From positions 1-29,515 of the IMG/VR virus record IMGVR_UViG_3300013005_005404: a stretch of 29,515 bases of DNA; one strand, written 5' to 3'. A program made the translations under genes and the position numbers. Below the pieces are notes generated by a model. It was not told the origin of the DNA. It ran no database searches and worked only from the letters and a program-made list of their open reading frames with translations. Source of the DNA: a virus. Numbering within the stretch: position 1 is the stretch's first letter; every line of letters begins with the position of its first letter. Of this stretch, positions 1-29,515 are shown piece by piece.

Positions 1-1120
1 CAGCAACATATGCTCCCGGATTCTTACCAGCTCCTTGATTGCGAATAAAAGTAGATAAAACTTCTTTACGCTTTCTAGCCCTAATGGTCAACGCGCCGTT
101 AATTACCGATATAGTTCCCATAGCACCTTCAAGGGTTGTTAGACCTACATATGCTAACATTCGTAGCAGTACAACATACTGTAACTTTTCTTCTAGTCTG
201 ACTAGGAGATTAACGTCCTGAATGTTATAGTCAACGAAGGTAGTCCAATCTGTATCTGCTAAAGTAGATAGATTCATATCCCCGTAGTCAACTTTTCTTT
301 CACCTAATTCTATTTCACCAATAGCGTCGAGCTTGTACGATTCTCTTAGTTTAAGGCAAAATCTTCTGTAGATGTCTAAGTAGTCGATACACGACACGCC
401 TTCAATATAGTATCGTTTTTGCTGCCTACCAAATTTACCCATAACTTCACGATGGTAAATATTTCCTGTAGGTGATAAACGATTTACATACTCCTGCCCA
501 AGAATTCTCTCACACCTATTAATAATGTAAGGTATATCAAAGAACTCTGAGTTCCATCCACTTAATACATCGGGATAATCACTTTCAATATATTCAATAA
601 ACTTAATGAATAAATCTCGTTCATTTCTGCAGTGTGTATACTTTACCTGCTTATTATCACCTGTATAAGGTTTAATACCAAATGTATGAAACTTTTTTGT
701 AAAGTTGTCGTAGCAAGTAATTACATTTACAGTATGCTGCGGGTCGTCAACGTCAGGAAATGAATCAACAGAGTATGTCTCAATATCTATAAATGTTACT
801 TTTAAATCGTTTTTTGTAAACTCAGGCTTCTCATTCTCCGTCCAAAAAGTGTCTAGTAGATATTGCTGAACTGGAGGTAAATTTTCATACACTCTCTTAA
901 TGCCTGAGTCCTGTATAAACTTATTACGTTCGTAACCATTGTTAAAAATCCTCTTCTTAGCCTTAGTACCAAAAATAGTTGTTTTATCTCCGTTACTATC
1001 CTCAATATAAAGATAGGGTGATACTGACACATCATAATGCACACGCTTACCTTCTGTATCCCAAGTAAATAGCCGAACTGATTGAGTTCGGCTACTATAT
1101 ACGCAGTTTCTATAAGCCAT
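1..1120 (-). CDS. 43: Family B DNA polymerase, T4 gp43-like, N-terminal part (runs off window)
   Basis: Replicative DNA polymerase of the phage replisome. The visible 373 residues cover the N-terminal and 3'-5' proofreading exonuclease domains; the polymerase palm lies beyond the left edge. Exo I is FIDIET (D112, E114, the same numbers as in T4 gp43), Exo II is GWNSEFFDIPY (188-198) and Exo III is YNIQD (298-302), so all acidic metal ligands are present and proofreading should be active. The start is the ATG at 1118-1120, giving MAYRNCVYSS, directly after a perfect palindrome and 8 bases after a TATAAT box. It is the last visible gene of the minus-strand replication operon, 32 bases after the glycosyltransferase remnant. 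Identification is confident from motifs and T4-like context; only the first part of the gene can be seen. Confidence 0.95.
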   Translation of the reverse strand, partial: MAYRNCVYSSRTQSVRLFTWDTEGKRVHYDVSVSPYLYIEDSNGDKTTIFGTKAKKRIFNNGYERNKFIQDSGIKRVYENLPPVQQYLLDTFWTENEKPEFTKNDLKVTFIDIETYSVDSFPDVDDPQHTVNVITCYDNFTKKFHTFGIKPYTGDNKQVKYTHCRNERDLFIKFIEYIESDYPDVLSGWNSEFFDIPYIINRCERILGQEYVNRLSPTGNIYHREVMGKFGRQQKRYYIEGVSCIDYLDIYRRFCLKLRESYKLDAIGEIELGERKVDYGDMNLSTLADTDWTTFVDYNIQDVNLLVRLEEKLQYVVLLRMLAYVGLTTLEGAMGTISVINGALTIRARKRKEVLSTFIRNQGAGKNPGAYVA

Positions 1121-1121
1121 A

Positions 1122-1140
1122 TAAAGCTATTATAGCTTTA
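1122..1140. repeat. Perfect palindrome abutting the polymerase start codon
   Basis: The sequence is a 19-base perfect inverted repeat with 9-base arms around one central base; as RNA it would form an 8-bp stem with a 3-base loop. It ends one base before the ATG of the DNA polymerase gene and contains the TATAAT of the proposed promoter. There is no T-tract, so it does not look like a Rho-independent terminator. Known analogy: T4 and RB69 gp43 repress their own translation by binding an RNA hairpin just upstream of their start. Here it could be such an operator in read-through mRNA, or a DNA operator over the -10 box. Confidence 0.6.
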
Positions 1141-1156
1141 CTGAGATTGAATTCAA
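1129..1156 (-). promoter_or_regulatory. Sigma70-like promoter for the DNA polymerase gene
   Basis: On the minus strand TTGAAT (1156-1151), a 16-base spacer and a perfect TATAAT (1134-1129) are followed after 8 bases by the polymerase ATG. The -35 overlaps the stop codon of the upstream gene. The predicted transcript would start next to the ATG, as at the other early promoters here. Confidence 0.5.
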
Positions 1157-1419
1157 CTATTCCATCTCTTAAGATATTTTCTTTCAGAGGAGCCATAAGG
1201 CGTGTTGAGTGCCTCAAGATGGCAGCCAATATTTTCTGGAAGCTCTAGGAACCTTTGCGCTCCAATACTTCTAAACATTTCGACATTGCTGTAATACTTG
1301 GGCTTGTTTTTAAGTATAGCTTCAAGCTTTTGTTCTAAATCGTCGCCTGTCTTAAATTTAAGGAATGAGGGAGCATTTTTATATGTCTCCATATCTTGTA
1401 CTAAACAAGGAAGTCCCAT
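1153..1419 (-). CDS. C-terminal fragment of the frameshifted glycosyltransferase
   Basis: These 88 residues look like the end of a GT-B glycosyltransferase, not a stand-alone gene. The opening MGLPCLVQDMETYKN is the usual stretch after the sugar-nucleotide-binding helix ('IES.VMG.P.L'). Reading this frame upstream to about 1482 is open and gives FNRSKSDIKFIESCV, exactly what should precede it, while the larger upstream fragment leaves this frame at about 1480. The ATG at 1419 overlaps the upstream stop as TAATG, so reinitiation could produce it as a separate chain. Either the gene is broken, or one base was lost in the run of four G at 1478-1481 (plus strand). Confidence 0.6.
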   Translation of the reverse strand: MGLPCLVQDMETYKNAPSFLKFKTGDDLEQKLEAILKNKPKYYSNVEMFRSIGAQRFLELPENIGCHLEALNTPYGSSERKYLKRWNS

Positions 1420-2366
1420 TACGCATGATTCAATAAACTTAATATCTGACTTTGATCTATTAAAGCTATTATAAGCAGGGGAGCTATCATCACCTGTGCA
1501 TTTAACCCCGCGATGAATCTAGGATAATCTGCTAGTGTTTGCCAAGGGTGAAATTCAATCTTTCGCTGCTGCACGTACCTCATTAATGGTGGTGGAAATG
1601 CTCCTACAAACACCCACTGATATTTATCAATAGTCTTTTCAACTAAATTCAACACATGCGAGAAGTCATCAACGCCACCATTCTTATTATCTACATCATA
1701 ATGAGCTCCTGATCCTGTATATAGAACACGAGGTTTTTTCTTATTTTTATCATACGCATCGTAGACACGTCTCTTATCATAAACATGACCCATCCAAGAA
1801 TAGGGCACAAAGTTAGGTATTACAGTTATTTCTTTTTTACCCGTTCTTTCCTGGTATAGCTTTTTCATATACTCGCAAGTAACGGTAACTTCGTCGCACA
1901 TATTGATAATCTCAATACAGTTATTACGAATTTCGTCATTATCAAAAGCAAACTTAAACTTATTATAATCAGGAATGTCTTCTCTAAACACCACATCATC
2001 AACCTCATAAATTAATTTAAATTTATGATCTTGTTGAACTTGCTTTAGGTACTTGATAAATTCTTTTTGATCGTTTGATGCCTGTCGTTGTACTTTAACA
2101 GATTTAACTCCTGTATACCATCTTGGATCAAACACCATAGCGGTAAGGGAAGTCGAACAACCTGCACCTGTTTCATTAATATGTTTTTCAGGCCACAATA
2201 TTCTCCAGAATCCACAGCCAGAATAATCTGCAAGATAATTAACATATCTCGGTAGTGAGAGCTCTCTAGGTTGCTCTGGTATAGCTACTTGACGCGGTGT
2301 AGGTTGAACCCCAAATGGATTTGCAAAAGGTTGTGAAAAAGGACTAGCAAAAGGCTGCGCAAACAT
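1419..2366 (-). CDS. GT-B glycosyltransferase, truncated by a frameshift
   Basis: Putative sugar transferase of the GT-B type, target unknown (host surface, virion or DNA). Visible family features are the Y-x-x-D-Y-S-G-C-G-F/W-R region after the N-terminus, LIYEVDDVVF (about 115-124), VTVTCEYMKKLY (cf. 'vvv.t..l...l'), ITVIPNFVPY, PRVLYTGSGAHYD, WVFVGAFPPPL and a final NAQVMIAPL. The protein then switches to about 19 unrelated residues and stops, whereas the proper continuation lies in the -1 frame (next gene). A joined product would be about 400 residues, a normal GT-B length. The N-terminus is odd: MFAQPFASPFSQPFANPFG, a four-fold PF repeat. It lies 16 bases after gene 46 with no clear ribosome site; a weak TTGATT (2402-2397) precedes it inside gene 46. 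Confidence 0.75.
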   Translation of the reverse strand: MFAQPFASPFSQPFANPFGVQPTPRQVAIPEQPRELSLPRYVNYLADYSGCGFWRILWPEKHINETGAGCSTSLTAMVFDPRWYTGVKSVKVQRQASNDQKEFIKYLKQVQQDHKFKLIYEVDDVVFREDIPDYNKFKFAFDNDEIRNNCIEIINMCDEVTVTCEYMKKLYQERTGKKEITVIPNFVPYSWMGHVYDKRRVYDAYDKNKKKPRVLYTGSGAHYDVDNKNGGVDDFSHVLNLVEKTIDKYQWVFVGAFPPPLMRYVQQRKIEFHPWQTLADYPRFIAGLNAQVMIAPLLIIALIDQSQILSLLNHA

Positions 2367-2382
2367 ATATTTTATATTTACA

Positions 2383-4191
2383 TTAATAATCTAGATAATC
2401 AATACGCCTTGTTATACCGTTTTGTTTTTCTAAGAAAATAACATCTCCAGTTACGGCTTTAATCGACTCTTTTCTATGTGAAATGACTATAGAACATTCA
2501 TCAAGTGTATTCACACGCTCTTTTAATATATCTGTAATTAAATCAATACCCTTTTCGTCAAACGACGAGTCAAACAGCTCATCGTAAATCGCAATGTTAT
2601 AACTTACTCCACCCTGCATGCGCCTAATATCCGAAAAGGCAAACAGGCAAGCAAGATCTATTGATTTACGCTCTGCCCCCGAAAAATTAAAGTAAGAACA
2701 AATTTTATTTTTATCATTTACAATTTGTTCTTCAAAGTATTCGTCAAAAACGCAAACAGAATTCGAATCAAGTTTTTTAAGATAATAATATAGCTTGCTA
2801 TTTAAAAGTTCTAGTAACTTATTTACGATATACGACTTTACACCTTCTTCACTAATAACAAATTTGACTATATCTAATGTACTAAGTTGTTTAGATATAG
2901 TTCCGACAGTATCGTTTATGCTATCAAGTCTACTTTGAGTTTCAGAGATCAAATCGTCAAACTCCGTCTTACTTTCATTTAAGGTTTCAATATCCTGTAC
3001 TAGCTCACTCTGCCACTTTGTTAGCTGTGTAATCCTATTACTTATATTTTTATTACTTTGAATTTTTAAGCCAGTCTCATTTATTAATCTATTTTTCTCT
3101 TGAATGGCTCTTTTAATTTTTAATTTTTGTTCTTCAACCTCTAATATCTTTACATTAATGTCTTCTATATCCTTAGCTATAAAAATCATTTCATCTTTAA
3201 GAAGTTGTTTTTCACGAGCAATATTTTCTTTATCATGCTCTTGTATAGATCTCAAACAAACTGGACACGTATCGCTATCTGATCCTATCTTTTTATATAT
3301 TTCCTTTTTATGAACAATTGTTGCTTTTTTATTCGATGAGTCACTAACGAGAGAGCTTTTTTGATCATCATTTTCTATTAGCTTATCTTCTAACTTATCA
3401 ATAGTAGTTTGAATATCATCAATATTTGGTATATCAGACTCTTTAAGAAGCTCTGCATTAAGTTCTTTAAGCTCTAAAGCATTAGATTCTTGCCTTTCAA
3501 GGTAAAGCTTTCGCTTATCTTCTTTTTTTTCAATTAATCTCTGCTTTTGATTATTGTAGTTTTGCAGTGTTTTATTAACCTCGTCGAGCTTAGCATAATT
3601 AATATCATATTCACGCTTAATATCATTATACTCCTGTCTAAGAGTTGATATCATCTTGCTAAAAACCTCCATACCAAAAATATCCTCGATAAACTTACGC
3701 TTCTCAATTTTATTTTTAGCCATAAACGGTATGGTATTATTAACCGTCATAATAACGCAGTTTTGAAAAATAGCTGGTGACGCACTTAATACATCACTAA
3801 TATATTTTGTAGTATTAGCTATACTATCACGAGTTTTATCTACACCGTCTTTATATACACTGACCTTGGTAGGTGAAAGTGTACGTATAATATGAAATTT
3901 ATTTTTACCCTTAGGTGAGTCAACATTAAATTCCAACTCAACCTGTGTTTTACCTCCGGTAATATTATTAGTAATTAAGTCTTTTTTAATTTCTCTTAAA
4001 GTCTCTCCAAAAATGGCAAAATATATAGCGTCCGCTACCGTGGACTTACCAACAGCGTTCTGTCTATCGGGCTTATCTTTATTATTACCGGTAATAATGT
4101 GTAACCCTTTGCGAAAGTCAACCGAAACTGGTTCATTGCCAACTGATAGAAAATTCTGAATTGTTATTTTAGTAAATGTTACTTTCTTCAT
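2383..4191 (-). CDS. 46: Recombination endonuclease subunit, T4 gp46/Rad50-like
   Basis: SMC-type ATPase subunit of the phage Mre11-Rad50 complex, which resects DNA ends for recombination-dependent replication. The parts are in the expected order: an N-terminal ATP site ending in AVGKST (about residue 46-51), a long coiled coil (about 180-430) broken by the zinc hook CPVC (about 309-312), the signature FSGAERKSIDLA (about 503) and Walker B IAIYDELFD (about 533), then a conserved ISHR. I chose the second methionine, MKKVTF, because its ATG overlaps the gene 47 stop as ATGA; an ATG three codons upstream is possible. The partner nuclease gp47 is directly upstream, as in T4. The product is about 602 residues, close to T4 gp46 (560). 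Confidence 0.95.
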   Translation of the reverse strand: MKKVTFTKITIQNFLSVGNEPVSVDFRKGLHIITGNNKDKPDRQNAVGKSTVADAIYFAIFGETLREIKKDLITNNITGGKTQVELEFNVDSPKGKNKFHIIRTLSPTKVSVYKDGVDKTRDSIANTTKYISDVLSASPAIFQNCVIMTVNNTIPFMAKNKIEKRKFIEDIFGMEVFSKMISTLRQEYNDIKREYDINYAKLDEVNKTLQNYNNQKQRLIEKKEDKRKLYLERQESNALELKELNAELLKESDIPNIDDIQTTIDKLEDKLIENDDQKSSLVSDSSNKKATIVHKKEIYKKIGSDSDTCPVCLRSIQEHDKENIAREKQLLKDEMIFIAKDIEDINVKILEVEEQKLKIKRAIQEKNRLINETGLKIQSNKNISNRITQLTKWQSELVQDIETLNESKTEFDDLISETQSRLDSINDTVGTISKQLSTLDIVKFVISEEGVKSYIVNKLLELLNSKLYYYLKKLDSNSVCVFDEYFEEQIVNDKNKICSYFNFSGAERKSIDLACLFAFSDIRRMQGGVSYNIAIYDELFDSSFDEKGIDLITDILKERVNTLDECSIVISHRKESIKAVTGDVIFLEKQNGITRRIDYLDY

Positions 4192-5237
4192 GCAATACAC
4201 TTTTTATAAAGTTCTAACGTATAGCTAAGTATATCACTTTTATCTTCTATTTCAAGAAGATTTACAAACTCCTCAATAGCACAGGTAATATCGATACCTG
4301 AGAGATCCTTATCACTGTTGTCATTACTAATTTTATTATAGTTAAGATCATATTCTATTTGCAACGCTTCTGGTCTCAATAAATTTAATTTTGAAGTAAG
4401 TATAGCTAAATCTTCCTGGGAGATATTTTTATCTACCTTAAATTTAATAATATTGTTTATAAATAATTTTTTTATCTCAGGTGTAATAGTAGTAGCTTCT
4501 GCAAGTTCACTAAGACTGACCTTTTTATAATGAGGTGAAACGGTATTCTCAAAGAACTCATATTCTTGCGTATCTATATCAAGTATGTGATAACCTTTTA
4601 TGTTATCACAATCACCGAAGTCCATTTGAAACGGATTACCCACATATAGAATTGTACCTGCTCCGTATTTTTTTTCATGTCTAAAATGAAAGTGACCAGA
4701 AATAACTAAAGAGCTCTTACTTAAAAGCTCTTTTACACTTAGACCTTCTTCACAATCCTTGTAAGAATTCATTTTGAAGGTTTCTATTTCAAAATGACCA
4801 AAAATAATATCGCTTTTTTCTATTTGATTAGTAGAAGTACCCCAAGGGCACAGCGTTATAACTTTATCAAATACGTTTAACGTAGCGACCTTATCTACTA
4901 CTGTTATATTTTTGCTATTTTTAAAAATAGAAAGCGAATTTACATCTGTTCTATGTTTATAATAGATGTCATGATTACCTACTAAAGCTATAATATTAAA
5001 ATCGTCAAATATTTGTAATATATCAGCTGAGATCTGAAGTGTATTTACAGATATTTCACTTCTATTATGATACCAATCACCGCAAAATATAATATCCTTT
5101 ATATTTTGCCTCTTAAGCTCTTTACTTAGCCAATTTGCCCAAGTTATAGCAATGTCATGCCACTGAGCACTATTAGTATGAACTCCTAAATGGAGGTCTG
5201 AGATAATAGCAACTCTCGGTTTATTAATCTTGATCAT
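4188..5237 (-). CDS. 47: Recombination endonuclease subunit, T4 gp47/Mre11-like
   Basis: Metallophosphoesterase nuclease that pairs with gp46 in DNA end processing. The calcineurin-type motifs are intact and in order: SDLHLG near residue 13, GDWYHNR (about 54), GNHD (about 90), FGHFE and GHFHFRHE. The chosen start MIKINKPRV gives 349 residues (T4 gp47 is 339) and puts the first metal ligand at the usual distance from the N-terminus. An upstream in-frame ATG at 5258 would add seven low-complexity residues (MVMMMTS) and lengthen the overlap with gene 55 from 14 to 35 bases. The stop overlaps the gene 46 start, so the two subunits are probably translationally coupled. Confidence 0.95.
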   Translation of the reverse strand: MIKINKPRVAIISDLHLGVHTNSAQWHDIAITWANWLSKELKRQNIKDIIFCGDWYHNRSEISVNTLQISADILQIFDDFNIIALVGNHDIYYKHRTDVNSLSIFKNSKNITVVDKVATLNVFDKVITLCPWGTSTNQIEKSDIIFGHFEIETFKMNSYKDCEEGLSVKELLSKSSLVISGHFHFRHEKKYGAGTILYVGNPFQMDFGDCDNIKGYHILDIDTQEYEFFENTVSPHYKKVSLSELAEATTITPEIKKLFINNIIKFKVDKNISQEDLAILTSKLNLLRPEALQIEYDLNYNKISNDNSDKDLSGIDITCAIEEFVNLLEIEDKSDILSYTLELYKKCIA

Positions 5238-5661
5238 AGAAGTCATCATCATCACCACCTACGGGCTTAACATAAATGAGATTGTTACAAGTCTTTGGAT
5301 CATTCATGATATCCTCATACACTTTTTCTCTATAATTTTTTTCCGCTTCGTGATGTCTTTTTTCTTTTTTAATACGATTAACAAACGCATTAAATGCAAT
5401 CGTTGTAAAATATGAGAAAGGATTTGACTCGGCAGCAAATTTATATTTTTTACCCTTAAGTGCAGAGTACATTTTAATAAGAGAGTCTCCTATCATGTCA
5501 TCCTTGTAAGTATAATTAATAAATGAGCTATTATAGCTTAACCCATAAGCAATTTTTTTAATATTTTCAGCAAGGTCGTCAGTTAAAATATCAGTTTCAT
5601 AATACTTACGTAAAGATTCTTTAAATTCGACTGGATCTACGTAGTAATTTTCTTTAGACAT
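5224..5661 (-). CDS. 55: Late-transcription sigma factor, T4 gp55-like
   Basis: A minimal sigma70-family factor that redirects host RNA polymerase to late promoters of the TATAAATA type, in T4 together with gp33 and the gp45 clamp (neither seen here). The best-matching region is YKDDMIGDSLIKMYSALKG followed by NPFSYFTTIAFNAFVNRIKKEKR, equivalent to the region-2 segment of T4 gp55 (QEMIADGIEASIKGL... [20 protein letters not shown]). At 145 residues it is shorter than T4 gp55 (185); the tail is acidic (DDDDFYDQD). It lies between uvsW and gene 47, with its own possible promoter just upstream. The NATAAATA boxes in the window are the expected targets of this protein. Confidence 0.9.
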   Translation of the reverse strand: MSKENYYVDPVEFKESLRKYYETDILTDDLAENIKKIAYGLSYNSSFINYTYKDDMIGDSLIKMYSALKGKKYKFAAESNPFSYFTTIAFNAFVNRIKKEKRHHEAEKNYREKVYEDIMNDPKTCNNLIYVKPVGGDDDDFYDQD

Positions 5662-5667
5662 AACTGT

Positions 5668-5695
5668 ATAATATATTACTATTAAGATATATCAA
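5668..5695 (-). promoter_or_regulatory. Possible sigma70-like promoter for gene 55
   Basis: Minus strand: TTGATA (5695-5690), 16-base spacer, TATTAT (5673-5668), then 6 bases to the gene 55 ATG. It overlaps the 3' end of uvsW. The geometry is the same as at uvsY, folE and the polymerase gene, but the DNA is AT-rich, so a chance match is possible. Confidence 0.35.
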
Positions 5696-7133
5696 TATCT
5701 TTTTCTGTATATGCTATTTTTTCAGCATTGTAAATTTGTTTTCTTTTTTCGGAGTGCTTATTACCGTAGTGTAAGTTATCACTTAGGTCTATAATAATAA
5801 GTTTACTTTTATCCTTATGTAATCTTAAACCTCTACCTATAGATTGTACGGTTCTAATGAACGATTTACCTCCTGAAACAAAAAGAATATTGTGAAGGTT
5901 TTTTATATTAACACCAGTTGAAAAAATAGCGCTTATTGCAATACAAATTACATCATTACTGCTCTCCATTAACTTTTTAATTTTCTCTCGCTCTTCTATT
6001 TCTACATCTCCCCTAATAAAGAATACTTTTTTATTAGTGCATGTATTTTTTACTACTTCTAATAGACCTTCACCGTGAACAATATGATTTACTAGTATTA
6101 AGGTGTTATTATTAAGCTTATTACTTAATTGACCAATAAACTTATTTCGCTTTTCATGCGTATACAAAAAATTAAGCTCATTTCTATACTCACTATCGGT
6201 AATATTTGCAATTATAGGCGCGTTATAGTTTAATTTAAGTATTTTAACCTCAACATTAGTGAGGTAACTCTCTAACCGAAGGTCATGACTACTCTTTTCA
6301 TATAAAACAGGTCCAAGCTTACCTATAATAAACCATTTATCTAAATTATCCTCAGGAAGAGTACCGGTAAACCCATATCTATTACTAGTTTTAATTGCGG
6401 AAATTATTTTACTTATCTCATTAGATGATTTTACCTTGTGACATTCATCAACTACTAGTAAATCAACATATTTAACCCATTCGTTGTCTTTAAATTGCGA
6501 TAAGAGGATTTGAATGTTACATATTACAATATTACTAGTAAGATCAGGCTTGTTGTTACCGGTCCATTTTGTTATTTTAAATGAAATACCACTAGCTATA
6601 AACTCATCATACGTTTGTTGCACGAGACCAAGGTCTGGTACAATCATAATACACTTAAAAGTAGTAGAATTAGGTGAGTTTCTATAAAAATTCTCAATTA
6701 ATGCAGCAGTTGTTAGGGTTTTACCAGCACCGGTACCTAAAACACATGTACCCCATCCGTTTTTTATGGCTTTTTCAATAACCTCCTCTTGATAGTCACG
6801 TAATTTAAGAGCAAAGTCTTTAAAAATTGCATTAGTTGACCCGCAATTAATTGATTCTTTAAATTTTTCTGTGTATGTTACAGGTTCTGTAATCTGATTA
6901 GCTATTAAATACTTTTTTATTTCCCAAAACAAGCCTAAGTCGCAAAGACCTGTAGGAGTAATAGCATATTTACGCGTTGGTAACTTAATTCTTCTCGAAT
7001 TAAACCTTCTTTGCATAAAAGAAGCGTTTTTATCCTCTACACTAAAGTGTTCGCGTAAGTTTTCGTAAATATTTCTATCGTCACACTTAATAATTAGCTT
7101 ACGATTTGTTTTAGTATAATCAAAAGTAATCAT
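5682..7133 (-). CDS. uvsW: Recombination DNA/RNA helicase, T4 UvsW-like
   Basis: Superfamily 2 helicase that in T4 unwinds R-loops and branch-migrates recombination intermediates, switching replication from origin- to recombination-dependent. Order of motifs: N-terminal substrate-binding domain (1-105), Q-like LRDYQEEVIEKA, Walker A GTGAGKT (133-139), DECH (229-232, variant DEAH box), TGTLP (256-260) and motif VI QSIGRGLR (430-437). The 483 residues compare with 503 in T4. It follows uvsY directly, as in the T4 uvsY-uvsW cluster. The start ATG gives MITFDYTKTNRKL; a 53-base gap to uvsY holds a TATTAT but no convincing -35. Confidence 0.95.
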   Translation of the reverse strand: MITFDYTKTNRKLIIKCDDRNIYENLREHFSVEDKNASFMQRRFNSRRIKLPTRKYAITPTGLCDLGLFWEIKKYLIANQITEPVTYTEKFKESINCGSTNAIFKDFALKLRDYQEEVIEKAIKNGWGTCVLGTGAGKTLTTAALIENFYRNSPNSTTFKCIMIVPDLGLVQQTYDEFIASGISFKITKWTGNNKPDLTSNIVICNIQILLSQFKDNEWVKYVDLLVVDECHKVKSSNEISKIISAIKTSNRYGFTGTLPEDNLDKWFIIGKLGPVLYEKSSHDLRLESYLTNVEVKILKLNYNAPIIANITDSEYRNELNFLYTHEKRNKFIGQLSNKLNNNTLILVNHIVHGEGLLEVVKNTCTNKKVFFIRGDVEIEEREKIKKLMESSNDVICIAISAIFSTGVNIKNLHNILFVSGGKSFIRTVQSIGRGLRLHKDKSKLIIIDLSDNLHYGNKHSEKRKQIYNAEKIAYTEKDIDIS

Positions 7134-7186
7134 AACTGCTCTAACTTTTGTATCTCTATAATATTTTTTATGTCATATCCCATTCC

Positions 7187-7525
7187 TTACATAATCTTTT
7201 CTACTTTTTCAAGATACTCAACTATAAACTCGTATTCTTTTATAGAATCTGTTATGTTTGTTAGTTCATCAGTAGCTTCTGCAGCTATTTCTGCTGTTTG
7301 TTGTGTTAATTTAACAGGAGCTTCAGCTATAATCTTTGTTACAAGAGTTTTTTTAAGGTTTTTTTTCTTTTTATGTAAGGATTGTAGAGTTATTTTTGCA
7401 TCAATTAGTCTTGCTGCCCAAAAATGCTTACGTGATGGTAACTTTAATTGTATATCTTTTATATTGAAATCAGTAATTAGTAAATCAGCACCGATTTCTT
7501 CTTTATATCTTTTTAGCAATTCCAC
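7187..7525 (-). CDS. uvsY: Recombination mediator, T4 UvsY-like
   Basis: Probable UvsY, which loads the UvsX recombinase on gp32-coated single-stranded DNA. The 112-residue protein is helical and basic in the middle (KKKKNLKKT), and its beginning (LLKRYKEEIGADLLITDFN) aligns in pattern and spacing with the T4 N-terminus (LQEELKKDVFIDSTKL), which supports the GTG start at 7525. Position immediately upstream of uvsW agrees with T4. It is the first gene of the minus-strand early operon, 6 bases after a perfect TATAAT, so its mRNA would begin at or next to the GTG. Sequence similarity is weak by eye; synteny carries much of the call. Confidence 0.75.
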   Translation of the reverse strand: MELLKRYKEEIGADLLITDFNIKDIQLKLPSRKHFWAARLIDAKITLQSLHKKKKNLKKTLVTKIIAEAPVKLTQQTAEIAAEATDELTNITDSIKEYEFIVEYLEKVEKIM

Positions 7526-7531
7526 AGAATT

Positions 7532-7560
7532 ATTATAAATACTTATTGAAGTGAAATCAA
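7532..7560 (-). promoter_or_regulatory. Early sigma70-like promoter of the replication/recombination operon
   Basis: Minus strand: TTGATT (7560-7555), exactly 17 bases, perfect TATAAT (7537-7532). The predicted +1 is about 7525, the GTG of uvsY. The -10 shares four base pairs with the late box on the other strand and the -35 lies inside the first codons of the divergent gene. It is the best early promoter in the window. Confidence 0.7.
7534..7541 (+). promoter_or_regulatory. T4-type late promoter TATAAATA
   Basis: Exact TATAAATA, the -10 element recognised by gp55-type sigma factors, 17 bases before the GTG at 7551. If it occupies -13 to -6 as in T4, transcription starts near 7547, leaving about 4 bases of leader. 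It overlaps the early promoter facing the other way. Confidence 0.75.
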
Positions 7561-7769
7561 CTGTAACATTTAAACAATATTTTTATGAAAATATGACTGC
7601 AGGTGCAGCACTAGGCGGTAGTAGTGGAGGATTTTCACCTGATAATATATCTGGCTCTGATTTTTATGCACCGGGTGATGCTAGAATACCAAAAGGTGGT
7701 GCAGTATACACCAGAGCTGGTAAGTTAAGACGTAGAAAACGTAAGCAGAAAAATAAATCTAAAAAATAA
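7551..7769 (+). CDS. Small basic protein with capsid-targeting-like N-terminus
   Basis: A 72-residue protein I do not recognise. It begins MKSTVTFKQYFYEN, similar to the T4 internal-protein targeting peptide (MKTYQEFIAE), with a potential prohead-protease cut after YFYE. A Gly/Ser-rich middle (AALGGSSGGF) and the strongly basic tail RRRKRKQKNKSKK follow, which would suit binding to packaged DNA. The GTG start is chosen because the reading frame upstream is occupied by the promoter; an internal ATG at 7593 would remove the targeting peptide. It is the first gene of the late plus-strand block and its stop overlaps the next start (TAATG). Function as a minor internal head protein is inference. 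Confidence 0.65.
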   Translation: MKSTVTFKQYFYENMTAGAALGGSSGGFSPDNISGSDFYAPGDARIPKGGAVYTRAGKLRRRKRKQKNKSKK

Positions 7770-8179
7770 TGGATTTAGGTCACTGGAATACTAGTCTTAT
7801 AATTGAAGAAGGTAATATACCTTACGGGTTTTTATATAAAATAACCTGTATACCCACAGGAAAAAAGTATATTGGTAAAAAACAGTGTAAATCTATACTT
7901 AAAAGGCGTCCACTTAAAGGAAAGAAGAATAAAAGACACGAGGTAATAGAGACTGACTGGAAGACTTATACATCTTCTTCAAGAGAGCTTAACGAAGATA
8001 TATTAAAGTATGGTAAAGATAGCTTTAGTTTTGAGATTATTGAGATTTGCGACTCAAAATTTGCACTAGCATATAGAGAGGCTAAAATTCAATTTGAAGA
8101 GGAGGTACTATTACGAGATGACTATTATAACGGAATCATTAATCTCCGAGTGTCAAAGCCGAAGCGCTATTTGCCTTAA
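7769..8179 (+). CDS. GIY-YIG family endonuclease
   Basis: Probable GIY-YIG nuclease, a class that often acts as a free-standing homing endonuclease in T4-like phages. The motif pair is GFLY (residues about 20-23) and KKYIGKKQ (about 31-38). The module continues with WKTYTSSSREL, an EIIEICDS strand, and YREAKIQFEEEVLL, which should hold the catalytic glutamate, ending in YYNGIINLR. First 'GIY' is FLY, as in many phage members. It is 136 residues, just a nuclease module without an obvious DNA-binding extension. The start overlaps the previous stop, and the next gene starts inside its 3' end. No capsid-targeting peptide is present, unlike its neighbours. Confidence 0.75.
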   Translation: MDLGHWNTSLIIEEGNIPYGFLYKITCIPTGKKYIGKKQCKSILKRRPLKGKKNKRHEVIETDWKTYTSSSRELNEDILKYGKDSFSFEIIEICDSKFALAYREAKIQFEEEVLLRDDYYNGIINLRVSKPKRYLP

Positions 8180-8537
8180 TGAGACATTAAATATTGCGTA
8201 TCAAAAGACACTGTCGCAAGTGATAGATTTAAATATAAACTTCGATATTAGTAATAAAGATGTGCAAAAAATTACTAAACATAATATTATTATTCAGTTA
8301 TGTGAATTAAAAAAAACAATACCACAAAAAACTTATTTATTTATTAGAAGAGAAGAGTATAACGAAAATTATCTTAAAATAGTAGATGAAATTATTAATA
8401 AAATGGAGCTTTATAAGTCAGAAAAAAGTGCTAACTTCTTGAGATCTTTTAATAATTACCTAAAAAAGAACGGGTTTAAGTATATAAGCAGTGTTTATTT
8501 AAAGCAAGTTACTAACAAATTAGCTTTATTTAGATAA
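8118..8537 (+). CDS. Hypothetical helical phage protein
   Basis: Not recognised. The frame is open from a TTG at 8094 to 8537; I chose the ATG at 8118 (MTIITESLIS, 139 residues), which lies 12 bases after GGAGG (8101-8105), one of very few SD-like sites in the window, though the same bases encode Glu-Glu-Val of the GIY-YIG protein. It overlaps that gene by 62 bases in another frame, so a later start is possible. The body is Lys/Asn/Ile-rich and probably helical (QKITKHNIIIQLCELKK, then EYNENYLKIVDEIINKM and FNNYLKKNGFKYISSVYLK). No signal peptide or membrane segment. Its stop lies within the late box of the next gene. Confidence 0.65.
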   Translation: MTIITESLISECQSRSAICLNETLNIAYQKTLSQVIDLNINFDISNKDVQKITKHNIIIQLCELKKTIPQKTYLFIRREEYNENYLKIVDEIINKMELYKSEKSANFLRSFNNYLKKNGFKYISSVYLKQVTNKLALFR

Positions 8538-8540
8538 ATA
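8533..8540 (+). promoter_or_regulatory. Late promoter box GATAAATA
   Basis: NATAAATA match whose first base is exactly 13 bases before the ATG at 8546. With T4 geometry the transcript would begin at the ATG itself, a leaderless message. It overlaps the stop codon of the upstream gene. Confidence 0.6.
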
Positions 8541-8545
8541 TACTT

Positions 8546-8905
8546 ATGAGTAAATTTCTTCAAATAGTGGGTGAAGGACTAGCAAGTGTTGATAACCCTC
8601 AAGCAATTTTTTATATTAAACTAGTTGATGATAAGGGAAATGATGTAGGTTACGAGCCGATACAGCTAAGAGGTACTACCTACGCTGAGGATGTATATTT
8701 TAAAATACAAAATGCTATTAATAAAGGACAAGATATAAATTCTACTCATGAAGAAGATAATGAAATTGAAGCGGCTCAGGTTTTAAGAAAGACAGATAAG
8801 AGAGTAGATAATGAATATAAAAAGAATGAAGCTCTAGCAAAACAAAAAACACCAAAGATTATTGCTGCTTTACAGAGAGATAGACAAACATTAACATCTT
8901 TATAA
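8546..8905 (+). CDS. Small late protein with capsid-targeting-like N-terminus
   Basis: A 119-residue protein, family not recognised. The first residues MSKFLQIVGEGLAS fit a short amphipathic targeting peptide ending in V-G-E before G, the residue pattern cut by T4 gp21 protease. The body is a mixed strand region (AIFYIKLVDDKGNDVGYEPIQLRG) followed by charged helices (EIEAAQVLRKTDKRVDNEYKK). No signal or membrane segment. It is flanked by late boxes on both sides (8533 and 8901), so it may be its own transcription unit. A head-internal or core protein is a reasonable guess. Confidence 0.75.
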   Translation: MSKFLQIVGEGLASVDNPQAIFYIKLVDDKGNDVGYEPIQLRGTTYAEDVYFKIQNAINKGQDINSTHEEDNEIEAAQVLRKTDKRVDNEYKKNEALAKQKTPKIIAALQRDRQTLTSL

Positions 8906-8908
8906 ATT
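8901..8908 (+). promoter_or_regulatory. Late-promoter-like box TATAAATT
   Basis: One mismatch from TATAAATA, 14 bases before the ATG at 8915 and overlapping the upstream TAA. Same spacing class as the exact boxes in this block; weaker because of the final T. Confidence 0.4.
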
Positions 8909-8914
8909 AAGATA

Positions 8915-9652
8915 ATGCCTAAGACCTTACAACTTATATCAAAATATTTTTCTTTGTTGGCAGAGCAGGTTCCGCAGGAAGCAGCACCAGCAGCAGATCC
9001 ATCTCAATTACCACCACAGGAGCAGCCTACTCCTGTAACTAATGAGCCGGTTGTATCAAATATAGATAAAAATGAAAGGTATGTTATTAAAATATTAACT
9101 AATGCTTTTATTTTTAACCCTAATAAGTTTGTAGAAGATAAACAAAAGTATAAGTATATTTTTAATAAAATTGATTCAATAGAGAAAATGGTAAACGTAC
9201 CTGTATCTAAAATTGTAAGAGAAATTAAAAAAATTATTGCTTTAGATAAAAGTTTAAGAATAGAGTCTAAAACTCTTAAAATAATAAATAAATATATATT
9301 TTTATTAGAGCAGCCAGCTGATGCAACTGAGCCGCAAGATGCTATTCAACCGTCACAATCAGGTATTTCACCAAAAGCTGAAAAAGGCAACGCGAGTGAA
9401 GATGATAATAATTTAAACTTAGCGGAGATATTTCCTCTTTACCAAGAATTAATTTTAAAAGCTCTTAGGCACTCTCCTTCAGAAGATGAACTAATGATAG
9501 TAAAGCCGATTGTAAATAATTTTGCTAATGTAGACCCTGAAAAAATAGTTGAAGCTATTCAAGGTATCTTAAAGTTATACCCTTCTAATACCGGTAGTAT
9601 AAGTAAGCATCCGGAAGATGTTGAAGTGGCAGATGATTTAAGTAATGTTTAA
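8915..9652 (+). CDS. Repeat-built late protein with two targeting/cleavage-like segments
   Basis: A 245-residue protein, family unknown, that appears to be an internal duplication. Residues 3-18 (KTLQLISKYFSLLAEQ) resemble residues 119-133 (KTLKIINKYIFLLEQ), and each copy is followed by a Pro/Ala/Gln-rich linker and a helical segment ending in KIV.EI..I (about 99-108) or KIVEAIQGILKL (about 205-220). Both copies contain a possible prohead-protease site (L-A-E or L-L-E before Q), so it could be processed into two pieces during head maturation. The start is set by the late-like box just upstream. No catalytic motif is visible. A scaffold or core role is inference. Confidence 0.75.
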   Translation: MPKTLQLISKYFSLLAEQVPQEAAPAADPSQLPPQEQPTPVTNEPVVSNIDKNERYVIKILTNAFIFNPNKFVEDKQKYKYIFNKIDSIEKMVNVPVSKIVREIKKIIALDKSLRIESKTLKIINKYIFLLEQPADATEPQDAIQPSQSGISPKAEKGNASEDDNNLNLAEIFPLYQELILKALRHSPSEDELMIVKPIVNNFANVDPEKIVEAIQGILKLYPSNTGSISKHPEDVEVADDLSNV

Positions 9653-9680
9653 TTGACGTTTAAAAATATACTAACGCAAT

Positions 9681-11375
9681 ATGCTTAATTTTAAAAAATA
9701 TTTTAATTTACTTCTCGAGGGTGGTAACGTCTTTAAGCAGCACCCTACCCAGCGCATAAATTTATCAGATATTGAACCTACAGTTAGTTTTTTATCTAAT
9801 ATTGTAGGTACTAATTTAATGAAGAATCTGTTAGGTAGTACAGGTAAGCGAGAGTCCTCTGGCGACTTAGATATAGCTATAAATGAAAATAAAATATCTA
9901 AAGTTCAACTCTATGATATTCTTGCTAACTGGTGTATGGAGCGAAATTTAAATCCTAAGGATTATATTGCAAGATCAGGTATAAGCGTTCATTTTAGAAC
10001 TCCTATATATAATAAAGATGGAGAATATGTACAGACTGACTTCATGTTAGTGCCTGACATTAGCTTTGCAAAATTTGTACTAGCAAATGATGAGCCTTTT
10101 CCTTTGAAGGGTGCATATAGAAGTATAGTTTTATCCAACCTAGCAAAAAATCTTAATTTAAGATGGAGTGGCTTAAAGGGTATTACAGATAGACAAACAG
10201 GAAATACTATTGAAAATAAAGATACAGATAGGGTTGCTCAAATATTGTTAGGTGATTCTAATGCTCGTACAAGAAATCTTTTAAACATAAAATCCATTAT
10301 ATCTTTTTTGGTTAAAAAATATAAAGATATAAACATAGTAATGTCGCTTTTAGATGAAGCTAGACAAACTATTAACAGAGAGGGTATAGATATTTTTAGT
10401 AGTAGCGGTGTTATAAAAGAGAGTGTTGATATTACAGGTACACGAGTAGGAGTACAACATTTATACTCTGAATATAAGCCTGATCAATATTCAATGGATT
10501 TTGAAAACTTCGCTAAACTTCTAGATGCATTAGAGCAGTCTAACGGTATTATACAGCCTGGTAATTCAAGTATATCTGAAAAGGCTGATGGAATGTCTGT
10601 TAAGTTTGGCTTAACACCAGAAGATAGATTTTTCTTACAAGGTAGCTATTCCGGACCAGTTACTGACGGCAGCTTTAAAAATAAAATAAGGCATGAACCT
10701 ACCAAAAAAGCGTTTGAAGAAAATTTTCCTAAAATTAAAAAGCTAGTTTATAAGACATTACTAAGATACAAAAAAGATCTAAAATTAGATGGTATAAGAG
10801 TACAGGCAGAATGGCTGTATTCGCCTTTTGCACTATCACGTGATGAGGTTCCAGGTATCGTTTATTTTGTTGCAACAAATTACGAAAGGGATAAACTAGG
10901 CTCCTGGTCTACTTTTCCTCTTATATCCGTAACAGATTACAACGGTCAAGAACTTTCTCCTGAATTAGTAGAAGCTATAACTAGAAGTTTAACGGATTTA
11001 TCAAATGATAATGTTAAATTTATACCTTTAAATATTGACGTCTTCGAGCCTATTAATTTAAAGTATGAAACTGATAACGCAGTACAGGAAATAAAAACCT
11101 TTGAAGCGCAGAATCCAAATTACGAAGAAGTACTCTACAATACTTCAAGAAAAAGAGACGATCAGATAGCTAAAAAGGCAATGAGATCGCATTTAATTAA
11201 GGTACTATTACCCTATCAACGTAGAATGCATACAAAAATTTTACGTAAGTTAGGCAAACTAGCAGGTAAGTTAGGTGACTATGAAGGATTAGTTATAAAA
11301 ATATTACAACAGGGAGAGACATTTACTTTTAAGGTAATATCTCCAACTTTTCATAAAAATAAGGGTCGTATATGA
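9681..11375 (+). CDS. Nucleotidyltransferase - nucleic acid ligase-like fusion, capsid-targeting-like N-terminus
   Basis: A 564-residue two-domain protein. The N-terminus MLNFKKYFNLLLEGG fits a capsid-targeting peptide with an L-L-E/G cut site. Residues about 30-165 resemble a pol-beta-type nucleotidyltransferase: GSTGKRESSGDLDIAI (52-67) supplies the GS and the D-x-D pair, and D120 in VQTDFMLV could be the third acid. The C-terminal half carries ATP-dependent ligase / nucleotidyltransferase motifs: EKADG (motif I, K301 as adenylated lysine), EGLVIK (535-540, motif IV) and FTFKVIS (motif V, K551). The core looks intact, so an RNA or DNA end-joining activity is plausible but the substrate is unknown. 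A weak late-like box (TAAAAATA, 9662-9669) precedes it; its stop overlaps the next start (ATGA). Confidence 0.75.
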   Translation: MLNFKKYFNLLLEGGNVFKQHPTQRINLSDIEPTVSFLSNIVGTNLMKNLLGSTGKRESSGDLDIAINENKISKVQLYDILANWCMERNLNPKDYIARSGISVHFRTPIYNKDGEYVQTDFMLVPDISFAKFVLANDEPFPLKGAYRSIVLSNLAKNLNLRWSGLKGITDRQTGNTIENKDTDRVAQILLGDSNARTRNLLNIKSIISFLVKKYKDINIVMSLLDEARQTINREGIDIFSSSGVIKESVDITGTRVGVQHLYSEYKPDQYSMDFENFAKLLDALEQSNGIIQPGNSSISEKADGMSVKFGLTPEDRFFLQGSYSGPVTDGSFKNKIRHEPTKKAFEENFPKIKKLVYKTLLRYKKDLKLDGIRVQAEWLYSPFALSRDEVPGIVYFVATNYERDKLGSWSTFPLISVTDYNGQELSPELVEAITRSLTDLSNDNVKFIPLNIDVFEPINLKYETDNAVQEIKTFEAQNPNYEEVLYNTSRKRDDQIAKKAMRSHLIKVLLPYQRRMHTKILRKLGKLAGKLGDYEGLVIKILQQGETFTFKVISPTFHKNKGRI

Positions 11376-11905
11376 TAAACTTTAAATTATTTTTCGAGCA
11401 AAATAAAGAATCGGTAGCTATCTTTCCAGGAGGATTTAAGCCCCCTACAAAAGGTCACTTTGAAGCGTTGAACGAGTTATTAAAAAATGCTGATAGAGGT
11501 GTTGTTTTTATAGGTAAAAGTCCACGTGATGGTATAGATCAAGATATGGCATATCAAATATGGACCATTTATGCACCGTATTTATCTAAGCCTATAGAGA
11601 TTTACAAGAGCCCTGCTACACCTCTAAATTCTACTTACGACTATGCTTTAGATAATCCTAGCTTAAATATTATTGTAGGAGCTGGTCCGGAAGATAGTGC
11701 TAGATATAATTCCTTTCGAAAAAATCCTGAAAAATATCCTAACGTTCAAATAATAGATATACCATTAAGCGGTGAAGGTGTACGTGGTACACAAACTAGA
11801 GAAATGATTATGAGTAAAGATCCCTCTTCTTTAGATTTCTTTGTACCTGAAATAATTAATCAGACAGATAAAGAAAGAATTAAGAAGATACTAGTTATAG
11901 CATAA
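11372..11905 (+). CDS. HIGH-type nucleotidylyltransferase (NMNAT/cytidylyltransferase-like)
   Basis: Rossmann-type nucleotidylyltransferase transferring a nucleotide from an NTP to a phosphate acceptor; NMN adenylyltransferase-like by appearance, real substrate unknown. The first motif is GGFKPPTKGHF (20-30) with the T-x-G-H signature, and the second is GVRGTQTR (136-143) in place of the family's ISSTxxR; IIVGAGPED (about 100-108) matches the central loop. The 177 residues are the usual single-domain size. The first nine residues MINFKLFFE followed by Q look like the targeting peptide seen on the neighbours, and an enzyme of this family would normally start at about residue 14 (SVAIFPGG). AAGGG lies 6 bases before the ATG? 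The bases are AAGGG at 11361-11365, a weak SD. ATGA overlap with the ligase-like gene suggests coupled expression. Confidence 0.8.
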   Translation: MINFKLFFEQNKESVAIFPGGFKPPTKGHFEALNELLKNADRGVVFIGKSPRDGIDQDMAYQIWTIYAPYLSKPIEIYKSPATPLNSTYDYALDNPSLNIIVGAGPEDSARYNSFRKNPEKYPNVQIIDIPLSGEGVRGTQTREMIMSKDPSSLDFFVPEIINQTDKERIKKILVIA

Positions 11906-11908
11906 ATA
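11901..11908 (+). promoter_or_regulatory. Late promoter box CATAAATA
   Basis: NATAAATA match exactly 13 bases before the ATG at 11914, overlapping the stop of the upstream gene. The predicted start of transcription is the ATG. Confidence 0.6.
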
Positions 11909-11913
11909 ATAAT

Positions 11914-12405
11914 ATGTCTACTAGAAAAGATTTTAAAATGCTAGAAGAAGCTTATAGTGATGTAGGCGGTATGTCCCTTACACCCTCTAACATGTTAGGA
12001 GGTAAGCCTGTAATGATAACAATGGATATGCCAGGTGCAGAAGTAGACCACGAAAGTCATAAATCTCATGAAGAGGAACACATGGAGCACGAGGGTGAAA
12101 ATGATCCTAGTGAGATTGAAATGGCATCAGCAGATCTTCATAAGCTTGCAGAGTACGCACCAAAATTAAAAGAAATGGTAAGTCAAATGCAGGGCCTTGA
12201 GGGTTGGATTGCGTCAAAAATTACTAAGGCTTCAGACTATATATCATCCGTCTATCACTGGTTGGAGTATCAACAACACGAGGGTAGCGAAACCGGTAGT
12301 TGTAATCATGAAGAAGGAGACATGTATAATACAGGTCATGAAGATACAGGTTGTTCTTATGCTAGAGAAGGTTGTACTTGTGGAGGTTGCTCAGATTGTA
12401 ACTAA
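11914..12405 (+). CDS. His/Glu-rich and Cys-rich late protein with capsid-targeting-like N-terminus
   Basis: A 163-residue protein with three parts. The N-terminus MSTRKDFKMLEEAYSD has an ideal L-E-E/A prohead-protease site. Residues 45-62 are packed with His and Glu (H46, H49, H52, H56, H59), then a helical segment EIEMASADLHKLAEYAPKL ... EGWIASKITKASDYISSV (68-112) resembles a short module often found in T4-like phage late proteins. The tail from 130 on has six Cys (130, 147, 154, 156, 159, 162) and two more His, a likely metal-binding cluster. No enzyme motif. TAATG overlap with the next gene. A metal-binding internal head protein is inference. Confidence 0.75.
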   Translation: MSTRKDFKMLEEAYSDVGGMSLTPSNMLGGKPVMITMDMPGAEVDHESHKSHEEEHMEHEGENDPSEIEMASADLHKLAEYAPKLKEMVSQMQGLEGWIASKITKASDYISSVYHWLEYQQHEGSETGSCNHEEGDMYNTGHEDTGCSYAREGCTCGGCSDCN

Positions 12406-12845
12406 TGAAAAGCTTTAAGAAATTCTTCGAGGCTACAGTTATAGGTCTAATTGAAAAAATAGAACTGGCTGGAATCGGTTCTCTTGAAGCAAAAATTGAC
12501 TCAGGTAACGGCGCTTATAATGTACTGCATGGTGAGAATATTACTAAACAAGGTAATAAGGTTACCTTTACAACCATAGGTGGTAAAAGAATTATAAAAG
12601 ACGTTCACGATACAATTAATATTAATGTAGGTGCCGGTCATGTCGAAGAAAGACCAGTTGTTACATTTAGAATGAAATTTGCAGGTACAGAGTTTGATAA
12701 TATACCTTTTAGTATTGGTAACAGGTCGCAGAACGAATATAAAGTTCTTATTGGTAAGGACTTTATTAAGCAGCTTGACGCTTTGATTGATGTAAACTCG
12801 AATCATATCGCTGGTGATCAGATTGAAGTTGATTATACCAATTAG
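12405..12845 (+). CDS. Retropepsin-like (RimB/ATP-dependent zinc protease type) protein
   Basis: A 146-residue protein whose residues 12-135 follow the pattern of the single-domain aspartic protease-like family annotated as 'ATP-dependent zinc protease' (RimB/retropepsin-like): an opening VIGLIEKIELAGIGSLEAKIDSG with the D-S-G triad (D32-G34) in the place of D-T-G, a central strand pair RPVVTFRMKFAGTEF, and a final IGNRSQNEYKVLIGKDFI that matches '..R..M..pvLIGR..L'. The N-terminus MKSFKKFFEA is nearly the T4 targeting peptide, with F-F-E/A as cut site. Its last 80 bases overlap the convergent gene at 12766. Enzymatic activity is unproven. Confidence 0.7.
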   Translation: MKSFKKFFEATVIGLIEKIELAGIGSLEAKIDSGNGAYNVLHGENITKQGNKVTFTTIGGKRIIKDVHDTININVGAGHVEERPVVTFRMKFAGTEFDNIPFSIGNRSQNEYKVLIGKDFIKQLDALIDVNSNHIAGDQIEVDYTN

Positions 12846-13365
12846 GCGATTCTCTTTTAGTCCAGGTTGCAAAGTCTTTATCGTAAATAATATACGCTCT
12901 ATACTGATCTACAACAGATAGGTTATTAAAGTTAGGTATTATTTTACGACATATACAATCATCGCTTATAGCAACTGCAAACGGCGTTAGAGATAATTTT
13001 TGAATTGTTGTATTATGTAAGTTTTTACTACACCACACAATGAAATCCTTTGTGAAGTGTTCTGTTGAATCGGGCCACCTATACATTCTTTCATTAAACT
13101 GCTCTAGAGTGTGATTTGTCAACCACATAAAGTTATCTTTCGATTCACGAGCCCATATCGAGCATTGATGTTTTGAGTAACCTTTACCAGATTTACGCGA
13201 CTTACCAGTTTTAGTTTTTGGAGTTGAGGGGTGATCTAGAACTTCTTGCGGAAAAGCATGAGCCAACATAATAGCTCCTTCAATCTGCATTTTGGATCTT
13301 ACATGCTTATCACAAAGATCCCGCGCTGCTAACACGGGATCTTCATTAGTTACAAAAATATTCAT
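12766..13365 (-). CDS. Conserved phage protein, function unknown
   Basis: A 199-residue protein of a family common in phages (pattern MNIFVTNEDPVLAARDLCDKHV ... then a basic loop, HQCSIWARESKDNFMWL, and a final KRESPNWY). I know no proven function; conserved His, Cys, Trp and Arg suggest a nucleic-acid enzyme, but this is only a guess. The conserved region ends at about residue 175, and the last 24 residues (QLQSDHQRYDSS...) are antisense to the retropepsin-like gene, 80 bases of tail-to-tail overlap. A GATAAATA box lies 30 bases before the ATG, inside the 3' end of folE. The start MNIF is certain from family usage. Confidence 0.8.
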   Translation of the reverse strand: MNIFVTNEDPVLAARDLCDKHVRSKMQIEGAIMLAHAFPQEVLDHPSTPKTKTGKSRKSGKGYSKHQCSIWARESKDNFMWLTNHTLEQFNERMYRWPDSTEHFTKDFIVWCSKNLHNTTIQKLSLTPFAVAISDDCICRKIIPNFNNLSVVDQYRAYIIYDKDFATWTKRESPNWYNQLQSDHQRYDSSLHQSKRQAA

Positions 13366-13386
13366 ACAGTTAGTATGATAAAGTTC

Positions 13387-14025
13387 CTATTTATCTTTAC
13401 TAAATTCTACAAATTTATAAAACTCAGATCTGCTATTATCATTATTATCAAGAAATGCTCCAGACATCTTTGCTGTTCTCATCGAACTATCATGCTTAAT
13501 ACCTCTCAAAGCGCAGCAAGTGTGATTTGCCTCAATCATAACAGCTACACCTTGATTGTCTTTACACACATCATTAACGAAGTTATGAATTTGAATTGTA
13601 AGATTTTCTTGTACTTGAGGGCGCCTCGCAAACCAATCAACAATACGATTAAGCTTACTAAGGCCTATAACTTTTCCTGTTTTTGATGGAATATACGCTA
13701 CGTGAGCTGTACCAGTAAAGGGAAGCCAGTGATGAGCGCAAATAGAGGTCATCTTGATATTATTCTGACATACAATACCGTCATACTGATCTACATTATC
13801 GAAGGCGGTAATGTTTGGCGGTGGAGTAAAACAACCTGAACAGATATCGTTTACAATAGCTTTAGCTACACGCCTAGGTGTATCAATAGAGTTTGGATCG
13901 TTTCGAAAATCAAAACCTAAAACATTCATAAACTTACCAAAGTGCTCGGAAGCTTTAGTAATGCGTTTATTTTTTTCAGATTCGGTCAATACAATGTTAC
14001 TGTTTGAGAAGGGAATATCATTCAT
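13387..14025 (-). CDS. folE: GTP cyclohydrolase I, FolE type
   Basis: Converts GTP to dihydroneopterin triphosphate, the first step shared by folate and 7-deazaguanine synthesis; with QueD and QueE in the window the latter is the likely use. Zinc ligands are present: [10 protein letters not shown] (Cys and His) and [13 protein letters not shown] (second Cys). TPRRVAKA and [19 protein letters not shown] are further family signatures. I start at [10 protein letters not shown] (212 residues, E. coli FolE 222); an upstream ATG at 14061 would add a hydrophobic stretch [12 protein letters not shown] and lies within the -35 of the promoter that seems to serve this gene. The start is one base after the predicted +1, another near-leaderless arrangement. 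Confidence 0.93.
13388..13395 (-). promoter_or_regulatory. Late promoter box GATAAATA
   Basis: Minus-strand NATAAATA (13395-13388) in the final codons of folE, 30 bases before the ATG at 13365. It would give a leader of about 17 bases, the longest among the boxes here. It could make the downstream gene late although folE is early. Confidence 0.45.
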
Positions 14026-14032
14026 TACATCT

Positions 14033-14061
14033 AATATATATGTCAGTATCCATAAAATCAA
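14033..14061 (-). promoter_or_regulatory. Early sigma70-like promoter of folE
   Basis: Minus strand: TTGATT (14061-14056), 17 bases, TATATT (14038-14033). The predicted +1 is about 14026, next to the folE ATG at 14025. The same -35 hexamer and spacing occur at uvsY. Confidence 0.6.
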
Positions 14062-14107
14062 CCTAAAATCAAATTATTTTAAAACTGCAGAAAAGTGATG
14101 GTGCGAG

Positions 14108-14115
14108 CATAAATA
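14108..14115 (+). promoter_or_regulatory. Late promoter box CATAAATA
   Basis: NATAAATA match 19 bases before the ATG at 14127, in the divergent junction with folE. Predicted leader about 6 bases. Confidence 0.55.
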
Positions 14116-14126
14116 TTATTACTATT

Positions 14127-14909
14127 ATGGAATGTTTGGTTTGTAATCGAAAGTTAAAATTTATTAATAATACTCACTTAAAGCAGCATAATATGACTAT
14201 TGAGGAATATAAGCTGATGTTTAATATATCTAAAGTTGTAGACGAAAAACTAAGATTTACCCGCGTTAACTACTGCCGCGGTAAAAGTTATGAAGAGAGA
14301 TTTGGTAAAGAGGTTGCATCGAGAATGAAAGAAATAAGAAAGATAAAGACAACACATCAGATGACAGATTTTAAGCAAATTCAAATACGAAAGAAAAAAT
14401 GCGGTAATTACAAAAATCCAGGTCTGAGAAAAAAACGTATTAAAGAAGCTGCTAACAGACTAGAAACAAAAATAAAGCGTAGAATTTCTATGCATAAGCT
14501 CTTTGAAGCTGGCTATATGACTTCGAGATTTTCTAAGCCTGCATATGAGTTTATTAGAGAGTATATCAGCAATAACAATATAAATGAAGATAAATGTTAC
14601 TACTTAGGCGGTACAAATGACCGTGAGTTCTTTAATATAATAAATAAAAAATATTGTTTTTATGACCTTGTTATCTTTGATGATAATAAAGAAATAAATA
14701 CAATTATTGAAATTAATGGCCCGTGGCACTATACAAAGCGAGACATTTTAAACGACCCGTGGAGTAAAGCTACACCGTATAAGAATGAGAAAACAACCAA
14801 GTATCAATCTTATGTATGGGATCAGCTAAAGTTATCTCGAGCAAAGAAAATATCTAAAAACGTTAAAGTATATTGGCTATATTCAAATATATTAGAAATC
14901 ATTAAATGA
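14127..14909 (+). CDS. Free-standing homing endonuclease, zinc finger plus VSR/PD-(D/E)XK-like nuclease
   Basis: A 260-residue nuclease. The N-terminus is a C2H2-like finger, CLVCNRKLKFINNTHLKQHN, followed by MTIEEYKLMF, the pattern of phage finger domains of the MucR/Ros kind. The middle is strongly basic (residues about 50-130) and probably binds DNA. The C-terminus has YDLVIFDD ... IIEINGPWHY (about 190-215), with the D and E of a PD-(D/E)XK-like site and the WH of the VSR-like EDxHD group, then NEKTTKYQSYVWDQLKLSRA. Such proteins spread between phage genomes by cutting recipients lacking them. It separates folE from queD, which fits insertion of a mobile gene. Its stop lies two bases before a late box. 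Confidence 0.75.
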   Translation: MECLVCNRKLKFINNTHLKQHNMTIEEYKLMFNISKVVDEKLRFTRVNYCRGKSYEERFGKEVASRMKEIRKIKTTHQMTDFKQIQIRKKKCGNYKNPGLRKKRIKEAANRLETKIKRRISMHKLFEAGYMTSRFSKPAYEFIREYISNNNINEDKCYYLGGTNDREFFNIINKKYCFYDLVIFDDNKEINTIIEINGPWHYTKRDILNDPWSKATPYKNEKTTKYQSYVWDQLKLSRAKKISKNVKVYWLYSNILEIIK

Positions 14910-14910
14910 T

Positions 14911-14918
14911 TATAAATA
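14911..14918 (+). promoter_or_regulatory. T4-type late promoter TATAAATA
   Basis: Exact TATAAATA, 13 bases before the ATG at 14924. It argues against the upstream in-frame ATG at 14906, which would be 5' of the box. Predicted transcript begins at the ATG. Confidence 0.7.
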
Positions 14919-14923
14919 TATGT

Positions 14924-15775
14924 ATGCAAAAAATATCTCAGAAAGAGCTTTTAGATGAAGGCTTTCTTAACACTATACGAAAAATTACTAGTCCTATAGC
15001 TAAGACTGTTGCCGGTGCTGCTGGAGCTGCAAAAGGGATAGCGAAAGTTGTAGCACCTAATCTCTCTCAAGCGATAGGTAGTGATATTAATAAAATTAAA
15101 TCTATAGGTAAGAGTGCATCTGATGCATTTACAGCAGAAAAAAATAAACAAATTAATTCAACACCGGAGAGATTTGTAGAAAATGAATTAAAGACTAACT
15201 GGACAAAGGTATTTGACCCTGCCTCAATAAAAGTAACCAGTAAGCAAAATGCTGCTCCTATGAGCCATAAAAGCTTTCGTTTATCTAAAGTTAATAAGTT
15301 TTTTATATATTTTGAGGCAAATCGTTATAAAAAACAAGGCGGAGTTGAGGTGTTTAAGGGTAATGCGGCAATAAGTAAGGGCAGTGATGGTAAGTTTACT
15401 TTAGAGGATATTGAGGATAATAATGGTAACAGCATATCTAATTCAGGCTCTAATGAAACCTTACCAAAGCTCGACGACCTAATGAAAAAATTGAATTTCA
15501 ATACTACTAACTCAACTGCGAGTAAATGGGCTACAGCTTTAAAGCGAACCTTTAGAGGTGGAATAAGAGACCCGAGAAAAGAAATAGATACATTAATACC
15601 TGCTGCAGCAAATAATGATAATTACGTCCTTACGACGGCTGACGTAGATACCCTAAGACAATATCTTAAAGATGAGTTTCTAATATCAGAAAAAAATAAT
15701 CAAAAAGATTTACTATTACAGTTGAAATTACTAAACGACTCATATAATAAAACATATGAGTTATCAAAGCACTAA
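14924..15775 (+). CDS. Late protein with capsid-targeting-like N-terminus, unknown family
   Basis: A 283-residue protein I do not recognise. With the start set by the late box it begins MQKISQKELLDEGFLN, an ideal prohead-protease target (L-D-E/G). An Ala/Gly-rich stretch (TVAGAAGAAKGIAKVVAP, about 20-45) that could be an amphipathic or membrane-active helix follows, then a mixed alpha/beta domain with SFRLSKVNKFFIYFEANRYKK and an RGGIRDPRKEID segment, and a Lys-rich helical end. No catalytic motif. It looks like a packaged internal protein similar in design to those at 7551-12845, but outside that block. Its end overlaps the queD start by 20 bases, so the two are probably co-expressed. Confidence 0.75.
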   Translation: MQKISQKELLDEGFLNTIRKITSPIAKTVAGAAGAAKGIAKVVAPNLSQAIGSDINKIKSIGKSASDAFTAEKNKQINSTPERFVENELKTNWTKVFDPASIKVTSKQNAAPMSHKSFRLSKVNKFFIYFEANRYKKQGGVEVFKGNAAISKGSDGKFTLEDIEDNNGNSISNSGSNETLPKLDDLMKKLNFNTTNSTASKWATALKRTFRGGIRDPRKEIDTLIPAAANNDNYVLTTADVDTLRQYLKDEFLISEKNNQKDLLLQLKLLNDSYNKTYELSKH

Positions 15776-16394
15776 AATTATTGAACTAGGTTCATGTGCG
15801 TTTAGACAATGGAGAGCTACGCATAGTCACTGTCGGTTTCTTCACGGATATCAGTTAAAGGCCAAAATTTGGTTTGGATGTTCGTCACTTGACGAAAGAA
15901 ACTGGTGTGTAGATTTTGGTGGCTTGAAAGAGCTTAAAGCTAAATTACAGCATGTATTTGATCATACCACTACTGTAGCAGCAGATGATCCAGAGCTAGC
16001 AACATTCGAAGAACTAGATCGTAAAGGTATTATACAGCTCCGTGTTCTAGAAAAAGGTGTAGGAATTGAAAGAGTTGCAGAGGTTGTTCATAGCATTGCA
16101 AATAGCTATATTAAATCTCTTACTACTGATAGGTGCTGGGTTGATAAAGTTGAGGTATTTGAGCATGAAGAAAATTCTGCTACTTTTACAAATAATGAAG
16201 ACGAGTTGAAGTATAACAATTTTGTACTAAATCTAAAAAAGATACCTCATACCGAAACTGAAAAAGATATACCGCTGGAAAACGCAGAACAACCTGCACC
16301 ACTAACGCAACAGCATTCAAAGAATGCTGCACCTGTAGGTAACCATGTATCTCAGGGTATGGGTAATCCGTTTGCCGGTACTAGTTGGGGTTAA
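15756..16394 (+). CDS. queD: 6-carboxytetrahydropterin synthase, QueD-like
   Basis: Second enzyme of 7-deazaguanine (preQ0) synthesis, acting on the FolE product. Active-site elements: H23 and C26 in ATHSHCRFLHGY, DFGGLKELKAKL, FDHTTTVAADDPE (catalytic His) and VEVFEHEENSA (Glu). The usual C-x3-HGH is C-x3-HGY here, replacing one of the three zinc histidines with Tyr32. At 212 residues it is much longer than cellular QueD (about 120), because of an acidic/Gln-rich tail from about residue 155 that ends GMGNPFAGTSWG. It overlaps the upstream late gene by 20 bases, hence is probably late, in contrast to folE and queE. Its stop shares TTA/TAA bases with the phoH stop on the other strand. Confidence 0.88.
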   Translation: MSYQSTKIIELGSCAFRQWRATHSHCRFLHGYQLKAKIWFGCSSLDERNWCVDFGGLKELKAKLQHVFDHTTTVAADDPELATFEELDRKGIIQLRVLEKGVGIERVAEVVHSIANSYIKSLTTDRCWVDKVEVFEHEENSATFTNNEDELKYNNFVLNLKKIPHTETEKDIPLENAEQPAPLTQQHSKNAAPVGNHVSQGMGNPFAGTSWG

Positions 16395-17140
16395 TGTTTT
16401 GCTTCTAAAACATCAACAATAAATCGTAAAATTTTACTTCTTACGATTTCTGTTTCGCCAAATTTAAATGCGTAGATTTCATTATCTACGCATTTTTCAT
16501 TGTTAAAGCGTTTAAATATCTCTTCGTATCCCGAAGCTTTACCAATGTCAGATTGCTTTAAATCTCCACAAACAATATATTTTGTATTTTTACCAAAGCG
16601 GGTTAATATTGTAACAAGCTCACCCTTGGTTAAGTTCTGTGCTTCATCTACTATTACAACACTATCGTTGAATGTAAGTCCTCTAACAAAGTTAACAGGC
16701 ACTGCATGTATAATGTTACTAGACTGTAGTAACCCGCATGTACCATCATCGGTAACCTCTCTAACCTTTTCAATTAAAGGCATTGCGTAAGGTAAGAATT
16801 TATCATCTACCTCACCTGGAAGTGCACCAATAGATCTTGACGCAGACTCAATAACAGATCTAATGTAGGTAATACCTCGCGTCTTTTGATCTTTAATGAG
16901 CTCTAAACCTGCAAGTACGGCAATATATGACTTTGCACTACCCGCTGGTCCATCAACAAAGACCATATTAGTCTCTTCACGCTTTATGCATTCATAAAAC
17001 GCTTTGTGGTTGGTATTGAAGTAGAAGGGCTTTTTAATTTTAAAATTAAAAAGCCAGTTTTTTTGGATAGAATCTTCGATATCTACTAATTCATCCAAAC
17101 CTGCATTTTTACGCTTACGCGTAGGGGACTTGTGAGTCAT
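16391..17140 (-). CDS. phoH: PhoH-like P-loop ATPase
   Basis: A phage PhoH of 249 residues, a family found in many marine phages; its role is unsettled (ATPase, possibly RNA-related). Walker A is GPAGSAKS (64-71), SRSIGALPGE (101-110) is the family's characteristic loop and VDEAQN (164-169) is Walker B, followed by LTRFG and VCGDLKQSDI. The basic N-terminus MTHKSPTRKRK is phage-specific. An AATAAATA box lies 15 bases before the ATG, so it appears to be a late gene, divergent from queE. The end overlaps queD by four bases tail to tail. Confidence 0.93.
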   Translation of the reverse strand: MTHKSPTRKRKNAGLDELVDIEDSIQKNWLFNFKIKKPFYFNTNHKAFYECIKREETNMVFVDGPAGSAKSYIAVLAGLELIKDQKTRGITYIRSVIESASRSIGALPGEVDDKFLPYAMPLIEKVREVTDDGTCGLLQSSNIIHAVPVNFVRGLTFNDSVVIVDEAQNLTKGELVTILTRFGKNTKYIVCGDLKQSDIGKASGYEEIFKRFNNEKCVDNEIYAFKFGETEIVRSKILRFIVDVLEAKH

Positions 17141-17147
17141 GCATTAG

Positions 17148-17155
17148 TATTTATT
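17148..17155 (-). promoter_or_regulatory. Late promoter box AATAAATA for phoH
   Basis: Minus-strand NATAAATA (17155-17148), 15 bases before the phoH ATG at 17140; predicted leader about 2 bases. It sits back to back with the queE promoter. Confidence 0.5.
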
Positions 17156-17164
17156 CAAAAACAC

Positions 17165-17192
17165 TTGATTCTGTCAGGAACTATATCATAAT
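17165..17192 (+). promoter_or_regulatory. Early sigma70-like promoter of queE
   Basis: TTGATT (17165-17170), 16 bases, CATAAT (17187-17192), then 9 bases to the ATG at 17202. The -10 could also be read as TAATAT two bases on. The -35 is the same hexamer as at uvsY, folE and 22124. Confidence 0.5.
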
Positions 17193-17201
17193 ATATTATA
17201 T

Positions 17202-17963
17202 ATGAGCGTAGATTGTGATACAGAGACTATCTTTTTAAGTGATGATCTTATCTTTTACACACTAGAAGGTGAAGGTGAGTATATCGGTCAACCTTCTGTC
17301 TTTATGAGGATGTCCATGTGTAATCTTACTTGTGTAGGATTTGCGTCGGAAGATTCACCTAATGGTTGTGACTCGTTTATCTCTTGGTCAGTAAAGAATA
17401 AGAAGTCATTTAATGAAATCTTCGAACTCATGGAGACTGGTAATCACGTCACTCACTTACGTGAAGGTGCTATTTGGAAGCTAACTGGTGGCGAGCCTAT
17501 GATTCAGCAGAAACAATTGCTTAAATTTGTCGAGGCGTTTAGAGATCGATATAATTTTACACCTCGTATTGACTTTGAAACTAATGCTACATTAATGCCT
17601 GACGAGCGATGGGTTACAGAGTTTAACGCTACGTTTACCACCTCACCTAAGCTTACAACAAATGGTGATCCTGAAGAGAAGACTTATAAACCTGAAGTAC
17701 TTAAATGGCATAAAGAACATAATTCTGGATTTAAATTTGTAATTAGTAAATCAGAAGACATTGAGGAGATCTGGCGTAAATATATCAAAGATAAAGAAAA
17801 TATTAATGTACCTCTCAATCGGGTATGGTTTATGCCTTGCTGCGGTTCACGTGAAGAGCATATAGAAAAGGCACCAGCTGTAGCTGAATACGCTAAAGCA
17901 ATGCATGTTAATTTCAGTCCGAGACTTCACTTGCTTCTCTGGAACATGGCTCTTAAAGTATAA
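17202..17963 (+). CDS. queE: 7-carboxy-7-deazaguanine synthase, QueE-like radical SAM enzyme
   Basis: Third step of preQ0 synthesis, converting carboxytetrahydropterin to carboxydeazaguanine with SAM and a 4Fe-4S cluster. Family marks: FYTLEGEGEYIGQPSVFMR (substrate loop), the cluster cysteines C40-x3-C44-x11-C56 (an expanded spacing instead of the classical CxxxCxxC), LTGGEP, FETNAT and TSPKL. The length of 253 is normal. QueC, the next enzyme, is not in the window. Downstream genes follow after 5 and 18 bases. Its promoter is early-like while queD is in a late unit, so the pathway genes are split in timing if the promoter calls hold. Confidence 0.9.
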   Translation: MSVDCDTETIFLSDDLIFYTLEGEGEYIGQPSVFMRMSMCNLTCVGFASEDSPNGCDSFISWSVKNKKSFNEIFELMETGNHVTHLREGAIWKLTGGEPMIQQKQLLKFVEAFRDRYNFTPRIDFETNATLMPDERWVTEFNATFTTSPKLTTNGDPEEKTYKPEVLKWHKEHNSGFKFVISKSEDIEEIWRKYIKDKENINVPLNRVWFMPCCGSREEHIEKAPAVAEYAKAMHVNFSPRLHLLLWNMALKV

Positions 17964-17968
17964 TTATT

Positions 17969-18601
17969 ATGAGAAATGTTAATCTTCCTAAATCTCGAGT
18001 TTATATCCGTAAAGACGCTTTTGGTGGTAGTATAGAAGAATTTGAGCCAGCGTGGCTGGTATCTGTTAGAGCATTAAGAAATCGCCCTTTCGTATTTCAG
18101 GTATGGGTAGATGCTTATGCAGCATGCTATGATAAAATACCACCTCAATGTGTATACTGGCGCGAGCCTGAAACGTATCATAATGCTCTTCCATTACACA
18201 AAATACAAATGTGGGAGTGTTTAAGCGGATCAGTTGAACTTTGGCAAAAACTACAGCTAGTTGATGTTCCTATGTTAGTCAATCTTGGTAAAGGAGTACA
18301 GCCTATGACAGGTCACTACTGGTTTACGCTTGACTTTCTTCCTGAGAGTAATTCTTTAGGAGTGTTAGATGTAGGTGATGTCGAGCTGCTAGAAGAGCAT
18401 AAGGAGGGTAATGTAATTAAATTAGAGAATGGACAAATAGCTATTTACCCTAATAATAGACTTAAATGGCTACCTGTATCATTAACACCGCAAAGTGCTA
18501 TAAGCGAGATACCTAATTGGGAGGTAGCAACAAATGAAAAATGGGATGACTGGTGGGATGATTCGAATGAAATTCTTGGTGATGCAAAGTGGGCATATTA
18601 A
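17969..18601 (+). CDS. Conserved phage protein, function unknown
   Basis: A 210-residue protein that I can place only as a conserved hypothetical of T4-like marine phages. It is rich in Trp (WREPETYHNALPLHKIQMWECLSG at about 74-98 is the most conserved-looking part; also a WDDWWDD tail). The central part looks like beta strands (SVRALRNRPFVFQVWVD, MTGHYWFTLDFLPESN). No catalytic motif, signal peptide or membrane segment. Five bases after queE and 18 before the HNH gene, it is likely in the same transcription unit. Confidence 0.75.
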   Translation: MRNVNLPKSRVYIRKDAFGGSIEEFEPAWLVSVRALRNRPFVFQVWVDAYAACYDKIPPQCVYWREPETYHNALPLHKIQMWECLSGSVELWQKLQLVDVPMLVNLGKGVQPMTGHYWFTLDFLPESNSLGVLDVGDVELLEEHKEGNVIKLENGQIAIYPNNRLKWLPVSLTPQSAISEIPNWEVATNEKWDDWWDDSNEILGDAKWAY

Positions 18602-18619
18602 CTTTTTTTTAGTTATATA

Positions 18620-19222
18620 ATGAAAGCCTATAAGACTCTTGTATTAAATAAGTATTATTTTCCGGTTGCTGTTGAAGGTATTCAAAAAACCTTCGGTAAC
18701 ATTTTTTCTGGTGCGGTAATACCGCTGGATATCTCTTACGAAGAGGATGAAGATGCTCGTGTAAATCTTGAGAATGTAGAATACTTTACGACGGTACCGA
18801 ATGTACAGGACTGGCTCTCTCTACCAATTAGACCGTACGATGAGTACCTACAGACAGCAAAAGGACCTGTAAGAGTTCCGCAGGTAGTTATATGTACAAA
18901 CTTTGATAGAGTTATATTTAATAGAGTTCAATTTCCTACAAAGCATAATATCTATAAGAGAGATAATTATACTTGCTTATATACTGGAAAGAAACTATCT
19001 AAAGAAGAGCTTAGTGTTGATCACGTCGTACCTAAAAGCAAAGGCGGTAAGGATACTTGGGAGAATTTAGTCACTTGCGATAGGCTCTTGAACTCAAAGA
19101 AGAGTAACAAATATTTAAGTGAAGCAGGACTTAAATTAAGATATAGACCATACAAGCCTAATAACGGTCTTACGTTTGATATTTACAAAGATGAGTGGTC
19201 TTCTTTCTTGAAAAATTGCTAG
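18620..19222 (+). CDS. HNH endonuclease
   Basis: A 200-residue HNH nuclease. The module is at the C-terminus: KRDNYTCLYTGKKL (113-126), SVDHVVPKSKGGKDTWENL (132-150, with the DH pair 134-135 and N149), then CDRLLNSKKSNK. The cysteine pairs of the zinc-binding subtype are incomplete (CLYTG replaces CxxC), as in a phage subtype that may lack zinc. The first 105 residues (MKAYKTLVLNKYYFPVAVEG...) belong to the same phage family but are not a known DNA-binding domain. It could be a homing enzyme or a host-DNA nuclease. No SD or late box before the ATG; it probably depends on the queE promoter. Confidence 0.85.
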   Translation: MKAYKTLVLNKYYFPVAVEGIQKTFGNIFSGAVIPLDISYEEDEDARVNLENVEYFTTVPNVQDWLSLPIRPYDEYLQTAKGPVRVPQVVICTNFDRVIFNRVQFPTKHNIYKRDNYTCLYTGKKLSKEELSVDHVVPKSKGGKDTWENLVTCDRLLNSKKSNKYLSEAGLKLRYRPYKPNNGLTFDIYKDEWSSFLKNC

Positions 19223-19235
19223 AAGAGCATATATA
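19208..19235 (+). promoter_or_regulatory. Possible sigma70-like promoter of the kinase gene
   Basis: TTGAAA (19208-19213), 16 bases, TATATA (19230-19235), 5 bases before the ATG at 19241. It overlaps the end of the HNH gene. Geometry agrees with the other early promoters, but the match is modest. Confidence 0.35.
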
Positions 19236-19240
19236 ACCGT

Positions 19241-19972
19241 ATGCGAATAGCTTTCTCAGGTACTGCAAATACAGGAAAAACAACTCTTATTAAAAATTTC
19301 TTAGCTGTTTGGTCTCAATATACGACTCCAGAAAAAACATATAGAGATCTAATAAAAGAAAAAAATTTATCTCATTCGTCTGCTACCACTACGGATACAC
19401 AGTGGGAGATTCTTAACTTTATGATTGACCAACTTCAATCATATGATAAAAACTCTAAAGTAGTTTTTGATAGATGCCCACTCGATAATCTAGCGTATAC
19501 ATTATGGGCACATGATAAAGGTATTGATGGATTTGATAAAAAATATGTAGATAAATGTATCACCCTTACTAAGGAATCAATGAGACATTTAGATATCATT
19601 TTTTTACTTCAATACGATGAGTCTATTAAAGTCCAAGATGATGGAGTTAGAGACACAGATATACAGTATATAAAAGAGATAGATAATATATTCGCTGCTT
19701 TATTCGCGCAGTACGAACAGAATTATGATGCTGATATATTTTTTCCAAAAGATGATTCACCTGGCGTAATTATACTTCCGGCTAATCCTCAAAGACGTAT
19801 CGATATTATCTCAGAATATATTAACATGGATGGTGAGCTATATGGAGATGAGCATTCCTTGTTTAACCCTGAGAAGCTAGATGAACTCGAAGCTCTCGTT
19901 AAGCAGCAAAAAGCTGCTCTAGACCAAGAAGAAAAGGAAAAAGAGTTATTTAAAAAGTTCGGTCTTAGTTAG
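19241..19972 (+). CDS. P-loop nucleoside/nucleotide kinase-like protein
   Basis: A 243-residue P-loop NTPase of the NadR/dNMP-kinase-like group. Walker A is GTANTGKTT (7-15) and VVFDRCPLDNLAY (74-86) carries the D-R-x-x-x-D element of these kinases; LLQYDESIKVQDDGVRDTD (about 130-148) matches the lid region with R. Likely substrate is a nucleotide or nucleoside, not determinable here. The C-terminus is a charged helix (ELEALVKQQKAALDQEEKEKELFKK). It is the last plus-strand gene before the convergent tail fibre and overlaps it by 8 bases. Confidence 0.8.
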   Translation: MRIAFSGTANTGKTTLIKNFLAVWSQYTTPEKTYRDLIKEKNLSHSSATTTDTQWEILNFMIDQLQSYDKNSKVVFDRCPLDNLAYTLWAHDKGIDGFDKKYVDKCITLTKESMRHLDIIFLLQYDESIKVQDDGVRDTDIQYIKEIDNIFAALFAQYEQNYDADIFFPKDDSPGVIILPANPQRRIDIISEYINMDGELYGDEHSLFNPEKLDELEALVKQQKAALDQEEKEKELFKKFGLS

Positions 19973-22103
19973 CAGACTCAAGAGCTTCTATTCTACTTTG
20001 TAACTCTTGATTTTTTGTTGAGAGCTCTTGAACTGCTTTAATAAGCGGTCCTATAAATGAACTATAACCTAACGATAGAACATCTGCACCGCCGTTAACT
20101 TTCATATCTTGATATCCGTCAAAGTCAACATTAAGTTCATCCGCTGCTTGTTTAACTTCCTGTGCTATTAAGCCTTGATGATATCTCTTACCTGCTTGTG
20201 AACCGTCTTTAGGTAAGAATGTTTTTGTAACCCGATCATAATAGTTTTCTCTTAGATCATATCTATATTCTACAGGTCTTAGTTTACTTATAAAGTTTAA
20301 TCCGAGTTGAGTATCTTTAATATCAACTTTATCTCTAGCATCGGAGATTGTTTGAACGACACCACCCTTAACGAATGTGTCAGAGTTACCATCACCAAGC
20401 ACGATTTGATTTGATCTATTAATAAGTGCATTCAGACCTATAGCTACCGAATTTGTAATAGGTATAGAGCTAGCAGAGAAGAATCCAGAGTTACGACCAA
20501 TACATATAATATCAGAAGCTCCTCTTGTATTTTGGGTATTAGCTCCGGAATTGTTACCTATGTGAATGCAATTATTACCAGATAGCATTTGCGACCCAGC
20601 GTAATAACCTAAAGCTACATTAAACTCTCCACTAAGAGCATTTGTCGTAGCTCCTGCTTGCCCTAATGCATTAAAACCTATACCTACATTATAATCTGAA
20701 CTTCTTGCTAGTCTCTCACAAGCATTAGTACCGATAGCGATATTATAATCTGCTCCAGACGCCATATAGGTAGCAGTAGAATATCCTATAGCTATGTTAC
20801 CAGTAGCAGTTGTAGATGTATCGGTCATTACATTATAACCAATAGCAGTATTACCGAATCCTGTTTGCATTTTTCGAAGCGCGTTAGCACCTACTGCAAT
20901 GTTACCAAAGCCTGATGTTAAATCATCAAGAGAATTAACCCCTACAGCAACGTTATCACTACCTGTATTAGAACCAGCGCTTAGCACGGTGTTATTGTTC
21001 ATAACACTATATCCAACTGCGACGTTGCGCTCCGCATTTGTTATTTTACCAAGCGTAAAAGCACCAACTGCTACGTTACTGTTACCAGTAACAGTATTAG
21101 TGCTCATTGTCTCTAAACCAACACCTACATTATAAAATCCAGTTGTAAGACGCTGCAACGAACCACGACCGAGTGCTACGTTTTGATGACCAGTTGTTAT
21201 AGTAGTGAGAGCTTCACGACCAACCGCTACGTTACCGTAGCCCGTTACATTACCTAAATGCATTGATTCAGTACCTAGTGCAACGTTATAAACACCTACT
21301 GTAATTCCCTGACCAGCACTTAAACCAACACATGTATTTTGCGAACCTGTAGTTAAATTATCCAGTGAATCGGTTCCAATGCCAACGTTGTTACTACCAG
21401 TAACATTACCCTTACTCATAACACTAGCACCTATACCAATGTTACGATCTCCACCTGTAAGTCTATTTAGAGCGTCACGACCTACGGCTAGGTTGTAATT
21501 ACCTGTAACAGTACTAAGGCTCATAACAGATGCACCGATACCTATATTGTAAAACCCTGTTGTTAGGTTATCTAGTGCATCTTTACCTATCGCAATGTTA
21601 TTATCGCTAATAACATTCTTTTGACTCATTACACTCTGACCTATTGCAATGTTACTATCTCCAGTAGTTAAATTAGCTAGTGCTTGTCTACCAATACCAA
21701 TGTTGTAGGTGCCATCTGTAATCTTATCTAGAGTATCTGATCCTATTCCTATATTACCTATACCGACAACACGACCCTGACTCATCGAGCTCTTACCTAT
21801 AGCAATGTTATCTAAGCCAGTAGTTATATTAGTACCCACTTCAATACCTACAAGTACGTTACTACCACTTAAATTATTAACGAATGTTTGGGTAATAGCG
21901 GATAGTTGAGTAATTTGCGTTTGAAGACTAAAAATTAACGGCGCAAAAGTGGTGTTTTCTAGAGTTATGATAAAATCACTAAAGTCTAGTATATAAGTGC
22001 CTTCATCAGGCTTTTCGACTATGAGATAATTTCCAGTTGCAATATCTAAAGCTTGAGGAAGATCTAAGATATTAGTATAAGTTGATGTATTGCATGATGC
22101 CAT
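19965..22103 (-). CDS. Tail fibre with beta-roll repeats and S74 intramolecular chaperone
   Basis: A 712-residue adhesin-type tail fibre. An N-terminal part (1-75, with TFAPLIFSLQTQITQLSA, a possible trimer coil) presumably joins the virion. Residues about 75-575 are some 27 short units of the type N-[IV]-[AG]-[IVL]-G followed by 8-10 residues, the pattern of YadA-like head repeats that fold as a left-handed beta-roll in a trimer. Residues 587-712 form a peptidase S74 chaperone: SDARDKVDIKD at its start (S587 and a Lys as the self-cleavage pair), LRPVEYRYD, HQGLIAQEVKQA and a terminal coil. The chaperone releases itself after trimer folding. An AATAAATA box 16 bases before the ATG makes it late. 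It probably sets host range; sugar genes follow divergently. Confidence 0.92.
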   Translation of the reverse strand: MASCNTSTYTNILDLPQALDIATGNYLIVEKPDEGTYILDFSDFIITLENTTFAPLIFSLQTQITQLSAITQTFVNNLSGSNVLVGIEVGTNITTGLDNIAIGKSSMSQGRVVGIGNIGIGSDTLDKITDGTYNIGIGRQALANLTTGDSNIAIGQSVMSQKNVISDNNIAIGKDALDNLTTGFYNIGIGASVMSLSTVTGNYNLAVGRDALNRLTGGDRNIGIGASVMSKGNVTGSNNVGIGTDSLDNLTTGSQNTCVGLSAGQGITVGVYNVALGTESMHLGNVTGYGNVAVGREALTTITTGHQNVALGRGSLQRLTTGFYNVGVGLETMSTNTVTGNSNVAVGAFTLGKITNAERNVAVGYSVMNNNTVLSAGSNTGSDNVAVGVNSLDDLTSGFGNIAVGANALRKMQTGFGNTAIGYNVMTDTSTTATGNIAIGYSTATYMASGADYNIAIGTNACERLARSSDYNVGIGFNALGQAGATTNALSGEFNVALGYYAGSQMLSGNNCIHIGNNSGANTQNTRGASDIICIGRNSGFFSASSIPITNSVAIGLNALINRSNQIVLGDGNSDTFVKGGVVQTISDARDKVDIKDTQLGLNFISKLRPVEYRYDLRENYYDRVTKTFLPKDGSQAGKRYHQGLIAQEVKQAADELNVDFDGYQDMKVNGGADVLSLGYSSFIGPLIKAVQELSTKNQELQSRIEALESAN
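20380..21880 (-). repeat. Degenerate coding repeats of the tail fibre
   Basis: About 27 imperfect repeats of 39-90 bases, visible on the plus strand as recurring ACCTATnnCAATGTTA-like words, encode the beta-roll of the fibre. Units are often paired (a '...LTTG.YN' unit and a '...VTG.SN' unit). They are divergent at the DNA level, so they have probably not been freshly duplicated, but they give a substrate for recombination that changes fibre length. Confidence 0.8.
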
Positions 22104-22111
22104 CTTAATTA

Positions 22112-22119
22112 TATTTATT
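22112..22119 (-). promoter_or_regulatory. Late promoter box AATAAATA for the tail fibre
   Basis: Minus-strand NATAAATA (22119-22112), 16 bases before the tail-fibre ATG at 22103, predicted leader about 3 bases. Four bases away an early-type -35 faces the opposite way. Confidence 0.6.
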
Positions 22120-22123
22120 ACAG

Positions 22124-22150
22124 TTGATTTTTTTCCTAGGTGTAGATAAT
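22124..22150 (+). promoter_or_regulatory. Early sigma70-like promoter of the sugar island
   Basis: TTGATT (22124-22129), 15 bases, GATAAT (22145-22150), 8 bases to the ATG at 22159. The spacer is shorter than ideal. The hexamer and distance to the ATG agree with the other divergent junctions. Confidence 0.4.
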
Positions 22151-22158
22151 TAAATTAG

Positions 22159-23004
22159 ATGGTTGAAAAGAAAGAAAAGATCGGAGTAGGCATTATTACC
22201 TGTAATAGAACCGATTATTTGAGTGGTCTTCTCAATTCACTAATACAATGTGAGAGAACTATTAATGAATTGGTTGTTGTAAATGACGGCGAACCTGTAG
22301 AGAATTTTAAAAATCCACTTAAAAATAGTACGTGGTTAGATAATCCAGAGAATTTAGGCGTAGGTAAATCAAAAAACAGAGCTATGCAGCATCTTCTAGA
22401 TAAAGGTTGTGATTATATCTTTATTATAGAGGATGATATGATTATACTTGACTCGTCTATTTTTACTAAGTATATAGAAGCTTACAAAGCTAGCGGTATA
22501 CATCACTTTAATTATGGTCCTGGTTCACCGTTTAATAGAAAGCAGGATATTCAATTCGATTTACATAACAGACACCTTCTTAAACAAGACTCTGAGCCTA
22601 ATCCGAAAATGGTACTCGACTATAAGACGGTTAAAGTATCACTATTTGAACATACAGTAGCTATGTTTTCTTTCTTTACTAAAGAAGTTCTTGAAAAAGT
22701 AGGCCTTATTGATCAAGCATTTTATAATGCATGGGAGCATGTAGATCATACATATCGTATTATTAAAGCAGGTTATCATCCGCCATTTTGGTGGTTTGCA
22801 GATCTACATGATAGTCACAAATATTTAACTGAAGCTCCTGGAGCTATCGATAACTCCTCAATCGCAAATAAATCAGAACAGTGGGAAAAAAATGTCTATG
22901 GAGGTAGGGAAATATATCTCAAAAAACACGGTCACTACCCAAACCAACCTCCATACGTTTCAAAGGAAGATGTAGTAAAGATTATAAAGAAACTCAAACA
23001 ATGA
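22159..23004 (+). CDS. GT-A glycosyltransferase, family 2-like
   Basis: A 281-residue glycosyltransferase. It opens with KIGVGIITCNRTDYLSGLL, the usual first strand and helix, then ELVVVNDGEP (nucleotide site), NLGVGKSKNRAMQ and YIFIIEDDMIIL, with the metal-binding D-D at about 95. AFYNAWEHVDHTYRI (about 190-205) contains the probable acceptor/base region (EHVD). No membrane segment, so it is cytoplasmic or peripheral. It is the first gene of the plus-strand sugar island, overlapping the next by ATGA. Donor and acceptor cannot be told from sequence. Confidence 0.85.
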   Translation: MVEKKEKIGVGIITCNRTDYLSGLLNSLIQCERTINELVVVNDGEPVENFKNPLKNSTWLDNPENLGVGKSKNRAMQHLLDKGCDYIFIIEDDMIILDSSIFTKYIEAYKASGIHHFNYGPGSPFNRKQDIQFDLHNRHLLKQDSEPNPKMVLDYKTVKVSLFEHTVAMFSFFTKEVLEKVGLIDQAFYNAWEHVDHTYRIIKAGYHPPFWWFADLHDSHKYLTEAPGAIDNSSIANKSEQWEKNVYGGREIYLKKHGHYPNQPPYVSKEDVVKIIKKLKQ

Positions 23005-23741
23005 AAATATCTATCTTAGTACCAACAAGAGAGAGAATGAATAATAGACTTACTCTATTATTTTCAATTCTAACCACAGTAAGTGATATTAATAATATCA
23101 ATGTTTATTATGGTGTTGATAAAGACGACCCTACTTTAGACACTATTAAAAAAGTATCGTCAGCGATACCTTGTCTTAAGGTAATAGAGATAGAGAACAA
23201 TGGCGAGTTTTTAGGCTTAGGCAAGCTATGGAATATACTAGTTGATAATTCAACCGAAGAGATCATCTCAATGATTGGAGATGACATGGTATTTAAGACG
23301 AAGGATTGGGATTTAAAAATTATAGAAGAATTTAAAAACGGTCCGAGTGATAATATTAAAGCTGTTCATTGTAACGATGATTGCCATGGTGCTAAGCTCG
23401 CTGTAAACTTATTCTGCCATAGAAAGTATGCTGAAATTATGGGCGGGTTTATGCGCGAGGAGTTTAAAATTAACTGGGTTGATCAATGGTTACATCAGGT
23501 CTTTTCTGCGTTTAATAGGCTTATATATAGAGGTGATATTATGATAGAACATAGACACTGGGTATTGGGTAAGAACGTTAAGGATAATACAGCTGAGAGG
23601 ATGGCAGTAGCAGATGTTAATAAAATTAGTGATAAATTATGGCACGATTTAGTAGAAGAAAGAATTAACGATGTAACAAAATTAAGCCGTTATTTAAATA
23701 TACAACCTAATTGGCAAATGGTGGATACACAACGAAATTAA
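23001..23741 (+). CDS. GT-A glycosyltransferase, family 2-like
   Basis: A 246-residue glycosyltransferase: MKISILVPTRERMNNRLTLL begins the GT-A fold, VYYGVDKDDP is the donor pocket, NNGEFLGLGKLWNILVD the second helix and ISMIGDDMVF (about 90-99) the metal-binding site. EFKINWVDQWLHQVFSA takes the place of the usual E-D pair. No transmembrane region. It is coupled to the upstream gene by ATGA overlap. Substrate unknown. Confidence 0.8.
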   Translation: MKISILVPTRERMNNRLTLLFSILTTVSDINNINVYYGVDKDDPTLDTIKKVSSAIPCLKVIEIENNGEFLGLGKLWNILVDNSTEEIISMIGDDMVFKTKDWDLKIIEEFKNGPSDNIKAVHCNDDCHGAKLAVNLFCHRKYAEIMGGFMREEFKINWVDQWLHQVFSAFNRLIYRGDIMIEHRHWVLGKNVKDNTAERMAVADVNKISDKLWHDLVEERINDVTKLSRYLNIQPNWQMVDTQRN

Positions 23742-23755
23742 AAATATTATAATAT

Positions 23756-24445
23756 ATGAAGTATTATTTTGCGCTACCGTTTAAGGATCGAAAAGGTAAG
23801 TATCAAACGGCTTTAGATAGCTTTATAGAGCCGTTTAAAGATTATATTTCAACAAATATAACAAACGATGAAATAGAAATATTTATTGTTGAACAATCTG
23901 GAGGCTTAAAATATGATAATCATGACGAAGAATTGTTTAATCTCGGTAGAACAATTAATATAGGTTTTGATTTATATAAAGAAGTCATTAAAAATAATGA
24001 TGCTTTCTTCTTTCATCCTATAGATTTACTACCTGTAGATGTAGATTACAATATACAATACACAACAAAATTTTGTTGTCAAGAACATTCTCCAGATGGA
24101 GCTTTCTATAAGAGCATGGGATTTGTTGCAGAGGACTTTATTAAGGTTAATGGATTTAATAATGATATGTGGGGATGGGGCGGTGAGGATGACGAGCTAC
24201 TGAAAAGATTTACCTTAAACAATATAACTACAGGTAACAAAATTAATAATTATATAAAATTATGTAATGACGGTAATGGTTTGGTAGATAGTGATCATTA
24301 TATGCCCACTCATAGTACTAATTTAGATAAGTTGAAATTTTTAAATAGTTCTTTAGATTGCTTTAATAACGGACTTACAACATTAACCTATGAATTAATA
24401 GATAAAGTTGAATATAAGGGTCTACAAAGATATATAATAAAATGA
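23756..24445 (+). CDS. GT7-like (beta-1,4-galactosyltransferase-type) glycosyltransferase
   Basis: A 229-residue protein with the hallmark of CAZy family GT7: NGFNNDMWGWGGEDDELLKR (about 140-159), nearly the metazoan galactosyltransferase motif, including the catalytic E-D. FFHPIDLLPVD (about 85-95) matches the F.DVDLLP strand but with P-I-D in place of the D-V-D, so metal binding there may differ. The N-terminus KYYFALPFKDRKGKY corresponds to the 'VP.R.R' start. No membrane anchor, unlike the eukaryotic enzymes. Such domains occur in some large phages. It overlaps the epimerase gene by ATGA. Sugar donor is inference. Confidence 0.75.
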   Translation: MKYYFALPFKDRKGKYQTALDSFIEPFKDYISTNITNDEIEIFIVEQSGGLKYDNHDEELFNLGRTINIGFDLYKEVIKNNDAFFFHPIDLLPVDVDYNIQYTTKFCCQEHSPDGAFYKSMGFVAEDFIKVNGFNNDMWGWGGEDDELLKRFTLNNITTGNKINNYIKLCNDGNGLVDSDHYMPTHSTNLDKLKFLNSSLDCFNNGLTTLTYELIDKVEYKGLQRYIIK

Positions 24446-25368
24446 AAAAAATACTGCTTTTAGGAGGATCGGGATATATTGGAAGTTATTTTAGAGAAAA
24501 ATACTCTGAAATATATGATATTACTAATATTGATTTAAATTGGTTTGGTGAATCCAAGAGTCATAAAATTGATTTCAACAATCTCGAAAAAGATTATATT
24601 GAAGCCTTTGACAGTATAATACTTTTAGCAGGTCATAGCTCCGTTAAAATGTGCGATGGTAATATAATAGCGTCGTTTAACAACAATGTAAGAAATTTTG
24701 TAAATATTCTATCAAAAATAAATAAACAGCAAAAATTTATATATGCTAGCAGTTCATCTGTTTACGGACATACAAACAGTAAAATAGTAGACGAGAACTA
24801 CACGGAGTTTACACCTAATAATCCTTACGATCTAACGAAACAAATTATAGATATGTATGCACTACAATCTGGTAAAAATTTCTACGGTCTAAGATTTGGA
24901 ACTGTTAATGGATGGTCACCTAATTTGAGAGATGATATTATGATTAACGCTATGACTGTATCAGGATTACAATCAGGTCATATAAAACTTTATATAAAAG
25001 ATATTTTAAGACCTATTTTAGGTATAGCTGACCTTTGTAGGGCGTTACAAGTTATAATAGATTCATCTGAAGACAAACCAGGTATATATAATTTAGCGTC
25101 CTTTAATAGTACCTCAGAAGAAATTGCGAACGGCGTATCTAAAATCTTACAAAAACCTGTATTAGAGTATAGTGTAAATGATATAGAAAAAATAACTAAT
25201 GTTAAGCTTCAAACAAAAGCTTATAACTTCGCAATCGATTCAAGCAAATTCTGTAAATCGTACGATTTTAAATTTAACGAGACAATTGAAACAATAACAC
25301 AAAGTATTTTAGATAACTTCAATAACTGTAATAAAACCCCACGTAATGAATATAAACAATATGAATAA
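24442..25368 (+). CDS. NAD-dependent nucleotide-sugar epimerase/dehydratase
   Basis: A 308-residue short-chain dehydrogenase of the extended type. GGSGYIGS (8-15) is the NAD-binding glycine motif, YASSSSVYG (about 101-109) the serine strand and YDLTK (about 130-134) the Tyr-Lys pair, followed by YGLRFGTVNG. It probably epimerises or dehydrates an NDP-sugar to supply the neighbouring transferases and methyltransferase. The length is typical. The 3' end overlaps the next gene by 23 bases if the first ATG of that gene is used. Confidence 0.88.
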   Translation: MKKILLLGGSGYIGSYFREKYSEIYDITNIDLNWFGESKSHKIDFNNLEKDYIEAFDSIILLAGHSSVKMCDGNIIASFNNNVRNFVNILSKINKQQKFIYASSSSVYGHTNSKIVDENYTEFTPNNPYDLTKQIIDMYALQSGKNFYGLRFGTVNGWSPNLRDDIMINAMTVSGLQSGHIKLYIKDILRPILGIADLCRALQVIIDSSEDKPGIYNLASFNSTSEEIANGVSKILQKPVLEYSVNDIEKITNVKLQTKAYNFAIDSSKFCKSYDFKFNETIETITQSILDNFNNCNKTPRNEYKQYE

Positions 25369-26566
25369 TTTCACTGAGATAGAAACATGTAGGTGCTGCG
25401 GTTCAAATGTAGAACCACTTCTTAATTTAAATGATCAACCTCTTGCTAACTCATATCACACTAGTGAAGAAAAGCTAGATCTATATCCTCTTTCGCTTAA
25501 CCTATGCCTTGATTGCTTTCACACACAACTTAGTATAGTCGTTAATCCGAAGTTAATGTTTGAAAACTACTTATATGTTAGCGGAACCTCAAATACACTA
25601 AGAGAGTATTTTGATTTCTTCGCTCGCTTTACAGTAGAGCGGTTTAAAAGTCACTATAACTTTACTCCCAAAACAGTACTTGATATAGCATGTAATGATG
25701 GTACACAGCTCGACTCTTATAAAAAAATAGGCGTTAAAACTTTTGGTATAGATCCCGCAGCTAATCTACATACTTTGAGTAATGCAAATCATACTGTTAT
25801 ATGTGATTTTTTTCCATCTAATAAAATAGATATAAAGTATAACTTAATTATAGCGCAAAACGTTTTTGCTCACACCCACAATATATTAGAGTTCCTACAG
25901 CAGTGTTACGAAATTCTTGAAGAAGAGGGTACAATATATATACAAACATCTCAATCTAACATGATTTTAAATAATGAGTTTGATACTATATATCATGAGC
26001 ACCTTTCGTTCTTTAACGCTAAATCGATGAAAGCAATTGTTGAGAGATCAAGACTTAAGCTCAATAATGTATTTAAGTTTGATATACATGGCAGTAGTTA
26101 TGTGTTTGAAATATCTAAAAATAAACACGATACCAATATAGAGTCTGTTCTAGAGCTAGAACATAAAAGAGGGCTTTACGATATTGATACATACAAACTT
26201 TTCGCTAATAATGCTGTAAAAGTTACACAAGACTTAAAAAATACTATAGAAAAATATAAAACACGGGGGTATACTATAATAGGTTATGGCGCAGCAGCAA
26301 AAGGTATGACATTGCTAAACTTCGGACATATACACATGGATATTATTATCGACGATAACCCACTCAAGCACGATCTATTAACTCCTGGTACAGATATTGT
26401 TATTAAGGGCATCGAGATCCTAGAGCAGGAAAAATTCGATAAAGTACTGTTTATACCTTTAGCGTGGAATTTTTATAAAGAAATTTACTCGAAAATAAAA
26501 CAGAAGAGAAATGTATCAGATGATATTTTTATTAAATATTTTCCAACTATAGAAACATTGTCATAA
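25346..26566 (+). CDS. Sugar C-methyltransferase, three-domain type
   Basis: A 406-residue SAM-dependent methyltransferase built like NDP-sugar C-methyltransferases (NovU, TylC3): a zinc-binding N-terminal module (CRCCGS about 15-19 with CLDC about 54-57), a Rossmann SAM domain with VLDIACNDGTQL (about 110-121) and NVFAHTHN, and a C-terminal domain with GYGAAAKGMTLLN (about 304-316) and IDDNPLKHDLLTPGT. Products are branched deoxysugars when the partner dehydratase is present. ATG at 25346 is assumed; MNNFTEIE at 25361 is an alternative that cuts the overlap with the epimerase gene. Confidence 0.88.
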   Translation: MNINNMNNFTEIETCRCCGSNVEPLLNLNDQPLANSYHTSEEKLDLYPLSLNLCLDCFHTQLSIVVNPKLMFENYLYVSGTSNTLREYFDFFARFTVERFKSHYNFTPKTVLDIACNDGTQLDSYKKIGVKTFGIDPAANLHTLSNANHTVICDFFPSNKIDIKYNLIIAQNVFAHTHNILEFLQQCYEILEEEGTIYIQTSQSNMILNNEFDTIYHEHLSFFNAKSMKAIVERSRLKLNNVFKFDIHGSSYVFEISKNKHDTNIESVLELEHKRGLYDIDTYKLFANNAVKVTQDLKNTIEKYKTRGYTIIGYGAAAKGMTLLNFGHIHMDIIIDDNPLKHDLLTPGTDIVIKGIEILEQEKFDKVLFIPLAWNFYKEIYSKIKQKRNVSDDIFIKYFPTIETLS

Positions 26567-26567
26567 C

Positions 26568-27302
26568 ATGAATAAACACTTAATAACATTTTCAAATTGG
26601 CGATATTATAAAAGTGCCGAAGACCTTGTAAAGAGTGCACAACCGTATGTGGATAAAATATATTCATATCGTGAAAGTGATATTGATGTAGAATTTTATA
26701 TAAAACATATTAATCTTTTTAGAGAAGTAAGAGGTTTTGGCTATTGGGTGTGGAAATCATACTTCATAAATAAACTTCTCAAAGAAGCAAATGATGATGA
26801 TGTATTTCTATATGTTGATGCTGGTAATACTGTAGTCAGTGATTTAGCACCTATTTATGATATTGTACTACAGAACGAAAAAGGTATTTTATTGTTTGAT
26901 AACTCTGATGGATCACCAACAGGTGAAAATTGGAAAAATGTTAACTGGACTAAATCAGATTGCTTTAATTTACTTGGACTTACTACGAATGAGTTTGTAT
27001 ATGGTAATCAGGTAAATGGTTCATACATAGCGTTTAAAAAAACTAATTTTACTGAAAAGTTTTTTGATGTTTTTGCTAAAGCATCAGAGAATTATAATAT
27101 TATTTCAAATGCTCCTAGTATCACTAATGACTTTAACAATCAATTAGTAGAACATAGACACGATCAATCGGTGCTGTCATTACTGAGTATAAAATACAAT
27201 CTTCAAATTGAGCGGGATCCCTCACAATGGGGTAATCATAAAATTAATACTACTAGTAAATACGGTCAAATATTCGATCACCATAGAAGAAGCTTAAAAT
27301 GA
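26568..27302 (+). CDS. Glycosyltransferase-like protein (GT-A type)
   Basis: A 244-residue protein of a bacterial and phage glycosyltransferase-like family. The conserved run is GFGYWVWKSYFINKLLKE (about 58-75) followed by VFLYVDAGNTV (about 83-93), the D-A-G being in the place of the D-x-D metal site; VNGSYIAFKKT and VEHRHDQSVLSLL (about 195-207) continue the pattern. No signal peptide. One base separates it from the methyltransferase and its stop overlaps the next start. Donor and acceptor are unknown. Confidence 0.75.
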   Translation: MNKHLITFSNWRYYKSAEDLVKSAQPYVDKIYSYRESDIDVEFYIKHINLFREVRGFGYWVWKSYFINKLLKEANDDDVFLYVDAGNTVVSDLAPIYDIVLQNEKGILLFDNSDGSPTGENWKNVNWTKSDCFNLLGLTTNEFVYGNQVNGSYIAFKKTNFTEKFFDVFAKASENYNIISNAPSITNDFNNQLVEHRHDQSVLSLLSIKYNLQIERDPSQWGNHKINTTSKYGQIFDHHRRSLK

Positions 27303-28141
27303 AAATACTTATAATACAAGAAGCGAGTAGGCACGAGGAAGATAAAAACTTTAGAGAGTGTCTTTCATTATCACGCGCGTTTGTTAAAAATGGTTGGGAT
27401 GTAACGGTATGGGGATTAAATCATCCGAATTGGGGTAAGACTATTAGCTTTAATGAATTTGATTTTATTTTAAATTTAGAAAATTATGGTGATGATTGGC
27501 TACCTGATTTATCTAGAGTAACAAAACCTTATAAAATTCTTTGGAGTATTGATGCTCACTTTAGAGGTGAGCAACCCTATGAGTATATTTTTCAACAAGG
27601 CAAATATAATTTACTCTTACACTCTACAAAAGACTACGCTACAAAAAAACATACAGCGTGGTTCCCCAACGCGTTTTGTGATGAAGTAATTCAAAGAGAG
27701 GATATTAGTAAAAAATATGATATCGGATTTGTTGGTAATCACGGTAATAGAAGACCAATTTTAGATTATTTAACAGATAAATTTAAACTCAAACAGTTTA
27801 TAGGTACTAGAGGTGATGATATGGTTAGAACTATAAATGAGCTTAGAATACATTTTAACAAAAATATAGCAAACGATGTTAATTATAGAAACTTCGAAAC
27901 CATAGGGTGTGGGACGTTACTTTTAACAGACTATAATTCGCAGTATACCGAACTAGGATTTAGAGATATGGAAAATGTAGTATTTTATAATAGTATACAA
28001 ACTCTTGAAGAAAAAATAAAAGCTCTCCTGGAGGATGATACTCTTTTAAATACAATTAGTAATAACGGCTATATACTATCACAAAAACACACCTATTATA
28101 GCAGAGTAAAATCTCTAATTAAACACCTCGAAAAATGCTAA
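27299..28141 (+). CDS. GT-B glycosyltransferase, CgeB/group-1 type
   Basis: A 280-residue GT-B-like transferase. KYDIGFVGNHGNRRPILDYL (about 142-161) is the opening of the second Rossmann domain and NYRNFETIGCGTLLLTD (about 198-214) the nucleotide-sugar-binding stretch of CgeB-like proteins ('..r..Eala.G...l'). NLLLHSTKDYA and WFPNAF precede the second domain. It is shorter than most members because the N-terminal domain is compact. ATGA overlap upstream and a 7-base overlap downstream. Confidence 0.82.
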   Translation: MKILIIQEASRHEEDKNFRECLSLSRAFVKNGWDVTVWGLNHPNWGKTISFNEFDFILNLENYGDDWLPDLSRVTKPYKILWSIDAHFRGEQPYEYIFQQGKYNLLLHSTKDYATKKHTAWFPNAFCDEVIQREDISKKYDIGFVGNHGNRRPILDYLTDKFKLKQFIGTRGDDMVRTINELRIHFNKNIANDVNYRNFETIGCGTLLLTDYNSQYTELGFRDMENVVFYNSIQTLEEKIKALLEDDTLLNTISNNGYILSQKHTYYSRVKSLIKHLEKC

Positions 28142-28980
28142 CATCAGATCAATTTTTATGCGGTCATAATTTTGCAAAAAAGAGCGATTATATTTTCGCT
28201 CAACATGATATTATTAAGAACGATTCAAGAAGATGGGATGATTTAAGAGTTACTAGAAGATATGATATAGAGGGTCTCAGTAATAATTCTATAGTATACT
28301 GCAAAACGGATTTTGTGCCATATTTTACAGACCTACTCAAAAAAACAAATTTAAGAGTATGCTTAATAACGCATGATTCAGATTATGCTATTACACAAAA
28401 ACTATTAGATTATTGTCTCATACCTAATATAATTGCATGGTATGGTGTTAATATAGCTGTTAAAAATAGTAGAGTCTTTTCTATACCTTTAGGTATTGGA
28501 AACTCTAATGTGCCTGAGACTCCAAAAACAGAAGATCTCGCTAATAAATTAGAGGTGGAAGATAAAAAGCTCTTATATATAAATCATAGAATAGAAACAT
28601 ACCCATCGGATAGATTACAGCCCTATGAATTGTTTGAAACAAATAGCTGGATGACTGTTGATACACCTACACCTAAGGGAACATGGGATGTTTATTTAAA
28701 AAGATTAAGGGAGCATAGGCTTATGCTGTGCCCGAGAGGCAATGGTATAGATACGTATAGATTTTGGGAATCTCAATACTGTAGTGTTATACCGGTAGTA
28801 AAGGATTCATACAATTTACAGTTTTACAAATCAGAGGTTCCGTTTATTGTAGTAGATGATTATTCGGATTTGACTAAATTATTTTTAGAAGAAAAAATAA
28901 AACAGCTTGAAGATACAGCCTTTAATGAAAGTGTACTCTCCTGCTCATACTGGATAGATAAAATTAAAAAACATTTATGA
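28135..28980 (+). CDS. Exostosin-like glycosyltransferase
   Basis: A 281-residue protein resembling the exostosin-type (GT47-like) group by the stretch HRLMLCPRGNGIDTYRFWES followed by QYCSVIPVVKDS (about 202-230), where the Arg/Gly-rich loop and Tyr-Arg-x-Trp-Glu are the family mark. The N-terminal half (ITHDSDYAI, IAWYGVN, VFSIPLGIG) is a Rossmann-like domain. No membrane segment. It overlaps the preceding gene and shares ATGA with the next, so the unit is translationally coupled. Confidence 0.7.
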   Translation: MLTSDQFLCGHNFAKKSDYIFAQHDIIKNDSRRWDDLRVTRRYDIEGLSNNSIVYCKTDFVPYFTDLLKKTNLRVCLITHDSDYAITQKLLDYCLIPNIIAWYGVNIAVKNSRVFSIPLGIGNSNVPETPKTEDLANKLEVEDKKLLYINHRIETYPSDRLQPYELFETNSWMTVDTPTPKGTWDVYLKRLREHRLMLCPRGNGIDTYRFWESQYCSVIPVVKDSYNLQFYKSEVPFIVVDDYSDLTKLFLEEKIKQLEDTAFNESVLSCSYWIDKIKKHL

Positions 28981-29515
28981 AAATTTCTATACATAGCATG
29001 TACTGGGATAATGCAAATCCTGATATAGTAAACTCACACAAACAGGTATATGAACATTTTAACATACCTGTTAACTATAGTGTAGGTCAATATAATCATG
29101 GGGAATGGATGACACACATAATGAGAAACACAACTCAAGATATAGTTGTGTTTTGCGATATTGATTGTGTACCAATTCAACGAAATATACTGACTGAAGG
29201 TCTAGAATATGTTACAAAGGTTGATGGTTTTATAGGACCAGCACAGGCATCCAATCACTACTCTGCTCCTATAAATAAGCATATTTTTGCTTCTCCAGCT
29301 TTCTTTATTATTACAAAATCAGCCTATTTACGCATGGGGTCTCCCTCTTTTGCATCTGTAGAGGGTCGCTCAGATGTAGCACAAGAAGTTAGTAGGTTAG
29401 CAGATACAATGAATGACGTTACATATAGATGCTGGTATCCGACAAAATATAACGGTAATATAAGAACGGCAAATCCTAAAGGATACGACGAGTTAGGAAA
29501 CTATGGTAGATATGG
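28977..29515 (+). CDS. GT-A glycosyltransferase-like protein, partial at right edge
   Basis: Starts at ATG 28977 (ATGA with the previous stop) and stays open for 179 codons to the window edge. The translation MKISIHSMYWDNANPDIV begins a GT-A-like fold, and VVFCDIDCVPI (about 58-68) holds a D-x-D metal site; GPAQASNH and SPAFFIITKSAYLRMG are typical of a donor pocket. The C-terminus is outside the window, so the family stays open. It shows that the sugar island continues to the right. Confidence 0.72.
   Translation, partial: MKISIHSMYWDNANPDIVNSHKQVYEHFNIPVNYSVGQYNHGEWMTHIMRNTTQDIVVFCDIDCVPIQRNILTEGLEYVTKVDGFIGPAQASNHYSAPINKHIFASPAFFIITKSAYLRMGSPSFASVEGRSDVAQEVSRLADTMNDVTYRCWYPTKYNGNIRTANPKGYDELGNYGRY

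Follow-up and report, generated by a model that had tools for sequence, protein, structure and literature searches.

The gene and its family

The window analysed here, a 29,515-nt (29.5 kb) virus fragment held in IMG/VR as IMGVR_UViG_3300013005_005404, comes from an uncultured T4-like phage. It carries the gene of a two-unit protein, P0001, the parts of which are given in Table 1. The gp46-like protein of the window matches 2953 INPHARED records, every one of them at less than 60% identity, and the first-listed match, in Synechococcus phage BUCT-ZZ01, stands at 29.5%. Other neighbours in the window, judged by their sequences, presumably include uvsW, uvsY, gp55 and PhoH.

Table 1. Features of the P0001 gene, and the following gene (positions in the window; residues of P0001)
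Feature	Position	Strand	Basis
Two-unit protein P0001, 245 aa	8915..9652	+	ORF and translation; gene in 34 contigs
Targeting-type peptide at the N-terminus, KTLQLISKYFSLLAEQ (residues 3-18); protease presumed to cut after E17	8921..8968	+	E17-Q18 invariant in 27/27; model helix 3-16; core at other N-termini
Linker 1, Pro/Ala/Gln-rich, residues 19-49	8969..9061	+	Sequence; pLDDT <50 for 15-47; length variable in the family
Helical domain 1, residues 50-112, helices 52-66, 76-91 and 97-109	9062..9250	+	AlphaFold2 (27 sequences), block pLDDT 82-89; conserved motif KILTNAFIFNP
Internal peptide copy KTLKIINKYIFLLEQ (residues 119-133); E132 possibly followed by a protease cut	9269..9313	+	Repeat statistics; E132-Q133 invariant in 27/27; model helix 113-131
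Linker 2, residues 134-166, begins PADATEPQ	9314..9412	+	Sequence; pLDDT <50 for 133-164
Helical domain 2, residues 167-222, helices 173-185, 190-201 and 208-221	9413..9580	+	AlphaFold2, block pLDDT 69-83 over 171-220; conserved
C-terminal tail, short helix 233-243	9581..9649	+	AlphaFold2, block pLDDT 48-54
Following gene; its N-terminus has the family core (MLNFKKYFNLLLE followed by GG), its body is unrelated	9681..11375	+	Best non-family match of the family N-peptide core

Scans of the viral_contigs collection recovered family members with as little as 39% identity to the window protein. The internal peptide is present in all 34 contigs and both copies in 33, the lone exception being a sequence cut before its N-terminus. 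The family alignment (A6, 27 rows) omits several duplicates of included sequences from other contigs, together with the truncated L014, and residues invariant throughout it include K3, E17, Q18, E117-S118-K119-T120, E132 and Q133, among others. No relative of P0001 was matched by tblastn against INPHARED, and of 118 matches in a pattern scan of genome_contigs none was confirmed as belonging to the family. No single-unit relative appeared among the 32 loci that a search restricted to domain 2 recovered, one of which is truncated ahead of its N-terminus, and no paralogue of domain 1 or domain 2 rose above the inclusion threshold in the ORF sets examined.

Searches with the P0001 model by Foldseek gave no match in PDB or BFVD at E 0.001 or better, and the best VIA-align score (Z 4.3) lies within the chance level of helical bundles. 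A PDB sequence search returned no match, and PHROG and Pfam searches with the 27 family members, in which the IPI, IPII, IPIII and Alt families were not compared individually, returned no convincing one. Stray PHROG and Pfam matches of family members were rejected, as was a Pfam histone match of P0001 (E 0.016, 15.9 bits, below the cut-off of 26.4).

Two related peptides within one protein

The peptide repeat in P0001 is real, conserved and far above chance. The relatedness of the peptides at residues 3-18 and 119-133 had been remarked on in the first-pass annotation, and both are found at these residues and are homologous by self-alignment as well as by profile. In Smith-Waterman alignments the two peptides score 41 against each other (shuffles 15.2 +/- 3.7), while unit 1 (residues 1-118) and unit 2 (119-245) score 61 (shuffles 32.2 +/- 5.9), and in each comparison 1 of 2000 shuffles scored equally. 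Column shuffling of the profile alignments gave no equal score in 400 trials for the units, nor in 400 for the peptides. In hhalign, the comparison of whole unit with whole unit reaches E 5.8e-8, with the match carried by the peptide.

The internal copies were also scored with a profile built from 20 N-terminal copies, against 76,274 peptide windows drawn from the 327 ORFs of the window and of the related records G001 and G002, minus the family's own proteins. Twenty of 21 internal copies outscore all of these, and the remaining one is exceeded by 9. The ORF sets consist of longest non-overlapping frames of at least 60 aa, uncurated, with G002 scanned to base 120,000 of 121,925, and family proteins are excluded from the scans with the N-terminal, core and internal-copy profiles alike. 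An HMM of the N-terminal peptide finds two matches within each of three family proteins; its best match outside the family (E 0.015) is G001 48859-49284, where the tag-like stretch is the N-terminus. When the comparison is confined to single proteins (19 family members), the internal copy beats all other 15-mers of its own protein body in 15 members and does not do so in 4.

The N-terminal copy as a probable capsid-targeting sequence

According to PMC9026906, each targeting sequence of phage T4 is a short tag at the N-terminus of an internal protein, from which it is removed. The propeptides of these proteins are 10-19 residues long, the cleavage site of gp21 lies after L/I-x-E and, in IPIII, residues 4 and 7 are important for targeting and residues 8 and 10 for processing. 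The N-terminal copy of the P0001 family has this form, with a glutamate at position 17 in 27/27 sequences and L or I two residues before it in 23/27. Its core, moreover, is common to unrelated proteins: with a core profile trained on the family only, the N-termini of other proteins make up 5 of the top 10 peptide windows against 0.5 expected, and 12 of the top 50 against 2.5, counts in which several of the matches are orthologues of one another. The gene that follows P0001 bears the same core in front of an unrelated body, which supports the idea of a portable tag.

A gp21-type protease (PF03420) scores over the cut-off in 7 of the 11 records searched and gp23 is found in 5; the window, a 29.5 kb fragment and one of the 11, holds neither. 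Four major capsid ORFs in the searched records have MTE, LTE, IQE or CNE before an alanine near residue 60, plausibly a gp23-type cut. As the core recurs at unrelated N-termini and the protease is encoded in related records, the N-terminal copy is consistent with a T4-type capsid-targeting sequence. The first-pass annotation had spoken of a targeting peptide.

A further argument for the tag comes from the cyanophage S-SCSM1, whose NMNAT, according to PMC9602691, was found in virions by mass spectrometry. The N-terminus of this enzyme reads MKSFLQFLKEA and that of its S-SSM7 homologue MKSFGQFLTEA. Against this argument counts a caution voiced by the authors of PMC10665884, that such enzymes may be highly expressed proteins which were not separated from the virions.

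The internal copy and a possible second cut

The internal copy ends in [LIVMFY]-x-E followed by Q in all 27 sequences, and the residue at P3 is L or I in 19/27 internal copies, compared with the 23/27 of the N-terminal copies and 20% at all glutamates. The cleavage-like L-L-E to which attention had been drawn earlier is part of a protease-type end kept throughout the family. The motif alone is nevertheless weak, since [LIVMFY]-x-E is true of 39% of all glutamates and E171 fits equally well (26/26); another conserved site of this kind is E178 (24/26). A protease cut after Glu132 is possible.

The two copies differ in their aromatic residues. The first core position is F in 18/27 N-terminal copies and in none of the internal ones, which have no aromatic residue there in 27/27, and one residue past the Tyr position an aromatic stands in 20/27 N-terminal versus 2/27 internal copies. 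The N-terminal copy of the window itself has I at the first core position, so that the contrast between F and no aromatic belongs to the family and not to P0001 itself. The constant lack of a leading aromatic suggests that the internal copy is perhaps no working targeting signal, and a profile made from it is weak at recovering other N-termini (11 among its top 100, with 5.0 expected). The internal copy is best described as a derived copy, in which targeting may have been lost and which, located away from the N-terminus, is not classed here as a targeting sequence.

An internal translation start for unit 2 is unlikely, since ATG, GTG and TTG are all absent from the codon that precedes the internal copy (27/27). 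The eight codons further upstream are likewise free of these in the window, and some relatives have a TTG two codons further up.

In a sample of cyanophages, with S-SCSM1 scanned except for about 129,000-178,800, the targeting motif occurred internally 17 times where 21.5 would be expected, which is no enrichment, and internal tag copies as a general cyanophage trait were rejected. Two cases with the motif in unusual places were seen, two only: S-SCSM1 gene 93 (L128 11627-11836), annotated as virion protein 93, has a tag-like C-terminus (RTFKEFLEYIE), and S-CREM1 gene 220 (L127 7283-7930) has a tag-like start together with an internal MMSFSQFMEA.

The two-unit layout and its possible origin

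AlphaFold2 run with the 27 sequences gave a model with mean pLDDT 62.0 and pTM 0.49, an earlier model (pLDDT 52.5) having been poor. The predicted order is helix 3-16, loop, three helices, helix 113-131, loop, three helices and a short end helix, so the succession of peptide helix, linker and three helices occurs twice. Composition and model together bear out the earlier observation that each copy precedes a Pro/Ala/Gln linker and a helical domain.

The two domains themselves are not significantly alike in sequence. Compared by sequence alone, 155 of 2000 shuffles score as high; compared by profiles, 16 of 400 do, with the alignment out of register; and hhalign assigns probabilities of 6.3% and 2.6%. 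Sequence homology of the two helical domains accordingly finds no significant support, and whole-protein duplication is not established. The tandem duplication of a whole internal protein put forward in the first-pass annotation has on its side the same predicted helix order in both units, and against it the absence of significant sequence likeness between the domains and of a single-unit relative among the loci recovered. The self-alignment which that annotation suggested is significant for peptides and units and finds nothing significant beyond the peptide. Duplication of a whole unit is plausible, and fusion of two tagged genes is an equally good account.

A proposed mechanism and its alternatives

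The reading that we favour, at about even chances, is that P0001 is a T4-type internal head protein, of the core or ejection class, that has a working N-terminal tag and a decayed second module and is cut at Glu17 and perhaps also at Glu132. Its N-terminal amphipathic helix would serve as the capsid-targeting sequence that brings P0001 into the prohead core, where a gp21-type protease would take the helix off after Glu17. P0001 would hold a second copy of the module made of peptide helix, flexible linker and three-helix domain, whose origin may lie in a duplication within the gene or in the fusion of two tagged genes. Having lost its leading aromatic, the second peptide would now probably connect the two domains as a helix, and it would perhaps also be a second protease site, after Glu132. 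What the analysis shows is the repeat, its conservation, the predicted order of helices and the protease gene in related records; the packaging of P0001, both cuts, its origin and any function that it might have after infection are what we infer.

A less probable but serious alternative is that the repeat is structural only, the internal helix being a hinge or oligomerisation helix that is never cut, so that the protein stays in one piece. In the model, helix 113-131 does start just a few residues past the end of helix 97-109, and the aromatic residue is missing from the internal copy; by itself, however, this reading leaves the invariant E-Q end common to both copies unexplained. As to the internal peptide, an uncut structural helix and a cut at Glu132 seem about as likely as each other.

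Clearly less likely is a long propeptide, in which cuts after Glu17 and Glu132 would discard unit 1 and leave unit 2 (residues 133-245) as the sole mature protein. According to PMC10052503, the N-terminal propeptides of head proteins in the giant phage SPN3US mostly measure 111-254 residues, a range into which 132 falls, and some have several cut sites; hydrophobic-x-E stands at E132 in 27/27 sequences. Such a fate for unit 1 fits poorly with the conservation of domain 1, which is at least that of domain 2 (mean column identity 72% vs 63%, the latter with the variable tail included), and with the short propeptides of T4 internal proteins described in PMC9026906.

The first-pass annotation had itself proposed a polyprotein that may be cut in two; that both halves would stay in the head and be ejected as separate mature proteins we hold to be comparably unlikely. 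The model predicts two structured units with a flexible linker before each, and E-Q is invariant at both copies; against this, the halves are never separate genes among the 34 contigs. Similarly doubtful is its fuller form, a capsid polyprotein in which the tag would have been duplicated with its cargo domain, would bind the core at two points and would undergo two prohead-protease cuts that yield two ejected proteins. Finally, a chance resemblance of two amphipathic helices, to which the unlike domains and the 4 of 19 proteins with copies that do not stand out might point, is highly improbable, being contradicted by the scan (0 of 76,274 peptide windows as high for 20/21 internal copies), by the column shuffles (0/400) and by the N-peptide HMM.

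Relation to known systems

Like the P0001 family, T4 IPI-IPIII and Alt have a short N-terminal peptide ending in hydrophobic-x-E, and in both lineages the core is common to unrelated proteins and a gp21-type protease is encoded (here in related records). Unlike these proteins, P0001 has a second, internal copy of the peptide and a body without convincing PHROG or Pfam likeness, and its packaging is presumptive. With SPN3US gp47, gp53 and gp54, which have multiply cut long propeptides, P0001 shares a possible cut about 110-140 residues in, in addition to an early cut. It differs from them in belonging to a T4-like lineage, in a unit 1 that repeats the layout of unit 2, and in that its cut is predicted. 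The T4 core proteins gp22, gp67 and gp68 are also helical and possibly cut more than once by gp21, whereas the P0001 gene lies beside uvsY/uvsW-like ORFs and outside the head cluster. In the relatives, that cluster has what we take, from position and sequence, to be gp22- and gp67-like ORFs of its own.

Tag, protease and internal proteins belong to a class already described. The further copy within the protein, conserved as it is, is a variant for which no description was found, duplicated or internal targeting sequences being absent from the portions of the literature searched. A conserved internal copy suggests that duplication of a tag can either include its cargo or insert the new copy into it, and the repeat gives an exact, testable prediction on the specificity of the prohead protease of these uncultured T4-like phages. 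Through the tag, uncharacterised genes of such phages can also be flagged as likely head-packed.

Mosaicism and other ORFs with tag-like stretches in the neighbourhood

Compared with the related record L002, the window contains mosaic islands of about 35-91% identity, at 8101-9780 and 10401-11350, in a backbone of 99-100%. Along the first of these, identity falls from 99-100% to 35-82% over 8101-9100, rises to 91-98% over 9101-9300, a block that takes in the greater part of domain 1 and reaches into the internal copy, and drops again beyond it. Allele swapping at the P0001 gene would be consistent with a host-directed internal protein. Upstream, window 8546-8905 and L002 4459-4863 occupy the same slot and share the tag MSKFLxIV..., with bodies that have no detectable similarity (BLASTP E 0.44); in this slot the tag is kept and the cargo swapped.

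Further ORFs of the window have tag-like starts. The 564-aa ORF at 9681-11375 begins with the targeting-type start MLNFKKYFNLLLEGG and matches an RNA ligase only weakly (phrog_968, E 0.085); L124 has in this slot an 833-aa ORF with a similar start. A cytidyltransferase/NMNAT-like ORF at 11372-11905 (PHROG_395, E 1.6e-5) starts with MINFKLFFEQ, also of targeting type. At 12405-12845, an ORF with a Pfam Zn_protease match (PF05618, E 3.2e-7, above the cut-off) and the targeting-type start MKSFKKFFEA possibly encodes a packaged protease-like protein. The 72-aa ORF at 7551-7769, which gave no match in INPHARED, starts with TFKQYFYEN and has a very basic tail, and similar ORFs occur in L124 and G002.

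Two observations concern ORFs further downstream. Close to the start of the ORF at 14906-15775 lies the stretch ISQKELLDEGF, and in PHROG this ORF weakly matches a DNA-ejection pilot protein (phrog_8689, E 0.0036). On the minus strand, 19965-22103 is a 712-aa ORF with many NIAIG/NVAVG-type repeats, the end of which, judging from its sequence, presumably resembles an intramolecular chaperone.
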